From positions 124,001 through 188,000 of the forward strand of contig NZ_CP119108.1 of assembly GCF_029094505.1 (NCBI RefSeq): a DNA stretch of 64,000 nucleotides, given 5' to 3'. The position numbers were made by a program, and so were the translations under genes. The stretch is from Microbacterium horticulturae. GTDB taxonomy: Bacteria; Actinomycetota; Actinomycetes; Actinomycetales; Microbacteriaceae. How positions within the stretch are numbered: position 1 is the stretch's first letter; each line of letters opens with the position of its first letter. Under the pieces are notes generated by a model, which searched no databases, had not been told where the DNA came from, and saw only the letters and a list, made by a program, of their open reading frames with translations. Positions 1-64,000 of the stretch are shown here, in pieces.

Positions 1-3
1 GGT

Positions 4-213
4 CTACGCCTGCAGACGCTGTTGGTACGAGCCCGCGCTCTCGTCGTCTTCGTCGTCGGCGTACTTGTCCGCCCACTTGTCGACGTATTCGTCCTCATTG
101 GACTCGGGATGACCCAGCTCACGCTCGAGCGACGCGAAGTTCACGTTGTACGTGTCGTACTTGAGCTCGCGAGCGATCTTGGTGTGCTTCGCCTTCTGAC
201 GGCCACGCCCCAT
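4..213 (-). CDS. DUF3073 family small protein
   Basis: 69-residue protein of unknown function. It begins MGRGRQKAKHTKIARELKY and ends in a strongly acidic stretch (DEDDES), the pattern of the actinobacterial DUF3073 family. I start it at the ATG on 213 because the GRGRQKAKHTK block is the normal N terminus of the family; an in-frame ATG 21 nt upstream would add seven residues with no family support. It is divergent from the universal stress gene, separated by about 160 nt. The basic head and acidic tail suggest a nucleic-acid or ribosome-associated role, but that is inference only. Confidence 0.85.
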   Translation of the reverse strand: MGRGRQKAKHTKIARELKYDTYNVNFASLERELGHPESNEDEYVDKWADKYADDEDDESAGSYQQRLQA

Positions 214-376
214 GCGAGACCCCCTTATGGTCAAGTCGCGGGCAGTGTCTGGCCCGACTGTTCACGATGTCCGGTATCAACCGGCAAGAGTAGCATTCAG
301 GATATCACGCGGGGTGGCGAACGGCCTGATTGCGGGCAGCCCCCCGACCGGTCCCCAACGAGAGGCTGCGAGATAT

Positions 377-913
377 ATGTCCCAGGAGGCATCCGACGCC
401 GCACCCAAGCCCGAGACGGCCGCCGACCTCGCCGGTGCGGTGATCGTCGGCATCGTCGCGGGGCAATCGCCGCGCGTCGTGAAGGAGGCCGCGCGGTACG
501 CCAAGGCATTCGGCGCGCCGCTGGTGGTGGTCAACGTCGACGTCACGCGGTTCGTGGCGTACGAAGACCCCGACGGCTCGGTGCAGACGGCGGCGATCGA
601 CCTCGCCGCCGTCGGGCGCGAGAACGAGGTGCGGCAGATAACCGATGAGACGAAGGCCGCGCTGGACGGCTGCGGCATCGACTGGTCGATGCGGTGGCTC
701 GTGGGCGACCCGGCGCTGGCGATGAAGAAGCTCGCCGATGAGGCGCGCGCACGCGTCATCGTCGTCGGCACCCGCAAGCAGGGCCTCGGCGAGTCGATCC
801 GCGAGTTCTTCACCGGGTCCGTCGCCGTGCGCCTCGCGCACCGGCAGACGCGGCCCGTTCTGGTGGTGCCCATCGGCGAGACGTTGGCGGACGACCAGGA
901 CTTCGACTGGTGA
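377..913 (+). CDS. Universal stress protein (UspA family)
   Basis: 178-residue single-domain universal stress protein. After a short polar N terminus (MSQEASDAAPKPE) the fold opens with AVIVGIVAGQSP and closes with VIVVGTRKQGLGESIREF, then TGSVAVRLAHRQTRPVLVVP, the ATP-binding-type Usp ending (G-x-G loop followed by TGS and a final VLVVP strand). Start chosen at ATG 377, preceded by a GAGAGG-like ribosome site; an upstream in-frame ATG would add 55 residues of non-Usp sequence. Expected role: cytoplasmic nucleotide-binding protein supporting stress or dormancy physiology. Its stop lies 3 nt from the convergent PadR stop, with no room for a separate terminator. Confidence 0.85.
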   Translation: MSQEASDAAPKPETAADLAGAVIVGIVAGQSPRVVKEAARYAKAFGAPLVVVNVDVTRFVAYEDPDGSVQTAAIDLAAVGRENEVRQITDETKAALDGCGIDWSMRWLVGDPALAMKKLADEARARVIVVGTRKQGLGESIREFFTGSVAVRLAHRQTRPVLVVPIGETLADDQDFDW

Positions 914-916
914 CGC

Positions 917-1528
917 TCACCCGTGCAGCGCACGGGTGACCTCCTTCGCGGCGTCGTCGAGTGCGCGCACCAGTCGGTCGACAGTGGATGCCGCGACCAC
1001 CCCGCCGCGCGCCACGTGTGCGCGCAGGTCGGTGCGCACGTGGGCGCGGAAGGCGTTCACGGCCGTGTCGGCGCGCTGCAGCTGTTCGCGGCTGCGCACG
1101 CGCGGGTCGTCGTCACGCGCCGTGCGCGTCGGGGCGGCCCGCCGCTCCTCGTGCGCGGCTGCGGCCAGGTCGGCGCGCAGGCTCTTCATCGCCTCACGCA
1201 CACTGCCGCGCACCTCGTCGGCGATGAGGCGCACCGAGTCGGCCAGGCCCGCCTCGATCCCGTCGAACTCCTCGGCGCGGTCGGCCACCTCGGCGCGCCC
1301 GGCGTCGGTGATCGCGTAGATCGTCTTGCGGCCCTCGACGGTCTTGGTGACCAGACCTTCCTCCTCGAGCTTCGCCAGCCGCGGATAGATCGTGCCCGCG
1401 CTGGGCGTGTAAGTGCCGCCGGTGCGATCGGTGAGCGCCTGGATCAGGTCGTAACCGTGCCGGGGCTGCTCGTCGAGCAACTTCAGCAGGTACAGGCGCA
1501 GGTCGCCGTGTGAGAAGACCGGGGCCAT
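917..1528 (-). CDS. PadR family transcriptional regulator
   Basis: 203-residue PadR-type repressor. Residues 1-90 form the winged helix: HGDLRLYLLKLLDEQPRHGY, then the wing SAGTIYPRLAKLEEEGLV, followed by a long charged helical C-terminal domain rich in Arg and Ala, suited to dimerisation. The start is the ATG on 1528, whose A is also the last base of the upstream DUF4097 stop (TGATG), so the two genes are translationally coupled. PadR proteins usually repress their own operon; the 42-bp dyad upstream of the DUF4097 gene (2430-2471) is the obvious target. Confidence 0.88.
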   Translation of the reverse strand: MAPVFSHGDLRLYLLKLLDEQPRHGYDLIQALTDRTGGTYTPSAGTIYPRLAKLEEEGLVTKTVEGRKTIYAITDAGRAEVADRAEEFDGIEAGLADSVRLIADEVRGSVREAMKSLRADLAAAAHEERRAAPTRTARDDDPRVRSREQLQRADTAVNAFRAHVRTDLRAHVARGGVVAASTVDRLVRALDDAAKEVTRALHG

Positions 1529-2409
1529 CACCACTCCTCCTCCGTCGTCGCGTCGGTGTCGCCGCCGGCGTCGGCCGCGGCATCCACCCCGTCCGTCGGT
1601 CGGCGCAGGACCGACAGGTTTCCGGAGACGGAGTTGGTCCGCACGTCGGCGAAGCTGCCCGAGAGCTGCCCGGTCGTGCCGGTGTAGCTCGTGCCCGGGC
1701 CGTTGCCCTGCCCCGATCGGACCGTGCCATCGATGAGCACCTGGCCGCTGACGCTGCGCACGACATAGTTGGCGGCTCGTCCCTCGTCGAGCCGGATCGT
1801 CGCGTCGCCCGAGACAGTGTTCAGCGAGATGCGGTCGACGTCGCCGGTGCTGTCGATGAGGACCGGACCCGAGACCGTGTCGACGATGGCCTTGGCGATC
1901 GAGCCCGACGCCGTGACGTCGCCCGACACGCTGTTGGCCAGGAGGGCGCCGGCAAGGCCCCGAATCTGCACGTCGCCGGAGACGGCGTTGACGGTGAGGT
2001 CGCCCGTCAGGCCGTCGACGAGCAGGTCGCCCGAGACGGTGTTCAGGCGCGCGTCGGTACGCAGCCCGCTCACCAGCGCGCTGGCGCTGACCACGCCGAG
2101 AGTGACGGCCGCGGTGCGGGGGACGGCGACGCTGATCTCGGCCTTCGGGCCGTTCGCGCCGAAGTGGCGGAACACGTCGAGGAAGTTGTCCCACCCGAGT
2201 TGAGGGTGGTCGATCTCGACGGCGCCGTCGATCGCCTCGATGCGCAGGTCGCGGCCGGAGACCGCGTGCACCTCGATGCGCAGGTTCGGCTCGTCGTGGG
2301 CGACCACGTCGATCTGCCCGCCGATGAGCCCGATCTTGAGTCTGGTCACGTCTTCGATATCGATGACGCGTGTCTGGCCCGGCTGGATGAGCCACTTCTC
2401 GCTGGTCAT
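1528..2409 (-). CDS. DUF4097 beta-repeat protein, first gene of a padR operon
   Basis: 293-residue protein built from repeated short beta units with the signature N-[ST]-VSGD (for example LNTVSGDLLVDG, NAVSGDVQIRG, NSVSGDVTASG, LNTVSGDATIR), the right-handed beta-helix/adhesin-like pattern of DUF4097. No signal peptide or membrane segment is visible, so it looks cytoplasmic. Start taken at ATG 2409 (MTSEKWLIQPGQ); earlier in-frame codons run into the operator. It shares one base with the downstream padR start. DUF4097 genes commonly travel with PadR or other small regulators in envelope-stress loci; the molecular function is unknown. Confidence 0.82.
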   Translation of the reverse strand: MTSEKWLIQPGQTRVIDIEDVTRLKIGLIGGQIDVVAHDEPNLRIEVHAVSGRDLRIEAIDGAVEIDHPQLGWDNFLDVFRHFGANGPKAEISVAVPRTAAVTLGVVSASALVSGLRTDARLNTVSGDLLVDGLTGDLTVNAVSGDVQIRGLAGALLANSVSGDVTASGSIAKAIVDTVSGPVLIDSTGDVDRISLNTVSGDATIRLDEGRAANYVVRSVSGQVLIDGTVRSGQGNGPGTSYTGTTGQLSGSFADVRTNSVSGNLSVLRRPTDGVDAAADAGGDTDATTEEEW

Positions 2410-2429
2410 GAGGACTCCCGTATGTGATT

Positions 2430-2471
2430 CGAGATATATCGTGTCTTTGACAATAAACGCGATATAGCTCG
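2430..2471. promoter_or_regulatory. Candidate PadR operator: 12-bp arms, 11/12 matched dyad
   Basis: Left arm CGAGATATATCG (2430-2441) and right arm CGATATAGCTCG (2460-2471) are inverted repeats matching at 11 of 12 positions, separated by 18 bp. They lie 21-62 nt upstream of the DUF4097 start in an AT-rich island unlike the surrounding GC-rich DNA. The spacer contains TTGTCA on the minus strand, a possible -35. A self-repressing PadR dimer binding here would cover the promoter of the DUF4097-padR operon. The assignment is inferred from position and symmetry. Confidence 0.6.
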
Positions 2472-2511
2472 AGCGCAACCCCTCGCAGGAGATTCTCACC
2501 GCCGCGGGCGC

Positions 2512-2542
2512 TTGAGCTTGACGTTACGTCAAGGATTAGCGT
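2512..2542 (+). promoter_or_regulatory. MerR-type promoter with 19-bp spacer and central palindrome
   Basis: A -35 TTGAGC (2512-2517) and -10 TAGCGT (2537-2542) are separated by 19 bp, the over-long spacing diagnostic of MerR-activated promoters. Lying in the spacer, and overlapping the -35 by one base, is a perfect 17-bp palindrome CTTGACGTTACGTCAAG (2517-2533). It stands 37 nt before the merR start, pointing to autoactivation. Confidence 0.75.
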
Positions 2543-2579
2543 GGAGCCCGACGGGACGAGAACGGAAGGAGAGGGGCGC

Positions 2580-3338
2580 ATGGACAGAACCATCCACGAG
2601 ATCGCCACGCTCGCGGGCACGACCAGCAGAACTCTGCGTCACTACGACGCGATCGGGCTGCTGGCTCCCAGCCGCATCGGCGCGAACGGGTATCGACGGT
2701 ACGACGAGTCGGCGCTCGTGCGGCTGCAGCGCATCCTGTTGCTGCGCGAGCTCGGGCTGCCGTTGCCGCAGATCGCCGAGGTGCTCGACCGCGAGACGAG
2801 CGAGGTGCGGGCCCTGCGCACGCACCTCGACCTGCTGCGGCAGGAGAAGGAGCGCCTCGACCGGCGGATCGCCGCCGTCACGTCCACCATCGATGCCCTT
2901 CAGAAAGGGGAAGAACCCATGGCCGAGAAGATGTTCGACGGATTCGACAACACGCAGTATCAGGCGGAGGTCACCGAGCGCTGGGGCGGCGACGCGTACG
3001 CACGCGGCAACGACTGGTGGCAGGGGATGACCCCCGACCAGCGGGCGGCGTGGCAGAGGCAGGTCGCTGACCTGAACGAGCAGTGGCGGGATGCCGCGGC
3101 CCGCGGCATCCCGGCTGACAGCGCCGAGGCGCACGGGCTGGCCGAACGGCATGTGCAGTGGCTCCGGGGCATCCCGGGGACGCCGGCCGCGGCATCCGAC
3201 GGCGACATCGCCGGATACGTGCGGGGCCTGGGCGAGATGTATGTCGCCGACCCGCGGTTCGCCGCCAACTACGGCGGCGCCGAGGGTGCCGCGTTCGTAC
3301 GCGACGCGCTGCGCGTCTATGCCGACGCGGACCTGTAG
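2580..3338 (+). CDS. MerR family regulator with TipAS-type effector domain
   Basis: 252-residue TipA-like regulator. Residues 1-70 are the MerR winged helix (IHEIATLAGTTSRTLRHYD, then YRRYDESALVRLQRILLLRE), followed by a dimerisation coiled coil (about 75-115) and a C-terminal TipAS domain with the family's WWQGMTPDQ and AEAHGLAERHVQWL segments. TipAS domains bind thiopeptide or other bulky antibiotics. Start at ATG 2580, 5-6 nt after AGGAGAGG. An internal Met (MAEKMFDGFDNTQ) marks where a short TipAS-only product could start, as in Streptomyces tipA, though I see no strong separate ribosome site. Confidence 0.88.
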   Translation: MDRTIHEIATLAGTTSRTLRHYDAIGLLAPSRIGANGYRRYDESALVRLQRILLLRELGLPLPQIAEVLDRETSEVRALRTHLDLLRQEKERLDRRIAAVTSTIDALQKGEEPMAEKMFDGFDNTQYQAEVTERWGGDAYARGNDWWQGMTPDQRAAWQRQVADLNEQWRDAAARGIPADSAEAHGLAERHVQWLRGIPGTPAAASDGDIAGYVRGLGEMYVADPRFAANYGGAEGAAFVRDALRVYADADL

Positions 3339-3364
3339 CCGCAGCGCCGCTCTAAGCTGGCGGT

Positions 3365-3586
3365 ATGCCCGGTCCCGTCGACTTCCTGCGCTCCTGCGAG
3401 CCGGGCACGCGGGTGACCGTGCGACGCAGGACCGACGGCGGCTGGGCGGACGCGCTCGGGTATCTGCGCGAGATCACGCCGACCAGCTGCGTCGTCGAGA
3501 CCCGCCGGGGGCTTGTGCGCGTGCCGTTGGATGCCGTGACGCACGCCGTCCGGGTGCCCGAGCCGCCGCCCCGCCGCAGGCGCTGA
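3365..3586 (+). CDS. Small SH3-like protein resembling the Rv0428c N-terminal domain
   Basis: 73-residue basic protein. The order GTRVTVRRRTDGGWADALGYL, then TSCVVETRRGLVRVPLDAV, resembles the N-terminal SH3-like barrel of the Rv0428c/cg3035 GNAT acetyltransferases, but no acetyltransferase domain follows. A TAAGCT -10 at 3353-3358 lies exactly 6 nt before the ATG, so the mRNA is probably leaderless, which supports the start and the gene. It ends 7 nt from the convergent MFS gene. Function unknown; similarity judged by eye. Confidence 0.7.
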   Translation: MPGPVDFLRSCEPGTRVTVRRRTDGGWADALGYLREITPTSCVVETRRGLVRVPLDAVTHAVRVPEPPPRRRR

Positions 3587-3593
3587 GGGCGCG

Positions 3594-4835
3594 TCAGGCC
3601 CGTTCGCCGACGTACCGGGCGCGGCCGGCGAGGATGCCCGTGATGAAGATGCCGACGCTCACCACGAGCAGCGCGAACAGCGGCCACTCCCACGAGCCGG
3701 TCGCGTCGTGCAGAGCCCCCACGAGGATGGGCCCGAACGCCGCCAGCAGATAGCCCACCGACTGACCCATGCCCGACAGCGCCGCAGCCTGGTGGTGGTT
3801 GCGGGTGCGAAGACCGAACAGCGACAGCGCGACGGTGATGGATGCCCCGCCCGCCGCACCCAGCATCGCCACCCAGACGATGCCCAGGGCCGGCAGCAGC
3901 ATCTGCCCGCCCACCGCGACGAACACGACGACCGCTGCGATCGCTGCGAGCCCGCTCTGCGCGCGCAGCCGGTGGAGCAGCGCTGCGGCGGTGAGACTGC
4001 CGACGATGCCGAAACACTGGAACACGAACTGGTGCCACCCGGCGCCCACGATCGACAGCCCGCCGTCGTGCTCGACGGTCGGCCACCAGGTGATCGCCGT
4101 GTAGTATATCGTCGACTGCAGACCGAGATACAGCGTCACCGCCCACGCGAGCGGAGAGCGCCACATCGGTCCCACGTGGGCGGGGTCGGCCGGGGCGTCG
4201 GCGCCTTCGGCGGCCGCGGCATCCATCGCCTTGTCGGCGGGGGTGTACCGGGCGCGCAGCTGCGGCAGGAACACCGCGAACGCGATGAGGGCCAGCGCAG
4301 CCCAGATACCCAGCGACAGCCGCCAGCCCGCACTCGTCATGCCGGCGATCGGCACGGCCAGGCCCGCGGCGATCGCCGCTACCCCGCTCTGCAGCGCGGA
4401 GTAGATGCCGGTCATCGGCCCCACCCGGTCGGGATACTCGCGCTTGATGAGGGCCGGCAGCAGCACGTTGATCATCGCGATGGCGCCACCGAGGATCGCC
4501 GTGCCGACCCAGATCGCGCCCGGCAGCGGCACCGATCGCAGCACGATGGCCACCGCGAGGATCAGCAGCGAACCGCCGAGGGCGCGCTCGAGGCCGACCT
4601 TGCGGGCGATGCCGGGGGCGATGGGTGAGACGACGGCGAACCCGATCACCGGGAGTGCGACGAGGAAGGATGCTGCGGTGCCGCCGATGCCCAGATCGGT
4701 GCGGATGTCGCCCAGGACCGGGCCGACCGAGGTGATTCCCGCGCGCAGGTTGGCGGCGAGCAGCAGAACGCCGGCGAGCATGAGGCCCGCGCGGGCGGCG
4801 CCGTCGCGGTGGATCGGCGGCGTCGCAGAGGTCAT
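3594..4835 (-). CDS. MFS transporter, CynX/NimT family
   Basis: 413-residue 12-helix major facilitator. The opening LLLAANLRAGITSVGPVLGDIRTDLG is characteristic of the CynX/NimT group (cyanate or nitroimidazole transporters), and the central cytoplasmic loop (about residues 195-220) is charged. A TAGCCT -10 (4842-4847) sits 6 nt upstream of the ATG on 4835, implying leaderless transcription. Substrate cannot be told from sequence; no cyanase or other cyanate gene is nearby. Just upstream lies a truncated kup gene on the same strand. Confidence 0.88.
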   Translation of the reverse strand: MTSATPPIHRDGAARAGLMLAGVLLLAANLRAGITSVGPVLGDIRTDLGIGGTAASFLVALPVIGFAVVSPIAPGIARKVGLERALGGSLLILAVAIVLRSVPLPGAIWVGTAILGGAIAMINVLLPALIKREYPDRVGPMTGIYSALQSGVAAIAAGLAVPIAGMTSAGWRLSLGIWAALALIAFAVFLPQLRARYTPADKAMDAAAAEGADAPADPAHVGPMWRSPLAWAVTLYLGLQSTIYYTAITWWPTVEHDGGLSIVGAGWHQFVFQCFGIVGSLTAAALLHRLRAQSGLAAIAAVVVFVAVGGQMLLPALGIVWVAMLGAAGGASITVALSLFGLRTRNHHQAAALSGMGQSVGYLLAAFGPILVGALHDATGSWEWPLFALLVVSVGIFITGILAGRARYVGERA

Positions 4836-4885
4836 GCGTTCAGGCTATGCCCGGCCCGTGCATGCGACCGAATCAGATGCGCACG

Positions 4886-5344
4886 CTACAGCATGGCGGC
4901 GCCGGCCAGCCCGACGAGAATCAGCGTGCGACGCGGCAGTCGTTTCACACCACGCCAGGGCTGCAGAAGTGCGACGAGGGCGAACACGCCGCCTTCACCT
5001 CGGTTGTCGGCGCGGAGCACCAGGGCAATGTACTTCAGCGAGACGACGAGGATCAGCGTCCAGAATACGAGGGAGAGGATGCCGAGCACGTTGTCGCGGT
5101 CGGGCTCGAGGTGGCCGGCGCCACCGTTGAAAACGGCGTGCAGCGCATAGATGGTGCTCGTGCCGAGGTCTCCGTACACGACGCCCAGCACCGCCAATGC
5201 GACCAGCGCCACCTGGCCGGCACCCTGCTGCCGTGCCCGCTCCTCGGCGGGCACGGCAGCAGGACGGTCGCGGCGCTCCTCGCTCGCGACATCGGCTGGT
5301 TCGGCGTCCGGTGGGTCGTCCGGCTCGTCGCGCGCACGCGACAT
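4886..5344 (-). pseudogene. Truncated KUP potassium transporter (N-terminal fragment)
   Basis: 152-codon frame whose second half is unmistakably the start of a KUP/HAK/KT potassium transporter: LAVLGVVYGDLGTSTIYAL, VLGILSLVFWTLILVVSLKY, LRADNRGEGGVFALVALL. It stops abruptly after LILVGLAGAAML, just before the conserved YGDGMITPA segment, whereas full-length KUP proteins are about 600 residues. The DNA after the stop is the upstream region of the MFS gene, so the remaining three quarters are deleted rather than frameshifted. The fragment has two to three membrane helices and is probably a decaying gene. Start assigned to ATG 5344, 8 nt after the small membrane gene. Confidence 0.75.
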
Positions 5345-5352
5345 CGCGACGA

Positions 5353-5517
5353 TCAGGTGCGGTTGCGCCCGCTGATGACCCGGAACAAGAACGCGATCAA
5401 AGCGATCACGGCGACCACGAGCGCGACCCAGAGCAACCAGTGCAGGGCGGCGTTCAGTCCGCTGAAGATCGCGACGATCACAGCGATGATGAGGATGATG
5501 ATCAATGCGGCATTCAT
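5353..5517 (-). CDS. Small hydrophobic protein (54 aa), two membrane helices
   Basis: 54-residue protein starting MNAALIIILIIAVIVAIF and ending FRVISGRNRT, with two hydrophobic spans (about 3-25 and 30-47) flanking a short loop and a basic C terminus. An excellent ribosome site (AGGGAGGT) precedes ATG 5517. The truncated kup frame follows 8 nt downstream, so this may once have been a small partner upstream of the transporter. Function unknown. Confidence 0.72.
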   Translation of the reverse strand: MNAALIIILIIAVIVAIFSGLNAALHWLLWVALVVAVIALIAFLFRVISGRNRT

Positions 5518-5633
5518 AAGCGTGACCTCCCTTTAACGTGTGCCTACCTGAGCATGGATCGGGTAGGCGCGTCAACCCCTCCCCGCGGCACGGCTCGCGG
5601 CGCTACGGTGAGGGGCCGAAGGAAGGAGACATC

Positions 5634-5903
5634 ATGCCCCGAGGACGAGCCTCGAACAGCCTGAAGAATCCCGACATGTACGAAGAGCTGCGCGACGACG
5701 GCGCTTCGAAAGAGAAGGCCGCGCGCATCTCGAACGCCGCAGCGAACGAGGGCGAGAAGAAGGTCGGGCGGCGCGGTGGCAAGGCGAAAGACTATGAGGA
5801 CCGCACCGTCGGCGAGCTGAAGAAGCGCGCGAAGGAACTCGGCCTGCACGGCTACTCCGACAAGCGCAAGAGCGAGCTCATCGACATGCTGCGCAATCAC
5901 TGA
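5634..5903 (+). CDS. Rho N-terminal/SAP-like small protein (DUF7218 type)
   Basis: 89-residue very charged protein. The first half (MPRGRASNSLKNPDMYEELR, then GASKEKAARISNAAAN) matches the small DUF7218-like family; the C-terminal 35 residues (DRTVGELKKRAKELGLHGY, then KRKSELIDMLRN) form a Rho-termination-factor N-terminal or SAP-like helix-extended-helix motif that usually binds nucleic acid. Start at ATG 5634 after the strong site AAGGAAGGAG. Likely a small nucleoid or RNA-associated protein. Confidence 0.85.
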   Translation: MPRGRASNSLKNPDMYEELRDDGASKEKAARISNAAANEGEKKVGRRGGKAKDYEDRTVGELKKRAKELGLHGYSDKRKSELIDMLRNH

Positions 5904-6010
5904 CCGGCAGGTCTGTACAGCGGCACGGCGTACGCACAACGGACGCGTGGAATAATCGCGCCCGTGCGGCTGATCGCGGCCGTGCCCCGCCTCCCGCTCG
6001 AAGGGCCCCC

Positions 6011-9000
6011 GTGTCGAAGCTCGCCGTCCTCAGTCTGCGTAACCGCGCGCTGATCGCGCTGATCACGATCATCGCCGCCGTCTTCGGCTCGATCGCCCTG
6101 GTCAATCTCAAGCAGGAGCTCATCCCCTCGATCGAGTTTCCGCAGCTGATCGTCGTCTCGACGTATTCGGGTGCCTCTCCCGAGGTCGTGTCGCGCGACG
6201 TGTCCGACCCGATCGAGCAGGCGATCCAGGGTGTGCCGGGCCTGGAAGAGACCAGCGCCACCAGCACCACGAACTCGTCGATCGTGCAGGCGCAGTTCAC
6301 GTACGGCACCGACCTGGCCACGGCCGAACAGAAGATCAGCGTCGCGATCAACCGGATAAAGTCCACGCTCCCCGATGGGGTGGATCCCAATGTGATCTCA
6401 GCGTCGATCGACGACTTCCCGGTGATCCAGCTGGCGGTGACCGGCTTCGACGACGAGCAGACCGTGCAGTCGCGGCTGGAGAGCACCGTCGTCCCCGACC
6501 TCGAAGACATCGACGGCGTCAACGCCGCGCAGATCGTCGGCGGACGCGGCCAGCGCGTGACCATCACTCCCGACACCGACGAGCTGGCGGCATCCGGATT
6601 CACCACGCAGTCGATCACCGACGCACTCAGCCAGAACGGGCTGCTCTTCCCGGGCGGCGACATCACCGAGGGCGACCAGACTCTCACCGTGCAGACCGGC
6701 GCGAAGCTCGACGCCGTCAAGGAGATCGAGAAGCTGCCGCTCGTGCCGAGCGCGCAAGGCCTGGCCCAGCAGCAGGCCCAGGCCCCGGCGCAGGCGGGCG
6801 CGGCGGGCGGCGCGAAGACCACGACGTCGACGACGACGGCCATCGCGGATGTCGCGAGCGTGAAGCTCGAGCGTGACCCGGTGACGACCATCTCGCGGGT
6901 CAACGGCGAGAACGCCCTCACGCTGGCGATCACGAAGCTGCCGGCGGCCAACACCGTCGACGTGTCGACGGCCGTGCGAGACGCGCTGCCCGATCTGCAG
7001 AAGCAGCTGGACGGTGCACACTTCACCGTCGTGTTCGATCAGGCGCCGTACATCCAGCAGTCGATCGACTCGCTCGCCCAGGAGGGCCTGCTCGGTCTGC
7101 TGTTCGCGGTGATCATCATCCTGATCTTCCTGCTGTCGGTGCGCTCCACGCTGGTCACCGCGATCTCGATCCCGACGAGCGTGCTCATCACGTTCATCGG
7201 CATCCAGGCATTCGGCTACTCGCTGAACATCCTCACGCTCGGCGCGCTGACGATCGCCATCGGGCGCGTCGTGGACGACTCGATCGTCGTCATCGAGAAC
7301 ATCAAACGGCATTACGTCGAGGGCGCCGACAAGCTGCAGGCGATCACCCGCGCCGTGCGCGAGGTGGCGACGGCCGTCTCGGCGTCGACACTGACAACGG
7401 TGGCAGTGTTCCTTCCCATCGCGTTCGTCGGCGACATGACCGGTGAGCTGTTCCGGCCGTTCGCGCTGACCGTCACGATCGCGATGGTCGCCTCGCTGGT
7501 CGTGGCCCTCACCATCGTGCCGGTGCTGGCGTACTGGTTCCTCAAGCCGGGCAAGCAGCTGCTCGACGCCGACGGCAAGCCGATCGATCCCGAGGCTGCC
7601 GATGCCCCGCCGTCGCGTCTGCAGAAGGGCTACCTGCCGATCCTGCACTGGACGCTCAAGCACTCCGGCGTGACCGTGATCATCGCCGTTCTCGTGCTCG
7701 GCGGCACGATCGCCCTCGCGCCGCTGATGAAGACGAACTTCCTCGGCGACTCGGGGCAGAACACGTTCACGATGACGCAGGACCTGGGGCCCGCGGCATC
7801 CCTCGCCTCTCAGGACGCCGCGGCGAAGAAGGTCGAAGCCGCGATCAAAGACGTCGACGGGATCGACACCGTGCAGACCTCGATCGGCTCGAGCGGCTCG
7901 GCCCTGCGCGACGCTTTCTCGGGCGGCGGCAGCGGCGTGACGTACTCGATCACGACCGACACCGACGCCGACCAGGAGCAGGTCCGGGCCGACGTCGAAG
8001 ACGCCGTGGCCGACCTGAAGGGCGTCGGCACCGTGACGGTCGCTGCCGCCGAGGGCGGGTTCGGCTCGAGTGACGTCGAGATCGACATCACCGCCCCCGA
8101 CGGCAAGACGCTGCAGACCGCGACCGATGCGGTGGTGGATGCCGTCAGCGGCAAGGCCGGCATCGGGCAGGTCTCCACGAACCTGTCGGCTTCTCTGCCC
8201 TACATCTCGGTGTCGGTCGACCGCGACAAGGCCGCCGAACACGGCCTGAGCGAGGCGGCCGTGGGCAGCATCGTGTCGAACACCATGCGCCCGCAGCAGA
8301 TCGGCACGGTCGAGATCGACGAGTCGAGCGTCACCGTGTACCTCGATGCCGCCGACGTGCCCGACTCGCTCGCGGCGCTGAAGAAGATGGATGTCGCGAC
8401 TGCGACAGGAATCATCGAGCTGGGCGACATAGCGACCGTGGAGAAGAGCAACGGCCCCACCTCGATCTCGACGCAGCGCGGCGTGCGCACCGCGACGGTG
8501 ACGGTCACCCCGTCGACCGACGACTTGACCGCGGCATCCACCACCATCGACGAGGCGCTGAAGAACGCCGATCTGCCGGAGGCGGCCGATGCGTCGATCG
8601 GTGGCGTCCTCTCGCAGCAGGGCACCGCGTTCTCGCAGCTGGGTCTGGCGATGCTCGCCGCGATCCTGATCGTCTACGTCGTGATGGTGGCCACGTTCAA
8701 GTCGCTGCGCCAGCCGCTGCTGCTGCTGGTGTCGATCCCGTTCGCCGCGACGGGCGCGATCCTGCTGCAGCTGATCACGGGAGTGCCGCTGGGCGTGGCA
8801 TCCCTCATCGGCGTGCTCATGCTCATCGGCATCGTGGTCACGAATGCCATCGTGCTCGTGGACCTCGTCAACCAGTACCGCGTCAAGGGCCTGTCCACCC
8901 ATGACGCGGTGATGGCAGGCGGGTCGAGGCGGTTGCGGCCGATCCTCATGACGGCGCTGGCGACCATCTTCGCGCTGACGCCCATGGCGCTCGGGATCAC

Positions 9001-9259
9001 GGGCCACGGCGGGTTCATCTCGCAGCCGCTCGCGATCGTCGTGATCGGCGGCCTCGTGTCGTCGACCGTGATGACGCTGCTTGTGCTGCCGACGCTGTAC
9101 AACCTCGTCGAGGGTGCGCGCGAGCGGCGGGAGGCAGCCCGCGGGATGAGGGCGGATGCCACAGCCGACGTCGACGGGACCGAGACGGTCGGGGCGCTGC
9201 CGTCAGCGCCGGCGATCCACCAGGTGGAGTCATCGCGCAGGTCGCGCCGCGAGCACTGA
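6011..9259 (+). CDS. RND superfamily efflux permease (HAE/AcrB-like)
   Basis: 1082-residue RND permease. TM1 (about 12-30) is followed by a large extracytoplasmic porter region, then a TM cluster with the TM4 signature LTIAIGRVVDDSIVVIENI (paired Asp of the proton relay), a second porter region and a second TM cluster (AAILIVYVVMVATF, LIGVLMLIGIVVTNAIVLVD). Start is GTG 6011 after GAAGGG. Between residues about 249 and 277 is a low-complexity Gln/Ala/Thr insertion (AQQQAQAPAQAGAAGGAK then a Thr/Ser run). No membrane-fusion partner or outer-membrane factor gene is adjacent, as expected in an actinobacterium. Substrate unknown. Confidence 0.88.
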   Translation: MSKLAVLSLRNRALIALITIIAAVFGSIALVNLKQELIPSIEFPQLIVVSTYSGASPEVVSRDVSDPIEQAIQGVPGLEETSATSTTNSSIVQAQFTYGTDLATAEQKISVAINRIKSTLPDGVDPNVISASIDDFPVIQLAVTGFDDEQTVQSRLESTVVPDLEDIDGVNAAQIVGGRGQRVTITPDTDELAASGFTTQSITDALSQNGLLFPGGDITEGDQTLTVQTGAKLDAVKEIEKLPLVPSAQGLAQQQAQAPAQAGAAGGAKTTTSTTTAIADVASVKLERDPVTTISRVNGENALTLAITKLPAANTVDVSTAVRDALPDLQKQLDGAHFTVVFDQAPYIQQSIDSLAQEGLLGLLFAVIIILIFLLSVRSTLVTAISIPTSVLITFIGIQAFGYSLNILTLGALTIAIGRVVDDSIVVIENIKRHYVEGADKLQAITRAVREVATAVSASTLTTVAVFLPIAFVGDMTGELFRPFALTVTIAMVASLVVALTIVPVLAYWFLKPGKQLLDADGKPIDPEAADAPPSRLQKGYLPILHWTLKHSGVTVIIAVLVLGGTIALAPLMKTNFLGDSGQNTFTMTQDLGPAASLASQDAAAKKVEAAIKDVDGIDTVQTSIGSSGSALRDAFSGGGSGVTYSITTDTDADQEQVRADVEDAVADLKGVGTVTVAAAEGGFGSSDVEIDITAPDGKTLQTATDAVVDAVSGKAGIGQVSTNLSASLPYISVSVDRDKAAEHGLSEAAVGSIVSNTMRPQQIGTVEIDESSVTVYLDAADVPDSLAALKKMDVATATGIIELGDIATVEKSNGPTSISTQRGVRTATVTVTPSTDDLTAASTTIDEALKNADLPEAADASIGGVLSQQGTAFSQLGLAMLAAILIVYVVMVATFKSLRQPLLLLVSIPFAATGAILLQLITGVPLGVASLIGVLMLIGIVVTNAIVLVDLVNQYRVKGLSTHDAVMAGGSRRLRPILMTALATIFALTPMALGITGHGGFISQPLAIVVIGGLVSSTVMTLLVLPTLYNLVEGARERREAARGMRADATADVDGTETVGALPSAPAIHQVESSRRSRREH

Positions 9260-9966
9260 GCGTCCGCGGTCGCCGGAGCGGACGCATGCCCATGCCGCGT
9301 CTCGGTGAGGGTGCGGTGCAGCCGCCCCGCGAACACACCGACCCACGTGAAGATGAGCGTGAACGCGATGAGCTCGAATGCGGCCAGCGTCATGAACTTG
9401 AACAGGTACACGATGGTCGTGGTCACGAGGGTGCTGCCCAGGACATAGGTGAACATCATCAGGCGCGGCGTGTAGTGGCGCCGGCGCACGACGACCGTGA
9501 TGAGCACGCCGAGGAACGAGAAGATGATGCCGTCGGCGGCGCGTTCGTGCATGAACTGGTTGACGTTCATCGGGAAGAATCCGACTGCCGCCAGGTGCGC
9601 GCCCGAGCATGCCAGCAGCACGCTGACCTTGCCCGAGCGCTTGGTGCCCCGCAGGTCCTGCAGGGCGTGCATGTCGCGTCGGACCTGCAGCGAGAACCCG
9701 AGGAACAGCATCCCGACCACGATCATCGTGGCGTTGAAGGTGTGTCCCGAGAAATCGCGGAACGTCCCCAGCTCGCTGAACTGCGAACGCCACCAGTCGG
9801 TGTCAGTCGTCGTGACCATCGAGACGGCCGTGCCCAGGATCAGCATCACCGTCACGAGTGCCGCCCACCGCGGAGCCGTCGGGCGCAACAGGATCGGCAA
9901 TCGCGTCGGGTCGAAGCGCAGCGCCGGTATCGGCCTGAAATAAGAGGTCGGTTCCCCGGTCGACAT
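8674..9966 (-). CDS. DUF998-type membrane protein with no stop until deep inside the RND gene
   Basis: The N-terminal 215 residues are a convincing six-helix DUF998-type membrane protein (helices include WAALVTVMLILGTAVSMV, ATMIVVGMLFLGFSL, LMMFTYVLGSTLVTTTIVYL and ELIAFTLIFTWVGVFAG). Start at ATG 9966 after GAGGGG. The conserved part ends near 9320, but no in-frame stop occurs until 8674, so the literal frame runs 586 nt antisense through the end of the RND gene; that tail has no recognisable domain. Either the natural stop was lost by mutation or a frameshift lies near 9230-9320. The functional product is probably about 215-245 residues. Confidence 0.6.
   Translation of the reverse strand: MSTGEPTSYFRPIPALRFDPTRLPILLRPTAPRWAALVTVMLILGTAVSMVTTTDTDWWRSQFSELGTFRDFSGHTFNATMIVVGMLFLGFSLQVRRDMHALQDLRGTKRSGKVSVLLACSGAHLAAVGFFPMNVNQFMHERAADGIIFSFLGVLITVVVRRRHYTPRLMMFTYVLGSTLVTTTIVYLFKFMTLAAFELIAFTLIFTWVGVFAGRLHRTLTETRHGHASAPATADAQCSRRDLRDDSTWWIAGADGSAPTVSVPSTSAVASALIPRAASRRSRAPSTRLYSVGSTSSVITVDDTRPPITTIASGCEMNPPWPVIPSAMGVSAKMVASAVMRIGRNRLDPPAITASWVDRPLTRYWLTRSTSTMAFVTTMPMSMSTPMRDATPSGTPVISCSRIAPVAANGIDTSSSSGWRSDLNVATITT
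9260..9285. terminator. Hairpin directly after the RND stop
   Basis: GCGTCCGC (9260-9267) and GCGGACGC (9278-9285) form a perfect 8-bp stem with a 10-nt loop, starting at the base after the RND stop codon. There is no T-run, so it may act as a Rho-independent-like structure or as mRNA 3'-end protection. Confidence 0.5.
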
Positions 9967-10120
9967 CAGTCCCCCTCGAGGCGCACCACTCGCCCGAGTC
10001 CCCAGACCTGATCCGTGTGTCGCGCCGGATGCAGTTTTCTCCAGCCCCCAGCGTGACGGCGCAAGCCGTCGAGACGATGCTATTAGGCTCGACCGCTGAT
10101 CGCACGGGCGGAAGCCGGGG

Positions 10121-10149
10121 TTGACAGGGGATTTCCGGGTGTGTAGCCC
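10121..10149 (+). promoter_or_regulatory. Promoter of the DEAD-box helicase gene
   Basis: Consensus -35 TTGACA (10121-10126), exactly 17 bp, then TAGCCC (10144-10149). It is the best sigma-70-type match in the intergenic region and predicts a start near 10156. Confidence 0.55.
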
Positions 10150-10332
10150 GGAATGCCGTGGCCCGGGCGGTCTCCCAGGTGCGGCCGATAGGCTGGTCGG
10201 GTCGGCTCAGGGCGAGATGTGGGTTTGTGTGCCCGAGGGGCCGATGATGGGCGCCGCTCGGCGTGCATGACCATCATCAGAATGGCCCCGGCCGACGAAT
10301 GTCCGGGTTGCTCGGGCGTGCGCTCGAGCGCT

Positions 10333-10350
10333 GTTCTCGTGTAAGAGAAC
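10333..10350 (+). promoter_or_regulatory. 6-bp hairpin beside the helicase ribosome-binding site
   Basis: GTTCTC and GAGAAC flank a GTGTAA loop and end 3 nt before the AGAAGGA ribosome site. Such a structure could tune translation of the helicase. Confidence 0.4.
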
Positions 10351-10361
10351 CCAGAAGGACC

Positions 10362-12707
10362 ATGCCCAAGAACAAGAAGCCGGCCGGAGGCCGGCCCGCT
10401 CGTAATTTCGATCCCCGCTACGCCGCGAAGACCAAGCATCGCCCGGGGGAGTCGTCGGCCGGAAAGGCCGGCAGCCGCAGCCCAGGCCACCGCGGATACC
10501 GCCCTGCCGAGGCCGAGGCGCCCAAGCGTCGCTGGACCGCGCAGGAGAAGGCCGGCCGCGATGAGTCGCGTGCCATCCGCGACGGTCACGGGTACCGCGG
10601 TGACGAGCGCGGCTTCCGCGACGACCGGTCAGCACGTCGCGACGACCGCGGTCAGCGTCCCGCCTACCGCGACGATCGCGCCCCGCGCCAGAACGACCGC
10701 GACGACCGCGGGTTCCGCGGTGCGCGGCAGAACGACCGCGACGAGCGTGGATACCGCGGTGCGCGGCAGAACGACCGCGACGACCGCGGGTTCCGCGGTG
10801 CGCGGCAGAACGACGGCGACGACCGCGGGTTCAGCGGCGGTCGCCGGGATGACCGCGCCCAGCGCCCCGCCTACCGGGACGACCGTGGCCCGCGTCACAA
10901 CGACCGCGACGAGCGTGGATACCGCGGTGCCGACCGGGGTCAGCGTCCCGCCTACCGGGACGACCGGGGACCGCGTCAGAACGACAGCGACGAGCGCGGG
11001 TTCCGCGGCGCTCGGCAGAACGATCGGGACGACCGCGGGTTCCGCGGCGCTCGCCGGGACGACCGCGCCGAGCGCCCCGCCTCCCACGACGACCGCGGCC
11101 AGCGCCCCTCGTATCGGGATGACCGGCGTCAGCGCCCCTCGTATCGCGGCGATCGCCGGGACGACCGCGGGTTCGGCGACCGCCGTCCGGCCCGCCATGA
11201 CGATCGCGCCGAGCGTGGATACCGCGGCGACAGCGCGCCTCGGCACAACGACCGCGATGACCGGGGGTTCCGCGGAGATCGTCGTGAGGATCGGGGTCAG
11301 CGCCCCTCGTATCGGGATGACCGCCGCGACGATCGTGGAGCGCGTCCGTCGTTCCGCGACGACCGTGGAGCGCGCTTCCGCGACACCCCGTCGCACACCG
11401 CGCGTCGCGACGACCGTCGTTCCTTCGATCGCCGTGACAACCACGCGTCTGTGCAGCATGAAGAGCACATCGACGTCGTCCACGAGAAGCTGCAGGCACA
11501 GGCGGTGCAGGCGGATGCCGGGGCCACGGCATCCTTCTCCGATCTCGGTCTCGGCGAGAACATCGTCCGCGTGCTCGCGAGTCTGGGCGCGGAGCACCCG
11601 TTCCCGATTCAGGCCGCGACGATCGGCCCCATCCTCGCCGGCAAGGACGTGCTCGGCCGCGGCCGCACGGGTTCGGGCAAGACGATCGCCTTCGGTGCTC
11701 CGTTGGTGGAGTCGATCCTGCGCTCGAAAGCGGGCGTCAAGCGCGAGTTCGGCCGTGCGCCGGTGGCGCTGATTCTTGCGCCGACGCGCGAGCTCGCCCT
11801 GCAGATCGACCGCACCGTGCAGCCGATCGCGCGGAGCGTGGGCTTGTTCACGACGCAGATCTACGGCGGCGTTCCGCAGGCGCGACAGGTCGGTGCGCTG
11901 AAGAAGGGCGTCGACATCATCATCGGCACCCCGGGCCGCATCGAGGACCTGCAGAATCAGGGCAAGCTCGACCTCTCGCAGGTGAGCGTGGTGGTGCTCG
12001 ACGAGGCCGACCACATGTCTGAGCTCGGATTCCTCGAGCCGATGCAGCGCATTCTTCGTCTCGTCGCCGACGGCGCGCAGAAGCTGCTGTTCTCGGCCAC
12101 GCTCGACCGCGAGGTCGCGGCGCTCGTCGACGAGTTCCTCGTGGAGCCCGCCGTCTACGAGGTCGCCGGCGAAGACCAGGAGTCGAGCACGATCGACCAC
12201 CGCGTATTGGTCATCGACCATCGCGACAAGGCCGAGATCCTCAACTCGCTGGTCGACCGCGACGGTAAGACCCTCGTGTTCTCGCGCACGCGTGCGTACA
12301 CGGAGATGCTCGCCGAGCAGTTCGAAGAGGCCGGGATCCGCGCCGTCGCCCTGCATGGCGATCTGAACCAGGCCAAGCGCTCGCGTAACCTCCAGCGGCT
12401 GACCGACGGCAAGGTGAACGTGCTGGTGGCGACGGATGTCGCCGCCCGCGGCATCCACGTCGACGACATCGATCTGGTGGTGCAGGCCGATGCGCCCAGC
12501 GAGTACAAGACGTATCTGCACCGCTCGGGACGTACCGGGCGCGCGGGACGCGCCGGCACCGTCGTGACGCTGGTGCCGCGCCAGCGGCAGCGCCGCATGT
12601 CGGAGATGCTCGAGCGCGCCGAGATCGAGGCGCCGTTCACACCGGCGCGCCCGGGTGACGATGTGCTCGAGGAACTCAGCGGCCGTCAGGTCGACCCGAC
12701 CGTCTGA
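10362..12707 (+). CDS. DEAD-box RNA helicase with long Arg/Asp/Gly-rich N-terminal repeat region
   Basis: 781-residue ATP-dependent RNA helicase. Residues about 87-365 are an unusual disordered region of imperfect units such as RDDRGFRGARQND, RDERGYRGARQND and DRGQRPAYRD. The helicase core follows: Q-motif region with FPIQAATI (about 414), motif I GRTGSGKT (434), PTRELALQ, GTPGR, motif II DEAD (547), SAT, and motif VI HRSGRTGRAG (720). Start is ATG 10362 (MPKNKKPAGGRPARN) after AGAAGGA. The core matches the actinobacterial RhlE-like group; RGG-type tails usually sit at the C terminus and promote RNA binding or condensation, so the N-terminal placement is notable. Confidence 0.93.
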   Translation: MPKNKKPAGGRPARNFDPRYAAKTKHRPGESSAGKAGSRSPGHRGYRPAEAEAPKRRWTAQEKAGRDESRAIRDGHGYRGDERGFRDDRSARRDDRGQRPAYRDDRAPRQNDRDDRGFRGARQNDRDERGYRGARQNDRDDRGFRGARQNDGDDRGFSGGRRDDRAQRPAYRDDRGPRHNDRDERGYRGADRGQRPAYRDDRGPRQNDSDERGFRGARQNDRDDRGFRGARRDDRAERPASHDDRGQRPSYRDDRRQRPSYRGDRRDDRGFGDRRPARHDDRAERGYRGDSAPRHNDRDDRGFRGDRREDRGQRPSYRDDRRDDRGARPSFRDDRGARFRDTPSHTARRDDRRSFDRRDNHASVQHEEHIDVVHEKLQAQAVQADAGATASFSDLGLGENIVRVLASLGAEHPFPIQAATIGPILAGKDVLGRGRTGSGKTIAFGAPLVESILRSKAGVKREFGRAPVALILAPTRELALQIDRTVQPIARSVGLFTTQIYGGVPQARQVGALKKGVDIIIGTPGRIEDLQNQGKLDLSQVSVVVLDEADHMSELGFLEPMQRILRLVADGAQKLLFSATLDREVAALVDEFLVEPAVYEVAGEDQESSTIDHRVLVIDHRDKAEILNSLVDRDGKTLVFSRTRAYTEMLAEQFEEAGIRAVALHGDLNQAKRSRNLQRLTDGKVNVLVATDVAARGIHVDDIDLVVQADAPSEYKTYLHRSGRTGRAGRAGTVVTLVPRQRQRRMSEMLERAEIEAPFTPARPGDDVLEELSGRQVDPTV
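10619..11455 (+). repeat. Degenerate tandem coding repeats in the helicase N terminus
   Basis: About 830 bp of purine-rich, imperfectly repeated DNA encoding the R/D/G/N-rich units. Recurrent blocks are GACGACCGCGGGTTCCGCGG (DDRGFRG) and CGCGGCAGAACGACCGCGAC (RQNDRD), alternating with a QRPAYRDDRG block. Unit length is irregular, so expansion and contraction between strains is likely. Confidence 0.8.
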
Positions 12708-12765
12708 TCCTCTGCGGGATCGGTATCGGGATCGAGCTCGGGCCGAATGCCCGGTCTCACATGTC

Positions 12766-12812
12766 GGAATACCCGTCCGGAGTCCAGCCCGTGGACCCCG
12801 GGCGGGTATTCC
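12766..12812. terminator. 47-nt near-perfect hairpin between helicase and chitinase
   Basis: Arms 12766-12780 (GGAATACCCGTCCGG) and 12798-12812 (CCGGGCGGGTATTCC) pair at 14 of 15 positions, the exception being G-T. An inner GTCCA/TGGAC stem (12782-12786 with 12792-12796) closes a 5-nt loop. It begins 59 nt after the helicase stop and has no T-run. Most likely a transcription terminator insulating the chitinase gene. Confidence 0.65.
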
Positions 12813-12852
12813 CTTCGGGCAGAGTCTCTGCCAGGATGGGGCCCACGTGTTT

Positions 12853-12871
12853 GTAAGGCGTACTGCCTAAC
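12853..12871. promoter_or_regulatory. Short dyad upstream of the chitinase gene
   Basis: GTAAGGC (12853-12859) and GCCTAAC (12865-12871) form an imperfect dyad (6/7) around GTACT, 64 nt before the chitinase start. It overlaps a TTGTAA that could serve as a -35. Candidate operator; it does not match the DasR consensus I know. Confidence 0.3.
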
Positions 12872-12934
12872 GCCGGATGGATACGGCTCGATGACCCGCG
12901 TCGAGCGCACTCCCCGATCGAAGGAGCTTGTGAA

Positions 12935-14722
12935 GTGATCCCCCGCACTTCGCTGCTGGCCACCGCGCTGGCAGGAGCAGTGATCGTCGGCATGGTTGCG
13001 GCATCCCCCGCCACCGCCGAACCCGCGCCCGATACGGCATCCACGCCCACCACGACCGTCAACGGATACCGCAATGTCGGCTACTACGGCGGCTGGCAGG
13101 CGGCAGGCGACGCGAAAGCGACGCTGAAGAAGCTGTTCGTCGACCAGCCGACGGGCGAGAACATCACCCAGCTGAACTATTCGTTCGGCAACATCGCCGG
13201 GTCGCAGGAGGCGCTCGACGCCGCGCGCGACGACGGAGCCCAGGGCCTCGATGACGTCGACCCGTACACGTGCTTCATCTCGGACGTTGCCGCGCCCGCC
13301 GCGGGCGAGACAGAGGCCGCCGGTTCTGCGGCTGACGACTTCGTGCGCGCGTACGCGGCCGACGACGCCGTCTTGGGCGTCGCGGACGCCAAGAAGCAGA
13401 AGCTCGCGGGCAACTTCAATCAGCTGCGTGAGCTCAAGAAGCTGTACCCCGAGCTGAAGGTGAGCATCTCGCTCGGCGGGTGGTCGTGGTCGAAGTCGTT
13501 CTCGAAGGCGGTGGCGACGCCGGAGAGCCGCGCCAAGCTGGCCACGAGCTGCATTGATCTCTACATCAAGGGCAACCTGCCGCAGATCGACGGCCGCGGT
13601 GGCGACGGCGCCGCTGCCGGCATCTTCGACGGCTTCGACATCGACTGGGAGTGGCCGGGTGCACCCGACTGGGCGCAGGAAGTCGGTAACTCCGTCGATC
13701 CCGAGAACGATGCGGCGAACATGCTCGCGTTCGTGAAGGAGCTGCGTACGCAGCTCGATGCACTCTCGAGCAAGACCGGTGACGACTATGAGTTGTCGGC
13801 GTTCCTGCCGGCGAGCCCGACGGTGATCACTGCGGGCGGGTGGAGCGCACCTGAGCTGTTCCAGTACCTCGACTATGGCAACCTGCAGGGCTATGACCTG
13901 TGGGGCACCTGGTCGGCGACGACGGGGCATCAGGCCAACATCTATGGCGACCCCGCGCAGAACTGGGGCTTGGGGCTCGACACGATCGTCGCGTCGTACA
14001 AGGACGCCGGCGTCGACCCGGCTCAGCTGAACCTCGGCGTTCCCGCCTATGGGCAAGGCTGGAAGGATGCCGCGGCTGAGCCCTGGACGCCGGCGACGGG
14101 CATCGGTCAGCAATCGTACGATCAGCTGAAGGCCCGCAACCTCGAGATCCACCACGATTACGCGGCGAATGGGCACTACAACGCGACGTGGGGCTACGAC
14201 GCCGAGGCGAAGGAGTTCTGGTCGTTCGACGACACGTTCTCGGTGGCGGAGAAGACCAAGTGGGCGATTCGTCAGGGACTCGGCGGCGTCGACTTCTGGG
14301 AGCTGAGCCAGGACCTCGACGGCAACCTGTCGGCGGCATCGGCGGCGGTCATGCGTGCTGCCGACAGCGGCCCGGTCGCCGGCGACGAGCTCACCTCGTG
14401 CACTCAGACGCCACAGGCGACGGCGCAGGCCTGGAATGCGCAGACGAAGTACGACACGGGTGATCGCGTGTTCTTCGGCGGACACGTGTATGAGGCGCTC
14501 TGGTATGCCAAGGGCAAGGCGCAGGAGCCGGGCGCATCCCACGTCGGTCCGTGGAGCACGCTGACGGCGTGCGGTGTGGATCCGGCGACGGTTCAGGCAT
14601 GGGCGGCCGACCGCGTGTATCAGCGCGGAGACAAGGTGACCTACAAGGGCGTGACCTACACGGCGCAGTGGTGGACCCGTAACCAGAAGCCCGGCCAGCA
14701 GTGGGGCCCATGGCAGAGCTGA
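12935..14722 (+). CDS. Secreted family 18 chitinase with two C-terminal chitin-binding modules
   Basis: 595-residue exochitinase-like enzyme. A Sec signal peptide (about 1-28, LATALAGAVIVGMVAASPATA, cleavage after ATA) is followed by the GH18 barrel: YYGGWQAAG, SISLGGWSWSKSF and the catalytic DGFDIDWEWPG at 232-242, with E239 as the acid. Two CBM5/12-type modules close it (about 498-545 and 553-595), each with the AW....Y..GD.V.......Y.A.W pattern and a final GPW. Start is GTG 12935 after AAGGAG. It hydrolyses chitin outside the cell. No transporter for chitin oligosaccharides is adjacent. Confidence 0.95.
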   Translation: MIPRTSLLATALAGAVIVGMVAASPATAEPAPDTASTPTTTVNGYRNVGYYGGWQAAGDAKATLKKLFVDQPTGENITQLNYSFGNIAGSQEALDAARDDGAQGLDDVDPYTCFISDVAAPAAGETEAAGSAADDFVRAYAADDAVLGVADAKKQKLAGNFNQLRELKKLYPELKVSISLGGWSWSKSFSKAVATPESRAKLATSCIDLYIKGNLPQIDGRGGDGAAAGIFDGFDIDWEWPGAPDWAQEVGNSVDPENDAANMLAFVKELRTQLDALSSKTGDDYELSAFLPASPTVITAGGWSAPELFQYLDYGNLQGYDLWGTWSATTGHQANIYGDPAQNWGLGLDTIVASYKDAGVDPAQLNLGVPAYGQGWKDAAAEPWTPATGIGQQSYDQLKARNLEIHHDYAANGHYNATWGYDAEAKEFWSFDDTFSVAEKTKWAIRQGLGGVDFWELSQDLDGNLSAASAAVMRAADSGPVAGDELTSCTQTPQATAQAWNAQTKYDTGDRVFFGGHVYEALWYAKGKAQEPGASHVGPWSTLTACGVDPATVQAWAADRVYQRGDKVTYKGVTYTAQWWTRNQKPGQQWGPWQS

Positions 14723-14765
14723 GCTGCATCTGAATCGCAACGCGCTGAATCGCAGCGCGCCGGGG

Positions 14766-14797
14766 CGGCCATCCTTCGGGGTGGCCGTTCTTGTCTT
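14766..14797 (+). terminator. Rho-independent terminator of the chitinase gene
   Basis: CGGCCATCC (14766-14774), a TTCG tetraloop, then GGGTGGCCG (14779-14787), a 9-bp stem with one G-T pair, followed by TTCTTGTCTT. The stable UUCG loop and T-rich tail 43 nt after the stop make this a strong terminator call. Confidence 0.82.
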
Positions 14798-14898
14798 GAC
14801 GCCGGTGTCGGGAGCGTGCGGAATGCGGTTGCGGGCGCGCTGTGGAACGCGTTGCCGGCACGTGATGTGTGCGTGTGTCATGGCGTCTCCGCGCGTCT

Positions 14899-16593
14899 TC
14901 AGAAGGGTGCTGGTTCGGGGATGAAGGTGAGGGTGCTGATGGGGGTGTCGGTGTAGTGGCGTCCAGTGGGGCTGGTCCATTGGAGGATGCCGTGGCCGAG
15001 TTGTTTGACGTGCCAGAGGGTGTGGTGTTTGACGATGTGGTGGGGTCGACAGAAGTCGCCGAGGTTCTCTTCGCTGGTGGGCCCTCCTAGGGCGGCGTCG
15101 ATGGTGTGGTCTTGGTCGCAGTTCCAGGGTGGCCGGGTGCAGCCGGGGAAGCGGCAGTGTTGGTCTCTGACGTGCAGGAAGCGTTTGAGTTGTGCTGATG
15201 GTCGGTACCGGTCGACGGCGACTGGTTCTCCGGTGGAGGGGTGGGTGAGGACGCGGTCCCAGCCGGGGGCTCCGGCGGCGAGGCGTTTGGCTGTTGCCAG
15301 GTCGATGGGTCCGTGGCCTGCTAGGAGGGCGGGTTGTGTGGAGTGGCCGAGGAGGGTGAGGGCGGGGATGGTGATCTGCACGGTGGCGTGGATCGCGTCC
15401 AGGGCGTCTCCGTGGCCGGTGGGGGTGCCGGTCAGGAGGATGTCGGCGAGGATGTCGGCGCGTTTCTGGTCCATGGTCCGCGGGTCGGCGTCAGCGGCGT
15501 CGTTCCCGTCCGTGTCGTCGCTGGTGCAGGCGTCGGCGTGGGGGCCGGTGATCAGGGTGAACCAGGGTTCGCCGGTCTCACCACCGGTCTCCTCACCGGT
15601 GTCGGTCTGGCCGGCGTCGGAGACAGTCGCCTCCTGACCACCGGTGCCGGTCGTGCCGGAGTCGGCGCCGTCCGCGCCCGTGTCGGCATCGCCCACGTTG
15701 CTGTCGCTGGTCGCGTCCTTCTCGACGGTCGCGGCGGGGGCGTTCTTCGTGGTGCGGGTGAGGGTGTGGGCGGCGGCGGTGAGCCGGTCGTAGATCGCGT
15801 GGGCGAGCACGGCGGGGCCTTCGAAGATGACCTGCCCGCGGCCGTGGGGCAGATCGATCAGCCGCACGGACCGGTCTTCTTTGGAGCGTTCGATCTCGGC
15901 CTGCACGGTATCGGGGTCGATGCGTGCGGCGAGGATCTTCACGATCTTGCTGAGCCGGTACGGGGTCTCACTGGCCGCGGCGATCAGTGCCCGGTGCTCA
16001 TACTCGGCACGTTTGTCCGGGTCGGCGATCAGGGTGCCGGCGTCGACGATCGTGTGCGCGTGGGCCAGATCGATCTGCCCCGCAGCCAGGGCGGTGTGGG
16101 TTTCGGGGAACATCTGCACCAGCAGGGACGCGGTGCCCATCCGGGACTGCACGGACCGGTCAGACAGTCGCATCGCCGCGGCCAGTTCCGCGGAGATCTC
16201 CCGTAACGGCAGGTCATGGGTGACCCGCAGGCCCCGCTCACGCCGGTCTGCTTCCCGCTCGATGACGACATCGACCGCCCGGGCGAGCAGCGAGGTCTCG
16301 TGCGCTTGCAGCGCGGCGATCTGCTTGCGGGTATCGACCAGGTCGGTTACGAGAGTGTCCAGCGTCCCCCAGATCCCCGACCGATTCACCGGGCCCGCCA
16401 GCGCGGCCGGCTCACACGGGTCGGCGGTCGGGTCCGCCGCCGGAGGGCACGAATCGACCGATGTCTCTCCAGGAGTGGCGCCGGGCCCGCTCGAGGACGG
16501 AACGTCGCCCCCGGAAGCACGCGGCTCACTCGACCCACCCGGGTCGACCGGGTCCGGCTCTGCCGGGTCGGGAGACTGCGGGAGGGAAGACAC
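14899..16593 (-). CDS. HNH endonuclease with DUF222 domain
   Basis: About 564-residue DUF222-HNH protein, a family with many copies in Microbacteriaceae. An acidic, Pro/Ser-rich head precedes the helical DUF222 region (WGTLDTLVTDLVDTRKQIAA, then LAAAMRLSDRSVQSRM); a Thr/Asp/Gly-rich linker follows, and the C terminus holds the HNH site (CRFPGCTRPPWNCDQDH, LGGPTSEENLGDFCRPHH). The start is uncertain: an ATG at 16764 would fall inside the -35 of a TTGCAC-16-TAGTCT promoter, so I prefer GTG 16593 (VSSLPQSPD), preceded by GGAG. The over-represented nonamer GGATGCCGC is absent from this gene, consistent with a mobile history. Activity may be self-splicing, phage defence or domesticated; unknown. 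Confidence 0.85.
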   Translation of the reverse strand: MSSLPQSPDPAEPDPVDPGGSSEPRASGGDVPSSSGPGATPGETSVDSCPPAADPTADPCEPAALAGPVNRSGIWGTLDTLVTDLVDTRKQIAALQAHETSLLARAVDVVIEREADRRERGLRVTHDLPLREISAELAAAMRLSDRSVQSRMGTASLLVQMFPETHTALAAGQIDLAHAHTIVDAGTLIADPDKRAEYEHRALIAAASETPYRLSKIVKILAARIDPDTVQAEIERSKEDRSVRLIDLPHGRGQVIFEGPAVLAHAIYDRLTAAAHTLTRTTKNAPAATVEKDATSDSNVGDADTGADGADSGTTGTGGQEATVSDAGQTDTGEETGGETGEPWFTLITGPHADACTSDDTDGNDAADADPRTMDQKRADILADILLTGTPTGHGDALDAIHATVQITIPALTLLGHSTQPALLAGHGPIDLATAKRLAAGAPGWDRVLTHPSTGEPVAVDRYRPSAQLKRFLHVRDQHCRFPGCTRPPWNCDQDHTIDAALGGPTSEENLGDFCRPHHIVKHHTLWHVKQLGHGILQWTSPTGRHYTDTPISTLTFIPEPAPF

Positions 16594-16995
16594 GAGAACC
16601 ACACTCCAGACGAACGCCAATGATGATGGGCGTGTCCGCGGCGTCTGAACGAAAGGAACCGACCGAACAGTCGACTCCGCGTGATGATCCTGGCCTCGGT
16701 GCTGCTTCACGATTCGCGGACCTGCGATATAAATCAAGACTAGCACATATCCACGAATGTGCAACCAAGAGGAGTGAGAGAACGCTCATACGTAACATCG
16801 GCTGCCCCCGTGTGATGGTGAGCAAGGCCAGTACCACTGCACGCTCCGTCGTCGGCGATTGTGCCAGTCGCCGACTCGGACGTCACGTCCTCGCATCCAC
16901 CTCGGACGCGAACGCTCTTACCGATCTGGCCGCGGCCTCCGGCGGCGCCCCGGGCGAGTGACGCGCCCTGTGTACGCCGGCCATAAGCTGAACAG
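16594..16995. other. 402-nt gene-free stretch upstream of the HNH gene
   Basis: Apart from the promoter at 16737-16764 and a -10 for the following gene, I see no conserved frame, repeat or RNA here. The stretch at 16725-16770 is clearly richer in A and T than its surroundings. Confidence 0.5.
16737..16764 (-). promoter_or_regulatory. Promoter of the DUF222-HNH gene
   Basis: On the minus strand, -35 TTGCAC (16764-16759), 16-bp spacer, -10 TAGTCT (16742-16737), within an AT-rich island. It argues for a coding start downstream of about 16730. Confidence 0.5.
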
Positions 16996-17322
16996 ATGCG
17001 ACGTCACCACCCTGAGCAGCCCTCGTCGTTGCGCGGCCGTGCGGTCGACGATGCGGAAGTGACGTCTCCTCTGCCTCTCAGGCCGACTGACGCACAACTG
17101 CTCATCCGCCGCGTCGGCGGCGGCGGCGACCGGCGGCCCTTGTATGAGGTCGCCTCCTTTCCGCATGGTCGCGCTGAAGCGCCTGCATTCGACACCGTGT
17201 CGCCGCACCCGCTCAGCGAGCTGCCGTTCCGCATCCACCCGACCGATCAGGCGGACATCATGAACGTCACCGACCGTGCGGCCGACGAGCGCGACAGCCG
17301 CTTCGTCGCCTGGTGGGCGTGA
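16996..17322 (+). CDS. Hypothetical protein, 108 aa
   Basis: No family recognised. The N terminus is basic (MRRHHPEQPSSLRGR), the middle reads LIRRVGGGGDRRPLYEVASF, and the end RAADERDSRFVAWWA suggests a small soluble protein. Support for reality: a TAAGCT -10 at 16984-16989 is exactly 6 nt before the ATG, the leaderless pattern shared by several neighbours, and third-position GC is high over the second half. A competing minus-strand frame lacks such a signal. Confidence 0.5.
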   Translation: MRRHHPEQPSSLRGRAVDDAEVTSPLPLRPTDAQLLIRRVGGGGDRRPLYEVASFPHGRAEAPAFDTVSPHPLSELPFRIHPTDQADIMNVTDRAADERDSRFVAWWA

Positions 17323-17333
17323 CCGTCGGACGA

Positions 17334-17369
17334 GCTCGCTCGCAGAAGCAGGCTCGCTCGCAGAAGCAG
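17334..17369. repeat. Two tandem copies of an 18-bp unit
   Basis: GCTCGCTCGCAGAAGCAG occurs twice head to tail (17334-17351, 17352-17369), followed by a decayed third unit from 17370. It lies just after the hypothetical gene's stop; no function is evident. Confidence 0.7.
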
Positions 17370-17411
17370 GCTTGCCCACAGAACAGCCCAACCCGCCGAG
17401 CAGCCCGCCCC

Positions 17412-18485
17412 TCAGAAGAGGCGGTCGGCTGCGGCATCCACTCGTCTCGGCGAAGCCGCACCCCGCGGTGCAGCGAGCGACGTCGTCACCACCGGCCCGG
17501 TCACCGCGCGCCGCGGCTGATCGTCTTCAAGCCTTCCGTCGAGGCCGTGTGCGCGCAGCAGTGGGCGCACCCGCTTGCCGAGCCACGCGCGATAACCCTT
17601 CGGCGCGTACGCCGCGACGCCGGGATACAGTCCGCGATACGACGACACGAGTTCAGGATGCTGTTGCCCGAGCCACTGCAGGAACCATCCCTTCGCTCCC
17701 GGGCGCAGATGCAACGCCCCGAACACCACCCGCACCGCGCCGGCGGCCCTGATGCGGGCCAGCGCGTCGTCGAGCATCCGGATCGAATCGGTCAGATGCG
17801 GCAGGATCGGCATGAGAAACACCGTGACCGCGAACCCCGCATCGGTCGCCGCGCGCACGGTCTGCAGCCGTGCCGCCGTCGACGGCGTGCCCGGCTCGAC
17901 CGAGTGCTGCAGCGTGTCATCGAAGATCGCGATCGACATCGCGAGCGACACGGGGACGTGGGATGCCGCATCCACGAGCTGTGGCAGATCCCGGCGCAGC
18001 AGCGTGCCCTTCGTGAGGATCGAGAACGGCGTGCCCGATTCGGCGAGGGCGTCGATGATGCCCGGCATGAGCCGGTACCGGCCTTCTGCGCGCTGATACG
18101 GGTCGGTGTTGGTGCCCAGCGCCACGGGTTCGCGCCCCCACGTTCCTCGCGAGAGCTCGTGGCGCAGCACGTCGGCGACGTTCACCTTGACGACCACCTG
18201 TGAATCGAAATCGTGTCCGGCGTCGAGGTCGAGGTATTCGTGGGTGCCGCGGGCAAAGCAATAACTGCACGCGTGACTGCAGCCCCGATACGGGTTGACG
18301 GTCCAGTCGAACGGCATCGCCGACGAGCTCGGCACCCGGTTCAGCGCGCTCTTGCTCATCACCTCGTGGAACGTCACGCCGGCGAATTCGGGCGTCGTCA
18401 CGGAGCGGACGAACCCGCTCAGCCGCTCCATACCGGGCAGAGCTGCGGCATCCGTCGCCCCCACATCCTGCCCCTGCCACCGCAT
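17412..18485 (-). CDS. Radical SAM protein, Rv2578c family
   Basis: 357-residue radical SAM enzyme with the cluster motif GCSHACSYCFARGTHEY (Cys69, Cys73, Cys76), preceded by SALNRVPSSSAMPFDWTVNP and followed by GHDFDSQVVVKVNV, the signature of the Rv2578c group. SPASM-like extra cysteines are absent. Substrate and reaction are unknown; relatives include the spore photoproduct lyase-like branch, but its substrate residues cannot be assigned here. Start at ATG 18485. The gene ends 89 nt from the upstream hypothetical stop. Confidence 0.88.
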   Translation of the reverse strand: MRWQGQDVGATDAAALPGMERLSGFVRSVTTPEFAGVTFHEVMSKSALNRVPSSSAMPFDWTVNPYRGCSHACSYCFARGTHEYLDLDAGHDFDSQVVVKVNVADVLRHELSRGTWGREPVALGTNTDPYQRAEGRYRLMPGIIDALAESGTPFSILTKGTLLRRDLPQLVDAASHVPVSLAMSIAIFDDTLQHSVEPGTPSTAARLQTVRAATDAGFAVTVFLMPILPHLTDSIRMLDDALARIRAAGAVRVVFGALHLRPGAKGWFLQWLGQQHPELVSSYRGLYPGVAAYAPKGYRAWLGKRVRPLLRAHGLDGRLEDDQPRRAVTGPVVTTSLAAPRGAASPRRVDAAADRLF

Positions 18486-18593
18486 TTCACAATGGGAACA
18501 GATCTACGAGACAATGTCAACATCGATGGTCGGAGTGTCGAATCCTGGGAGCGCTCTCGACCTGGAGCGAATCAAGGGGGCAGAATAGATCGG

Positions 18594-19850
18594 GTGACGG
18601 CCCCCGACCCGCACGATTCCTCCGTGATGCACGCGCCCCTGACGCGGCGTGCATTGCGTGAAGCGCGCGCTCAGGCCGACCTCGCCGAACGTGCCGACAC
18701 GGCGACCATCCAGACACTGCCGATCCCGATCGTGCAGCCCGACGACGACGGACCATCGCACCCCCCGATCTTCAAGCCGCCGCCACCTCCGCTGCCACCG
18801 GGCGGTCTACGGCCGGTGCTGCGCCCTCTGACCACCGAGCACGCGCACGCGCGACACGCGCGCAAACCGCGCGTCGGTCTCACGGCGCGCATCAGTGTCG
18901 CAGCCGCATCGGCGCTCGTTCTCGCCGGGGCGGGATCTGCGTTCGCGCTTTCGCAGCTTCCCGACCAGAACGTGTCGGTGACCGCCGGGAGCACGCTGGT
19001 CGCCGACATCACCGGGTCGAAGGTCGGCCCGCGCATGGTCGATCCCACCGGCCAGGCCACGAAGACTCCCGCGGCCCAGCGCGACGATACCGTGCCGTCG
19101 TTCGACCAGTCGCTCGCATCGATCGCCCTGTGCGACACGGACGACTTCACCACAGCGCTGAAGAACGGCGACGACGCGGCTGCGATCCGCGCGGCGGGCG
19201 GCGCTGAGCCGTTCCGCGACGCCGTCGCAGACGGGCAGGCGCCGTGTGTGCCGCTGACCGACCCCACGCACGTCTGGGTCGTCGTCGACAAGGCGCACGC
19301 GCTCGATCCCAAGGACTACGCGCCTTCGCCACGCCAGCAGCCCGGTGACATGAAGAGCCTCGACGGCAGCGGGCTGCGCACCGATGCCGCCGACGCGCTC
19401 ACGGCCCTCGACAAGGCTGTGCGCAAGGCGGGCGCAGGACAGATAGCGCTGAACAGCGGCTACCGCTCGTACAAGACGCAGATCGGCAACTACGGCACGC
19501 AGAAGGAGCAGCGTGGCACCAAGGGCGCCGATGCCGTCAGCGCGCGTCCCGGCTACAGCGAGCACCAGACCGGTCTCGCGGCCGACATCGTGCCGTGCAC
19601 AGGCGGATCGTGCGCGACCCTCGACGACGTCGCCGACAGCGCCCAGGGCGACTGGCTCGTCAAGAACTCCTGGAAATACGGCTGGATCGTCCGCTATGAG
19701 AAGGGCGAGACCGGCGTCACCGGCTACGCGCCCGAGCCGTGGCACTTGCGGTACATCGGCCGCGATCTCGCCGAGGCGTACCAAGACGGCGGCTACCGCA
19801 CGCTCGAGCAGTTCTTCGGGCTGCCGGCCGCGCCCGACTACGCCGACTGA
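18594..19850 (+). CDS. Membrane-anchored M15 family D-alanyl-D-alanine carboxypeptidase
   Basis: 418-residue cell-wall enzyme. A cytoplasmic Pro-rich tail (residues about 45-85, including PPPPPLPPGG) precedes one membrane span (ISVAAASALVLAGAGSAFAL, about 98-118), leaving the catalytic domain outside. The VanY/DacB-like M15 domain carries LNSGYRSYKTQ, the zinc ligands in GYSEHQTGLAADI and the final EPWHLRYIG. It should trim terminal D-Ala from muropeptides. Start chosen as GTG 18594 with an upstream AAGGGGG; ATG 18627 is an alternative with no ribosome site. Confidence 0.88.
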   Translation: MTAPDPHDSSVMHAPLTRRALREARAQADLAERADTATIQTLPIPIVQPDDDGPSHPPIFKPPPPPLPPGGLRPVLRPLTTEHAHARHARKPRVGLTARISVAAASALVLAGAGSAFALSQLPDQNVSVTAGSTLVADITGSKVGPRMVDPTGQATKTPAAQRDDTVPSFDQSLASIALCDTDDFTTALKNGDDAAAIRAAGGAEPFRDAVADGQAPCVPLTDPTHVWVVVDKAHALDPKDYAPSPRQQPGDMKSLDGSGLRTDAADALTALDKAVRKAGAGQIALNSGYRSYKTQIGNYGTQKEQRGTKGADAVSARPGYSEHQTGLAADIVPCTGGSCATLDDVADSAQGDWLVKNSWKYGWIVRYEKGETGVTGYAPEPWHLRYIGRDLAEAYQDGGYRTLEQFFGLPAAPDYAD

Positions 19851-20046
19851 GCGGTGCTCCGGACGGCCGGAAGTCGTCAAGACTCGCTCTTGTGCGCTCC
19901 GGCCACGCCGAGCAGCTCACATCCGCCATTCCTTGTAGGCGGCACTGAATGCCATCGTGATTGACACTGGATACCGCGTAGGATCGACCGTGCCGCGACG
20001 TTGAATCCCTGTCGCGAGCTCGACGAAGAGAGAGGTTCCGCCCGCC

Positions 20047-21210
<1,164 letters not shown>

Positions 21211-21221
21211 CCGACGGTTCG

Positions 21222-21268
21222 GGATGCCGCGGCCCCGCGCTCATGGAGCGCCCGGGGCCGCGGCATCC
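21222..21268. terminator. Giant hairpin terminator made of inverted GGATGCCGC copies
   Basis: GGATGCCGCGGCCCCG (21222-21237) and CGGGGCCGCGGCATCC (21253-21268) are perfect 16-bp arms, 12 nt after the acyl-CoA dehydrogenase stop and 2 nt before the end of the convergent TetR gene. An inner GCGC pairing extends it. It would terminate both genes. Each arm begins with the genome-wide over-represented nonamer. Confidence 0.75.
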
Positions 21269-21269
21269 G

Positions 21270-21857
21270 TCATTCTGACGCCGACGCAGCGCCGGTGCGC
21301 GCGATCACCGCGACCGCACGCGCGAGCTCGTCGCCGGTGGGAACCGCATCGGGGCTGAGCAGCCAGAGCGTGCCGAGGCCCTGTGCGAGCGCGAAGTCGA
21401 GTTTCGCGACGGCCTCGGCGTCGGCGGCGCTCAGCTCGGGGCGCACCGACCGGAGGTTTTCGGCGATGCCCTGATGCCCGTGTGCGGTGGCCTCGGCGAG
21501 GCCTCGCGCGCCGCCCTCGCTGCGCAGTGCCCGTGCGGCGTTCTCGAGGCTGGCCAGCAGCGTCTCGTGGTGGGTGGCGAAGATTTCGGGCATCTGATTC
21601 CAGAGCGCGGCGAATCCTTCGAGGAGCGGCTCGGCGGCATGTTCGGCGACCGCCTCTTCCATCTCATCGCCCAGGCCGCTGCCCAGTGACTGGGCGAGTG
21701 CCTCGGTGATGAGCTGCTCCTTCGAGCCGAAGTGGTAGCCGATCGCCGCCAGGCTGACCCCCGCCGTGCTTGCGATCTCGCGCGCCGTGGCCTTGGCCAC
21801 GCCCTGTTCGAGGATCACCCGGCGCGCGCCGGCGAGAAGGTCTTCGCGGTTTCCCAT
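21270..21857 (-). CDS. TetR family repressor
   Basis: 195-residue TetR/AcrR regulator: helix-turn-helix TAREIASTAGVSLAAIGYHF (about 24-43) and an alpha-helical ligand domain with a conserved NAARALRSEGG region. A TAGGAT -10 (21864-21869) is 6 nt before ATG 21857, so its mRNA is leaderless. Divergent from the flavin monooxygenase gene, with paired operators between them, so it probably represses itself and the monooxygenase. Confidence 0.9.
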   Translation of the reverse strand: MGNREDLLAGARRVILEQGVAKATAREIASTAGVSLAAIGYHFGSKEQLITEALAQSLGSGLGDEMEEAVAEHAAEPLLEGFAALWNQMPEIFATHHETLLASLENAARALRSEGGARGLAEATAHGHQGIAENLRSVRPELSAADAEAVAKLDFALAQGLGTLWLLSPDAVPTGDELARAVAVIARTGAASASE

Positions 21858-21878
21858 GCTCCGATCCTAGAGCGATTT

Positions 21879-21940
21879 AGACATACGTACTAGACAAACG
21901 TCTCAGATCTCTGTTAGACATCTGTATGAGACAAACGTCT
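21879..21940. promoter_or_regulatory. Two tandem TetR operators, 37-bp period
   Basis: Four related boxes AGACA-N-NNGTNN start at 21879, 21892, 21916 and 21929: AGACATACGTAC, AGACAAACGTCT, AGACATCTGTAT, AGACAAACGTCT. Spacing 13-24-13 makes two 25-bp imperfectly dyadic operators repeated every 37 bp. They fill the region between the TetR and monooxygenase promoters. Confidence 0.75.
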
Positions 21941-21971
21941 CACTCTTCTCAACTTGTTTCACGGAGGAATC

Positions 21972-23231
21972 ATGACCGCTCACGACACCACGCGCGTCCT
22001 CGTCTCGGGCGGCGGCATCGCCGGCCTGGCCCTGGCGCTTCAGCTCGTCCGCCATGACATCGCCGTCACTGTCGTTGAGCGCGCCTCCGCGCCCCGCCCC
22101 GGCGGTCAAGCCGTCGACCTGCGCGGCGCAAGCCGCGAGGTCGCCGAGCGCATGGGCCTGATGCGCGCCATCGAGCCTTTTCGTCTGCACGAGGAGGGCC
22201 TCGCCTACGTCGATGGCGGCGGGCGCGTGTTCGGGCGCATGTCGATGGAGGCCTTCGACGGCGCCGGCGCGGTCGCCGAGATCGAGATCGCGCGGGGCGA
22301 CCTCGCCGAGGTGCTGCTGGCCGAGTTGCAGACAGCGGCGCAGGCGCACCCCGGTCTTCTCGATCTGCGTTTCGGCGATCGCATCATGGCGCTCACGCAG
22401 GACGGCGACGGCGTCGATGTCACCTTCGAGCACGCCCGCGCGGAGCGGTTCGCCGTCGTGGTGGGCGCCGATGGCGTGCACTCGGCGACGCGGCGCCTGG
22501 CCTTCGGCCCCGAAGAGGCCTACGCGACCGGCCTGGGCGGGTACGCCGCGTTCTTCACGATGCCCACCCCCGCCGATGTCGACCCGGGGTGGTTCGCGAT
22601 GCGCTTCGTGCCGGGCATCACCTTCGGCATCCGCCCCGATCTCGATCCGGCCACATCGAAGGCGATCCTCACGCTGCGCGTCGACCGCGACCCCGCGCTG
22701 CGCGGCGACCGCGCGCGGCAGCAGGACCTCATCCGCGGACTGCTGCAGGACGCAGGATGGCGCGCCCCCGAGATCCTCGCGGCGATGGATCAGGCATCCG
22801 ACTTCTACTTCGACGAGCTGCTGCGCATCGACATGCCGAGCGTCGTCGAGGGACGCGTCGTGCTGCTCGGCGACGCCGCGTCGTGCGGGTCGCCGATGAC
22901 CGGCATGGGCACGGCCACGGCGCTGGTCGGTGCGTACCTGCTGGCGGAGCGGCTGGCCGAGGCTGAGCGCACCGCTGAAGGGGGAGCGGATGCCGCGGCC
23001 GCCCTGCTCCGCTACGACGCCGACATCGCGCCCTTCGCCGAGGCGGGCAAGAAGATCCCCGGCGGCGGCATCGCGCGCATGGTGCCGGCATCCCGCTTCG
23101 AGGCGGCGATGTCACGCGCGATGACCCGCGCGATGCTGTCGCGCCCGCTGCGCCCGCTCGTGCGGCGGATGTTCGCCGCGGGGCAGGACGCGCCGACGCT
23201 GTCGGCCGAGGGCGAGCCGGTGCTCGCGTGA
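21972..23231 (+). CDS. FAD-dependent aromatic-ring-hydroxylase-type monooxygenase
   Basis: 419-residue class A flavoprotein monooxygenase (PHBH/TetX-like). Dinucleotide fold SGGGIAGLALAL (12-23), the DG motif in VVGADGVHSATRRL, and the FAD ribityl motif LLGDAASCGSPMTGMGTATA are all present. Start ATG 21972 after ACGGAGGAAT. Such enzymes hydroxylate aromatic compounds, inactivate antibiotics such as tetracycline or rifamycin, or act in polyketide metabolism; which applies here cannot be read from the sequence. Divergent from a TetR gene sharing two operators, which suggests a substrate-inducible detoxification pair. Confidence 0.9.
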   Translation: MTAHDTTRVLVSGGGIAGLALALQLVRHDIAVTVVERASAPRPGGQAVDLRGASREVAERMGLMRAIEPFRLHEEGLAYVDGGGRVFGRMSMEAFDGAGAVAEIEIARGDLAEVLLAELQTAAQAHPGLLDLRFGDRIMALTQDGDGVDVTFEHARAERFAVVVGADGVHSATRRLAFGPEEAYATGLGGYAAFFTMPTPADVDPGWFAMRFVPGITFGIRPDLDPATSKAILTLRVDRDPALRGDRARQQDLIRGLLQDAGWRAPEILAAMDQASDFYFDELLRIDMPSVVEGRVVLLGDAASCGSPMTGMGTATALVGAYLLAERLAEAERTAEGGADAAAALLRYDADIAPFAEAGKKIPGGGIARMVPASRFEAAMSRAMTRAMLSRPLRPLVRRMFAAGQDAPTLSAEGEPVLA

Positions 23232-23242
23232 TCGCGGTGACG

Positions 23243-23716
23243 TCAGGCGAGCACGATCGCCGCGCACAGCAGCAGGAGCGCTGCGCCCTGCAGCACCGAG
23301 CGCAGCACGATGACCGAGTCCCAGCGAGCCTGCAGCGTGCGGGTGTCGGCGGGCACTTCGCCGGCAAACGCCGCGGCGGTCAGCGTCTTGTTGATGGGAG
23401 CCGAGACGCGGCCGAAGATGCCCAGCCACACGAACAGCAGCACGAGGGCCGTCAGTGCCAGGATGCCGCTGGCCCAGGCGCCCGCGATGAAGGCGATGCC
23501 GGCGGTCAGACCGGTGAAGACCGCACCGCCGATGCCGGCGATGGGCAGCCGCTTGTCGCCGTAATGGTGGCTGCGGCCGACCAGCTGCACCATCGCCTCA
23601 TCGCCGACCTCGGCGTAGGAGGGGCGCAGAACGACCGCGGTGAGCACGTCGGTGCCGAAGATCACGGCGGTGCCGAGGATCGCGAGGGTGGCGGTGATGC
23701 CGATGACAATGTCCAT
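23243..23716 (-). CDS. DUF1772 membrane protein
   Basis: 157-residue protein with four membrane helices (GITATLAILGTAVIFGTDVL, IGGAVFTGLTAGIAFIAGAW, GILALTALVLLFVWLGIFG and a C-terminal span) and the RWDSVIVLRSVLQG segment typical of the DUF1772/anthrone oxygenase-like family. Start ATG 23716 after GGGAGAA. Divergently transcribed from a TetR gene with two operators between, so it is probably the regulated target. Enzymatic role unproven. Confidence 0.83.
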   Translation of the reverse strand: MDIVIGITATLAILGTAVIFGTDVLTAVVLRPSYAEVGDEAMVQLVGRSHHYGDKRLPIAGIGGAVFTGLTAGIAFIAGAWASGILALTALVLLFVWLGIFGRVSAPINKTLTAAAFAGEVPADTRTLQARWDSVIVLRSVLQGAALLLLCAAIVLA

Positions 23717-23736
23717 GTCGTTCTCCCGTTCATGGT

Positions 23737-23767
23737 GTTAGCGGCGCTAACTGTTAGTGGTGCTAAC
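23737..23767. promoter_or_regulatory. Two adjacent 15-bp palindromic operators for the TetR gene
   Basis: GTTAGCGGCGCTAAC (23737-23751) and GTTAGTGGTGCTAAC (23753-23767) share GTTAG...CTAAC arms at 16-bp spacing, between the divergent DUF1772 and tetR genes. The second overlaps the tetR -10 TAACGT (23764-23769), giving direct autorepression. Confidence 0.82.
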
Positions 23768-23775
23768 GTAGCGGC

Positions 23776-24342
23776 ATGCCGCGATCAGCGCAAGCAGAAG
23801 AGCAGTTCCGCTCGCGGGAGCGCAAGATCGTGGATGTCGCGCGGCAGATCGCCGAGGACGAAGGATGGCCCGCCGTCACCGTGCGGCGTCTCGCCGATGC
23901 GATCGGCTTCAGCCAGCCGATTCTGTACCGGCACTTCCCCCGCGGGCGCGACGAGATCGTGGAGCGCGTTGTGATCGCCGGCTACGCGGGCCTGGCCGAT
24001 GTGCTCGCCGAGCCTTCGGGCGAGGGCAGCTCGCCGGTGCGCGCCCTCATCGAGCGATACCTCGCGTTCGCCCGCGAGCATCCGGCGCTCTACGAGGCCA
24101 TGGCTTCGAGCGACACCGAGATCGTCTTTGCGTCCGACAAGACGCCCGAAGAGCTGCGCCGTGCGTTCGACACCGTCGTCGCCGTGGTGGCGGCGGCGCG
24201 TGCCGATGACGCCGAGGTGCGCGCCGAGTTGCTGTGGAGCATGCTGCACGGCGTGAGTCGCTTCGCCGCGCATGGACGACTCGACGCCGCGCTCGACGCG
24301 CGTCGCATCGACGAGATGGTTGCCCTGTTCGAGCGCGGCTGA
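23776..24342 (+). CDS. TetR family repressor
   Basis: 188-residue TetR regulator with helix-turn-helix VRRLADAIGFSQPILYRHF (about 36-54) and a C-terminal helical domain carrying the WHG-type motif (LLWSMLHGVSRFAAHGRL). The TAACGT box is 6 nt before ATG 23776, so its transcript is leaderless. Likely represses itself and the divergent DUF1772 gene through the twin palindromes. Confidence 0.9.
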   Translation: MPRSAQAEEQFRSRERKIVDVARQIAEDEGWPAVTVRRLADAIGFSQPILYRHFPRGRDEIVERVVIAGYAGLADVLAEPSGEGSSPVRALIERYLAFAREHPALYEAMASSDTEIVFASDKTPEELRRAFDTVVAVVAAARADDAEVRAELLWSMLHGVSRFAAHGRLDAALDARRIDEMVALFERG

Positions 24343-24407
24343 GGGCGGTTTCGGTCACGCTGCGGATCGCGCGAGCGAAGCTCGAGGCACTCTCGCGGGG
24401 CTGAGGG

Positions 24408-25193
24408 TCACCGCCCCCACGGCCACAGCAGCGCGAACAGCGCCGCCGACACCGCCAGCACGAGCGCCACGAACACCGTGTCGCGCGTGCGGAACGGCAC
24501 GTCGTGGCGCTCGGTGCGGTCGGGGTACGCGCCGAAGGCGCGGGCATCCATCGCCAGGGCAACGCGCTCGGCATGCCGGATGGCGCCGGCCAGCAGCGGC
24601 ACGATGTACCCGAAACCGCGGCCGAGCGCCGCCAGCGGGCCGCGCGCCTGACCGCGCACGCGATGCGCCTGCCGGATGATCTCGAGCTCGTGGCGGAACC
24701 GCGGCACGAACCGGAACGCCGCGATCGCCGTGTACCCGACCCGGTAGGGCACCCGCAGCTGCTGCACGAGCGAGCGGGCGAGATCCTGGCCGGTCGTGGT
24801 CAGCCCCGCGACGAGCGCGAGCGCGACGATGGCCGCCAGCCGCAGGCCGGTGGCCAGGCCGACCTGTACGGCTGCGCCGTACAGCGTCCACCCGCCGAGG
24901 CGCAGGACGACGACGTCGTGTGCAACGCCTGCCGGGTCGGTCCACAGCGCGAAGCCGACGGTCATGATCGCGACGAGCGCGGGGACGACGGCGAACAGCA
25001 TGACCACCGTGCGCGCGGTGACCCGGGCGCCGACGAGCACGAGCGCGTACGCGAGCACGATGAAGGCCAGGGGAGTGGCGAGGTCGCGCACGAAGATCAG
25101 CATCAGCATCGCCGGCACGGGCGCCAGCAGCTTCGCCAGAGGGTTGAGCCCGTGCAGGAAGCGCGCGGAGCCGGCGGCCGGGATCGCGGTCAC
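24408..25193 (-). CDS. ykoC: ECF transporter transmembrane subunit (EcfT, YkoC-type)
   Basis: 261-residue EcfT scaffold: N-terminal LNPLAKLLAPVPAMLMLIF, four to five membrane helices, and the coupling motifs IRQAHRVRGQARG and AMDARAFGAYPDRT (the Ala-Arg-Gly-type motifs contacting the ATPases). Start overlaps the EcfA stop (25190-25193, ATGA), so synthesis is coupled. With the dual ATPase and YkoE-type S component upstream it forms a complete dedicated ECF importer. Confidence 0.9.
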   Translation of the reverse strand: MTAIPAAGSARFLHGLNPLAKLLAPVPAMLMLIFVRDLATPLAFIVLAYALVLVGARVTARTVVMLFAVVPALVAIMTVGFALWTDPAGVAHDVVVLRLGGWTLYGAAVQVGLATGLRLAAIVALALVAGLTTTGQDLARSLVQQLRVPYRVGYTAIAAFRFVPRFRHELEIIRQAHRVRGQARGPLAALGRGFGYIVPLLAGAIRHAERVALAMDARAFGAYPDRTERHDVPFRTRDTVFVALVLAVSAALFALLWPWGR

Positions 25194-27004
25194 GATCGCG
25201 CTTCGGGCAGGTCGCGGCGCAGGAGGTCGCCCCCGGGCAGGTCGGCCAGGCGCACGACCCCGTCGAGTTCGGGATGCCGCGCCAGCCCACGCAGCGCGGC
25301 GCGCAGCGGCGGGGGTCGCAGCCCCGCGCGCTCGATGAGCGCGTCATCGGAGAACACCGCGTGCGTCCGCCCGTCGGCGAGCACGCGCCCGTCGTCGAGC
25401 ACGATGGTGCGGGTCGCATGCTCGGCGACCAGCTGCATGTCGTGCGTCACGACGATGACCGTGGTGCCGTCGCGGTTGAGGTCGGTGAGCAGGTCGAGCA
25501 GTTCGTCGGCGCGGGCGCGGTCCTGCCCGAACGTCGGCTCGTCGAGGGCGAGCACCGGTGCGCCGGCCACCAGCGCGGTGCCCACCGAGAGACGGCGCTT
25601 CTGGCCGCCCGACAGCAGGAACGGGTGCACATCGGCGCGATCTTCGAGTCCGAAGCGCCGCAGAATGTCGTCGACACGCGCGTCAGCCGCGTCGTCAGTG
25701 GGATGACGCAGCCCGTAGGCGAGTTCGTCGCGCACCGTGTGCGTGACGAACTGGTGCTCGGGGTTCTGGAAGACGAAGCCGATGCGGCTCGTCAGCTCGC
25801 GTGCGCGGGCGACATCGACGCCGCCGACCAGTACGGAGCCGCGCAGCGGCCGCACGACCCCCGCGATCGCCTGCAGCAGGCTCGTCTTGCCGGCACCGTT
25901 CGCTCCCACCACGGCGACGAACTCGCCGGCGCCGATGTCGAGGCTGACGTCGTGCAGCACCTCGGTCGTGCCACGGCGCAGAGTGAGATGGCGGACGCTC
26001 ACTGCTTCGGGCGTTTCGACTCGCGGCTGCACCGCTCGCGGGGCGACCGAGGGTGTGCTGTTACCGGGCGTTGAGCGAGGGAGTGGAGCGACCGAGTCGA
26101 AACGCGGTCCGGGTGTCGTTTCGACTCGCTTCGCTCGCTCAACGACCGGGTGGACGGGCGGCGCACTCTCCAGCGCGACGCGCAGCTCGGCTGGGGTCAG
26201 CGGCAACGGCTCGAGCACATACCCGGCGCGACGCATCCGCAGGGCTGCGAGCGTCGCCGTCGGCAGCCAGACGCCCAGCTCGTGCAGCTCGGCGGCGCGG
26301 CTGCGCAGGATGTCGGCGGCCGGGCCGTCGGCGATGGTGCGGCCCGAGGCATCCATCACCACCACCCGGTCGACGAAGCCGATCGCCTGATCGAGGTTGT
26401 GCTCGACGAGCACGACGGCGCGGTCGCCTGCCGCGACGATCTCGCCGACCGTCGCGGAGACCTCGTCGACGCCGCGCGGGTCGAGGTTGGCCGTGGGCTC
26501 GTCGAGCACGAGCAGCGGTGAACCGAGGGCCAGCGCCGCGGCGATGGCGAGACGCTGACGGCCGCCGCCCGAGAGCGCGTCGGGACTGTCGTCGCGGCGC
26601 TCCCACAGCCCGACGCGGCGCAGGGCGTCTTCGCTGCGCGCGAGCACCTGGCTGACCGGGAGCCGCAGGTTCTCAGGGCCGAACGCGACCTCATCGAGCA
26701 CGGTGCCGGTGACCAGCTGCGCGTCGGGGTCTTGGAAGACCATGCCGACACGGGTCGCGAGGCGGGAGACGGGGGTGGATGCCGCATCCATCCCGTCCAC
26801 GGTGACGCTGCCGCGTACCTCGGCCTCGATGTCGTGCGGGATGAGCCCGTTGAGCGTCAGCGCGAGGGTGGATTTGCCCGAACCGCTCGGGCCGAGCAGC
26901 AGCACGACCTCGCCCGGCTCCACGGTGAACGATGCGCTCGAGGGGGCGAACACGGCCTCGCCGTCGTGCCGCACGGCGAGGTCCTGCACGCGCAGGAGCG
27001 ACAT
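25190..27004 (-). CDS. ykoD: Fused dual ECF ATPase (YkoD-type), linker built from repeat elements
   Basis: 604-residue protein holding both ATPases in one chain. Domain 1: Walker A GPSGSGKST (38-46), DALSGGGRQRL, LLVLDEPTANLD. Domain 2 from about residue 337: Walker A GANGAGKTS, LSGGQKRRLS, LALDEPTFGQD. The linker at 287-335 is unusual: it contains VVERAKRVET, RFDSVAPLPRS and RAVQPRVET, all encoded by copies of a repeat also found intergenically and in a second ATPase at 61.7 kb. Starts one base after the ykoE stop. ATP hydrolysis drives uptake through EcfT and the S component. Confidence 0.92.
   Translation of the reverse strand: MSLLRVQDLAVRHDGEAVFAPSSASFTVEPGEVVLLLGPSGSGKSTLALTLNGLIPHDIEAEVRGSVTVDGMDAASTPVSRLATRVGMVFQDPDAQLVTGTVLDEVAFGPENLRLPVSQVLARSEDALRRVGLWERRDDSPDALSGGGRQRLAIAAALALGSPLLVLDEPTANLDPRGVDEVSATVGEIVAAGDRAVVLVEHNLDQAIGFVDRVVVMDASGRTIADGPAADILRSRAAELHELGVWLPTATLAALRMRRAGYVLEPLPLTPAELRVALESAPPVHPVVERAKRVETTPGPRFDSVAPLPRSTPGNSTPSVAPRAVQPRVETPEAVSVRHLTLRRGTTEVLHDVSLDIGAGEFVAVVGANGAGKTSLLQAIAGVVRPLRGSVLVGGVDVARARELTSRIGFVFQNPEHQFVTHTVRDELAYGLRHPTDDAADARVDDILRRFGLEDRADVHPFLLSGGQKRRLSVGTALVAGAPVLALDEPTFGQDRARADELLDLLTDLNRDGTTVIVVTHDMQLVAEHATRTIVLDDGRVLADGRTHAVFSDDALIERAGLRPPPLRAALRGLARHPELDGVVRLADLPGGDLLRRDLPEARS
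26011..26146. repeat. Three in-frame copies of the GTTGAGCGAG...GAGTCGAAACG element inside the ATPase gene
   Basis: On the minus strand, 26146-26117 is a 30-bp copy identical to 61764-61793 and encodes VVERAKRVET. A diverged copy in the opposite orientation spans 26068-26104 (read as RFDSVAPLPRS), and a third decayed copy at about 26048-26011 encodes APRAVQPRVET. All lie in the inter-domain linker, where insertions are tolerated. Confidence 0.8.
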
Positions 27005-27005
27005 G

Positions 27006-27560
27006 TCAGCTCCGGCCCGCGCGGCGGCCGATGCCGGCCTGGCGCAACTTCGTTCCCACGAGAAGGCCGAGCGCCGTCCAGGCGACGGGGCCGAGCACCG
27101 CGCAGACGAGGTACGAGATCTGCGCCCAGAGGGGGAAGGTGGCGAGGTCGACGACCATCCAGACGACGAACGCGACCATGATGCCGATGATCACCGCCGA
27201 GACGAAGAAGCGCCACGCACGCCACTCGCGGTAGCGGGTGACAGCGGCCACGAGCTCTTGGATGCCGCCGAACAGCAGCGCGGTGCCCAGGAACCGCGCT
27301 GCCCACTGGGGAGCTGCCGCGCTGGAGACGAGGGCGGCGAGCACGTGTGTGAGCAGCGCCACCCAGGGCAGGCGCAGCACCTCTTGCGCGATGATGCCGG
27401 GGATCACGTGCACGCCCAGCACGAAGCCGTACACCATGGGGAGGGTCACGACGACGACGGGGGTGATCCATCCGGCGATGCCGCCGAGGATGCCGGTGGC
27501 GACGCCGATCGCCGCGCACACGAGCAGCGTGCGGGTCGACAGAACAGCGCGGGCGGGCAT
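27006..27560 (-). CDS. ykoE: ECF transporter substrate-binding S component, YkoE family
   Basis: 184-residue, five to six-helix membrane protein: TLLVCAAIGVATGILGGIAG, YGFVLGVHVIPGIIAQEVLR, VALLTHVLAALVSSAAAPQW and GLLVGTKL at the end, matching the YkoE (ABC_cobalt, thiamine/HMP) family. First gene of ykoE-ykoD-ykoC. ATG 27560 is 6 nt after TAGAAT (27567-27572), so the mRNA is leaderless. The promoter is overlapped by an iron-box-like sequence, and no TPP riboswitch fits in the 33-nt gap, so the substrate may not be a thiamine precursor. Confidence 0.82.
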   Translation of the reverse strand: MPARAVLSTRTLLVCAAIGVATGILGGIAGWITPVVVVTLPMVYGFVLGVHVIPGIIAQEVLRLPWVALLTHVLAALVSSAAAPQWAARFLGTALLFGGIQELVAAVTRYREWRAWRFFVSAVIIGIMVAFVVWMVVDLATFPLWAQISYLVCAVLGPVAWTALGLLVGTKLRQAGIGRRAGRS

Positions 27561-27566
27561 CAGGCC

Positions 27567-27597
27567 ATTCTATTGGGGCAAGGTGAGGCGAACCTAA
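27567..27597 (-). promoter_or_regulatory. Leaderless ykoE promoter covered by a DtxR/IdeR-type iron box
   Basis: CAAGGTGAGGCGAACCTAA (27579-27597) matches the IdeR/DtxR consensus TTAGGTTAGGCTAACCTAA at 15 of 19 positions by my comparison. It lies immediately upstream of the -10 TAGAAT (27572-27567, minus strand), which is 6 nt from the start codon, so a bound DtxR-family repressor would block RNA polymerase. The box also covers the last codon of the upstream GNAT gene. Confidence 0.65.
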
Positions 27598-27908
27598 CCT
27601 TGGTCGATCCCGGGTGGCCACGCTATCTGCAGACCCGGCACCTCGTGGTCACGCAGAAAGCTCCGCACGAACGGGCACAGCGGAACGACCGTCTGGCCGC
27701 GGGCCGCGGCATCCCGCAGCGCCTCATCGATGAGCCGACTGCCCAGACCCTTCTCCCGAAAGGCCGGGTCGATCACGGTCTCGGGAAACCGCACGACCCC
27801 CGCGCCGGTCGGCTCCACGACGGCATATCCGCCGAGCACGCCGTCCACGTCGATCTCGTAGCGGCTGCGGGCCTCGTTGAAGGTGACGGTCGGGGTCGGG
27901 TCAGGCAT
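27594..27908 (-). CDS. Small GNAT-like acetyltransferase (YidJ/GTNAT type), second of a pair
   Basis: 104-residue minimal GNAT: EIDVDGVLGGYAVVEPTGAG, the acceptor-loop segment FPETVIDPAFREKGLGSRLI (acetyl-CoA pyrophosphate loop R-x-x-G-x-G) and VPLCPFVRSFLRDHEVPGL. It belongs to the small group with C-terminal P.CP....Y....P. Start ATG 27908 overlaps the end of the upstream homologue by 8 nt. Substrate unknown. Confidence 0.85.
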   Translation of the reverse strand: MPDPTPTVTFNEARSRYEIDVDGVLGGYAVVEPTGAGVVRFPETVIDPAFREKGLGSRLIDEALRDAAARGQTVVPLCPFVRSFLRDHEVPGLQIAWPPGIDQG

Positions 27909-28197
27909 CCGGCCACTCCACGCCCAGCCCCTCGACCTCGTTCTCACGCAGGTACTTGCGGACCACGGGGCACAGCGGCACGACAGTCTCGCCGCGGGCG
28001 GCGATGTCGGCCAGCGCGCCCGCGACCAGGGCGCCGGCAAGCCCCTGTCCGCGGAACGATGGGATGATCACGGTGTGCGGCATGCGCAGCCGTCCCTCGC
28101 CGTCGGGCTGGATCTCGGTGTAACCGGCCAGCTCGCCGTCCACAGCGATCGTGTACCGGGCGTTCTCGTCGTCGCGCTCGACGGTCGTCTCAGCCAT
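27901..28197 (-). CDS. Small GNAT-like acetyltransferase, first of a pair
   Basis: 98-residue minimal GNAT, closely similar to the protein encoded immediately downstream (YTIAVDGELAGYTEIQPDG, TVIIPSFRGQGLAGALVAGA, VPLCPVVRKYLRENEVEGL). It contains the R-G-Q-G-L-A acetyl-CoA loop. Start ATG 28197 after AGAGGAG. The two genes look like a tandem duplication and are translationally linked. Confidence 0.87.
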   Translation of the reverse strand: MAETTVERDDENARYTIAVDGELAGYTEIQPDGEGRLRMPHTVIIPSFRGQGLAGALVAGALADIAARGETVVPLCPVVRKYLRENEVEGLGVEWPDA

Positions 28198-28276
28198 CGG
28201 GGCTCCTCTCGTCGCTGGCTCCAACGTACGGAGGGCGGCGTGTGTTCCGCCAGAGGCTGCGGGCAGATGACCCGGC

Positions 28277-29392
28277 TCAGTGGTGGAAGAGGCGCAGCCC
28301 CGTCTGCACGCGCGCGATGCCGAGCTCCATACAGGCGGCCTCGACCTCGTCGGCACGGGTCGATCCGCCCGGCTCGACGATCGTCGTCACGCCGAACTCG
28401 GCGGCATGGTCGACGTTGTCGCGGAAGGGGAGGAAGCCGTCTGACACCATCGTGACGCCGGTCAGCTCGCGCGCCCACGCGTCGCGCCACAGCGGCTCGT
28501 CGTAAGCGGACAGGGCCTGGTCGCCGAACAGGCGCCCGAACTCCTCAAGCTGCAGCCGGGTCATCTCGTGGCCTGCGAAACGGATCTGCCAGTTCACGCG
28601 GTCCTGGCGCTTCATCCCCTCGATGACCGGCAGGTCGCGCACGAGCGGGTGCCGGCGCAGCCACCACACGCGCGCCTTGGAACCGGCCAGCCGCACGCAG
28701 TCGACGCGGTTCTGCTGCCCCGCGCCGATGCCGATCGCCGCGCCGTCTTTAACGAACACGACCGAGTTGGACTGGGTGTAGCGCGCGGCGGCCATGCCGA
28801 TCAGTGCGTCTTCGCGGACGTGGCGCTCGAGGTCGTCGGGGAGGGCTGCGGCCAGGTCTGCGGCATCCCGATCCTGGATCAGCGTGGCGCCCATGATGTC
28901 GCGGCGCTCGCGGGTCGGCACCTCGGCGTCGGGATCGACTTCGAAGACGAGGAACTTTCCGCCCCGCTTGGCACTGAGCACCTCGAGCGTGCCCTCGTCG
29001 AAGCCGGGGGCGATCAACGCATCGCAGATCATCGTGCGCAAGAACTCGGCCGTGGCCGCATCGACCGGACGCGACAGCGCGATCACGTCGCCGAACGACG
29101 ACTTGGGATCGGCGTCGCGCGCCCGCACGTAGGCGGAGAGCAGGCCGTCGGCGCCCTCGAGGTTCCAGGTCTCGCGCGCGGTGTCGTCGACGAGGCCGGC
29201 AACGGCCGCGCCGGCAGGGGAGACGTGCTTGAAGGATGCCGCGGCCGGCCGGCCCGTAACGTCATCGGCCTCGCGGACCAGCGCGTAGGCGTTCAGGGCG
29301 TCGAGGTAGTTGATCATCGACGGGGCCCCGTTGCGGATCGTGGGGCCGCCGGTGACAGAGGCTTCCTGGTGCGGGTTCATTCCGTAGCGCAT
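28277..29392 (-). CDS. Stand-alone AICAR transformylase (phosphoribosylaminoimidazolecarboxamide formyltransferase)
   Basis: 371-residue protein equal to the C-terminal AICARFT half of PurH without the IMP cyclohydrolase half: MRYGMNPHQEASV, the catalytic-type SFKHVSPAGAAVAG (Lys-His), FKVxxxPG-like GKFLVFEVDPDAEV, YTQSNSVVFVKDGAAIGIGA, AGQQNRVDCVRLAG and SDGFLPFRDNVDHAAEFGVT. It transfers a formyl group from 10-formyl-THF to AICAR, the penultimate purine step. A second, bifunctional purH presumably exists elsewhere. Start ATG 29392 after AGGAGC. Confidence 0.9.
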   Translation of the reverse strand: MRYGMNPHQEASVTGGPTIRNGAPSMINYLDALNAYALVREADDVTGRPAAASFKHVSPAGAAVAGLVDDTARETWNLEGADGLLSAYVRARDADPKSSFGDVIALSRPVDAATAEFLRTMICDALIAPGFDEGTLEVLSAKRGGKFLVFEVDPDAEVPTRERRDIMGATLIQDRDAADLAAALPDDLERHVREDALIGMAAARYTQSNSVVFVKDGAAIGIGAGQQNRVDCVRLAGSKARVWWLRRHPLVRDLPVIEGMKRQDRVNWQIRFAGHEMTRLQLEEFGRLFGDQALSAYDEPLWRDAWARELTGVTMVSDGFLPFRDNVDHAAEFGVTTIVEPGGSTRADEVEAACMELGIARVQTGLRLFHH

Positions 29393-29562
29393 GCGGGTGC
29401 TCCTGGTCGGTCGGCGCTGTCGCGTCGACGGTGGTCTCGATGGGCACCCAGGCGGGCGATGCCGGTCTTACTGCGCTCCCTGCCGGTGAATCCGGCCACG
29501 CCAGTCGCGTCTTCCAGGGTACTCGCTCAGGGGATGCCAGACATGTGAGGCAGACTCGAGGG

Positions 29563-32130
29563 GTGAACCCCTCCCTTCTCGACCGTGTGCGCGGTGCCGA
29601 TGACGACGCCGTCTACGACGGGTTCGTCGGGTGGGCGGAGGGTCGCGGGCTGACCCTGTACCCGGCGCAGGACGAGGCCGTGATCGAACTGGTCTCGGGT
29701 TCGCACGTGATCCTGTCGACGCCCACCGGAACCGGCAAGTCGCTCGTCGCGATCGCGGCGCACGCGGCGGCCGTGGCATCCGGTCGTCGTTCCTTCTATA
29801 CGGCGCCGATCAAGGCGCTCGTCAGCGAGAAGTTCTTCGCACTCGTCGAGATCTTCGGCGCCGAGAACGTGGGCATGGTCACCGGTGACTCGTCGGTCAA
29901 CCCCGATGCGCCCATAGTGTGCTGCACGGCCGAGATCCTCGCGAACATGGCGCTGCGGCACGGCGACGAGACGCTCCCCACGCCCACTCCAGACGCCGCT
30001 GACGCGGCGCCCGGAGCCTCCGGGCGCGTGGGCCCGGTGGACCAGGTCGTCATGGACGAGTTCCACTTCTACGGCGACCCCGACCGCGGGTGGGCGTGGC
30101 AGGTGCCGCTGCTGCTCATGCCGCACGCGCAGTTCCTGCTCATGTCGGCGACCCTCGGCGATGTCACGGCGCTCGCCGAAGACCTCGAACGGCGCACCGA
30201 GCGCCCGGTTGCGCAGGTCACCGGCGTCGAACGGCCGGTGCCGCTGCACTTCTCGTACGAGATCCGGCCGGTGCACGAGGTGCTCGAACTGTTGCTGAGC
30301 GACCGCGAAGTACCGGTGTACATCGTGCACTTCTCGCAGGCCGCCGCCGTCGAGCGCGCGCAGGCGCTGTCGAGCATGAAGATCGCCTCGCGCGAGCAGC
30401 GTGATCAGATCGCCGAGGCACTGGGCGACTTCCGCTTCTCGACCGGGTTCGGCAAGACGCTGTCGCGACTCGTGCGCGGCGGTATCGGCATCCACCATGC
30501 GGGCATGCTGCCGCGGTATCGGCGCCTCGTCGAGACACTCGCCCAGCGCGGCCTGCTGCGCGTGATCTGCGGAACCGACACGCTCGGCGTCGGCATCAAC
30601 GTGCCCATCCGCACGGTCGTGGTCACCGAGCTCGCGAAGTTCGACGGGACCCGGATGCGCCAGCTCACGGCGCGCGAGTTCCACCAGGTCGCCGGCCGGG
30701 CGGGACGCGCAGGCTATGACCCCTACGGCAACGTCGTCGTGATGGCGCCGGAGTGGGAGATCGAGAACGCGGCGGCGCTGGCGAAGGCCGCCGACAACCC
30801 CGCCAAGCGCAAGAAGATCGTGCGCAAGAAGGCTCCGACGGGCGCCGTCAACTGGGGCAAGGGCCCGTTCGAGAGACTGGTGGATGCCGCGCCCGAGGCG
30901 CTTGTGCCCCAGTTGCAGCTGTCGGCGGCCATGCTCATCAACGTCATAGCGCGCGGCGGCGACGTGTTCGCCCACGTCCGGTCGCTCGTCTTCGACAACC
31001 ACCAGACCCGGGCACAGCAGTTCGCGCTGGCGCGGCGGGCGTTGGCGATCTTCCGCACGCTGCGCGATGCAGGGATCGTGGAGGTGTCGGGTTCCGACAT
31101 CCACCTCACCGTCGACCTGCAGCCGAACTTCGCACTGAACCAGCCGCTGTCGCCGTTCGCCCTCGCGGCGATCGAAGTGCTCGACCCGTCCGATGAACGG
31201 GGAGCCGCCGGCTCGGGCCACTATGCGCTCGACGTCGTGAGCATCATCGAGGCGACGCTCGACGACCCGCGGGCGATCCTCGCGCAGCAGGAGTACAAGG
31301 CACGGGGCGAAGCTGTGGCTGCGATGAAGGCCGACGGGCTCGACTACGACCAGCGCATGGACGCGCTCGAAGAGGTCACCTACCCGAAGCCGCTCGACGA
31401 GCTGCTGCACCAGTCGTTCGAGGTGTTCGCGTCGAGCCAGCCGTGGGTGCGCGACTTCGCGCTGTCGCCCAAGTCGGTGGTGCGCGACATGTTCGAGCGG
31501 GCGATGTCGTTCGCGGAGTTCGTGTCGTTCTACCAGCTCGCGCGCAGCGAGGGCCTCGTGCTGCGGTACCTGTCGGACGCGTACCGGGCCATTCGGCAGA
31601 CCGTTCCGCGGGAGGCGCGCACCTCTGAGCTGCTCGATGTCATCGAGTGGCTCGGCGAGCTCGTGCGCCAGGTCGACTCGAGCCTTGTCGATGAGTGGGA
31701 GGAGCTCGTGCATCCTGCGGCCTCGGGTTCGGACGAGCCTGTCGTGCCGCCGGCGCCGCCCTCGGTCGTCGCGAACCACCGCGCGTTCACGGTGCTCGTG
31801 CGTAACGAACTGTTCCGGCGTGTGCAGCTGGCGGCGCTGCAGCGCGATGACGAGCTGATCGAGCTCGACCCCGATGTCTCGTGGCCCGCGGTGCTCGATG
31901 AGTACTTCGCCGAGCATGATGCGATTCTCGTCGGGGGACCGGCGCGCTCGCCGCGGCTGTGCGCGATCGACGAGTCCGGAGCCGAGTCGTCCGGCCAGTG
32001 GCGCGTCGAGCAGACGATCGACGACCCGGAGGGCGACCACGACTGGCGCATCCGGGCGGTCGTCAACCTGGAAGCGTCGGCGGAGGCCGGCGCCGCTGTC
32101 GTGCGCGTCGCCGAGGTCGTGCGGCTGTAG
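29563..32130 (+). CDS. DEAD/DEAH-box helicase with DUF3516 C-terminal domain
   Basis: 855-residue Ski2-like helicase: motif I STPTGTGKS, YTAPIKALVSEK (Ia), VMDEFHFYGD (motif II as DEFH), LLMSATLGD (III), GIGIHHAGMLPRYR (IV), GTDTLGVGINVPIRTVV (V), QVAGRAGRAGYD (VI). The C-terminal half is the actinobacterial DUF3516 domain. Start is GTG 29563 (VNPSLLDRVRG); an upstream in-frame codon would add 44 residues of non-conserved sequence. Likely an RNA helicase in decay or ribosome maturation; precise role unknown. Confidence 0.9.
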   Translation: MNPSLLDRVRGADDDAVYDGFVGWAEGRGLTLYPAQDEAVIELVSGSHVILSTPTGTGKSLVAIAAHAAAVASGRRSFYTAPIKALVSEKFFALVEIFGAENVGMVTGDSSVNPDAPIVCCTAEILANMALRHGDETLPTPTPDAADAAPGASGRVGPVDQVVMDEFHFYGDPDRGWAWQVPLLLMPHAQFLLMSATLGDVTALAEDLERRTERPVAQVTGVERPVPLHFSYEIRPVHEVLELLLSDREVPVYIVHFSQAAAVERAQALSSMKIASREQRDQIAEALGDFRFSTGFGKTLSRLVRGGIGIHHAGMLPRYRRLVETLAQRGLLRVICGTDTLGVGINVPIRTVVVTELAKFDGTRMRQLTAREFHQVAGRAGRAGYDPYGNVVVMAPEWEIENAAALAKAADNPAKRKKIVRKKAPTGAVNWGKGPFERLVDAAPEALVPQLQLSAAMLINVIARGGDVFAHVRSLVFDNHQTRAQQFALARRALAIFRTLRDAGIVEVSGSDIHLTVDLQPNFALNQPLSPFALAAIEVLDPSDERGAAGSGHYALDVVSIIEATLDDPRAILAQQEYKARGEAVAAMKADGLDYDQRMDALEEVTYPKPLDELLHQSFEVFASSQPWVRDFALSPKSVVRDMFERAMSFAEFVSFYQLARSEGLVLRYLSDAYRAIRQTVPREARTSELLDVIEWLGELVRQVDSSLVDEWEELVHPAASGSDEPVVPPAPPSVVANHRAFTVLVRNELFRRVQLAALQRDDELIELDPDVSWPAVLDEYFAEHDAILVGGPARSPRLCAIDESGAESSGQWRVEQTIDDPEGDHDWRIRAVVNLEASAEAGAAVVRVAEVVRL

Positions 32131-32143
32131 GGTCGAGCCGGTC

Positions 32144-32665
32144 TCAGCGCGCATCCCATTCTCCGGGGCGCGGCTGGCGGCGGCGCGCTCCGGTGTACCT
32201 CGGATCCCACGGGAACCGTCCCCGATTGTCGGTGTAGGTCAATTGCAGCAGGGGAACCGATGCCTCAGCCGGGCGCTGATAATGCCGGTTGGCACCGAAG
32301 GCGATGTCGCCGGGATTCGGCACTTCCTCGACGAAGATGCGCCTGTCCCAGCAGGGAAGCACGACGTTCTCGCCCGGGGTGAGGCGAGCCCCGTCGAGCA
32401 CGAGCCGCGCGGCGGAGTTGAGGACGGATGCGACCTCCGGCATTCCGACGCCGACGATGACGAGCTCGGGATGGGCAATGCCGAACAGCCCGATCGTGTA
32501 GGCGAACGGCCTTTTCGACTCGGCCGAGCAGGTGCAGCCGGGAACGGAGCACGTGCCCATGCCGATGAGTTGCAGGCAGACGCCATGGCGGCGGATGACG
32601 TCGGCGACGCGCGCGTCGTCTTGATCGAGCCAGGCGCTCTGCTGGGGTGTGGGCGTCGGTGACAT
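32144..32665 (-). CDS. DUF4262 domain protein
   Basis: 173-residue protein with the DUF4262 core: VCLQLIGMGTCSVPGCTCSA, FAYTIGLFGIAHPELVIVG, then LPCWDRRIFVEEVPNPGDI and a C-terminal GRFPWDPRYTGARRRQPRPG. Start ATG 32665; an upstream in-frame ATG would add 14 residues. No known activity. Convergent with the DUF3516 helicase. Confidence 0.83.
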   Translation of the reverse strand: MSPTPTPQQSAWLDQDDARVADVIRRHGVCLQLIGMGTCSVPGCTCSAESKRPFAYTIGLFGIAHPELVIVGVGMPEVASVLNSAARLVLDGARLTPGENVVLPCWDRRIFVEEVPNPGDIAFGANRHYQRPAEASVPLLQLTYTDNRGRFPWDPRYTGARRRQPRPGEWDAR

Positions 32666-32833
32666 GAAGGCGTTCCTCTCGGAGTGGGTGGATGGGGTTG
32701 AGGGCACGTGCTGAGCACGATAGCCCGGGTCACGGACAACGCATCGTGGTTATCCACAGGGCGTCGTGCAGAGCGTCGCGCGCCGCAGACGTGCTGAGCT
32801 GCGGGTCGGCGCGGGCCGCGGCATCCCGCCCCA

Positions 32834-33730
32834 TCACCCCAGCGACAGCCCGCCGTCGGTCGTCAGCACCTGCCCGACCACCCACGCGGCCGCCGGCGTC
32901 GCGAGCCAGCCGATGAGCCGCGCCGGATCGGCCGGCTGGCCGTAGCGGCCGAACGGGGTGGCGCGCATCCACGTCTCGATCTCGTCGAGCGGGCGATCGG
33001 TCGTCTCTGGGTCGAGGTATCCGGTGTTCACCGGCCCGGGGTTGATCGTGTTGAGGATGATCCCGAGATCGAGCAGGTCGGCCGCGATCGTCTTCGTGAC
33101 GCCGGCGAGCGCCGCCTTGCTGGCGGCGTACGCGACCTCGCCGGGCATCGGACCGTCCTGCTGACCGGAGGTCATCCAGAAGACGCGACCGGTCGGTGCG
33201 GCGAAGGGCTCGGCTCGCCCGGCGCGCTCGCCGGGGCGGGCCGGTGCGACGTCGCCGGGTCCTGCGGCCGGCGCGGCACTGCCCCTGTCCGCGTGCAGCG
33301 CTGCGAACGCCCGCGTGAGCAGCAGCGTCGAGCGGGTGTTCGTCTCCCAGAAGGCGTCGAGGGATGCCGCGGTCTGGTCGAGCAGCGAGCCGTCGCCGCC
33401 GCTGCGCGCGTGGTTGCAGACGAGGATGTCGAGTCGCCCGGTCAGCGCGTGCGCCGCGGCAACGAGCGGCTCGATCGTGTCCGCGTCACGCAGGTCGGCA
33501 GAGGCATCGCCGAGCCGGGCGCCGGGGTGCAGCATCCCGCGCAGTTCGGCGCGCAGCGCGTCGAGGTCGTCGTCGCCCCACGGCTGATCCGCGTCGTGAG
33601 GCGCGAAGTGGTGGATGAACACGCTCGCGCCCAGGCGTGCGAACTCGGCCGCGATCGCGAAGCCGATCCCGCGACGGCGCGAGACGCCGGTGACCAGAGC
33701 GGTCTGGCCGAGCAGAGGAAGTGCGGACAT
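32834..33730 (-). CDS. Short-chain dehydrogenase/reductase
   Basis: 298-residue SDR: nucleotide-binding ALVTGVSRRRGIGFAIAAEF (T-G-x3-G-x-G type), NAG-like LVCNHARSGG, active-site Tyr and Lys in AYAASKAALAG, and a C-terminal GQVLTTDGGLSLG. An insertion rich in Ala, Pro and Gly (about 160-187) sits before the catalytic Ser strand. Start ATG 33730 follows AAAGG, with a perfect 16-bp palindrome GGATGCCGCGGCATCC just upstream. Substrate unknown; the ending is typical of FabG-like oxidoreductases. Confidence 0.9.
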   Translation of the reverse strand: MSALPLLGQTALVTGVSRRRGIGFAIAAEFARLGASVFIHHFAPHDADQPWGDDDLDALRAELRGMLHPGARLGDASADLRDADTIEPLVAAAHALTGRLDILVCNHARSGGDGSLLDQTAASLDAFWETNTRSTLLLTRAFAALHADRGSAAPAAGPGDVAPARPGERAGRAEPFAAPTGRVFWMTSGQQDGPMPGEVAYAASKAALAGVTKTIAADLLDLGIILNTINPGPVNTGYLDPETTDRPLDEIETWMRATPFGRYGQPADPARLIGWLATPAAAWVVGQVLTTDGGLSLG

Positions 33731-33895
33731 GGCAGTGCCTTTCTCGGATGCCGCGGCATCCATCGATCGATCGGGAGAAGACGATCACCGGCATTGCATG
33801 CGCACGACGATACCGTGCGTGGGCGGCACGCGGGCGGCACGCGGGCGGGCGCGTTCCGGTGCGGCGGGTCGCGCCGGCGTCCGATCGGCGGCAGG

Positions 33896-34822
33896 ATGGG
33901 CGGCGTGGGCGAATCAGGCGCCGCGACGAGTCGGCAGCGGGAGCGGCGCGCGCTTCGGCTGTCGATCATCGTGTCGTGCGTGTTCGCCGTCGTGGCCGTC
34001 GTGTGGGGGCTGGCGACCGGGTCGCAGGTGATGCTGCTGGACGCGATCTTCACGCCGGTGAGCCTGCTGTCGACCTGGGCGGCGATGCTCGTGTCGAGGA
34101 TCGCGGCCGAGGCGCCGACGCGACGCTTTCCGTTCGGCCGCGACGCGCTGATTCCGCTGTTCGTGCTCGCGCAAGCGCTCGTGATGTTCGCGGGACTGCT
34201 CTACGCGATGGTCGAGGCGGTGAGAGTCATCATCGAGGGCGGGTCAGACGTCTCTGGTCTGTCGCTCACGCTGTACGGGGTGTTCGGCACGATCGTGTGC
34301 ACGGGAGCGTGGTGGATGCTGCGCCGCATGGCCCACGGACAGTCGCTGATCATCGCCGAGGCAGCCGGCTGGCTGTCGTCCATCGGCAGCAGCGTCGTGA
34401 TCGTGATCGGCGGCATCGCCGTGATGGTGCTTGAAGCCGCGGGATGGCGCTCCGTGACGCCGTATGCCGACTCCGTGCTCGTGCTCATCAGCGGACTCGC
34501 CCTGGCGGTGGTGCCTCTCTCGCTTGCGCGTCGCGGCGTGCGCGAGCTGCAGACCCCGCGGCCCGATGCGGATGTCGTCGCGCGGGTGAGCGCGGTCGTC
34601 GATGCGGTCCGGCGCCGGGAGGGACTGCCCGAACCGCGTCAGCGTCTCGGCCGCATGGGCAACGCGCTCATGGTCGAGCTCGCGTTCGTGCTACCTGAAG
34701 GCGTCGGCGACATCGACGGCGAAGACCGCCTGCGCCGGGGAGTCACGGAGGGGCTCGGCGACCTGCCGATGCAGCTGTGGTTGCTCGTCGAGTTCACGCG
34801 CGACGCGCGGCTCGTCGACTGA
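33896..34822 (+). CDS. Cation diffusion facilitator-like transporter with atypical metal site
   Basis: 308-residue CDF-family protein: five to six helices and a small C-terminal cytoplasmic domain (VVDAVRRREGLPEPRQRLG). In canonical CDF proteins helices 2 and 5 hold the HxxxD metal site; here the first is LLDAIFTPVSLLSTWAAM, keeping one Asp but not the second residue, so its transport specificity is doubtful. Start taken at ATG 33896; GTG 33905 is possible. Divergent from the SDR gene. Confidence 0.75.
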   Translation: MGGVGESGAATSRQRERRALRLSIIVSCVFAVVAVVWGLATGSQVMLLDAIFTPVSLLSTWAAMLVSRIAAEAPTRRFPFGRDALIPLFVLAQALVMFAGLLYAMVEAVRVIIEGGSDVSGLSLTLYGVFGTIVCTGAWWMLRRMAHGQSLIIAEAAGWLSSIGSSVVIVIGGIAVMVLEAAGWRSVTPYADSVLVLISGLALAVVPLSLARRGVRELQTPRPDADVVARVSAVVDAVRRREGLPEPRQRLGRMGNALMVELAFVLPEGVGDIDGEDRLRRGVTEGLGDLPMQLWLLVEFTRDARLVD

Positions 34823-34850
34823 CGGTGCGCCACACCGATACGCTCGCGGG

Positions 34851-35606
34851 ATGACCGTGACCGTGCTCGGCATCGACGTCGACGACGAGCTGGTCACGCG
34901 CTGGCGCGGCTGGCTCATGCCTGAGCGGCAGCCGTTCGTCGTGCCGATGGCCCTGGCCCGCCAGCGCGGATGGGCGGATGACCGTGCCGCCCTCGCGTTC
35001 GAGCTCGTCGACACGTTCGAGCTCTACGCGGTGATGCCCGATCAAGCCATCGTTCTACTCGACCGTGCGACCGTCCAGGAGTTGCCCGCCGAGGTTCGTC
35101 GCGCGCAGCCGGCCCCGCACCGCTGGCCGACGAGCGATACCGCGGCCGATACCACCCGCACGCTCCGATACATGGAGCGCGGTCGTGTACTCAGCCGGCA
35201 CCGCGAGGTCACCGAGGTTCAGTGGCGGGATGCCGCGGCGCTGGCGGGCGCGCGGAGCCTGGCCGGCACCTTCGTCGGCGGTAGCGGGCCGAACTGCTTC
35301 GGCGCCGTCATGGCGGCCGCGGGCATCCCCGGAGCGGCGGAGGAATGGATGCAACTGCCGCCGTTCGAGGACTGGCTCGCGGCATCCACTCGCCCCGGCG
35401 GTCGCGACGAAGACGCCGGCACCGTGCTGCTGTGGCGCGATACCGACGGCGCGCCCGCACACTCTGCAGTGACCCTCGGCAACGGATGGGTGCTGAACAA
35501 GGCGTCGCAGGGGTGGATGTCGCCCGTGCAGGTGCTCGCGGTGCGCAACGTGATCAGCCGGTCGCGGTTTCGCGGGCTTCGGCTCGAGCGCCGCCTACTC
35601 GTCTGA
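34851..35606 (+). CDS. Unknown protein with NlpC/P60-like Cys-His core
   Basis: 251-residue protein. The C-terminal 120 residues carry a likely papain-like core: GGSGPNCFGAVMAAAG (Cys nucleophile), LLWRDTDGAPAHSAVTLGNG (His on a following strand) and WVLNKASQGWMSPVQVL. The N-terminal half has no match I recognise and there is no signal peptide, so it is probably cytoplasmic, unlike wall-degrading NlpC/P60 enzymes. A TACGCT -10 is 6 nt before ATG 34851 (leaderless). It overlaps the convergent VOC gene by 12 nt. Confidence 0.72.
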   Translation: MTVTVLGIDVDDELVTRWRGWLMPERQPFVVPMALARQRGWADDRAALAFELVDTFELYAVMPDQAIVLLDRATVQELPAEVRRAQPAPHRWPTSDTAADTTRTLRYMERGRVLSRHREVTEVQWRDAAALAGARSLAGTFVGGSGPNCFGAVMAAAGIPGAAEEWMQLPPFEDWLAASTRPGGRDEDAGTVLLWRDTDGAPAHSAVTLGNGWVLNKASQGWMSPVQVLAVRNVISRSRFRGLRLERRLLV

Positions 35607-35999
35607 GCGCGGCGGGTTGTACATGAACTCGAGGCGAATGCCGTTGTCGTCCTCGACGAACGACGCGTAATAGCGGTCGGTGAAGCGCGGGTACTCCTTG
35701 GGCTCGCGCACGACCGTCCAGCCGGCGTCGGTCGCGATCTCGTGCAGCCGGTCGACCTCGGCGCGCGAGTCGGCGGTGAAGGCAAGGTGCTGCCAGCCGA
35801 CCCGGCCGTGCACATGCGGGCCGGTGCCAGTCTCACGGGCGCAATAGAGGAGCAGCTCGGTCTCGCCGTCGCGCGTCCACGACGTGCCGCGGTCGTAGTC
35901 GCTGCGGCCGTAACCGAGTGCCTTCATGATCGGATCGAACTGTTCGCGGCCGCGGTCGAGGTCGTCGACGGTGATTCCCAGGTGATCGAAGATGGGCAT
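35595..35999 (-). CDS. VOC family protein (glyoxalase/bleomycin-resistance fold)
   Basis: 134-residue protein with the paired beta-alpha-beta-beta-beta units of the vicinal oxygen chelate fold: FDHLGITVDDLDRGREQF, HVHGRVGWQHLAFTADSR and the metal/active-site Glu in DDNGIRLEFMYNPP. Three typical metal ligands (His at start, His in WQHLAF, Glu in RLEFM) are present. Substrate unknown (dioxygenase, lyase or antibiotic-binding). A TACACT box lies 6 nt upstream of ATG 35999, so it is leaderless. Confidence 0.87.
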   Translation of the reverse strand: MPIFDHLGITVDDLDRGREQFDPIMKALGYGRSDYDRGTSWTRDGETELLLYCARETGTGPHVHGRVGWQHLAFTADSRAEVDRLHEIATDAGWTVVREPKEYPRFTDRYYASFVEDDNGIRLEFMYNPPRSDE

Positions 36000-36060
36000 G
36001 CGCCGAGTGTAGAGGTGGGGTCCGACGTCGGTGTCGGCGGGCGCGGCTAACGTTGAAGGG

Positions 36061-38064
36061 GTGAGCACTCCCGCCGGCGAACCGTACGCAGACATCGTGT
36101 GGAGCGATGCCGACGCTCCGCCCGACGAGTGGGCGCCCCCGCCGGAGGACGACGGGTGGATGCCGCCGCCTGATGCTGCGCGCGCGACCGCGACCGCGCC
36201 CGGGCCCGCGGCATCCCGAATCTCCCCACCGCGCCGCGACTTCGCCGGCGCCGACCCGCTGCACGTGTTGCACGAGGTGTACGGATACGACGCGTTCCGC
36301 GGCGAGCAGGCCGCGATCGTCGAGCAGGTCGTCGCCGGCGGTGACGCCGTCGTTCTCATGCCCACAGGCGGCGGCAAGTCTGTGACCTACCAGGTGCCCG
36401 CGCTCGTGCGCGAGGGCACCGGTCTCGTCGTCAGCCCGCTCATCGCCCTCATGCACGACCAGGTCGACGCTCTGCTCGCCAACGGCGCGAGCGCGGCGTA
36501 TCTGAACTCGACGCAGACGCCGCAAGAGCGAGCGGCTGTCGAGCAGGCGTACCTCGCCGGCGAGCTCGACCTTCTCTACGTTGCGCCCGAGCGCCTCAAC
36601 CTCGCGCAGACCACGGCGCTGCTGCAGCGCGGCCGACTCAGCGTCATAGCGATCGATGAGGCGCACTGTGTGTCGCAGTGGGGTCACGACTTCCGCCCCG
36701 ACTATCTCGCGCTCGGCGATCTGGGCGAGCGTTTCCCCGGTGTGCCGCGCATGGCACTGACGGCCACGGCGACCCGCGAGACGCACCGCGAGCTCTCTGA
36801 GCGCCTGCACCTGCCTGACGCGAAGCACTTCGTCGCGAGCTTCGACCGGCCCAACATCCAGTACCGCATCGAGCCGAAGGTCGACGTGCGGCGGCAGCTG
36901 GTGCAGTTCATCCGCACCATGCCCGAAGGGTCGGCCGGCATCGTCTACGCGCTGTCGCGCAAGAGCGTCGAGGCGACCGCCGAGCATCTACGCGGTCAGG
37001 GCATCGACGCGCTGCCGTATCACGCGGGGTTGGATGCCGGCATGCGCGCCCGGCATCAGTCGCGGTTCCTGCGCGAAGACGGCGTCGTCATGGTCGCCAC
37101 GATCGCGTTCGGCATGGGCATCGACAAACCCGACGTGCGCTTCGTCGCGCACATCGACCTGCCCAAGTCGGTCGAGGGCTACTACCAAGAGACCGGCCGC
37201 GCCGGCCGAGACGGTGAGCCGTCCGTCGCCTGGATGGCGTACGGCCTGGGCGACGTCGTGCAGCAGCGCCGTCTCATCGATGCGTCGGAGGGTGACCGTA
37301 CCTTCAAGATGCGCCTCGGCCAGCATCTCGACGCCATGCTGGCGCTGTGCGAGACGGTGGGATGCCGCCGGCAGAACCTGCTCGGATACTTCGGACAATC
37401 CTCCGAGCCGTGCGGCAATTGCGACACCTGCCTGCAGAAGCCCGACACGTGGGACGGGCTCGTCCCCGCGCAGAAGATCCTTTCCACCATCGTGCGCCTG
37501 CAGCGCGAGCGCGGGCAGGCCTACGGCGCCGGGCACCTCATCGACATCCTGCGCGGAGCATCGACCGAGCGCATCGTGCGCTTCGGGCACGACAAGCTCG
37601 CGACCTACGGCATCGGCGCAGACCTTTCCGATCAGGACTGGCGCAGCGTCGTGCGCCAGCTGCTGGCCCGCGGCATCCTTGTGGCGAAGGGGGAGTACGG
37701 CACCCTTGCGCTCGGCGAGGCCGCAGGCCCTGTGCTGCGCGGCGAGACGGACGTGCCCCTGCGGCACGATGTGCTCGGGCGCGGCGGGTCGCGCTCGAGC
37801 GGCCGCGCCCGCAAGGCAGCCGCGGCCGAGTCGCTGCAGCCCGCCGACCGCGAGCTGTTCGAGGCGCTGCGCACCTGGCGCGGCGGCGTGGCCCGCGAGC
37901 AGGGTGTGCCCGCGTACATCGTCTTCGGTGATGCCACGCTGCGCGCCCTGGCCGAACACCGGCCGGGCTCGCTCGAGGATCTCGACGGCATCTCCGGCAT
38001 CGGTGCCAAGAAGCGCGAGGCGTATGGGCATGCCGTGCTCGAGGTCATCGCCGAGCACGCCTGA
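36061..38064 (+). CDS. recQ: ATP-dependent DNA helicase RecQ
   Basis: 667-residue RecQ. A 70-residue acidic, Pro-rich N-terminal extension precedes the helicase: GEQAAIVEQVV, motif I MPTGGGKSVTYQ, DEAH in IDEAHCVSQWGHDFRPDY, LTATAT, YHAGLDAGMRARHQ, GMGIDKPDVRFVAH, QETGRAGRDG. The RecQ-C zinc region shows GCRRQNLLGYFGQ and CGNCDTC; a winged helix and C-terminal HRDC (LEDLDGISGIGAKKREAYG) follow. It unwinds recombination and replication intermediates. Start GTG 36061, 7 nt after TAACGT. Confidence 0.95.
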   Translation: MSTPAGEPYADIVWSDADAPPDEWAPPPEDDGWMPPPDAARATATAPGPAASRISPPRRDFAGADPLHVLHEVYGYDAFRGEQAAIVEQVVAGGDAVVLMPTGGGKSVTYQVPALVREGTGLVVSPLIALMHDQVDALLANGASAAYLNSTQTPQERAAVEQAYLAGELDLLYVAPERLNLAQTTALLQRGRLSVIAIDEAHCVSQWGHDFRPDYLALGDLGERFPGVPRMALTATATRETHRELSERLHLPDAKHFVASFDRPNIQYRIEPKVDVRRQLVQFIRTMPEGSAGIVYALSRKSVEATAEHLRGQGIDALPYHAGLDAGMRARHQSRFLREDGVVMVATIAFGMGIDKPDVRFVAHIDLPKSVEGYYQETGRAGRDGEPSVAWMAYGLGDVVQQRRLIDASEGDRTFKMRLGQHLDAMLALCETVGCRRQNLLGYFGQSSEPCGNCDTCLQKPDTWDGLVPAQKILSTIVRLQRERGQAYGAGHLIDILRGASTERIVRFGHDKLATYGIGADLSDQDWRSVVRQLLARGILVAKGEYGTLALGEAAGPVLRGETDVPLRHDVLGRGGSRSSGRARKAAAAESLQPADRELFEALRTWRGGVAREQGVPAYIVFGDATLRALAEHRPGSLEDLDGISGIGAKKREAYGHAVLEVIAEHA

Positions 38065-38118
38065 GGCCGCAGCACCCGGTACCACCCGGGAGGTGAACGG
38101 CACGGCCACGCGTTCGTG

Positions 38119-38128
38119 CAATCGGTTG
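38119..38128. promoter_or_regulatory. Upstream LacI-type operator of the glucuronide operon
   Basis: CAATCGGTTG, an imperfect LacI-family half-palindrome, 56 bp upstream of an identical copy at 38175-38184. Two identical sites in the only leader of an operon that encodes its own LacI regulator suggest a DNA loop. Confidence 0.65.
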
Positions 38129-38174
38129 TACGTGGTAACACCAAACGAGCAGACCGGCTGAAGACAACATTTGG

Positions 38175-38187
38175 CAATCGGTTGACA
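38175..38187. promoter_or_regulatory. Promoter-proximal LacI-type operator overlapping the -35
   Basis: A second CAATCGGTTG (38175-38184) overlaps the -35 TTGACA (38182-38187). A repressor bound here would exclude RNA polymerase. Confidence 0.7.
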
Positions 38188-38210
38188 AGATGCGGAGACC
38201 GGCGCATCAT
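38182..38210 (+). promoter_or_regulatory. Promoter of the uxaC operon, apparently leaderless
   Basis: TTGACA (38182-38187), exact 17-bp spacer, CATCAT (38205-38210), then 6 nt to ATG 38217. Consensus -35 and the leaderless spacing make this the operon promoter. Confidence 0.7.
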
Positions 38211-38216
38211 GGAGTC

Positions 38217-39620
38217 ATGCCCGCGATGACGCACTCTCCCGCCCTGGCGCTGATGCCCGCCAACGAGAGCACCCGTGATGTCGCCCTCGAGCTGTACGCC
38301 GAGGTCGCCGACGCGCCGATCCTGTCCCCGCACGGACACGTCGACCCTGGCATGCTGCTGCGCGACGACCCGTTCGCCGACCCGGCCGAGCTGCTGATCA
38401 CGAAGGACCACTACGTCACCCGACTGCTGTTCGCCTCAGGGGTTCCGCTCGATGAACTCGGCGTCGGGCCCGCTGCGAACGCCGACCCGCGGAGCATCTG
38501 GCGCCATCTCGCCGAGAACTGGCACCGCTTCGCGGGCACCGCATCTGCGTATTGGCTCGAACACGAGCTGCGCACGCTGTTCGATATCGTCGACGAGCCG
38601 AGCGCCGAGAACGCCGACGCACTGTACGACACGATCGCCGCCTGGCTGCAGAACCCCGACTTCCGGCCACGCGCGCTGTTCGATCGCTTCGGCATCGAGG
38701 TACTCGCGACCACTGACGATCCGCTCGACGATCTCGCCGCGCATGCCGCGCTGGCGGCCGATCCGGACTTCCGCGGGCGCGTGCTGCCGACCTTCCGCCC
38801 CGATGCCTACCTCGATCCCCAGGCCGCCGGCTTCGCCGACCGCGTCACGCGTCTGCTTGAGAGCACCGGCCGCCCCGCCACCTTCGCCGGGTACGTGCAG
38901 GCCCTGCGCGATCGTCGCGCGTACTTCATTGAGCATGGCGCCGTCTCGGCCGACCATGGCGTGCTCGAGCCGTATACGACCGACCTCGACCCCGCCACCG
39001 CGCAGGACCTCTTCGCCCAAGCGCTGAAGGGCGCGCTCGACGCCCGGTCCGCCCGCGAGCTCCGCGGCCACATGCTCTTCCAGGCGGCGAAGATGAGCGT
39101 CGACGACGGCCTCGTCATGACCGTGCACCCCGGCGTGCGGCGCAACCATCACCGTCCGACCTTCGACGCGTTCGGTCCCGACACCGGGCACGACATCCCG
39201 GTCCGCACGGAGTACACCGAGAACCTCCGTCCGCTTCTCGAGGCGTTCGGTACTGAGAAGAACCTGCACCTCGTGCTGTTCACGGTCGACGAAACGAGCT
39301 TCTCGCGCGAGATCGCCCCCCTCGCTGGCTTCTACCCGAGCCTGTACATCGGGGCGCCGTGGTGGTTCCTCGACGCACCCGACGCCATCCTCCGCTGGCG
39401 AGCCGCCGTGACCGAGACGGCCGGTTTCTACCGTTCCAGCGGCTTCATCGACGACACCCGGGCGTTCCTGTCCATCCCGGCACGGCACGACACGTCACGA
39501 CGCCTGGATGCTGCGTTCCTCGCGCGACTGGTCGTCGAAGGGCGCATCAGCCGACCCACCGCCGGTCGCATCGCGCGCGACCTCGTCGACGCGATCCCGC
39601 GCGAGGTGTTCAAGCTGTGA
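38217..39620 (+). CDS. uxaC: Glucuronate isomerase
   Basis: 467-residue uronate isomerase of the amidohydrolase superfamily: metal-binding SPHGHVDPGMLLRD near the N terminus, a TIM-barrel with the typical FAETLFDxxD-like region replaced by LFDIVDEPSAENADAL, and MTVHPGVRRNHH. It converts D-glucuronate to D-fructuronate (and galacturonate to tagaturonate). First gene of the operon; start ATG 38217, because the promoter -10 is 6 nt away. It overlaps uxuB by 4 nt (GTGA). Confidence 0.9.
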   Translation: MPAMTHSPALALMPANESTRDVALELYAEVADAPILSPHGHVDPGMLLRDDPFADPAELLITKDHYVTRLLFASGVPLDELGVGPAANADPRSIWRHLAENWHRFAGTASAYWLEHELRTLFDIVDEPSAENADALYDTIAAWLQNPDFRPRALFDRFGIEVLATTDDPLDDLAAHAALAADPDFRGRVLPTFRPDAYLDPQAAGFADRVTRLLESTGRPATFAGYVQALRDRRAYFIEHGAVSADHGVLEPYTTDLDPATAQDLFAQALKGALDARSARELRGHMLFQAAKMSVDDGLVMTVHPGVRRNHHRPTFDAFGPDTGHDIPVRTEYTENLRPLLEAFGTEKNLHLVLFTVDETSFSREIAPLAGFYPSLYIGAPWWFLDAPDAILRWRAAVTETAGFYRSSGFIDDTRAFLSIPARHDTSRRLDAAFLARLVVEGRISRPTAGRIARDLVDAIPREVFKL

Positions 39621-41050
39621 CACACCAGTACACACCGGCCATGGCATCATCCCGCAGCACCGCGGCGCAGGCTCCTCTCGACCTGAACCGCGCGCATCTC
39701 GCCGTCGCCGGCATCCCGTCCGAACCCGCCCCGGTGCGCATAGTGCACCTCGGTCTCGGCGCCTTCCACCGTGCACACCAGGCCTGGTACACGCAGCGCG
39801 CCGGCGACGGCTGGGGCATCGCCGCCTTCACCGGACGCTCGCCGCGCGCGGCCGAGCCCCTCGCCGCACAGGACGGCATCTACGCCCTCGTCGCCCGAGG
39901 GGCCGCCGGTGACACGGTCGAGATCATCACGAGTATCAGCGAGGCGCGCGACGGAGCCGACCTCACCCGGCTCATCGAACTGCTCTCCGACCCGGCCGTC
40001 GGCATCGTGTCCCTCACCATCACCGAGGCGGGCTACCGGCTCGGCCCCGACGGAGAGCTTGACCGCGAAGACCCCGAGGTGCAAGCCGACGTCGCAGCGC
40101 TGCGCACCGCGACCCTGACCGCCGACGGGATGACGGCAACAAGGGGTCCCGTCACCCCGCTCGGGCGCCTCCTGCTCGGCCTTGCCGCCCGCTGCGCTGC
40201 GCACGCCGGCCCGATCGCGGTCGTCTCATGCGACAACATCCCCGCCAATGGCGATGTCACCCGGCGCACCCTGACGGCACTCGCGAGTGAGATCGACGAT
40301 GACCTCGCGCGGTGGATCGGCGAGGACGTCTCGTTCGTCAGCACGAGCGTCGACCGCATCACCCCGGCACACCACGGCGAGGTCGACGCGGTCGTTGAGC
40401 GCGGCTGGCACGACCGGGCCACGGTGGTCGCCGAGCCGTTCGCAGACTGGGTGCTCGAAGGCGACTTTCCCGCTGGACGCCCCGCCTGGCACACCGTGGG
40501 TGCGCGCTTCGTCGACGACATCCGGCCCTGGGAGGACCGCAAGCTCTGGCTGCTCAACGGGGCGCACACGATCCTCGCGGTCGCCGGCCCGGCTCGCGGG
40601 CACGCCACGGTTGCCGAGGCGTTCGCCGACGACGACTGCCGCGCACTCGTCGAGGCATTCTGGGCGGAGGCCGTCACCTGCCTGCCCGACGACGTCGAGA
40701 CCGTCGGCTACCGTGCGCAACTGGCCGAGCGCTTCGCGAATCCGCGTATCGCGCATCGGCTCGACCAGATCGCCGCCGAGACGACCACGAAGATCCGGTA
40801 CCGCATCGTGCCGATCGCAGCGCGCCTGCGCGAGCGAGGAGAGGATGCTGCAGCTTGCGCCGACGCGCTCGCCGCCTGGATCACCGCCGCCGTGGCCGTC
40901 ATCCCGACCGCCGACCGCGAGGGTGAGGCCGTGCGTGGCGCGGCATCCATCACCGACCCCGTCGCGGCGCTCCTGCACCTCGTCGGCGCCGACCTCGACT
41001 CCGAATTCATCGCCCGGGTGCGTTCCCGGGCACCCATCACCGCGCGATGA
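39617..41050 (+). CDS. uxuB: Fructuronate reductase / mannitol dehydrogenase family
   Basis: 477-residue long-chain polyol dehydrogenase. N-terminal Rossmann region HLGLGAFHRAHQAWYTQ, SVDRITPAHH, then the catalytic KLWLLNGAHTILA (Lys, Asn, His) that defines the family. By context it reduces fructuronate to D-mannonate with NADH. Start GTG 39617 overlaps the uxaC stop as GTGA; ATG 39641 is an internal alternative. Coupled to uidA downstream by ATGA. Confidence 0.85.
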   Translation: MTHQYTPAMASSRSTAAQAPLDLNRAHLAVAGIPSEPAPVRIVHLGLGAFHRAHQAWYTQRAGDGWGIAAFTGRSPRAAEPLAAQDGIYALVARGAAGDTVEIITSISEARDGADLTRLIELLSDPAVGIVSLTITEAGYRLGPDGELDREDPEVQADVAALRTATLTADGMTATRGPVTPLGRLLLGLAARCAAHAGPIAVVSCDNIPANGDVTRRTLTALASEIDDDLARWIGEDVSFVSTSVDRITPAHHGEVDAVVERGWHDRATVVAEPFADWVLEGDFPAGRPAWHTVGARFVDDIRPWEDRKLWLLNGAHTILAVAGPARGHATVAEAFADDDCRALVEAFWAEAVTCLPDDVETVGYRAQLAERFANPRIAHRLDQIAAETTTKIRYRIVPIAARLRERGEDAAACADALAAWITAAVAVIPTADREGEAVRGAASITDPVAALLHLVGADLDSEFIARVRSRAPITAR

Positions 41051-42849
41051 CGCGCAGAAAGGCAACCATGCTGACACCGAAGGTCACTGCCACCCGCGAA
41101 CTGCTCTCCCTCGACGGACTGTGGAGCTTCGCCGTCGACGACGACGCACTGCACACCCCCTGGGCGGCGCCGCTGCAGACCGAACTGCAGGCACCCGTGC
41201 CCGCCAGCTACAACGACCTCTTCATCGATCAGAAGATCCGCGATCATGTCGGCTGGGTCTGGTACCAGCGCACCGTGCGCGTGCCGCGCGGTTGGCGTGA
41301 CGAGCGCGTGCTGGTGCGGGTGGATGCGGCGACCCACCGCGGTGTCGTGTACGTCGACGACCGGTTGGTCGCCGAGCACGAGGGTGGCTACCTGCCCTTC
41401 GAGGCGGACATCACCGACCTCGTCACCGCGGGCGCTGAGTTCCGCCTGACAATCGGCGTCGACAACCGGCTGACACCCGACACGATCCCGCCGGGGACCG
41501 TCGTCACTCGCCAGGATGGCTCGCAGGCGCAGACCTACATGCACGACTTCTACAACTACGCCGGCCTGCACCGCACGGTCTGGTTGGCCAGCCGGCCGCG
41601 TGTGCACGTCGACGATGTGACCGTCGTCACCGACATCGACGGCGAGACCGGCGTCGTCGACTACCGCGTCGACCTGGACGGCGACGCCGAGGTGCGGGTG
41701 CGCCTGCTCGACGAGGACGGGCGGGCCGTGGCATCCACCACCGGCGCAGCCGGATCCCTGCGCGTCGAGGCCGCGCACCTATGGAAGCCCGGGGCCGCCT
41801 ACCTCTACTCGCTCGTTGTCGAGGCTGTCGACGGCGGGGTCGTGGTCGACGAGTATCCGGTGAACGTGGGTATCCGCACGGTGGCCGTGGACGGGGGACG
41901 GTTTCTCATCAACGGCGAGCCGTTCCACTTCACGGGATTCGGCAAGCACGAAGACACCGCCGTGCGCGGCAAGGGCCACGACAACGCGTACTTGGTCCAC
42001 GACTTCCAGCTGCTGGACTGGATCGGGGCGAACTCGTTCCGCACCTCGCACTACCCGTACGCCGAAGAGGTCATGGACTTCGCGGACCGGCACGGCATCG
42101 TCGTGATCGACGAGACCGCCGCGGTCGGCCTGAACAAGAAGATCGGCGGCGGCATCGCCGACATGCTCGGGGGCGCCGGCGACAAGGACTTCGCCGACGG
42201 TTTCGGGCCGAAGATGCAGGAGGCGCACAAGCGAGAGATCCGCGAGCTCATCGCGCGCGACAAGAACCACCCCTGCGTGGTCATGTGGTCGATCGCCAAC
42301 GAGCCTGACACGATGAGCGAGGGCACCGACACCTATTTCGAGCCCCTGTTCGCCCTCGCCCGCGACCTCGACCCGACCCGGCCGGTGACGTTCGTGAACG
42401 TCATGATGGCGCCGCCCAATGTGTGCCGGGTGTCGAAGTTCGCCGACGTCCTCTGCCTGAACCGCTACTACGGCTGGTACGTGGACGGCGGCGACCTCGC
42501 CACCGCCGAGGCGCACCTCGAGCAGGAGCTGCGCGGGTGGGAGCAGATGTACGGCAAGCCCATGATCATGACCGAGTACGGTGCCGACACCATCGCCGGC
42601 TACCACTCGGTGTGGGACCAGCCGTGGACCGAGGAGTACCAGGCCAAGATGCTCGACGTCTACCACCGCGTCTTCGACCGCGTCGAGACGATGGTGGGCG
42701 AGCAGGTGTGGAACTTCGCCGACTTCCAGACGTCGTCGGGCTTCTTCCGAGTCGACGGCAACAAGAAGGGCGTCTTCACCCGTGACCGCAAGCCCAAGGC
42801 CGCTGCTCACGCCCTGCGTGCGCGCTGGACTCGCATCATCGAGAACTGA
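41047..42849 (+). CDS. uidA: Beta-glucuronidase (GH2)
   Basis: 600-residue GH2 enzyme: N-terminal jelly-roll (LLSLDGLWSFAVDDDAL), immunoglobulin-like domain, then the barrel with acid/base E419 (WSIANEP) and nucleophile E510 (MTEYGADT). The NxK motif that contacts the carboxylate of the sugar is present as N572-K573-K574 (NKKGVFTRDRKPK), equivalent to N566/K568 of the E. coli enzyme, so glucuronidase specificity is well supported. No signal peptide, so it acts on imported glucuronides. Start overlaps uxuB (ATGA). Confidence 0.95.
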   Translation: MTRRKATMLTPKVTATRELLSLDGLWSFAVDDDALHTPWAAPLQTELQAPVPASYNDLFIDQKIRDHVGWVWYQRTVRVPRGWRDERVLVRVDAATHRGVVYVDDRLVAEHEGGYLPFEADITDLVTAGAEFRLTIGVDNRLTPDTIPPGTVVTRQDGSQAQTYMHDFYNYAGLHRTVWLASRPRVHVDDVTVVTDIDGETGVVDYRVDLDGDAEVRVRLLDEDGRAVASTTGAAGSLRVEAAHLWKPGAAYLYSLVVEAVDGGVVVDEYPVNVGIRTVAVDGGRFLINGEPFHFTGFGKHEDTAVRGKGHDNAYLVHDFQLLDWIGANSFRTSHYPYAEEVMDFADRHGIVVIDETAAVGLNKKIGGGIADMLGGAGDKDFADGFGPKMQEAHKREIRELIARDKNHPCVVMWSIANEPDTMSEGTDTYFEPLFALARDLDPTRPVTFVNVMMAPPNVCRVSKFADVLCLNRYYGWYVDGGDLATAEAHLEQELRGWEQMYGKPMIMTEYGADTIAGYHSVWDQPWTEEYQAKMLDVYHRVFDRVETMVGEQVWNFADFQTSSGFFRVDGNKKGVFTRDRKPKAAAHALRARWTRIIEN

Positions 42850-42905
42850 TCGTCCCGGGGCTGCCGCAGGCAGCCTGCGGGACTCCCATGGCAAAGGAGC
42901 CACAC

Positions 42906-44444
42906 ATGTCTGAATCCGATACCGCGTCAACGGCGGCCGTGAAGGCCAAACTGCCCAAGATCAGCATCATCGGCTACGGGGCCGGCGACGCGGCGAACAA
43001 CCTGGCGTTCACGACCGCGACGATGTTCCTGCTCATCTATTACACCGACGTCGCGGGCATCGCCGCAGCCTCGGTCGGCACGCTCTTCCTCGTGCTGCGC
43101 ATCTTCGATGCGTTCGCCGACGTCGCGGTGGGCCGCCTGGTCGACCGGGTCAACACGAAGCGCTGGGGCAAGTTCCGCCCCTTCATCCTGTTCGGATCGC
43201 TGCCGCTGCTGCTCTTGTCGGTGGCCACGTTCCATGTGCCGCAGATCGGTCAGAGCGGCATGCTCTTGTACGCGTATCTCACCTACGGCCTGCTGAACAT
43301 CGCCTACTCGCTCGTGAACATCCCCTACGGCTCGCTGGCAGCGGCGATGACGCAGAACCCGAGCGAGCGCGCGAAACTTGCCACCGCCCGCACGATCGGC
43401 GCGGTGGTCGTGGGCGCGGCGCTGGGCATCATCGTCTCGCCGCTGATGGGTGCCAAGGAGGGCCTGCAAGGCGTGTTCACCACCGTGACCGTCTCGTTTG
43501 TGTTCATCGGCATGGCGCTGTACCTGTTCACGGCGTTCTCGACCAAGGAGCGCGTGTACCGCAAGGTTCCTCACGTGACCATGCGGCAATCGATGGCCAC
43601 ACTGAAGGGCAACAAGCCGCTCGTGCTGCTGTGCCTGAGCTCGCTGCTGTTCCTCACCGGCATGATCTCGATGTCGACGGCGCAGATCTACCTCATGCGC
43701 GACGTCTTCCACGCGCTCTACCTGGTGCCGATCCTCTCGCTCGGACAGATGGTGCTCGTGTTCGTGCTCGCTCCGTTCGTGCCGCTGCTGGTGCGCAAGC
43801 TGGGCAAGCGCACGGCTTACGTGATCGGGTCGTTCCTGGGGGCCTTCGGCATGCTCGCCGCCGGCGTCGCGCCCAACGGGATCGTCGCGTTCGTCGGACT
43901 GTTCGTGGGCATGATCGGCGTCATGTTCGTGAGCATGCTGATGTGGGCGATCGAGGCCGACACGGTCGAGTACGGTGAGTGGAAAACAGGCGTGCGCACC
44001 GAGGGCATCACCTACGCGCTGTTCTCGTTCACCCGCAAGACCGGGCAGGCGTTCGGCGGCGCCGTCGCCGCCTACGCGATCGGCATCGGCGGGTACGTCG
44101 CGGGCACATCCACGCTCACCACGCAGGCGGCCTGGGGCATTCGGGCAGGGGCCGCCCTCGTGCCGGCGGTATTCGTCGTCGCGGCCGCGCTCGTCATGAT
44201 CGCCTACCCGCTCACCGACAGGGCGCATGCTCGACTCGTCGCCGAGATCGAGCAGCGACGACAGGCGGAGGATGCCGCAGCCGCGGACATCCTTGAGGAC
44301 GAGGCATCCATCGTGCTGGCCGGAGAGGGCGTGAGCCTGGAGACGGTCGGACCGGAATCCGAAGCCGAGGATGTGTCGCTCTCCACGGCGGCATTCGCCG
44401 CGGGCAAGGCGCGACCGCGTCTGCTTGGACGCAAGAGGAAGTAG
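42906..44444 (+). CDS. uidB: Glucuronide:cation symporter, GPH family (UidB-like)
   Basis: 512-residue 12-helix transporter of the glycoside-pentoside-hexuronide family (LMVDR-type loop seen as VGRLVDRVNTKRWGKFRPF; helix 1 GYGAGDAANNLAFTTATMFL). It should import the glucuronides that UidA cleaves. A long acidic C-terminal tail (about 450-512) is not needed for transport in relatives. Start ATG 42906 is preceded by AAAGGAG; the ATG at 42888 lacks this. The 56-nt gap after uidA is the widest in the operon. Confidence 0.9.
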   Translation: MSESDTASTAAVKAKLPKISIIGYGAGDAANNLAFTTATMFLLIYYTDVAGIAAASVGTLFLVLRIFDAFADVAVGRLVDRVNTKRWGKFRPFILFGSLPLLLLSVATFHVPQIGQSGMLLYAYLTYGLLNIAYSLVNIPYGSLAAAMTQNPSERAKLATARTIGAVVVGAALGIIVSPLMGAKEGLQGVFTTVTVSFVFIGMALYLFTAFSTKERVYRKVPHVTMRQSMATLKGNKPLVLLCLSSLLFLTGMISMSTAQIYLMRDVFHALYLVPILSLGQMVLVFVLAPFVPLLVRKLGKRTAYVIGSFLGAFGMLAAGVAPNGIVAFVGLFVGMIGVMFVSMLMWAIEADTVEYGEWKTGVRTEGITYALFSFTRKTGQAFGGAVAAYAIGIGGYVAGTSTLTTQAAWGIRAGAALVPAVFVVAAALVMIAYPLTDRAHARLVAEIEQRRQAEDAAAADILEDEASIVLAGEGVSLETVGPESEAEDVSLSTAAFAAGKARPRLLGRKRK

Positions 44445-44456
44445 GCAGGAAGAACC

Positions 44457-45695
44457 ATGATCATCGACAAGGCCGAGGTTGTCGTCACGAGCCCCGACCG
44501 CAACTTCGTCACGCTGAAGCTCACGACCGACGACGGGCTGACCGGCCTGGGGGACGCGACGCTCAACGGTCGCGAACTGGCGGTCGTCGCATATCTGACC
44601 GAGCACGTCGTACCGCTGCTGATCGGCCGTGACGCGCATCGCATCGAAGACACGTGGCAGTTCCTGTACCGGTCGGCGTACTGGCGCCGGGGTCCCGTGA
44701 CGATGGCGGCGATCGCCGCGGTAGACGTCGCTCTGTGGGACATCAAGGCGAAGGCCGCCGGCATGCCGCTGTATCAGCTGCTTGGGGGAGCGTCGCGCAC
44801 CGGACTGCTCGCATACGGGCACGCGTCAGGCAAGACACTGCCCGAGTTGTTCGATTCGATTCGCTCGTATCAGGCGCAGGGATATCGGGCGATCCGCGTA
44901 CAGACCGGGGTGCCGGGCCTGAAGTCGATCTACGGCATCGCGTCGAACGCGACGTTCGAGGCCAACAAAGGCGTGCGGTACGACTACGAGCCTGCTCAAC
45001 GCGGTGCGTGGCCGAGCGAGGAGGACTGGGACACGCGCTCGTACCTGCGGCACGTGCCGACGGTGTTCGAGGCGGTGCGAAACGAGTTCGGTCCGGAGCT
45101 GCCCCTGCTGCACGACGGTCACCACCGGATGACGCCGATCCAGGCTGCACAGTTGGGCAAGTCGCTTGAGCCGTTCGACCTGTTCTGGCTTGAGGACTGC
45201 ACGCCGGCCGAGAACCAGGAGGCGCTGCGGCTGGTGCGTCAGCACACCACGACCCCGTTGGCGATCGGCGAGATCTTCAACACGGTGTGGGACTACCAGC
45301 AGATCATTCGTGAGCAGCTGATCGACTATGTGCGCAGCGCGGTCACGCACACGGGCGGCATCACCCATCTGAAGAAGGTGCTCGATTATGCGTCGCAGTA
45401 TCAGATCAAGTCGGGAATGCACGGTCCGACCGACATATCGCCCGTCGGCATGGCCGCCGCTATGCACCTGGGGCTGTCGATCCACAACTTCGGTATCCAG
45501 GAGTACATGAAGCATGGCGAGAAGACGAACCAGGTGTTCGAGCAGTCGTTCACGTGGGAGAACGGGATGCTGCACCCCGGTGACAAACCCGGGCTGGGGG
45601 TGGAACTGAACACCGACGAGGCGGGCAAGTACCCTTACGAACAGGCATATCTGCCGTACAACCGACTCGCCGACGGGACAGTGCATGACTGGTGA
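44457..45695 (+). CDS. manD: D-mannonate dehydratase, enolase superfamily (ManD/RspA)
   Basis: 412-residue enolase-superfamily dehydratase: N-terminal capping domain with [14 protein letters not shown], then the barrel with metal ligands D220 (LLHDGHHR), E246 (WLEDCTP) and E272 (IGEIFNT). The [18 protein letters not shown] block is characteristic of ManD. It removes water from D-mannonate to give 2-keto-3-deoxygluconate. This replaces the unrelated UxuA used in E. coli. Start ATG 44457 after a gap of 12 nt from the transporter. Confidence 0.9.
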
Positions 45696-46200
45696 CGCCC
45701 TACCGCCCCTCATCGTGATGGGTGTGTCGGCATCGGGCAAGAGCTCGGTCGGTTCAGCACTTGCCGCACATTTGGGCATCCCGTTCGTGGACGCCGACGA
45801 TCTGCACCCGCAGGCGAACGTCGACAAGATGGCCGCCGGCATCCCGTTGACTGACGACGATCGGTGGCCGTGGCTGGATGCCGGAGCCAGCCGACTCGCT
45901 GCGGGGCCGGTCGTGATCGCCTGCTCAGCACTCAAACGCGCCTACCGCGACCGGCTGCGTACGGCGGTGCCCGCGACCGTGTTCGTGCACCTCGCTGGCG
46001 ACCGCGACGTGCTCGAAGAGCGCATCGCCGACCGCGAGGGTCACTTCATGCCGGCGAGCTTGCTTCAGTCGCAGCTCGACACCCTGGAAGACCTCGATCG
46101 CGACGAGATGGGCTTCGCGCTCGACTTTGCCCGGCCGGTGGACGAGCTGGTCGACGCGGCGGTCGAGCGCATCGGCGAGGGAGCGACCGGCGACCGATGA
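45685..46200 (+). CDS. gntK: Gluconokinase (GntK family)
   Basis: 171-residue P-loop kinase: [39 protein letters not shown], and [16 protein letters not shown], the fingerprint of gluconokinase. It phosphorylates gluconate to 6-phosphogluconate. In an operon whose product is 2-keto-3-deoxygluconate, a KDG kinase would be expected, so this may act on a side product or have broadened specificity. Overlaps manD by 11 nt and lacI by ATGA. Confidence 0.9.
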
Positions 46201-47234
46201 CCGTGCAGATGTCGGAAGACGACCCGGCCGAGGCGATCCTCGCGCGCGTTCACGCGCGCGGGGGCGCACCGACCATCTACGACATCGCCGAGCTCGCGGG
46301 TGTCAACCCCTCCACCGTCTCGCGTGCGCTCGGCAAGCCGGGACGGATCAGCGCCGCGACCGCTGCGAAGGTGAGAGCGGCGGCCGAGCGGCTCGACTTC
46401 CGTGTCAACCCGATGGCGCGCGCCCTGCAGACCGGCAAGACGAAGATGATAGGGCTCGTGCTGGCCGACATCACGAACCCCGTCGTGTTCGGCATCGTGC
46501 GTGGCGCCGAACATGCGGCTGCCGAAGCCGGCTACACCCTTGTCATCGCCGAGTCGCAGGAATCCGGCGAGAACGAGGCCGAGGCAATCGAACGGCTGCT
46601 GCCCAGCGTCGATGCGCTCGTGCTGGCCACCACGCGCCTGGCCGCCTCGGCGATCACAGGCATCGCCGAGCACAAGCCAGTGATCCTCATGAACCGCGCG
46701 GTCGACGGCATCCGCAGCGTGCTGCCCGATGTCGAAGCGGGAATCATCGAACTGCTCGATCACTTGGCAGGCCTCGGCCATCGCTCGGTGGCGTTCCTCG
46801 CGGGGCCCGACTCGTCCTGGATCAGCGCGCGCCGCTGGTCGACGATCCTGGCGGCCGCCGTGGCGCGCGACATGGCGATCGTCGAGATCGGCCCGAACGC
46901 GCCCACCATCGCCGGCGGGCGTGCGGCGCTGCCCCGGGTGCGTGCGGCGCAGGTGAGCGCGGTGATCGCGTACAACGACCTGATGGCGATCGGGCTCATG
47001 CAAGAGGCCGCGAGCGTCGGCATCCCGATCCCCGACCGTCTGAGCGTGACGGGCTTCGACGACATCTTCGGCAGTGAGCTGATCAGTCCGCCGTTGACCA
47101 CCGTCGGCGCCGACCTCGCCGCAGCCGGTCGGCAGGCGGTCGAGCGGCTGCTTGATCCCGAGGACGCCCAACCTGCCCCCCTGCCGACGCAGCTCATCGT
47201 GCGCGGTTCGACCGGGCCCGCGCCGCGCGCCTGA
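46197..47234 (+). CDS. LacI family repressor of the glucuronide operon
   Basis: 345-residue LacI/GalR regulator. HTH is TIYDIAELAGVNPSTVSRAL (about residues 26-45) after a 25-residue N-terminal extension ([20 protein letters not shown]); hinge helix MARALQTGKTKMIGLV; the sugar-binding domain ends SVTGFDDIFGSELISPPLTTV. Start ATG 46197 overlaps gntK (ATGA). Likely binds the two CAATCGGTTG sites at 38119 and 38175 and is released by a glucuronate-derived inducer. Confidence 0.92.
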   Translation: MTVQMSEDDPAEAILARVHARGGAPTIYDIAELAGVNPSTVSRALGKPGRISAATAAKVRAAAERLDFRVNPMARALQTGKTKMIGLVLADITNPVVFGIVRGAEHAAAEAGYTLVIAESQESGENEAEAIERLLPSVDALVLATTRLAASAITGIAEHKPVILMNRAVDGIRSVLPDVEAGIIELLDHLAGLGHRSVAFLAGPDSSWISARRWSTILAAAVARDMAIVEIGPNAPTIAGGRAALPRVRAAQVSAVIAYNDLMAIGLMQEAASVGIPIPDRLSVTGFDDIFGSELISPPLTTVGADLAAAGRQAVERLLDPEDAQPAPLPTQLIVRGSTGPAPRA

Positions 47235-47237
47235 GCC

Positions 47238-47311
47238 CGCGAGGTCGTACCTATTCCCGCGAGGTTGTACCGGTTTTCGCGAGGTCGTACCTGTTTTCGC
47301 GAGGTCGTACC
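47238..47311. repeat. Four tandem 20-bp repeats after the lacI stop
   Basis: Units start at 47238, 47258, 47278 and 47298, each CGCGAGGT[C/T]GTACC followed by six variable bases, an exact 20-bp period. The core AGGTNGTACC includes a small dyad (AGGT/ACCT in units 1 and 3). It begins 3 nt after the lacI stop. Period is two helical turns, as in iteron-type binding sites. Not a CRISPR: no spacers. Confidence 0.8.
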
Positions 47312-47320
47312 GGGCCGCGG

Positions 47321-47557
47321 CATCCACCCTCTCCGCTCGACGCGACGCTGTGGGACAAGATGACGGCCCTCGCCACCCGTGTGTACGGCGCGGAGGGAAT
47401 CACGGCCGACGCTGGCGTGCGCGCGCAGATCGAGCGGCTGGCCGCCGGGGCGCGGTTCATCGTCATGATCTGCGGCAACATCATGACCATGCCGGGTCTG
47501 CCGGCACGGCCGGGACCGCGGCATCCCACACTGTTCCTGACGCCGCGCCTGCAGTAG
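47321..47557 (+). pseudogene. C-terminal remnant of formate-tetrahydrofolate ligase (fhs)
   Basis: The frame through 47333-47557 encodes PLDATLWDKMTALATRVYGAEGI, a short joining stretch, then ARFIVMICGNIMTMPGLPARP, recognisable as the C terminus of Fhs (family: LW.K...IA...YGA.G and GAGF.V.L.G.IMTMPGLP). The 30-40 residues normally between these blocks are deleted and the N-terminal ~500 residues are absent. There is no start or ribosome site. Remnant of a lost one-carbon gene. Confidence 0.72.
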
Positions 47558-47607
47558 GCTCGTCGGCACCGGGAAGCGCCCGGGATGCGAGGGAAGGAGC
47601 CGAGAAC

Positions 47608-47652
47608 GTGATCACCGTCTTGGTCGTGCCCTTCGCCGGCCGACATCCCTAG
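47608..47652 (+). CDS. Putative 14-residue leader peptide before the RIO kinase
   Basis: A GTG start at 47608, preceded by the near-perfect ribosome site GGGAAGGAG, opens a 14-codon frame VITVLVVPFAGRHP ending TAG at 47650-47652. The stop is the base of a perfect 9-bp hairpin (47652-47672), and the RIO kinase starts 41 nt later. The arrangement (strong RBS, short peptide, immediate stem-loop, structural gene) is that of translational or transcriptional attenuators. No family known; regulatory input unknown. Confidence 0.5.
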   Translation: MITVLVVPFAGRHP

Positions 47653-47672
47653 AGGCCACCCGCGGTGGCCTC
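47652..47672 (+). promoter_or_regulatory. 9-bp hairpin abutting the leader-peptide stop
   Basis: GAGGCCACC (47652-47660), loop CGC, GGTGGCCTC (47664-47672): perfect 9-bp stem that starts at the last base of the leader stop codon. No T-run follows, so if it regulates it would more likely act on translation of the kinase. Confidence 0.6.
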
Positions 47673-47693
47673 CGCCTCCTGGAGCAACCACCC

Positions 47694-48521
47694 GTGACTT
47701 CTTCTTTCGACGACCTCGATCTCACTTTCGCCGACGTGACCCTCGGCGACGGACAGCGCTGGACCACCTGGCCGACCGCACTTCCCACCGAACGTGGCCC
47801 CGAGCCGAGGCCCGCCTGGGTGGTGACGTCGGCCGGCGCCGTCGACACCGAGCTCGGCATCCTCAAGACGGGCAAGGAGGGCGACGTCTTCCTGGTCGAG
47901 CGGGCCGTGCCCGATGATCCCTCGACCGCTGTTGTGCTCGCGGCCAAGCGGTACCGCGACGATGAGCACCGCACCTTCCAGCGCTCGGCCGTCTACACCG
48001 AGGGGCGTCGCACCCGTAACACGCGCGACGGGCGCGCGCTGGCGAAGAAGTCCGCGCACGGGCGCGCCGTCGCGGCGGCGCAGTGGTCGTACGCGGAGTT
48101 CGCCGCGCTGTCACAGTTCTGGCAGTTGGGCGTGCCGGTGCCGTATCCGGTGCAGGTGACCGGGACCGAGGTGCTCATGCAGTTCATCGGCGACAGCACA
48201 GTCGCCGCACCTCGCTTGGCGCAGTCGCACGCCCGCGGCGCCGAGCTCGATGACCTGTTGGCGCAGGTCATCGACATCATGCGGCGCTTCGCGCGCGCCG
48301 GCTTCACGCACGGCGACCTGTCGCCGTACAACCTGCTCGTGCACCGACGACGCGTCGTGATCATCGACCTGCCGCAGGTGGTCGACCTGGCGGCAAATCC
48401 GCAGGGCTTCGACCTGCTCCATCGCGACTGCGTCAACGTGTGCGACTGGTTTGCGCGCCGCGGGGCGGAAGTCGACGCCGAGGGACTGTTCGGCGAGTTG
48501 GTCGCCGAGACGTTCGGGTGA
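47694..48521 (+). CDS. RIO1-type serine kinase/ATPase
   Basis: 275-residue RIO kinase. GILKTGKEGDVFLVER is the glycine-rich/ATP loop, AAKRYRDDEHRTFQ holds the Lys, and the catalytic loop is HGDLSPYNLLV with metal-binding VIIDLPQVVDL replacing DFG. Bacterial RIO1 proteins are linked to ribosome assembly in archaea and eukaryotes; bacterial substrates are unknown. Start GTG 47694 about 10 nt after GGAG. It is preceded by a leader peptide and hairpin. Confidence 0.88.
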   Translation: MTSSFDDLDLTFADVTLGDGQRWTTWPTALPTERGPEPRPAWVVTSAGAVDTELGILKTGKEGDVFLVERAVPDDPSTAVVLAAKRYRDDEHRTFQRSAVYTEGRRTRNTRDGRALAKKSAHGRAVAAAQWSYAEFAALSQFWQLGVPVPYPVQVTGTEVLMQFIGDSTVAAPRLAQSHARGAELDDLLAQVIDIMRRFARAGFTHGDLSPYNLLVHRRRVVIIDLPQVVDLAANPQGFDLLHRDCVNVCDWFARRGAEVDAEGLFGELVAETFG

Positions 48522-48559
48522 GGGGTGGATGCCGCAGCCTGTGAACCTGCTCGACCCGG

Positions 48560-48626
48560 CGAGAGAACAACTCCCGGCCGAGAGCACGGGGAATACCCGT
48601 TCTCTCGGCGGTCGGGTGTTCTCTCG
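48560..48626. repeat. Nested inverted repeat after the RIO kinase
   Basis: Outer arms CGAGAGAACA (48560-48569) / TGTTCTCTCG (48617-48626) enclose inner arms CCGAGAG (48578-48584) / CTCTCGG (48602-48608) and GGG/CCC near the tip. A related element lies at 50078-50146. It may terminate the kinase transcript or be a small mobile repeat. Confidence 0.65.
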
Positions 48627-48697
48627 TGGTTGAGGAGGGGGCGAGGCGAGGGCGGTAAGGCAGGGTGGGCCGGGCGAGCCGCGCGCAGCCGGGCTGA

Positions 48698-49084
48698 TCA
48701 CTCCGTGAAGATGACCTCGAGGCCCGTGAATCGGGTGAAGCCGCGGTCGGCGGTGATCAGGGGTACACCGAGGCTGACCGCGTGCGCCGCGATGAGTGCG
48801 TCTTTGGAACGCGCAGCGGTCGGTGGCTTCGCGGTCAGCGAGGCGTACGCAGTGGAGGCCGCGCCGTCGAATGGTCGCCAGAACGCGCGCAACTCATCGA
48901 GGGCGGAGACCAGCTGGGCCCGCACGCGCGCCAGTTCGCGTCCGTTCGGTTGCAGGGCGAAGCGCTCTGCACCGCGAAGCAACTCGCCGCGCACGATATG
49001 GGAGGCGCCGTGGTCCTCGATCGCATTCACGATCTGATCGGGCAGCGCGCCGATCAGCACACTGGTGTCGATCATGGCTCTCAC
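48698..49084 (-). CDS. vapC: VapC-type PIN-domain ribonuclease toxin
   Basis: 128-residue PIN domain: MIDTSVLIGALP (first Asp), GELLRGAERFAL (Glu), KDALIAAHAVSLGVPLITAD (acidic residues of the second half) and a TADRGFTRFTGLEV ending. Metal-dependent RNase, kept inactive by VapB. Start taken as GTG 49084 overlapping the antitoxin stop (GTGA); ATG 49075 is possible. Shares a promoter with vapB. Confidence 0.87.
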   Translation of the reverse strand: MRAMIDTSVLIGALPDQIVNAIEDHGASHIVRGELLRGAERFALQPNGRELARVRAQLVSALDELRAFWRPFDGAASTAYASLTAKPPTAARSKDALIAAHAVSLGVPLITADRGFTRFTGLEVIFTE

Positions 49085-49350
49085 CGTGCGTCGTCCAGCC
49101 GGTCGGCGTCACGATCAGCGGCGAGGGCGCGTCGTTCTTCTTCGATGACCTCAGCCGGGAGCAACGCGCTCAGCAGGCGCAATCGCGTCTTGATCGCCGC
49201 CAGCTGCTCGGGTTCGTCGTCCGGCAACGGCACAACCCGCAGGCGCGGCCGATTGTGCACGGTCACGATGGCGCCGGTCTCAGCGAACGCAGACGGGTTC
49301 GCCTTGAAGACGCTCATCGGAACCTCTGGTGTGACATTCTGGGCTGGCAT
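49081..49350 (-). CDS. vapB: VapB/Phd-type antitoxin
   Basis: About 89 residues. VPMSVFKANPSAFAETGAIVTVHNRPRLRVVPLPDDEPEQ is Phd/YefM-like DNA-binding followed by an acidic, Arg-rich helix (RDADRLDDAR) that should wrap the toxin. Start uncertain: ATG 49350 (MPAQNVTPEV), 49395 or 49317. Precedes vapC with a GTGA overlap. Two direct repeats upstream (49379-49413) are probable autoregulatory sites. Confidence 0.78.
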   Translation of the reverse strand: MPAQNVTPEVPMSVFKANPSAFAETGAIVTVHNRPRLRVVPLPDDEPEQLAAIKTRLRLLSALLPAEVIEEERRALAADRDADRLDDAR

Positions 49351-49378
49351 GATCAATTTGGTCTTTTCGAGATGAAAA

Positions 49379-49413
49379 AGTCCGTTTGTACTCATACTAG
49401 TCCGATTTGTCTC
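49379..49413. promoter_or_regulatory. Direct-repeat operator upstream of vapBC
   Basis: AGTCCGTTTGTACTC (49379-49393) and AGTCCGATTTGTCTC (49399-49413) repeat at 20-bp spacing in an AT-rich island containing a TAGTAT (minus strand) -10-like box. Position and repetition suit VapB autoregulation. Confidence 0.55.
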
Positions 49414-49414
49414 G

Positions 49415-49987
49415 TTAACGCCGTCCTTGTCGCGGGAAGGAACCCTCGCTGGCCGATGACCCGGGCGCGTCTGGATGCCGCAGCCTGCGACATCGCGAAG
49501 CCGAGAGCGCGAGCTCCCACACGTTGTACGCGAGTTCGCCGCCGCGCCACGGCATCGTGTCCGCGCCCGTGTGCGTGAAGCCGGCACCGCAGCACAGCGC
49601 GTTCGATCCGGGATTGTCCTGCCCCGGATATGCCACGAGCAGGGCACGATCGCCGCGTGCGACGACGCGGGGGATCAGCTGCCGCAGCGCTTCGCGTGCG
49701 ACGCCACGCCCCTGGAACTCGGGCAGCGTGTTCCATCCCGTCTCGTAGGCGGGCGTGCCCTCGTGGTCGACGATCCAGAACCCGATGCCACCCGCCGGCT
49801 CGCCGTCGACCTCGATGCGGTACATCTCGGCTTCGCCCGACGCCGAGAGTCGCAGGTATCGCTCGTTGCGTTCGATGAGCTTCTCGGGCTCCTCAGGTCC
49901 GCCGATGTGGCGCGTCATCTCGGGCGTGTTCGCGCGTTCGAGCAGCGGCAGGTCGCTCTCGGCCCACGGCCGCAGTGTGACGTCCAT
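49415..49987 (-). CDS. GNAT family N-acetyltransferase
   Basis: 190-residue Gcn5-type acetyltransferase: LRPWAESDLPLLERANTPEM, beta-hairpin GGIGFWIVDHEG, acetyl-CoA loop EFQGRGVAREALR (Q-G-R-G-V-A) and NALCCGAGF. Similar to the RimJ/RimL branch that acetylates protein N termini or small molecules. The C-terminal 25 residues after WELAL (SASRCRRLRHPDAPG...) are low complexity and read through the repeated nonamer, suggesting recent extension. Start ATG 49987. Confidence 0.85.
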   Translation of the reverse strand: MDVTLRPWAESDLPLLERANTPEMTRHIGGPEEPEKLIERNERYLRLSASGEAEMYRIEVDGEPAGGIGFWIVDHEGTPAYETGWNTLPEFQGRGVAREALRQLIPRVVARGDRALLVAYPGQDNPGSNALCCGAGFTHTGADTMPWRGGELAYNVWELALSASRCRRLRHPDAPGSSASEGSFPRQGRR

Positions 49988-50077
49988 GCCCCGATCCTGC
50001 CCCGGGCCTCCGACACTCCCGCGCCCGAATCGGTCAGCGCACAGCGCCGAACCGATCAGCGCACAGCCCTCGAATCG

Positions 50078-50146
50078 GTGAGAGTGCAACTGACGGACGA
50101 GGGATAGGGAAATAACCGCTCTCTCGCCCACCAGTTGTTCTCTCAC
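50078..50146. repeat. Second copy of the GAGAGAACAACT-type inverted-repeat element
   Basis: Arms GTGAGAGTGCAACTG (50078-50092) and CAGTTGTTCTCTCAC (50132-50146) pair at 13 of 15 positions. Its right arm, inverted, matches GAGAGAACAACT of the 48560 element, and both contain an internal CTCTCG...CGAGAG segment. Two copies 1.5 kb apart indicate a short dispersed repeat. Confidence 0.6.
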
Positions 50147-50279
50147 GGTCTTGAGGGGCCGCGGGGCGCCGGCTGGCGTGGGGGAGGTCGCGGAGCGCGG
50201 GTCGCACGCACGAGTGTGTGGATGCCACAACCCCGACACATCCCGAGAGCGGCCGGGCTTGTGGCATCCATCAACCTGT

Positions 50280-50308
50280 TTGAAGGTGCGTTGTGGGAGA
50301 CCTACCGT
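50280..50308 (+). promoter_or_regulatory. Promoter of the acyl-CoA oxidase-like gene
   Basis: TTGAAG (50280-50285), 17-bp spacer, TACCGT (50303-50308), 29 nt before ATG 50337, with GGAAAGG as ribosome site. A conventional leadered promoter. Confidence 0.6.
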
Positions 50309-50336
50309 AAGGATGATCCCTCCGGAAAGGTCTCCC

Positions 50337-52460
50337 ATGGTCGATGTCGTCCGTACGAAGAAGCCCTCGGTCCACAAGCGCCATCCCGGTGGCGGAGCGC
50401 CGACCGCACCGCACAGCGCCGCCGAGGCGCAGCGCGCCGACGCGACCGAGCCGCGCATCGACATCGCCGCGGTCACCGATCTGCTGCTGGGCACCTGGGC
50501 GGACGCGCGCCGCGAATCGCGCGAGATGATCAAGGACGAGGCGTTCTGGCAGATCCCCGGCCAGCCGATGCCCGAGCACCGCGAGCGCGTGCTGGGTCAG
50601 CTGCACCGCTTCGTCGAGGCGGGCGCCGCGGGTCGCGCCTACCCCGTCGAGCACGGCGGCCAGGGCGACAACGGCGGCAACCTCGCCTCGTTCGAAGAGC
50701 TCGTGCTGGCCGACCCCAGCATGCAGATCAAGGCCGGTGTGCAGTGGGGGCTGTTCGGCTCGGCGATCCAACAGCTGGGCACCGCGAAGCACCACGCGAA
50801 GTGGCTCGACGACGTACGCACGCTGAAGCTGCCGGGCGCTTTCGCGATGACCGAGATGGGCCACGGCTCGGACGTCGCAGCCATCGGCACGACCGCCACC
50901 TACGACCCCGACACCGATGAGTTCGTCATCAACACCCCGTTCCGCGCGGCGACCAAGGAGTTCCTCGGCAACGCGGCTCTGCACGGGCAAGCGGCGACCG
51001 TGTTCGCGCAGCTGATCACCGGCGGCGTCAACTACGGCGTGCACTGCTTCTTCGTGCCGATCCGCGACGAGAACGGGCAGAATCTGCCGGGCGTGACCAG
51101 CGAAGACGACGGCGTCAAGGGCGGCCTGAACGGTATCGATAACGGCCGCCTCGCGTTCGAGAACGTGCGCATCCCGCGCGAGAACCTGCTCAACCGCTAT
51201 GGCGACGTCGCGGCCGACGGCACCTACTCGAGCGACATCCCCAGCCCCGGTCGCCGCTTCTTCACGATGCTGGGCGCGCTCGTTCAGGGCCGGGTGTCGC
51301 TGGATGGGGCATCCACCACCGGCGCGGCGCTCGCGGAGTACATCGCCATCACGTACGCGAATCAGCGCCGCCAGTTCGATTCGGGAACGGGGACCGACGA
51401 GGTCGTGCTGCTCGACTACGGCAAGCACCAGCGGCGCCTGCTGCCGCGCCTCGCGCAGACCTACGCGCAGTTCTTCTCGCACGACAAGCTGCTGCAGCGT
51501 TTCGACGGGGTCTTCGGCGGCACCCACGACACCCCTGACGAGCGCGAAGACCTCGAGACCCTCGCCGCGGCGCTGAAGCCGCTGTCCACCTGGAACGCGC
51601 TCGACACCGTGCAGGAGTGCCGCGAGGCGTGCGGCGGCGCCGGGTTCATGGCCGAGAACCGACTGGTCGGTATGCATCAGGACCTCGACGTGTACGCCAC
51701 ATTCGAGGGCGACAACAACATCCTGCTGCAGCTGGTCGGCAAGCGGCTGCTCAGCGACTTCGCGAAGCAGTTCAAGGGGAAGGATGCCGCGGCCCTGGCC
51801 CGCTACGCAGTCGGGCAGACCGCCGGAAAGATCTTCCACGGCGCGGGGCTGCGCCGGCTTGGCCAGTCGGTCGCCGACTTCGGCTCGACCGCCCGCTCGA
51901 TCGAGCTCGGGCTGCGCGCCGAGCAGCAGCACGAGCTGCTGGCCGGACGCGTCGAGCAGATGGTGACCGACGTGGCGACCGCGCTGCGTCCGGCATCCAC
52001 ACTGTCTCCCGCCGATGCCGCGGCGCTGTTCAACGAGCACCAGTCCGAGCTCATCGAGGCCGCTCGCGCACACGGCGAGCTGCTGCAGTGGGAGGCCTTC
52101 GCCGAGGGCGTCGCCGGTGTCGACGACGCCGGCACCGGGCAGGTGCTGACGTGGATGCGCGACCTGTTCGGTCTGTGGCTGATCGAGAAGCACCTGGCCT
52201 GGTACCTCATCAATGGGCGGCTGTCGGCGCAGCGCGCGGCATCCGTCACCCGGTACATCGACCGGCTGTGCACTCGGCTGCGTCCGCACGCGCAGGACCT
52301 CGTCGACGCCTTCGGCTTCGAGGCCGAGCACGTGCGCGCGCCCATTGCGCTCGGCGGCGAGAAGGCCCGACAGGACGAGGCCCGCGCGTACTACGCGGCG
52401 CTCGCCGCCTCGGGCGAGGCGCCGGTCAGTGAGAAGACGCTGCGCAAGCAGAAGAAGTAG
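50337..52460 (+). CDS. Acyl-CoA dehydrogenase/oxidase family protein, long form
   Basis: 707-residue ACOX-like flavoprotein, about twice a typical ACAD. N-terminal helical domain with AYPVEHGGQGDNGGN, FAD segment FAMTEMGHGSDVAAIGTTAT, beta domain AFENVRIPRENLLNRYGDV, then ACGGAGFMAENRLVGMHQDL and a long C-terminal helical extension with FEGDNNILLQLVGKRLL. Oxidises acyl-CoA, with electrons passed to oxygen or an acceptor. Start ATG 50337 fits the SD GGAAAGG; upstream in-frame sequence reads through a repeat-rich intergenic region. Confidence 0.9.
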   Translation: MVDVVRTKKPSVHKRHPGGGAPTAPHSAAEAQRADATEPRIDIAAVTDLLLGTWADARRESREMIKDEAFWQIPGQPMPEHRERVLGQLHRFVEAGAAGRAYPVEHGGQGDNGGNLASFEELVLADPSMQIKAGVQWGLFGSAIQQLGTAKHHAKWLDDVRTLKLPGAFAMTEMGHGSDVAAIGTTATYDPDTDEFVINTPFRAATKEFLGNAALHGQAATVFAQLITGGVNYGVHCFFVPIRDENGQNLPGVTSEDDGVKGGLNGIDNGRLAFENVRIPRENLLNRYGDVAADGTYSSDIPSPGRRFFTMLGALVQGRVSLDGASTTGAALAEYIAITYANQRRQFDSGTGTDEVVLLDYGKHQRRLLPRLAQTYAQFFSHDKLLQRFDGVFGGTHDTPDEREDLETLAAALKPLSTWNALDTVQECREACGGAGFMAENRLVGMHQDLDVYATFEGDNNILLQLVGKRLLSDFAKQFKGKDAAALARYAVGQTAGKIFHGAGLRRLGQSVADFGSTARSIELGLRAEQQHELLAGRVEQMVTDVATALRPASTLSPADAAALFNEHQSELIEAARAHGELLQWEAFAEGVAGVDDAGTGQVLTWMRDLFGLWLIEKHLAWYLINGRLSAQRAASVTRYIDRLCTRLRPHAQDLVDAFGFEAEHVRAPIALGGEKARQDEARAYYAALAASGEAPVSEKTLRKQKK

Positions 52461-52496
52461 GGGCGCGCGCGTCGTCGGGCGCCGGCACGCGGACCG

Positions 52497-52540
52497 CGTT
52501 GAGCGAGGGCGCGCAGAGCGTTGAGCGAGGGCGCGCAGAG
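52497..52540. repeat. Two tandem 22-bp copies of the GTTGAGCGAG-type element
   Basis: CGTTGAGCGAGGGCGCGCAGAG is present exactly twice (52497-52518, 52519-52540), followed by CCGAGTCGG. It belongs to the same family as the in-frame elements at 26.0-26.1 and 61.7-61.8 kb. Confidence 0.75.
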
Positions 52541-52566
52541 CCGAGTCGGCACGCCCCACCCCGAGA

Positions 52567-52624
52567 TTCGGTCGTCACGGATTACCGTTCTGTCCGCGGA
52601 AAATGGTCATCCGTGACGACCGAA
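52567..52624. repeat. REP-like palindrome, copy 1
   Basis: Perfect 16-bp arms TTCGGTCGTCACGGAT (52567-52582) and ATCCGTGACGACCGAA (52609-52624) around a 26-nt loop containing ACCGTTC. Copies 2-4 are at 54127, 63638 and 63740. Confidence 0.82.
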
Positions 52625-52638
52625 CTGCCGCCCCAGTT

Positions 52639-54107
52639 GTTATGTCGCAGGACATTGGTGACAGTTCTGTATCAGGACATCGGTGACATTTCGGGGGGGT
52701 TTGGTGGTGACACTTCTCCTGGAATTGGTGGGTGAGTAGCAATCAGCCTGTCGATGCCCGTGTCCGTCTCGCGATCGCCCAGTGGCCAGTGGACGCCCCG
52801 CGTGGGTCGGTGACCTCGTTCTGTGCTGAGCACGGTCTTTCCCGGAAGACGTTCTACGCGATCCGTGCCCGTGCCCGGGCGGAGGGACAAGCCGCGGCGC
52901 TGGAGCCGCGGTCGCGGCGGCCGCGGTCCTCCCCGACCGCGTTTGGGGAGGACGTGAAGCAGCAGGCGCTGGGCGTGCGTGCCGCGCTGGAGGCATCGGG
53001 GCTGGACCATGGTCCGATCAGCGTGCACGACAAGATGACCGCGCTGGGCATGCACGCACCGTCCACGGCGTCGCTGGCGCGGATCTTCCGGGAGAAGGGT
53101 GCTGCCCGGCACGAGCCGAAGAAGAAGCCCCGTTCTGCGTACCGCCGGTTTGTTTATCCGGCACCGAACGCGTGCTGGCAGCTGGATGCGACCGAGTACG
53201 TGCTCACCGGTGGCCGTACGTGCGTGATCTTCCAGCTTCAGGACGACCATTCCCGGGTCGCGGTCGCGTCCCACGTCGCCCCCGGAGAGACCAGCGAGGG
53301 CGCGTTGGCCGTGTTCAAGAAGGGCGTGGCCGCTCGCGGGGTGCCGCAGCGGCTCCTCACCGACAACGGGGTAGCGCTGAACCCGACCCGACGCGGTTGG
53401 GAAGGTCAGCTGGTGAGCTTCGCCACGTCCCTCGGGGTGGAAGCGATCACCGGGAAGCCGTACAAGCCGACCACGCAAGGCAAGAACGAACGGTTCCATC
53501 AGACCCTGTTCCGCTGGCTGGACAAGCAGCCCATCGTCGAGTCGATTCAACAGCTCCAGGAGCAGGTCGACCGGTTCGACGTGATCTACAACACCGAACG
53601 CCCCCATCAAGGACTGCCGGGACGGGTGACCCCGCAGCACGCATGGGATGCCACCCCTCTCGCCGAGCCACCCCGACCCAAGCCCGCGCCCGTCGAACCG
53701 GTCGTGCCCGTCGCCCGCGCCAAGCCTGACGGCCTAGCCGGGCACCCACCACACCGTCCCAGGGCCGGCGTCATCCGGACGGGGGAGCACGGTCACAGCA
53801 ACGTGATCGTCCCCGCCAACGGCGCCGTGCGCGTGCGGATGATCCTGTTCAACATCAGCAGCCGCAGGGCAGGACAGAGGATCCACGCCATCTGGGACCC
53901 GCTCGGCGTCGTCTTCGCCGACCGCCACGGCGAAGTCATCGCCGAGCACCCCTGGCCACCCCACGGCACCCGCTACGTGAGCAGCGGCGCCCGCCGCGGA
54001 CGTCCCCTCACCCAACCCACACAACACGAACCGTCACCGATGTCCTGATACATGAAGCGTCACCGATCTCCTGATACAGAACCGTCACCGATGTCCTGAG
54101 ACATCAC
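52639..54107 (+). mobile_element. Intact IS481-family insertion sequence
   Basis: 1469-bp element bounded by a 16-bp direct repeat AACTGCCGCCCCAGTT (52623-52638 and 54108-54123). Ends are inverted repeats: left GTTATGTCGCAGGACATTGG and right (reverse complement) GTGATGTCTCAGGACATCGG, continuing as related 25-bp units (two on the left, three on the right) with core CAGGACATCGGTGAC. One transposase gene fills it. It inserted in the short linker between two REP-like palindromes. The dispersed nonamer is absent from it, consistent with recent arrival. Confidence 0.9.
52732..54048 (+). CDS. IS481 family transposase
   Basis: 438-residue DDE transposase: N-terminal helix-turn-helix (SVTSFCAEHGLSRKTFYAIR), and an integrase core with D152 (QLDATEY), D211 (LLTDNGVAL) and E253 (GKNERFHQTL). 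The C-terminal 100 residues include a basic and Pro-rich segment; the last residues (HEPSPMS) are encoded by the right terminal repeat. Start GTG 52732 after CTGGAATTGG. Frame and catalytic residues are complete, so it is probably active. Confidence 0.92.
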   Translation: MSSNQPVDARVRLAIAQWPVDAPRGSVTSFCAEHGLSRKTFYAIRARARAEGQAAALEPRSRRPRSSPTAFGEDVKQQALGVRAALEASGLDHGPISVHDKMTALGMHAPSTASLARIFREKGAARHEPKKKPRSAYRRFVYPAPNACWQLDATEYVLTGGRTCVIFQLQDDHSRVAVASHVAPGETSEGALAVFKKGVAARGVPQRLLTDNGVALNPTRRGWEGQLVSFATSLGVEAITGKPYKPTTQGKNERFHQTLFRWLDKQPIVESIQQLQEQVDRFDVIYNTERPHQGLPGRVTPQHAWDATPLAEPPRPKPAPVEPVVPVARAKPDGLAGHPPHRPRAGVIRTGEHGHSNVIVPANGAVRVRMILFNISSRRAGQRIHAIWDPLGVVFADRHGEVIAEHPWPPHGTRYVSSGARRGRPLTQPTQHEPSPMS

Positions 54108-54126
54108 AACTGCCGCCCCAGTTTGA

Positions 54127-54176
54127 GTCGTCACGGATTACCGTTCCGCGCGCGAAAAACCGTCATCTGTGACGAC
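54127..54176. repeat. REP-like palindrome, copy 2
   Basis: GTCGTCACGGAT (54127-54138) and ATCTGTGACGAC (54165-54176) pair at 11 of 12, with the shared ACCGTT...CCGTCAT core, then CGAACGAGCG. It lies just right of the IS target repeat. Confidence 0.78.
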
Positions 54177-54259
54177 CGAACGAGCGGGGCGCACATGTGG
54201 TGCCCGCGGTCGGGATGCGCGACCCTGGCCGTGTCGCACCCCGCGGCTAGGCTGATCGC

Positions 54260-54835
54260 GTGAACTCCGACCTCGAGCTCGGCCCCGACGGGCGTGCCCG
54301 CTGCGTGTGGCCGGGCACGGACGACGAGTATCGCCGCTACCACGACGAAGAGTGGGGGATGCCGCAGCACGGCGACCGGGCGCTGTTCGAGAAGCTGTCG
54401 CTCGAGGGTTTCCAGGCGGGTCTGAGCTGGATCACGATTCTGCGCAAGCGGCCGCGCTTCCGCGAGGTGTTCGCGGGCTTCGATCCGGCGGTCGTCGCGG
54501 GCTTCGGTGACGATGACGTGGAGCGGCTCATGGCCGACACCGGCATCATTCGCAACCGGGCGAAGATTCTGGCGACGATCGGTAACGCCCGGCTGGTCGC
54601 CGACATGCCTGACGGCGACCTCGACGCGCTGATGTGGTCGTTCGCCCCGACCGGCCCGCGCGCCCGGCCCGCCTCGTTCGCCGAGGTTGCGGCATCCACT
54701 CCCGAATCCACGGCCCTGAGCAAGGAGCTGCGTCGGCGCGGATTCCGGTTCGTCGGGCCCACGACGATGTACGCGCTGATGCAGGCCACCGGCATGGTGG
54801 ACGACCACCTCGCCGGCTGCTGGCGTGCCGGCTGA
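54260..54835 (+). CDS. tag: DNA-3-methyladenine glycosylase I
   Basis: 191-residue Tag glycosylase: RCVWPGTDDEYRRYHDEEWG contains the zinc-site Cys and His near the N terminus, EKLSLEGFQAGLSWITILRK is the conserved core, and the C-terminal zinc ligands are in GMVDDHLAGCW. It excises 3-methyladenine from alkylated DNA. GTG 54260 is 6 nt after TAGGCT (54248-54253), so leaderless. It sits directly downstream of the REP copy that follows the IS. Confidence 0.92.
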   Translation: MNSDLELGPDGRARCVWPGTDDEYRRYHDEEWGMPQHGDRALFEKLSLEGFQAGLSWITILRKRPRFREVFAGFDPAVVAGFGDDDVERLMADTGIIRNRAKILATIGNARLVADMPDGDLDALMWSFAPTGPRARPASFAEVAASTPESTALSKELRRRGFRFVGPTTMYALMQATGMVDDHLAGCWRAG

Positions 54836-54858
54836 ACGCGCCGGCTGAACGGAGGGCC

Positions 54859-55362
54859 ATGGCATCCCGATCACGACTCGCCTCGCAGGAGCTCGCCGAC
54901 CGGCTCCGCGAGCAGATCTACCTCTCATTCGTCGCGCTCGCCGTGGTGCTCGCTATGCGCACGCACGGGCACGTCGAGGTCGGCGCGGCAGCGGTGACGC
55001 TCGCGGTCACGATCCTCGGCACGCTCATGGCGGTGTTCACCGCCGAGGTCATCGCCCATTTGATCATGCACGAGAGCCCGCCGACGCGGGCTGAACTCCG
55101 CACCATCCTGTTCGCCACCTTCGGCGCCGTGGGATCTGTGCTCATTCCGTTCGTGTTCCTCGGCGCCGCGGCGCTGGGGTGGTGGGACGTGGATGCTGCG
55201 CTGGTCGCCAGTGCGATCCTCCTCGCCGTGACGCTCGTACTGTATGGATACGTGGCGGTGCGACGGGTGCCTCTGACCTGGTGGCAGCGGCTCATCGTGC
55301 TCGGCGGCGAGGCCGCGCTCGGCCTGATCGTGATCGGGTTGCAGATCGTCGCGCACGGCTGA
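54859..55362 (+). CDS. Integral membrane protein, about five helices
   Basis: 167-residue unknown membrane protein: a short basic head (MASRSRLASQELADRLREQ), then helices YLSFVALAVVLAM, AAVTLAVTILGTLMAVFT, TILFATFGAVGSVLIPFVFL, LVASAILLAVTLVLYGYVA and EAALGLIVIGLQIVAHG. Start ATG 54859 after GGAGGG. It follows tag by 23 nt, so they may be co-transcribed. Confidence 0.8.
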   Translation: MASRSRLASQELADRLREQIYLSFVALAVVLAMRTHGHVEVGAAAVTLAVTILGTLMAVFTAEVIAHLIMHESPPTRAELRTILFATFGAVGSVLIPFVFLGAAALGWWDVDAALVASAILLAVTLVLYGYVAVRRVPLTWWQRLIVLGGEAALGLIVIGLQIVAHG

Positions 55363-55465
55363 GCCGCCGCGGCCGCGCGCGCGGTCGAGCCCTGTGCGGC
55401 CAGCCTGTGGCACCCGTGCGCCCACACGGTTAGCCTGGATCGGACTCACCCGACGGAGGATGTGC

Positions 55466-58144
55466 ATGCTGTTCGCCGCACGACGAGCCGCGCAGCATGC
55501 CGGTCAGTCGGTGGTCATCGGGGTCGCCGTCGCGGTGCTCGGCGGGGCCCTCGCGGCCACCACCGCGATCGCCGACCGCACGATCGACGGCGGCACGGCG
55601 CGGATCGTCGCCGACGCCGATCCCGTCGCCCAGAGCATCGTCGTCGACGCACCGGCCGGTGTGGCCGACGACGACGTCACCGCGGCGATCGACGCCGCGT
55701 TCGCGGGCCGCGACGTGAGCGTGCGGCGGATGACGTGGTCGCGTGCACCGAGCTCCGACGGGGAGGTCGTGCTGCTCTCCGATCCCGACATCGCGACCGT
55801 CGCGACCCTCGACACGGGTGCATGGCCGAGCACCGATGCGGACGTCGCCGTCGCCGGGGTCGCGGGCGCGCTGAGCCTCACCGAGATCGGCGACGCCCCC
55901 GTGAGGGTCTCAGGCACCTGGCGCGCGAGCGATCCGGCCGCCGTCGCGTGGGTGGGCCATCCGTCCGTCGCATCCGGCCACGAGGACGGCGAGGTTGGGC
56001 CTGTGCTGGTCTCGCCCGGCTTCATCGCCGACCACGGCCGCGGCGTGCGCGCGGCGTGGATCGTCAGCGCCGCCGGCGCTGTCGCCGCCGACCAGATCAC
56101 CGGGTACCGCGCCGGCATCGCGCGGCTGGCGACCGCGTTCGACAACCTCGAGGGCACGGGCGTGCGCACGAGCGGAGGGTGGGATGCCACGCTCGCCCGC
56201 GCGGCAGGCGCCGCCGGCGTCGCGCGCTGCGTGCTCGCGGTGCCGGTCGCGCTGCTGCTCGTCATGGGTGCACTCGTGCTGGGCGTGCTCGCGCGGGCGC
56301 ACGGTGCCGCGCGTGCGGGCGCCGTCCATCTGCTGACGGCCCGGGGCGCCTCGACCCGCCGGCTCTTCCTCGAAGACACCGCGGTCAACGCCGTCGTCTG
56401 CGCCGCCGCGGCCGTCGTCGCCACCGGCATCGGCGTGCTCGCGGGCAGCCCGCCCGGCCACGCACTCGTCTGGGCCGGCGCCGTCGCGGTGGCGGCGCTC
56501 GTGCTCGTCACGGCGGTCGGCACGTCGGCCGCGCTCGCCGAGCCCGAAGTGCGCGGCGACGTGAGCCGACGGGGCCTTGCCGCGACGGCCGTCGCCGCGG
56601 TGTTCGCCGGGATCGTGGCGGGCCTCGCCGCCTGGCAGCTGCTGAGCGCGGGTCTCGCGTTCGATGGACGGGCGGATGCCGCGGCCGCCGCCGCGCCGGC
56701 ACTCGTGGTGATCTTCGCCGCCCTGATCGTGGCGCTGTTGGCCGGCCCGTTCGCTGCGATCGGCGAACGGCTCGCCCGCCCGGTCCGCGGCCTGGCCGCC
56801 GTCCTCGCCCTGCGCCGCATCGCACGGCAGGCGTCGACGGTGGTCGCCGGGGTGCTCAGCCTGGGACTGGCCGCCGGGGCCATCGGGTTCGCGACGCTCA
56901 GCGCCGCGCGCAGCCATGACGTCGTGCACGCGGAGGTCGCCCAGGTGGTCGGCGCCGATGTGCGCGGCGTGTACGACGTGTCGCCGCTCATCGACGGGCC
57001 AGAACGCGCCCTGAACCCCGAAGACGTGCCGGGCGCCGACGTCTTCGCCGCGCTGCGCGCCTCGATCACGATCGGGCAGACCGACGCCCAGCTGCTCGCG
57101 CTCGCTCCCGACGAGCTGGCCGCGGCCACCGGCATCCGTGCCGCAGAGCTGGCCGGTGGTACGCCGCGGGCCCTCGACGGAGACCTCGAGCTCGACGTCG
57201 CCGCCGCCGGCACCGATAAGGCGCTGCACCCGCGCGCCGACGTGACCATCACGGCGTGGCTGGTCGATCGGAGCGGCTCGGCGCGGCGCGTGTCGATGGG
57301 GGCGGTGCCCATCGACGGGGCGCGGCATCGCCTCGAGACCGACGTCGACGACGGCGAAGCACTCGTCGCGGTGCAAGTCAGCGGCACCGATGTGCAGCCC
57401 GGTGTCAGCGTGCAGGTCACGGTCCGCAGCGGCGGGGCCGAACGCGGCGCGCCCGTCGCCGTCGTCGTCTCCGACCGCACACCCGAGCCGCGGGCGGTGA
57501 CGGTTTCCGACTTCGACGCCCCGCTCCCGGTCGTCGTCACCCGGGCGCTGGCCGACCAGCTCGCACTGCGCACCGGCGCCGAGATCTCGTTCCGCCTGGG
57601 CACCGTCGCCCGCCCGATCGACGGCGAGATCGTGGCGGTGCGCGACGGCGTGGCCGGTGTCGGCACGATCCCCGGCGTCGCCGTCGACCTCAACGGTCTG
57701 GTCGCCCGCGCGCTCGACCAGGGCGGTTCGGTGCCGGCGCCGGGCCAGCTCTGGGCGCACACCGACGATGTCGCCGCGACCTCGGCGGCACTGCGGGCGG
57801 TCGCCGATCGCCCGGTGCAGATAGTGACCGCGGCATCCATCGGCAGCGCCGGCCTCATCGATCCGGTGCTCGCGGTCGTGGCCGCCGGCATCGTTCTGGT
57901 CGCGCTCCTGGCGGCGCTCGCGTTCGCGGCTGTGTCGGCGGGCGTCGTGCGGGCGCGGCGCGACGAGGCGATCCCCCTGCGCTCGTTCGGCTTCACCGCC
58001 GCCCGACAGCGGACCACCGCGACGATCGAACTGACCGTGACCGCCGTGTTCGCGCTCGTGCTGGGCGCCGCCGCCGGGCTCGCTATCGCGCTGTGGCTCG
58101 GGCCCGCTCTCACCGCGGCGCTGACAGTGGGAGGCGTGACATGA
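55466..58144 (+). CDS. Large ABC exporter permease 1 (FtsX-type)
   Basis: 892-residue permease with an N-terminal helix (SVVIGVAVAVLGGALAATTA), a long extracytoplasmic region, a central helix cluster (AVPVALLLVMGALVLGVLAR onward) and a second extracytoplasmic domain followed by three C-terminal helices (VVAAGIVLVALLAALAFAAV; LGAAAGLAIALWLGP). This is the FtsX-like actinobacterial arrangement. Start ATG 55466, spaced 6 nt from GGAGG. First of four tightly packed genes coupled by ATGA overlaps. Confidence 0.87.
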   Translation: MLFAARRAAQHAGQSVVIGVAVAVLGGALAATTAIADRTIDGGTARIVADADPVAQSIVVDAPAGVADDDVTAAIDAAFAGRDVSVRRMTWSRAPSSDGEVVLLSDPDIATVATLDTGAWPSTDADVAVAGVAGALSLTEIGDAPVRVSGTWRASDPAAVAWVGHPSVASGHEDGEVGPVLVSPGFIADHGRGVRAAWIVSAAGAVAADQITGYRAGIARLATAFDNLEGTGVRTSGGWDATLARAAGAAGVARCVLAVPVALLLVMGALVLGVLARAHGAARAGAVHLLTARGASTRRLFLEDTAVNAVVCAAAAVVATGIGVLAGSPPGHALVWAGAVAVAALVLVTAVGTSAALAEPEVRGDVSRRGLAATAVAAVFAGIVAGLAAWQLLSAGLAFDGRADAAAAAAPALVVIFAALIVALLAGPFAAIGERLARPVRGLAAVLALRRIARQASTVVAGVLSLGLAAGAIGFATLSAARSHDVVHAEVAQVVGADVRGVYDVSPLIDGPERALNPEDVPGADVFAALRASITIGQTDAQLLALAPDELAAATGIRAAELAGGTPRALDGDLELDVAAAGTDKALHPRADVTITAWLVDRSGSARRVSMGAVPIDGARHRLETDVDDGEALVAVQVSGTDVQPGVSVQVTVRSGGAERGAPVAVVVSDRTPEPRAVTVSDFDAPLPVVVTRALADQLALRTGAEISFRLGTVARPIDGEIVAVRDGVAGVGTIPGVAVDLNGLVARALDQGGSVPAPGQLWAHTDDVAATSAALRAVADRPVQIVTAASIGSAGLIDPVLAVVAAGIVLVALLAALAFAAVSAGVVRARRDEAIPLRSFGFTAARQRTTATIELTVTAVFALVLGAAAGLAIALWLGPALTAALTVGGVT

Positions 58145-60825
58145 GCGGCCGGCGCGGGCTCGGGCTCGCTGTGCGCGCGGTGGCGACGAGCCCGGTCGTC
58201 TCGCTCATCGTCGTGGTCCTCGCCGCGGTCATCGCGTTCGTCGGCGCCGCGGTGCCCTCCCTGCTCGACGACGCCCGCACGGCGACCGTGCAGCGCGAAC
58301 TGCACACCCTGCCCCGCGCCGTGCTCGACCCGGTCGCGACCTTGCAGGGTGCGGCATCCCCCGACTCCACGACCGGAGCGGACCCGTGGGCGCTCGCCGA
58401 AGACACCGCCGCCGGCATCCACCGCGACCTGCCGTCGCCGCTGCGCCGTGTGCTGGGCGCGCCCGGTGTGTCTGTCGTGCTCGACGGCCAGACGGCGGTG
58501 CCGACCCCGCGTGTGCCGGCGCCGTCGAACCGGGTCGAGGTCGCGCTCGATCCGGACCTTGATCAGCGGATCCGCATCGTGAAGGGACGGATGCCGCGGC
58601 CCACCGACGTCTCGACCGCAGCGCATCCGGTCGTCGACGTCGTGCTGTCGCAGGAGGCCTCGGCGGCGCTTGCGTGGCCGCTCGGCCAGAAGCGCGTGCT
58701 CGGCTTCAGCGACCTGCCGATGACCGTCAGGCTCGTCGGCCTCTACGAGGCGGTCGACCCCGGTGACCCGGCGTGGGTGCAGCGGCCGACCGGACTGCAC
58801 CCGTCGGCCGATCAGAGCGGCGGTGAGGCGGTGCACCTGGCCACGGCGTACGCCGCGTCCGACATGCTCGGTGCGATCGACGTGTGGGTGGGCGAGGCGT
58901 CGACGACGGTGTGGATGCCGCTGCTCGACGACCGCGTCACCGGCGCGCAGGCGGCCGAGCTCGCCGCGCAGCTGCGCGGCTTCTCCGCGTCGCAGCAGCA
59001 GTTCTCGGTGCGCGGCGCCGGCTTCTACGAGCAGGGGCTCACGTTCCGCAGCTCGGCTCCGACGTCGCTCGAGGCCGGAGCCGCGCGCGGTGATGCCATC
59101 GCCGCGGTCGCGACGCTCGCGGCGGTCGGGCCGCTGGCGGTCGCCGTGGTCGCCATCGCGATGGCGGGCCGGATGCTCGCCTCGCGCCGTGTCGGCACCG
59201 TGCGCGCCGCGCGCGCCCGAGGGGCGTCGCTGCGGTTGCTGGCCGCGCTGCTCGGCGTGGAAGGGCTCGTACTCGGCGCGGTGGGTGCCGCCGTCGGAGC
59301 CGCTCTCGCGGCGATCCTCGTGGGGTGGACGGGTGTGGCATCCACCGTCGTTCCGGTCATCGTCGCGGTGACCCCGATGATCGCCGTGCCGGCCGCGGCG
59401 CTGAACGCGGCCGCCCGCACCGCCCGGCGCGACCTCGGCGTCGCCGACCGGCCGACCCGCCGCCGCCGGCTCATCGTGGAGGGCGCCGTCGTCGCCATCG
59501 CGGCGGCGACGATCCTGGTCGCCGCGAACCGACCGGTCGGTATGGGGCTCACGCCGGTGCTGCTCGCAGTGCCGGCCGCCGTGTTCGCGATCGGATGCGT
59601 GGTGGTGCTGCGCCTCATCCCGCCGGTGCTCACCGGTGTCGAGGCGCTGGTCGCCCGCGGGCGCGGCGTCATGGCGCTCGTCGGGCCCGCTCGCGCGAGA
59701 CGCGGGCGCACCCTGCCGATCGCCACCGTGCTGGCCGCTCTCGTGTGCGTTGCGACTGCGCTGTTCGCCGGCGTGTCGATCGCCACGATCACCTCGGGCA
59801 TCGCGCAATCGGCCCGCGCGCAGGCCGGCGCCGACCTGCGCGTGAGCGCCCCGGCGATCGACGCGGATCAGCTCGCCGCCCTGCGCGCTCTGAAGGGGGT
59901 GGATGCCGCGGCTCCGGTCTACGGCGGCGCAGCCCTCCCCGCGCACTCGGAGGGCACCTGGACCACCGTGACGATCCTCGGCGTCGATCCCGCGGAGCTC
60001 GCCGCGGTGCAGCAGGACGTGGCCGGGGCCCTGCCGCTGCCGAAGACGCTGGGTGCGAGCGGCGGACCCGTGCAGGCCGTGGCGTCGGACGCGCTCGCCC
60101 GGATGCTCGACGGCGACGCGATCGTCGTGCGCGGTGTCGAGGTCGAGGTCGCCGCGCACGCGGAGAGCGCTGCCTTCGCGCCGGCGGGCCTCTGGCTCGT
60201 CGTCGGCCGCGCCGACGCCGCGCGCATCCTCGGGCCCGCGCCGAACGTCGACACGGTGCTGCTCGACGTCGCCGACGGTGCCGAGGCGCAGCGGGTTGCG
60301 GCATCCGCCACCCGACTGCTGGGCAAGGGCGCCGAGGCCGTCGTCCCCAGCGAGATCGCCGCGCAGATCGCCGCCGACCCGGCGATGCAGGCGGTGCAGG
60401 CATCGCTCGTGGCGGCGCTCGCGATCGTGACGCTGCTGCTCGTGCTCGCCGTGGCGATGACCCTGCTGCGCGGTGCACCCGCGCGCGGCCGGATGCTCGG
60501 CCTGCTGGCGGCGATGGGGTATCCGCGCGGCCGGGAACTGCCGCTTGTGGCATGGGAGGTCGCCCCGCCGCTGCTGCTCGCACTGCCGGTCGGCGTCGCG
60601 GCAGGCTTCACGCTGCCGCCGCTGCTGCTGCCAGCCGTCGACCTCGCACGGTTCGTGGGCGGGGGAGCGCAAGCACCCATCGCGGCGCCATCGTGGCTGG
60701 TGTGGCTGACCGTGGGCGGCTACCTGCTGATCGCCGCCGTCGCCGTGGTGGTCGCTGCGGCTGTGGCGGCGCGGATGACCGCGATGATCGCGCTGCGGCG
60801 CATCGACGAGGAGATCGAGACATGA
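58141..60825 (+). CDS. Large ABC exporter permease 2 (FtsX-type)
   Basis: 894-residue permease, parallel to permease 1: N-terminal helix (VVSLIVVVLAAVIAFVGAAV), extracytoplasmic domain, central helices (AIAAVATLAAVGPLAVAVVA; TVVPVIVAVTPMIAVPAAAL), second extracytoplasmic domain and C-terminal helices including LLIAAVAVVVAAAVAARM. It starts at the ATGA overlap with permease 1, so the two probably form a heterodimer. Confidence 0.87.
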   Translation: MSGRRGLGLAVRAVATSPVVSLIVVVLAAVIAFVGAAVPSLLDDARTATVQRELHTLPRAVLDPVATLQGAASPDSTTGADPWALAEDTAAGIHRDLPSPLRRVLGAPGVSVVLDGQTAVPTPRVPAPSNRVEVALDPDLDQRIRIVKGRMPRPTDVSTAAHPVVDVVLSQEASAALAWPLGQKRVLGFSDLPMTVRLVGLYEAVDPGDPAWVQRPTGLHPSADQSGGEAVHLATAYAASDMLGAIDVWVGEASTTVWMPLLDDRVTGAQAAELAAQLRGFSASQQQFSVRGAGFYEQGLTFRSSAPTSLEAGAARGDAIAAVATLAAVGPLAVAVVAIAMAGRMLASRRVGTVRAARARGASLRLLAALLGVEGLVLGAVGAAVGAALAAILVGWTGVASTVVPVIVAVTPMIAVPAAALNAAARTARRDLGVADRPTRRRRLIVEGAVVAIAAATILVAANRPVGMGLTPVLLAVPAAVFAIGCVVVLRLIPPVLTGVEALVARGRGVMALVGPARARRGRTLPIATVLAALVCVATALFAGVSIATITSGIAQSARAQAGADLRVSAPAIDADQLAALRALKGVDAAAPVYGGAALPAHSEGTWTTVTILGVDPAELAAVQQDVAGALPLPKTLGASGGPVQAVASDALARMLDGDAIVVRGVEVEVAAHAESAAFAPAGLWLVVGRADAARILGPAPNVDTVLLDVADGAEAQRVAASATRLLGKGAEAVVPSEIAAQIAADPAMQAVQASLVAALAIVTLLLVLAVAMTLLRGAPARGRMLGLLAAMGYPRGRELPLVAWEVAPPLLLALPVGVAAGFTLPPLLLPAVDLARFVGGGAQAPIAAPSWLVWLTVGGYLLIAAVAVVVAAAVAARMTAMIALRRIDEEIET

Positions 60826-61907
60826 GTGACGAACCCGACATCGTGTGTGAAGGACTCGTGCGCATCTACACGGCGCAGGGCGTCGAGGTGCAGGCGCTGC
60901 AGGGGCTCGACCTGCTCGTACAGCCCGGCGAGATGGTCGCGCTCATCGGGGCGTCCGGTTCGGGCAAGTCGACGCTGCTGAACATCCTGTCGGGCTCCGA
61001 CACCCCCAGCGCGGGACGCGCCCGGGTCGCCGGTCACGATCTGGTCGCCATGCGCGGGCGCGAGCGGCTCGACTACCGGCGCGGCGTCGTCGGGTTCGTC
61101 TGGCAGCAGTCCGGGCGCAACCTGCTCCCATACCTCTCGGGGCGCGAGAACGTCGCCATGGCCCAGGACGTCGCCGGCGTCATCCCTCGTCGTGAGCGAG
61201 AAGAGCGAGTGGATGCGCTGCTCGAACAGCTCGGCGTGGCGCACGTCGCTGACAGGCGACCCGCGCAGCTGTCGGGCGGGCAGAAGCAGCGGGTGGCGAT
61301 CGCCGTCGCGCTGGCGAACGGCCCGCGTGTGCTGCTCGCGGATGAGCCGACCGGCGAGCTCGACGAGGCCACGAGCGCCGAGGTGCTCGCGGCCATGGAA
61401 CAGGTCAACCGCGAGCACGGTGCCACGACCCTCATCGTCACGCACGACGCGACCGTCGCCGAGCACGTCGATCGCACCGTGCGCATCCGTGACGGACGCA
61501 CCTCGACCGAGACGTTGCGCGCCACGCACACTGACGAGTCCGGACGCCGCGTGCGCGTGGCCGCCGAATACGCGGTGCTCGACCGCGCCGGGCGCATGCA
61601 GCTGCCCGCCGACTACGTCGAGGCGCTCGAGCTGCGCGACCGGGTGCGCCTCTCGCTCGAGCCCGACCGCATCGAGGTGCGGCCCGGGAGCGGGGCGCCG
61701 CCGGTGCCCCCGCCCGTTGAGCGAGCAGCGCAGCCGCGAGTCGAAACGTCCGACGTGCCCTCGGTCGTTGAGCGAGCGAAGCGAGTCGAAACGCCCGACG
61801 CTCCTGGGGATAAGGACGCCTCGCGAGCGCAGCGAGTCCAGACGTCGCAACCCGAGCAGGATCCCCGGCCCCCGGCATCCACCTCCGACGAGGAGGACCG
61901 GTCATGA
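60822..61907 (+). CDS. ABC exporter ATPase 1 with repeat-derived C-terminal tail
   Basis: 361-residue ATPase of the LolD/MacB type: Walker A GASGSGKSTLL, signature LSGGQKQRVAIA, Walker B VLLADEPTGELDEAT, H-loop THDATVAEHV. After a regulatory-like segment to about residue 290, the tail contains VERAAQPRVET, VVERAKRVET (315-324) and ASRAQRVQTSQ, encoded by three copies of the GTTGAGCGAG element. The tail is Pro/Glu-rich and probably disordered. ATGA overlaps on both sides. Confidence 0.92.
   Translation: MSDEPDIVCEGLVRIYTAQGVEVQALQGLDLLVQPGEMVALIGASGSGKSTLLNILSGSDTPSAGRARVAGHDLVAMRGRERLDYRRGVVGFVWQQSGRNLLPYLSGRENVAMAQDVAGVIPRREREERVDALLEQLGVAHVADRRPAQLSGGQKQRVAIAVALANGPRVLLADEPTGELDEATSAEVLAAMEQVNREHGATTLIVTHDATVAEHVDRTVRIRDGRTSTETLRATHTDESGRRVRVAAEYAVLDRAGRMQLPADYVEALELRDRVRLSLEPDRIEVRPGSGAPPVPPPVERAAQPRVETSDVPSVVERAKRVETPDAPGDKDASRAQRVQTSQPEQDPRPPASTSDEEDRS
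61715..61846. repeat. Three in-frame repeat copies in the second ATPase
   Basis: Copy A 61715-61748 (VERAAQPRVET), copy B 61764-61793 (VVERAKRVET; identical over 30 bp to the inverse complement of 26117-26146), copy C about 61818-61846 (ASRAQRVQT). All in the C-terminal tail. Confidence 0.82.
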
Positions 61908-62569
61908 CCGCGCTGCGCGCCACCGGGCTCACCCGCACCTACCGCACGCCGGCGGGCGAGCTGACCGCCGTCGACGCCATCGACCTCGAGGTCGCGGCCG
62001 GTGAGCTCGTGGCGATCCGCGGGCGGTCGGGTGCGGGAAAGAGCTCGCTGCTGACGATGCTCGGCGGGCTCGATGCGCCCGACGCCGGCCGCGTCGAGAT
62101 CGGGGGCGTCGACCTTTACGGCCGCGAGGGCGCGTCGATGCTGGGCACCGAGGTGGCGAGCATCTTCCAGGGGTTCGGGCTGGTGCCGATCCTGTCAGCG
62201 GCCGAGAACGTCGAGGTGCCGCTGCGGATCCGCAGGTCCCACCCCGCCGACCGCTCCCGCCGTGTCGCCGACGCACTGGCGGCGGTGGGGCTGGCCGAGC
62301 ATGCCGCGCAGCGTCCGGCCGAGCTGTCGGGCGGGCAGCAGCAGCGCGTCGCCATCGCACGGGCGCTCGTGACTGAGCCGTCCGTGCTGCTGGCCGACGA
62401 ACCGACGGGCCAGCTCGACTCGGAGACCGGCGCGCAGATCATGGCGCTGGTCGCGAGCCTCGTGCACGAGCGTGGCACCGCGGCGATCGTCGCGACGCAC
62501 GACCCGGCGATGCTCGCGCGCGCCGACCGGGTGCTGCAGCTGCACGACGGGCACCTCAGCGCGGGGTGA
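61904..62569 (+). CDS. ABC exporter ATPase 2
   Basis: 221-residue LolD-like ATPase: Walker A GRSGAGKSSLL, Q-loop FQGFGLVPIL, signature LSGGQQQRVAIA, Walker B VLLADEPTGQLDSET, THDPAML. Last gene of the exporter operon, ATGA overlap with ATPase 1. The two ATPases may pair with the two permeases to make one heteromeric exporter; substrate unknown. Confidence 0.92.
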   Translation: MTALRATGLTRTYRTPAGELTAVDAIDLEVAAGELVAIRGRSGAGKSSLLTMLGGLDAPDAGRVEIGGVDLYGREGASMLGTEVASIFQGFGLVPILSAAENVEVPLRIRRSHPADRSRRVADALAAVGLAEHAAQRPAELSGGQQQRVAIARALVTEPSVLLADEPTGQLDSETGAQIMALVASLVHERGTAAIVATHDPAMLARADRVLQLHDGHLSAG

Positions 62570-62627
62570 CGCGGCGACACACCCGCCTGGCCGGGCGCCG
62601 CCCGCCGCGAGATGGCAGGATGCAGAC

Positions 62628-63527
62628 GTGACCATCGGCAGTGAGAACGATCTCGCGGCGCGGCTTCGCCTGGCCGCAGCGCAAGACGCCGGGCTGCAAC
62701 CCATCGACTGGAGCGCCCTGCCTGCCGACGTCGAACGCGATGAGTTCGCGGCGCCCAGCGGCCCGCTCGCGCGCATCGCCCTCGGCCCGGTCGACGGTGA
62801 GCGCGTCGTGCTCATGCCCGGGATGACCGGGTCGAAAGAAGATTTCGTGCGCGTGATGCCGTTGCTCGCGGCATCCGGATTCCGCGTCGAATCCTTCGAC
62901 ATGGCGGGCCAGTACGAGTCCGGTGTGGCGGGCCCGCCGCCGGGCGGACATTACGCGATGGCGCTGTTCGAAGAAGACCTGCGTGCGGTTCTGGCCGCCG
63001 GACCTCCTGCGCACCTGCTCGGTTACTCGTTTGCGGGAACCGTCGCCGCCGCGGTCGCCGGCTCGCACCCCGAGCTCGTGCGCAGTCTCACTCTGCTGTC
63101 GACGACGCCGGCGGTCGGTCAGGCGCTTCGCGCCTTCAAGGTGCTGGGACCGTTCAGCGGCCTGCTGCCCTCGAGAGCGCTCGGGCGGCTGTTCGTCTGG
63201 GTGCTGCGACACAACGTGCATCGTGCACCGCTCGACCGCGCCGCGTTCGTGACGGCGCGATTCGACAAGACGCGCCTCGACAGCGTGATCGACATCTTCG
63301 ACCTCATGAAGCACACGCCCGACGTCGCGTCGGCGGTGCGGGCTCGCGGCGTCCCGACCCTCGTCGTCGCCGGGCGGCACGACGTCTGGCCGGTCGATGC
63401 GCACCGCGACTTCGCTGAACGTCTCGGCGGCAGGCTCGTCATCCTCGACGCCGGACACAGCCCGTGCGAGAGCGCGCCGCACCAGCTCGCGGAAGCCATG
63501 ACCGACTTCTTCGCCGCCGGCCGCTGA
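62628..63527 (+). CDS. Alpha/beta hydrolase
   Basis: 299-residue hydrolase: oxyanion-type VLMPGMTGSKEDF, nucleophile elbow GYSFAG (Ser), acid in GRHDVWPVDAH and His in DAGHSPCESAP. A cap region (about 175-230) separates the strands. Substrate unknown. Start GTG 62628, 6 nt after CAGGAT (leaderless-like). The gene follows the exporter operon by 58 nt. Confidence 0.87.
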   Translation: MTIGSENDLAARLRLAAAQDAGLQPIDWSALPADVERDEFAAPSGPLARIALGPVDGERVVLMPGMTGSKEDFVRVMPLLAASGFRVESFDMAGQYESGVAGPPPGGHYAMALFEEDLRAVLAAGPPAHLLGYSFAGTVAAAVAGSHPELVRSLTLLSTTPAVGQALRAFKVLGPFSGLLPSRALGRLFVWVLRHNVHRAPLDRAAFVTARFDKTRLDSVIDIFDLMKHTPDVASAVRARGVPTLVVAGRHDVWPVDAHRDFAERLGGRLVILDAGHSPCESAPHQLAEAMTDFFAAGR

Positions 63528-63637
63528 CGCGGGGTGGATGCCGCGGCCCCGTGTCTTCGCCGCGGCGGGGCGCCGTGTGCCCTGTGCCGTGTGCCCCGGC
63601 TTGCGGCATCATCCCGAACTGATGCCACCCTCGTTCC

Positions 63638-63687
63638 GTCGTCGCAGATTACCGATTTTCCGGGCGAGAACGGTCATCCGTGACGAC
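63638..63687. repeat. REP-like palindrome, copy 3
   Basis: GTCGTCGCAGAT (63638-63649) and ATCCGTGACGAC (63676-63687), 10 of 12 matched with G-T pairs, with ACCGATT/CGGTCAT core. Followed by the family ending CGAACGAGCG. Confidence 0.75.
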
Positions 63688-63739
63688 CGAACGAGCGGAG
63701 TGGATGCTGGGGCCCGCGGCATCCACCACGGGATCTTCC

Positions 63740-63789
63740 GTCGTCGCAGATTACCGATTTTTCGCGCGAGAACCGTCATCCGTGACGAC
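63740..63789. repeat. REP-like palindrome, copy 4
   Basis: GTCGTCGCAGAT (63740-63751) and ATCCGTGACGAC (63778-63789). It overlaps the end of the last gene and supplies its stop codon region. Confidence 0.75.
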
Positions 63790-64000
63790 CGAACGAGCGC
63801 GGCGGCGAGCCCGGAGCACCGTGCGGCGGCGGCGCCGGCGCTCCCGCCAACCGATCTCGCGCAGGTTCAGCGTGATGTCGTGGAACGCCCACGACGCCCG
63901 GCGCTTGAACCCTGCGACGTTCTGGAACGGCCGCGCCGACACGCCCACGTGCAGCTCGGCGTCGTACTCGACGCGCATGTCGGCGTCGAGCGTCATCGTG
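63751..64000 (-). CDS. Partial hypothetical protein, cut by the window end
   Basis: At least 83 codons remain open to the window edge; ATG 63996 is the first in-frame Met in view but the true start may lie outside. The visible part reads VGVSARPFQNVAGFKRRASW, FHDITLNLREIGW, then a very basic run RERRRRRRTVLRARRRAR and a tail SVVTDDGSRAKNR that is translated from a REP-like palindrome. No family recognised. Confidence 0.45.
   Translation of the reverse strand, partial: TMTLDADMRVEYDAELHVGVSARPFQNVAGFKRRASWAFHDITLNLREIGWRERRRRRRTVLRARRRARSVVTDDGSRAKNR

Follow-up and report, generated by a model that had tools for sequence, protein, structure and literature searches.

Several families of short palindromic repeats offer themselves for comparison with the element reported here. 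The GTAG REPs and REPINs, as treated in PMC3733652, are short hairpins that occur in many copies, form inverted dimers, lie downstream of genes and donate stop codons; they are sometimes intragenic, DnaE2 and RNA helicases being among the genes concerned, and in all of these respects the Microbacterium units behave likewise. A second class in the same source, the CGTC-tagged REPs, includes dRS3 of Neisseria and RPE-4 and RPE-6 of Rickettsia. Its members bear the tag CGTC (or TGTC, or CCTC), begin their stem with A-T at positions 1 and 2 and have no known dedicated transposase, and the five phyla given for them do not include Actinobacteria; they share with the Microbacterium repeat the short palindrome, the predominance of inverted dimers and the occurrence of intragenic units. 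The Rickettsia palindromic elements (RPEs), as PMC10969869 describes them, are palindromic repeats some 150 bp long that have a conserved peptide and lie, as some Microbacterium units do, in frame within unrelated protein genes.

The preliminary description of this DNA knew of no such element in actinobacteria. In that breadth the statement needs qualifying: PMC3733652 mentions untagged REP-like sequences in M. tuberculosis and others, and PMC12306157 gives a definition of REPs with a table of counts that includes three Actinomycetota genomes. For the present family it stands: in the open-access literature, judged by titles and the openings of abstracts, no description of a Microbacterium hairpin repeat family came up, and the 16-nt core, taken on either strand with three of the four possible loop bases and hence in six spellings, had no occurrence in the open-access paper texts searched. 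We consider it probable (about 0.8) that the repeat constitutes a REP-like family found in Microbacterium and a small number of other actinobacteria, with the working name tandem-GA REPs, whose members are non-autonomous hairpins copied in trans and filtered by selection.

Repeat units in two ATPase genes

The window is the 64-kb stretch that was analysed, positions 124001-188000 of the single contig (C1; 3,645,982 bp) that makes up the genome. Two of its genes carry the repeat (Table 1). The 30-bp identity that had drawn attention to them is confirmed in every letter, 61764-61793 on the plus strand being the reverse complement of 26117-26146, and both genes read it in the same frame as VVERAKRVET; 100 dinucleotide shuffles gave no chance match to the 30-mer or its core. 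The preliminary description was also right in giving each gene three copies, diverged ones among them, and in placing these in a linker or tail: the units lie in the linker separating the two ABC_tran domains of the energy-coupling factor (ECF) ATPase and within the variable C-terminal tail of the ABC ATPase. It did not mention that one of the ECF copies is inverted.

Two other repeats lie in the window. At 52496-52541, the 22-bp unit GCGTTGAGCGAGGGCGCGCAGA stands twice in tandem, and its start resembles the element without the right half. In an open frame at 63538-64000, FRRRRLPIFRARTVIRDDRTS occurs twice, the second copy starting 34 residues after the first; this is a further repeat.

Table 1. 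Genes of the window that carry the repeat, and their units.
Feature	Position	Strand	Details
ABC transporter ATPase, host gene	60822..61907	+	361 aa; MacB/LolD-like; below all NCBIfam cut-offs shown
PF00005 in the 361-aa ABC ATPase	residues 26-177		profile match
Unit 1, ABC ATPase tail	61715..61748	+	longer inner stem; translated PVERAAQPRVET; genome match 185717-185746
Unit 2, ABC ATPase tail	61766..61793	+	exact consensus hairpin CGTTGAGCGAGCGAAGCGAGTCGAAACG; translated VVERAKRVET
Unit 3, ABC ATPase tail	61821..61844	+	degenerate; translated SRAQRVQT
ECF dual ATPase, host gene	25190..27004	-	604 aa; TIGR04520 over cut-off; two ABC_tran domains
Unit, ECF linker	26117..26144	-	exact consensus; translated VVERAKRVET
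Unit, ECF linker	26069..26104	+	inverted pair with 26117-26144; gene reads FDSVAPLPRST
Third unit, ECF linker	26012..26048	-	degenerate; translated SVAPRAVQPRVET

Anatomy of the unit and evidence for pairing

The consensus of the copies is CCGGT-CGTT-GA-GC-GA-[stem]-GNA-[stem']-GA-G(n)C-GA-AACG. Read as a hairpin, it presents a 4-bp outer stem, a tandem G.A/A.G step, two base pairs and a single bulged nucleotide that may be A, T, C or G, a second tandem G.A/A.G step and an inner stem, variable in length and sequence, which ends in a GNA triloop; the whole unit measures 26-40 nt. The 5' flank is CCGGT by majority (C 36, C 45, G 46, G 35 and T 39 among 46 own copies).

The outer pairs and the covariation were assessed on loci L285-L354 only; loci fetched by the full pattern were excluded, as their paired positions had been selected by it. 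In 101 copies picked by the core alone, each of the four outer positions is paired in 88-92; outer pairs 2-4 exceed all 2000 shuffles (maxima 73-75), covariation is lacking at pair 1 (T-A), where 88 of 101 copies pair against a shuffle mean of 88.7, and position 5, the next outward, is unpaired. For the 46 distinct rows of the covariation test, 95.1% of cells are paired and 37 cells are altered on both sides, values that none of 500 shuffles reach, and the same holds for the covariation score of 0.327, slid registers giving at most 0.115; as the copies are related by descent, shuffles overstate the significance. Two further measures fall within the range of the shuffles, namely the number of pairs changed on both sides, 3, which 423 of 500 shuffles reach, and that of further pair types, 10, which 81 of 500 reach. 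The four inner of the eight pairs are invariant in this test because the selection pattern fixed them. Elsewhere, among 226 copies whose outer stem is complete, 12 have C-G in place of the middle G-C; they come from three loci, two of them from one assembly.

The inner stem, for all its variation, also stays paired. Among 508 positions in 91 distinct segments of at least 9 nt, 378 are Watson-Crick, where 1000 re-dealt trials averaged 297 and reached 323 at most, and 44 are tandem G.A/A.G, for which re-dealing averaged 20 and reached 32 at most, leaving 86 that are neither; the GNA loop is present in 66 segments, and 28 are fully closed with that loop. A smaller set of 39 distinct segments has 183 of 223 positions paired (re-dealt maximum 160). 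Selection by the GA steps and the loop only returned 307 matches, in 280 of which at most one of the 8 predicted pairs is missing, against 2 for the reversed selection, a result that is not independent since most of the loci had been fetched via the repeat. With DNA energy parameters (ViennaRNA, the 26-mer without the outer C-G) the fold is not favoured (z +0.76; 159 of 200 shuffles as good). With RNA parameters, the proposed fold is the minimum for the 28-mer and for a 34-mer; the 28-mer is no better than its shuffles (z +1.04, 181 of 200), and the 34-mer has z -1.79.

At the level of sequence, these comparisons establish the unit as a palindrome predicted to form a stem-loop, with outer and inner stems that covary and with constant GA steps and GNA loop. 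Tandem sheared G.A pairs and hairpins of the GCGAAGC type are stable, and we infer such sheared pairing for the GA steps here. The GA strand alone would then make a proper hairpin, as its complement would have T.C mismatches.

Dispersal, placement and turnover of the units

A genome-wide search with the repeat, which the preliminary description had proposed together with a survey of orthologues, finds it dispersed. The 26-mer has 47 copies at up to three mismatches in the 3.65-Mb genome, 20 forward and 27 reverse, and its reversed control has none; a pattern with the inner part left free gives 51 matches (one nested within another; control 0). A looser pattern has 71 matches in the same genome and its control 27, which makes chance part of the explanation for the weaker ones. 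The distribution along the chromosome is uneven only weakly (46 sites, Rayleigh p ~0.026). Dispersal on this scale bears on the thought that GC-rich codon usage and linkers rich in Ala, Arg and Glu give similar DNA by chance. The genic copies do occupy hypervariable linkers and tails, but exact 26-mers stand between genes and on both strands, several frames are used, and the shuffled and reversed controls remain at 0; the dispersed intergenic copies rule out such convergence, and we put its probability at practically nil.

Within the genus, copies at up to two mismatches are found in 28 of 59 sampled genomes (all controls 0), and the exact 20-nt core occurs in 223 of 366 Microbacterium genomes, with 0 to 181 copies each and 7 control matches in total. 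In a sample of the phylum, the free-inner pattern matches 7 of 396 genomes, three of the seven being Microbacterium and four having one match each (control 1). At least 120 named loci carry this pattern, and the 80 listed come mostly from Microbacterium or other Microbacteriaceae; among the matches listed are also Gordonia, Mumia, Leucobacter, a Ruaniaceae bacterium and an Actinomycetota MAG. In Gordonia asplenii (L102, 3002-3722), eight units of alternating orientation and a period of ~208 bp form a BIME-like array. The repeat pattern is matched as well by two loci titled Lagierella massiliensis (L150) and uncultured Bacteroidales (L152), where contamination or mislabelling is possible.

Mobile replicons and known RNA families were searched with the unit or its loci. 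Phage carriage was rejected, as 3 of 50,697 phage records match the 33-nt unit at E<=10 and none covers more than 80% of it. Plasmid records gave 25 matches at E<=10, six covering at least 80% of the query; we take as true copies only those on the 465-kb replicon of Microbacterium sp. NIBRBAC000506063 (E 1e-4, three places) and the remainder as weak matches. Rfam had no match at the gathering score in six own loci (53,206 bases); the sole match below it was MIR8670, on both strands of the inverted pair in dnaE2 (34.3 and 31.9 bits, gathering score 150).

For placement in the genome, gene calls came from a simple codon model, and 69 elements at 46 sites were counted, the copies at genome 50872, 528662 and 2731312, outside the fetched flanks, being left out. 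The sites comprise 26 single, 17 double and 3 triple ones. Among the 23 neighbouring couples, 12 are inverted with their CGAAACG (3') ends inward and spacers of 7-28 bp, which is the arrangement of a REPIN, two inverted units with a short spacer; 9 are tandem and 2 opposite. Thirty-five sites are non-genic (25 between same-direction genes, 7 convergent, 3 divergent). Of these, 27 overlap the stop of a gene or are at most 54 bp away from a gene 3' end; at eight, the preceding gene terminates at a TGA that the unit contributes near its own 5' end. Many dispersed copies, seldom coding, are what REPs in general present. The units at 2048861 and 2050569 of the genome (L048), 1.7 kb apart, each stand behind a gene end, and the similarity of the two gene ends gives the impression of a joint duplication of gene and unit.

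This placement is what hairpins selected at mRNA 3' ends for termination, RNase blocking or insulation would have, with the genic copies as accidents; the eight stop codons agree with such a role, and the RNA model yields the same hairpin. But the exact core is missing in 143 of the 366 genomes of the genus, no T excess was found in the eight bases 3' of own units, and orthologous sites differ in occupancy. We regard regulatory selection as an unlikely, though not negligible, explanation for the family; individual copies could serve the host even under the mobile origin that we favour.

The genic sites are still a minority, 11 of 46, in fetched stretches that our own gene caller makes ~0.90 coding. 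They hold 20 units, two of them weak (4 mismatches), in ten genes: the ECF dual ATPase, the ABC ATPase, an MFS_2 transporter, HsdM/N6_Mtase, CcsB, HrpA, LeuC, an AP_endonuc_2 protein, an ADP-ribosylglycohydrolase and DnaE2, the error-prone DNA polymerase (NF004225 over cut-off). Sense-strand units fall 7 in frame 0, 7 in frame 2 and none in the stop-bearing frame 1, and antisense units 3 and 3 in two frames; the four frames give the peptides VERAKRVE, LSERSESK, FDSLRSLN and VSTRFARST. The consensus has a stop in only one of six frames, the TGA of GTTGAG.

The preliminary description had likened the element to RPEs and had supposed insertion in a translatable frame. What remains of the likeness is that the repeat is palindromic and dispersed, and that protein genes which it enters can read it in frame. 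The sites are mostly outside genes, the unit is a hairpin that often forms an inverted pair, which is REP/REPIN anatomy, and the spread of genic units over four frames leaves no room for a special one. RPE-like elements under selection for their translated insert would account for in-frame units in ten unrelated genes, but the units give four different peptides from four frames and genic sites are few in DNA that is mostly coding, so that we hold peptide selection to be very improbable.

Turnover was judged by comparison between species, with one genome per species, on fetched loci in which an element was called at up to two mismatches in the clamp. The element is present in 5 of 29 ECF loci (out of 48 other genomes with a match), in differing frames and within linkers that are hypervariable among the fetched genus loci; in 1 of the 15 ABC tails, all of which were fetched; and in 9 of 29 hrpA loci, three of the nine doubtful (out of 213 other genomes scored in the 366-genome genus set). 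Ordinary linker sequence shared by all orthologues and matched by no DNA elsewhere, the alternative that the preliminary description had named, is contradicted on both counts, most fetched orthologues being without the element.

Individual sites differ in occupancy between relatives. The inverted pair of hrpA (aa ~561-595) corresponds at the DNA level to an alignment gap in the relatives G169 and G138. A second hrpA insertion (aa ~1028-1050) is common to the own genome and G169 with one of its two units altered in each, the own left unit being split by 24 bases and the right unit of G169 decayed; in dnaE2, the own cluster is 132 bp longer, and G169 has one degenerate unit there. These two sites in common with G169 indicate that some copies are old. 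At genome 1171630, a pair adjoins an extra ~1.4-kb transporter gene that is absent from G169, which keeps a decayed unit only; units may thus mark sites of gene gain or loss. The extra gene is a metabolite/H+ symporter-like MFS (L042, 2453-4056; own genome ~1170052-1171655). In hrpA of G209 (L239), the same insertion-tolerant linker reads PELVEGPEPVATPELVEGP, which suggests a second, different repeat family at this spot. The 13-mer TGAGCTTGTCGAA of this 'PELVEGP' repeat has one occurrence in 314 loci (L069); the repeat may resemble the tandem-GA repeat family, and it is presumably common elsewhere.

In sum, as far as aligned sequences can establish it, the units are single, tandem or in REPIN-like inverted pairs, dispersed and patchy across species, and orthologous places have them absent, single or multiplied.

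Search for a mover and the relation to described families

The search for a mover covered Y1_Tnp (PF01797), which we take to be the family containing RAYTs. The profile was not found in the own genome and has one match each in the 59-genome and the 366-genome genus sets; the same search was positive in 5 of 14 control genomes. The sole genus match is in G041 (L068), a genome with 0 exact cores and two copies at up to two mismatches.

These counts have to be weighed against a spread of ordinary REPs by a REP-associated tyrosine transposase that was later lost or became too diverged to detect. The unit does resemble the GTAG REPs of PMC3733652 in its anatomy, in forming inverted dimers, in its preference for gene 3' ends and in supplying stop codons. 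But the GTAG tag is absent, the transposase is found in 1 of 366 genus genomes against 223 with the core, and its loss in almost all carriers is poorly compatible with copy numbers so uneven. A RAYT origin appears to us distinctly unlikely.

The unit differs from each described family in defining features. Compared with the GTAG REPs, its hairpin is mostly preceded by CCGGT where they have GTAG, its stem conserves the tandem G.A steps and carries a GNA loop, and 365 of 366 genus genomes gave no match to a Y1 transposase. The CGTC REPs differ in their tag from its CCGGT flank and in the start of their stem, which is C-G, G-C here and not A-T, with a variable inner stem. From RPEs, as PMC10969869 presents them, it is set apart by its small size, its four reading frames and its mostly extragenic location; and relative to a REPIN, it is often a single unit (26 of 46 sites). 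The repeat is REPIN-like overall and RPE-like inside genes, and lacks defining features of the GTAG, CGTC and RPE families. Whether it deserves a class of its own among REPs, with a single-strand hairpin of tandem sheared G.A pairs and GNA triloop, a free inner stem and a non-Y1 mover, is a proposal that we make tentatively, at somewhat less than even odds.

The mechanism that we favour for the tandem-GA REPs would begin with an enzyme that recognises the folded single strand. The repeats would be non-autonomous and copied by a factor in trans, one that in 365 of 366 genomes is not recognisable as a Y1/RAYT transposase. With five of six frames open, insertions would survive chiefly downstream of genes and in insertion-tolerant protein linkers or tails, and the genic copies would be tolerated passengers filtered by selection and not functional domains.

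What makes or moves repeats that have no RAYT is the puzzle raised by the CGTC class (PMC3733652). The uneven copy number in a single well-sequenced genus (0-181 per genome by the exact core), the covarying and unusual hairpin and the turnover at orthologous sites mean that a comparison of carrier with non-carrier genomes can address the question of the mover. The family adds an actinobacterial case of short repeats that write peptides into unrelated proteins, and its hosts again include DnaE2 and an RNA helicase, gene categories that PMC3733652 reports for the REPs of other bacteria.
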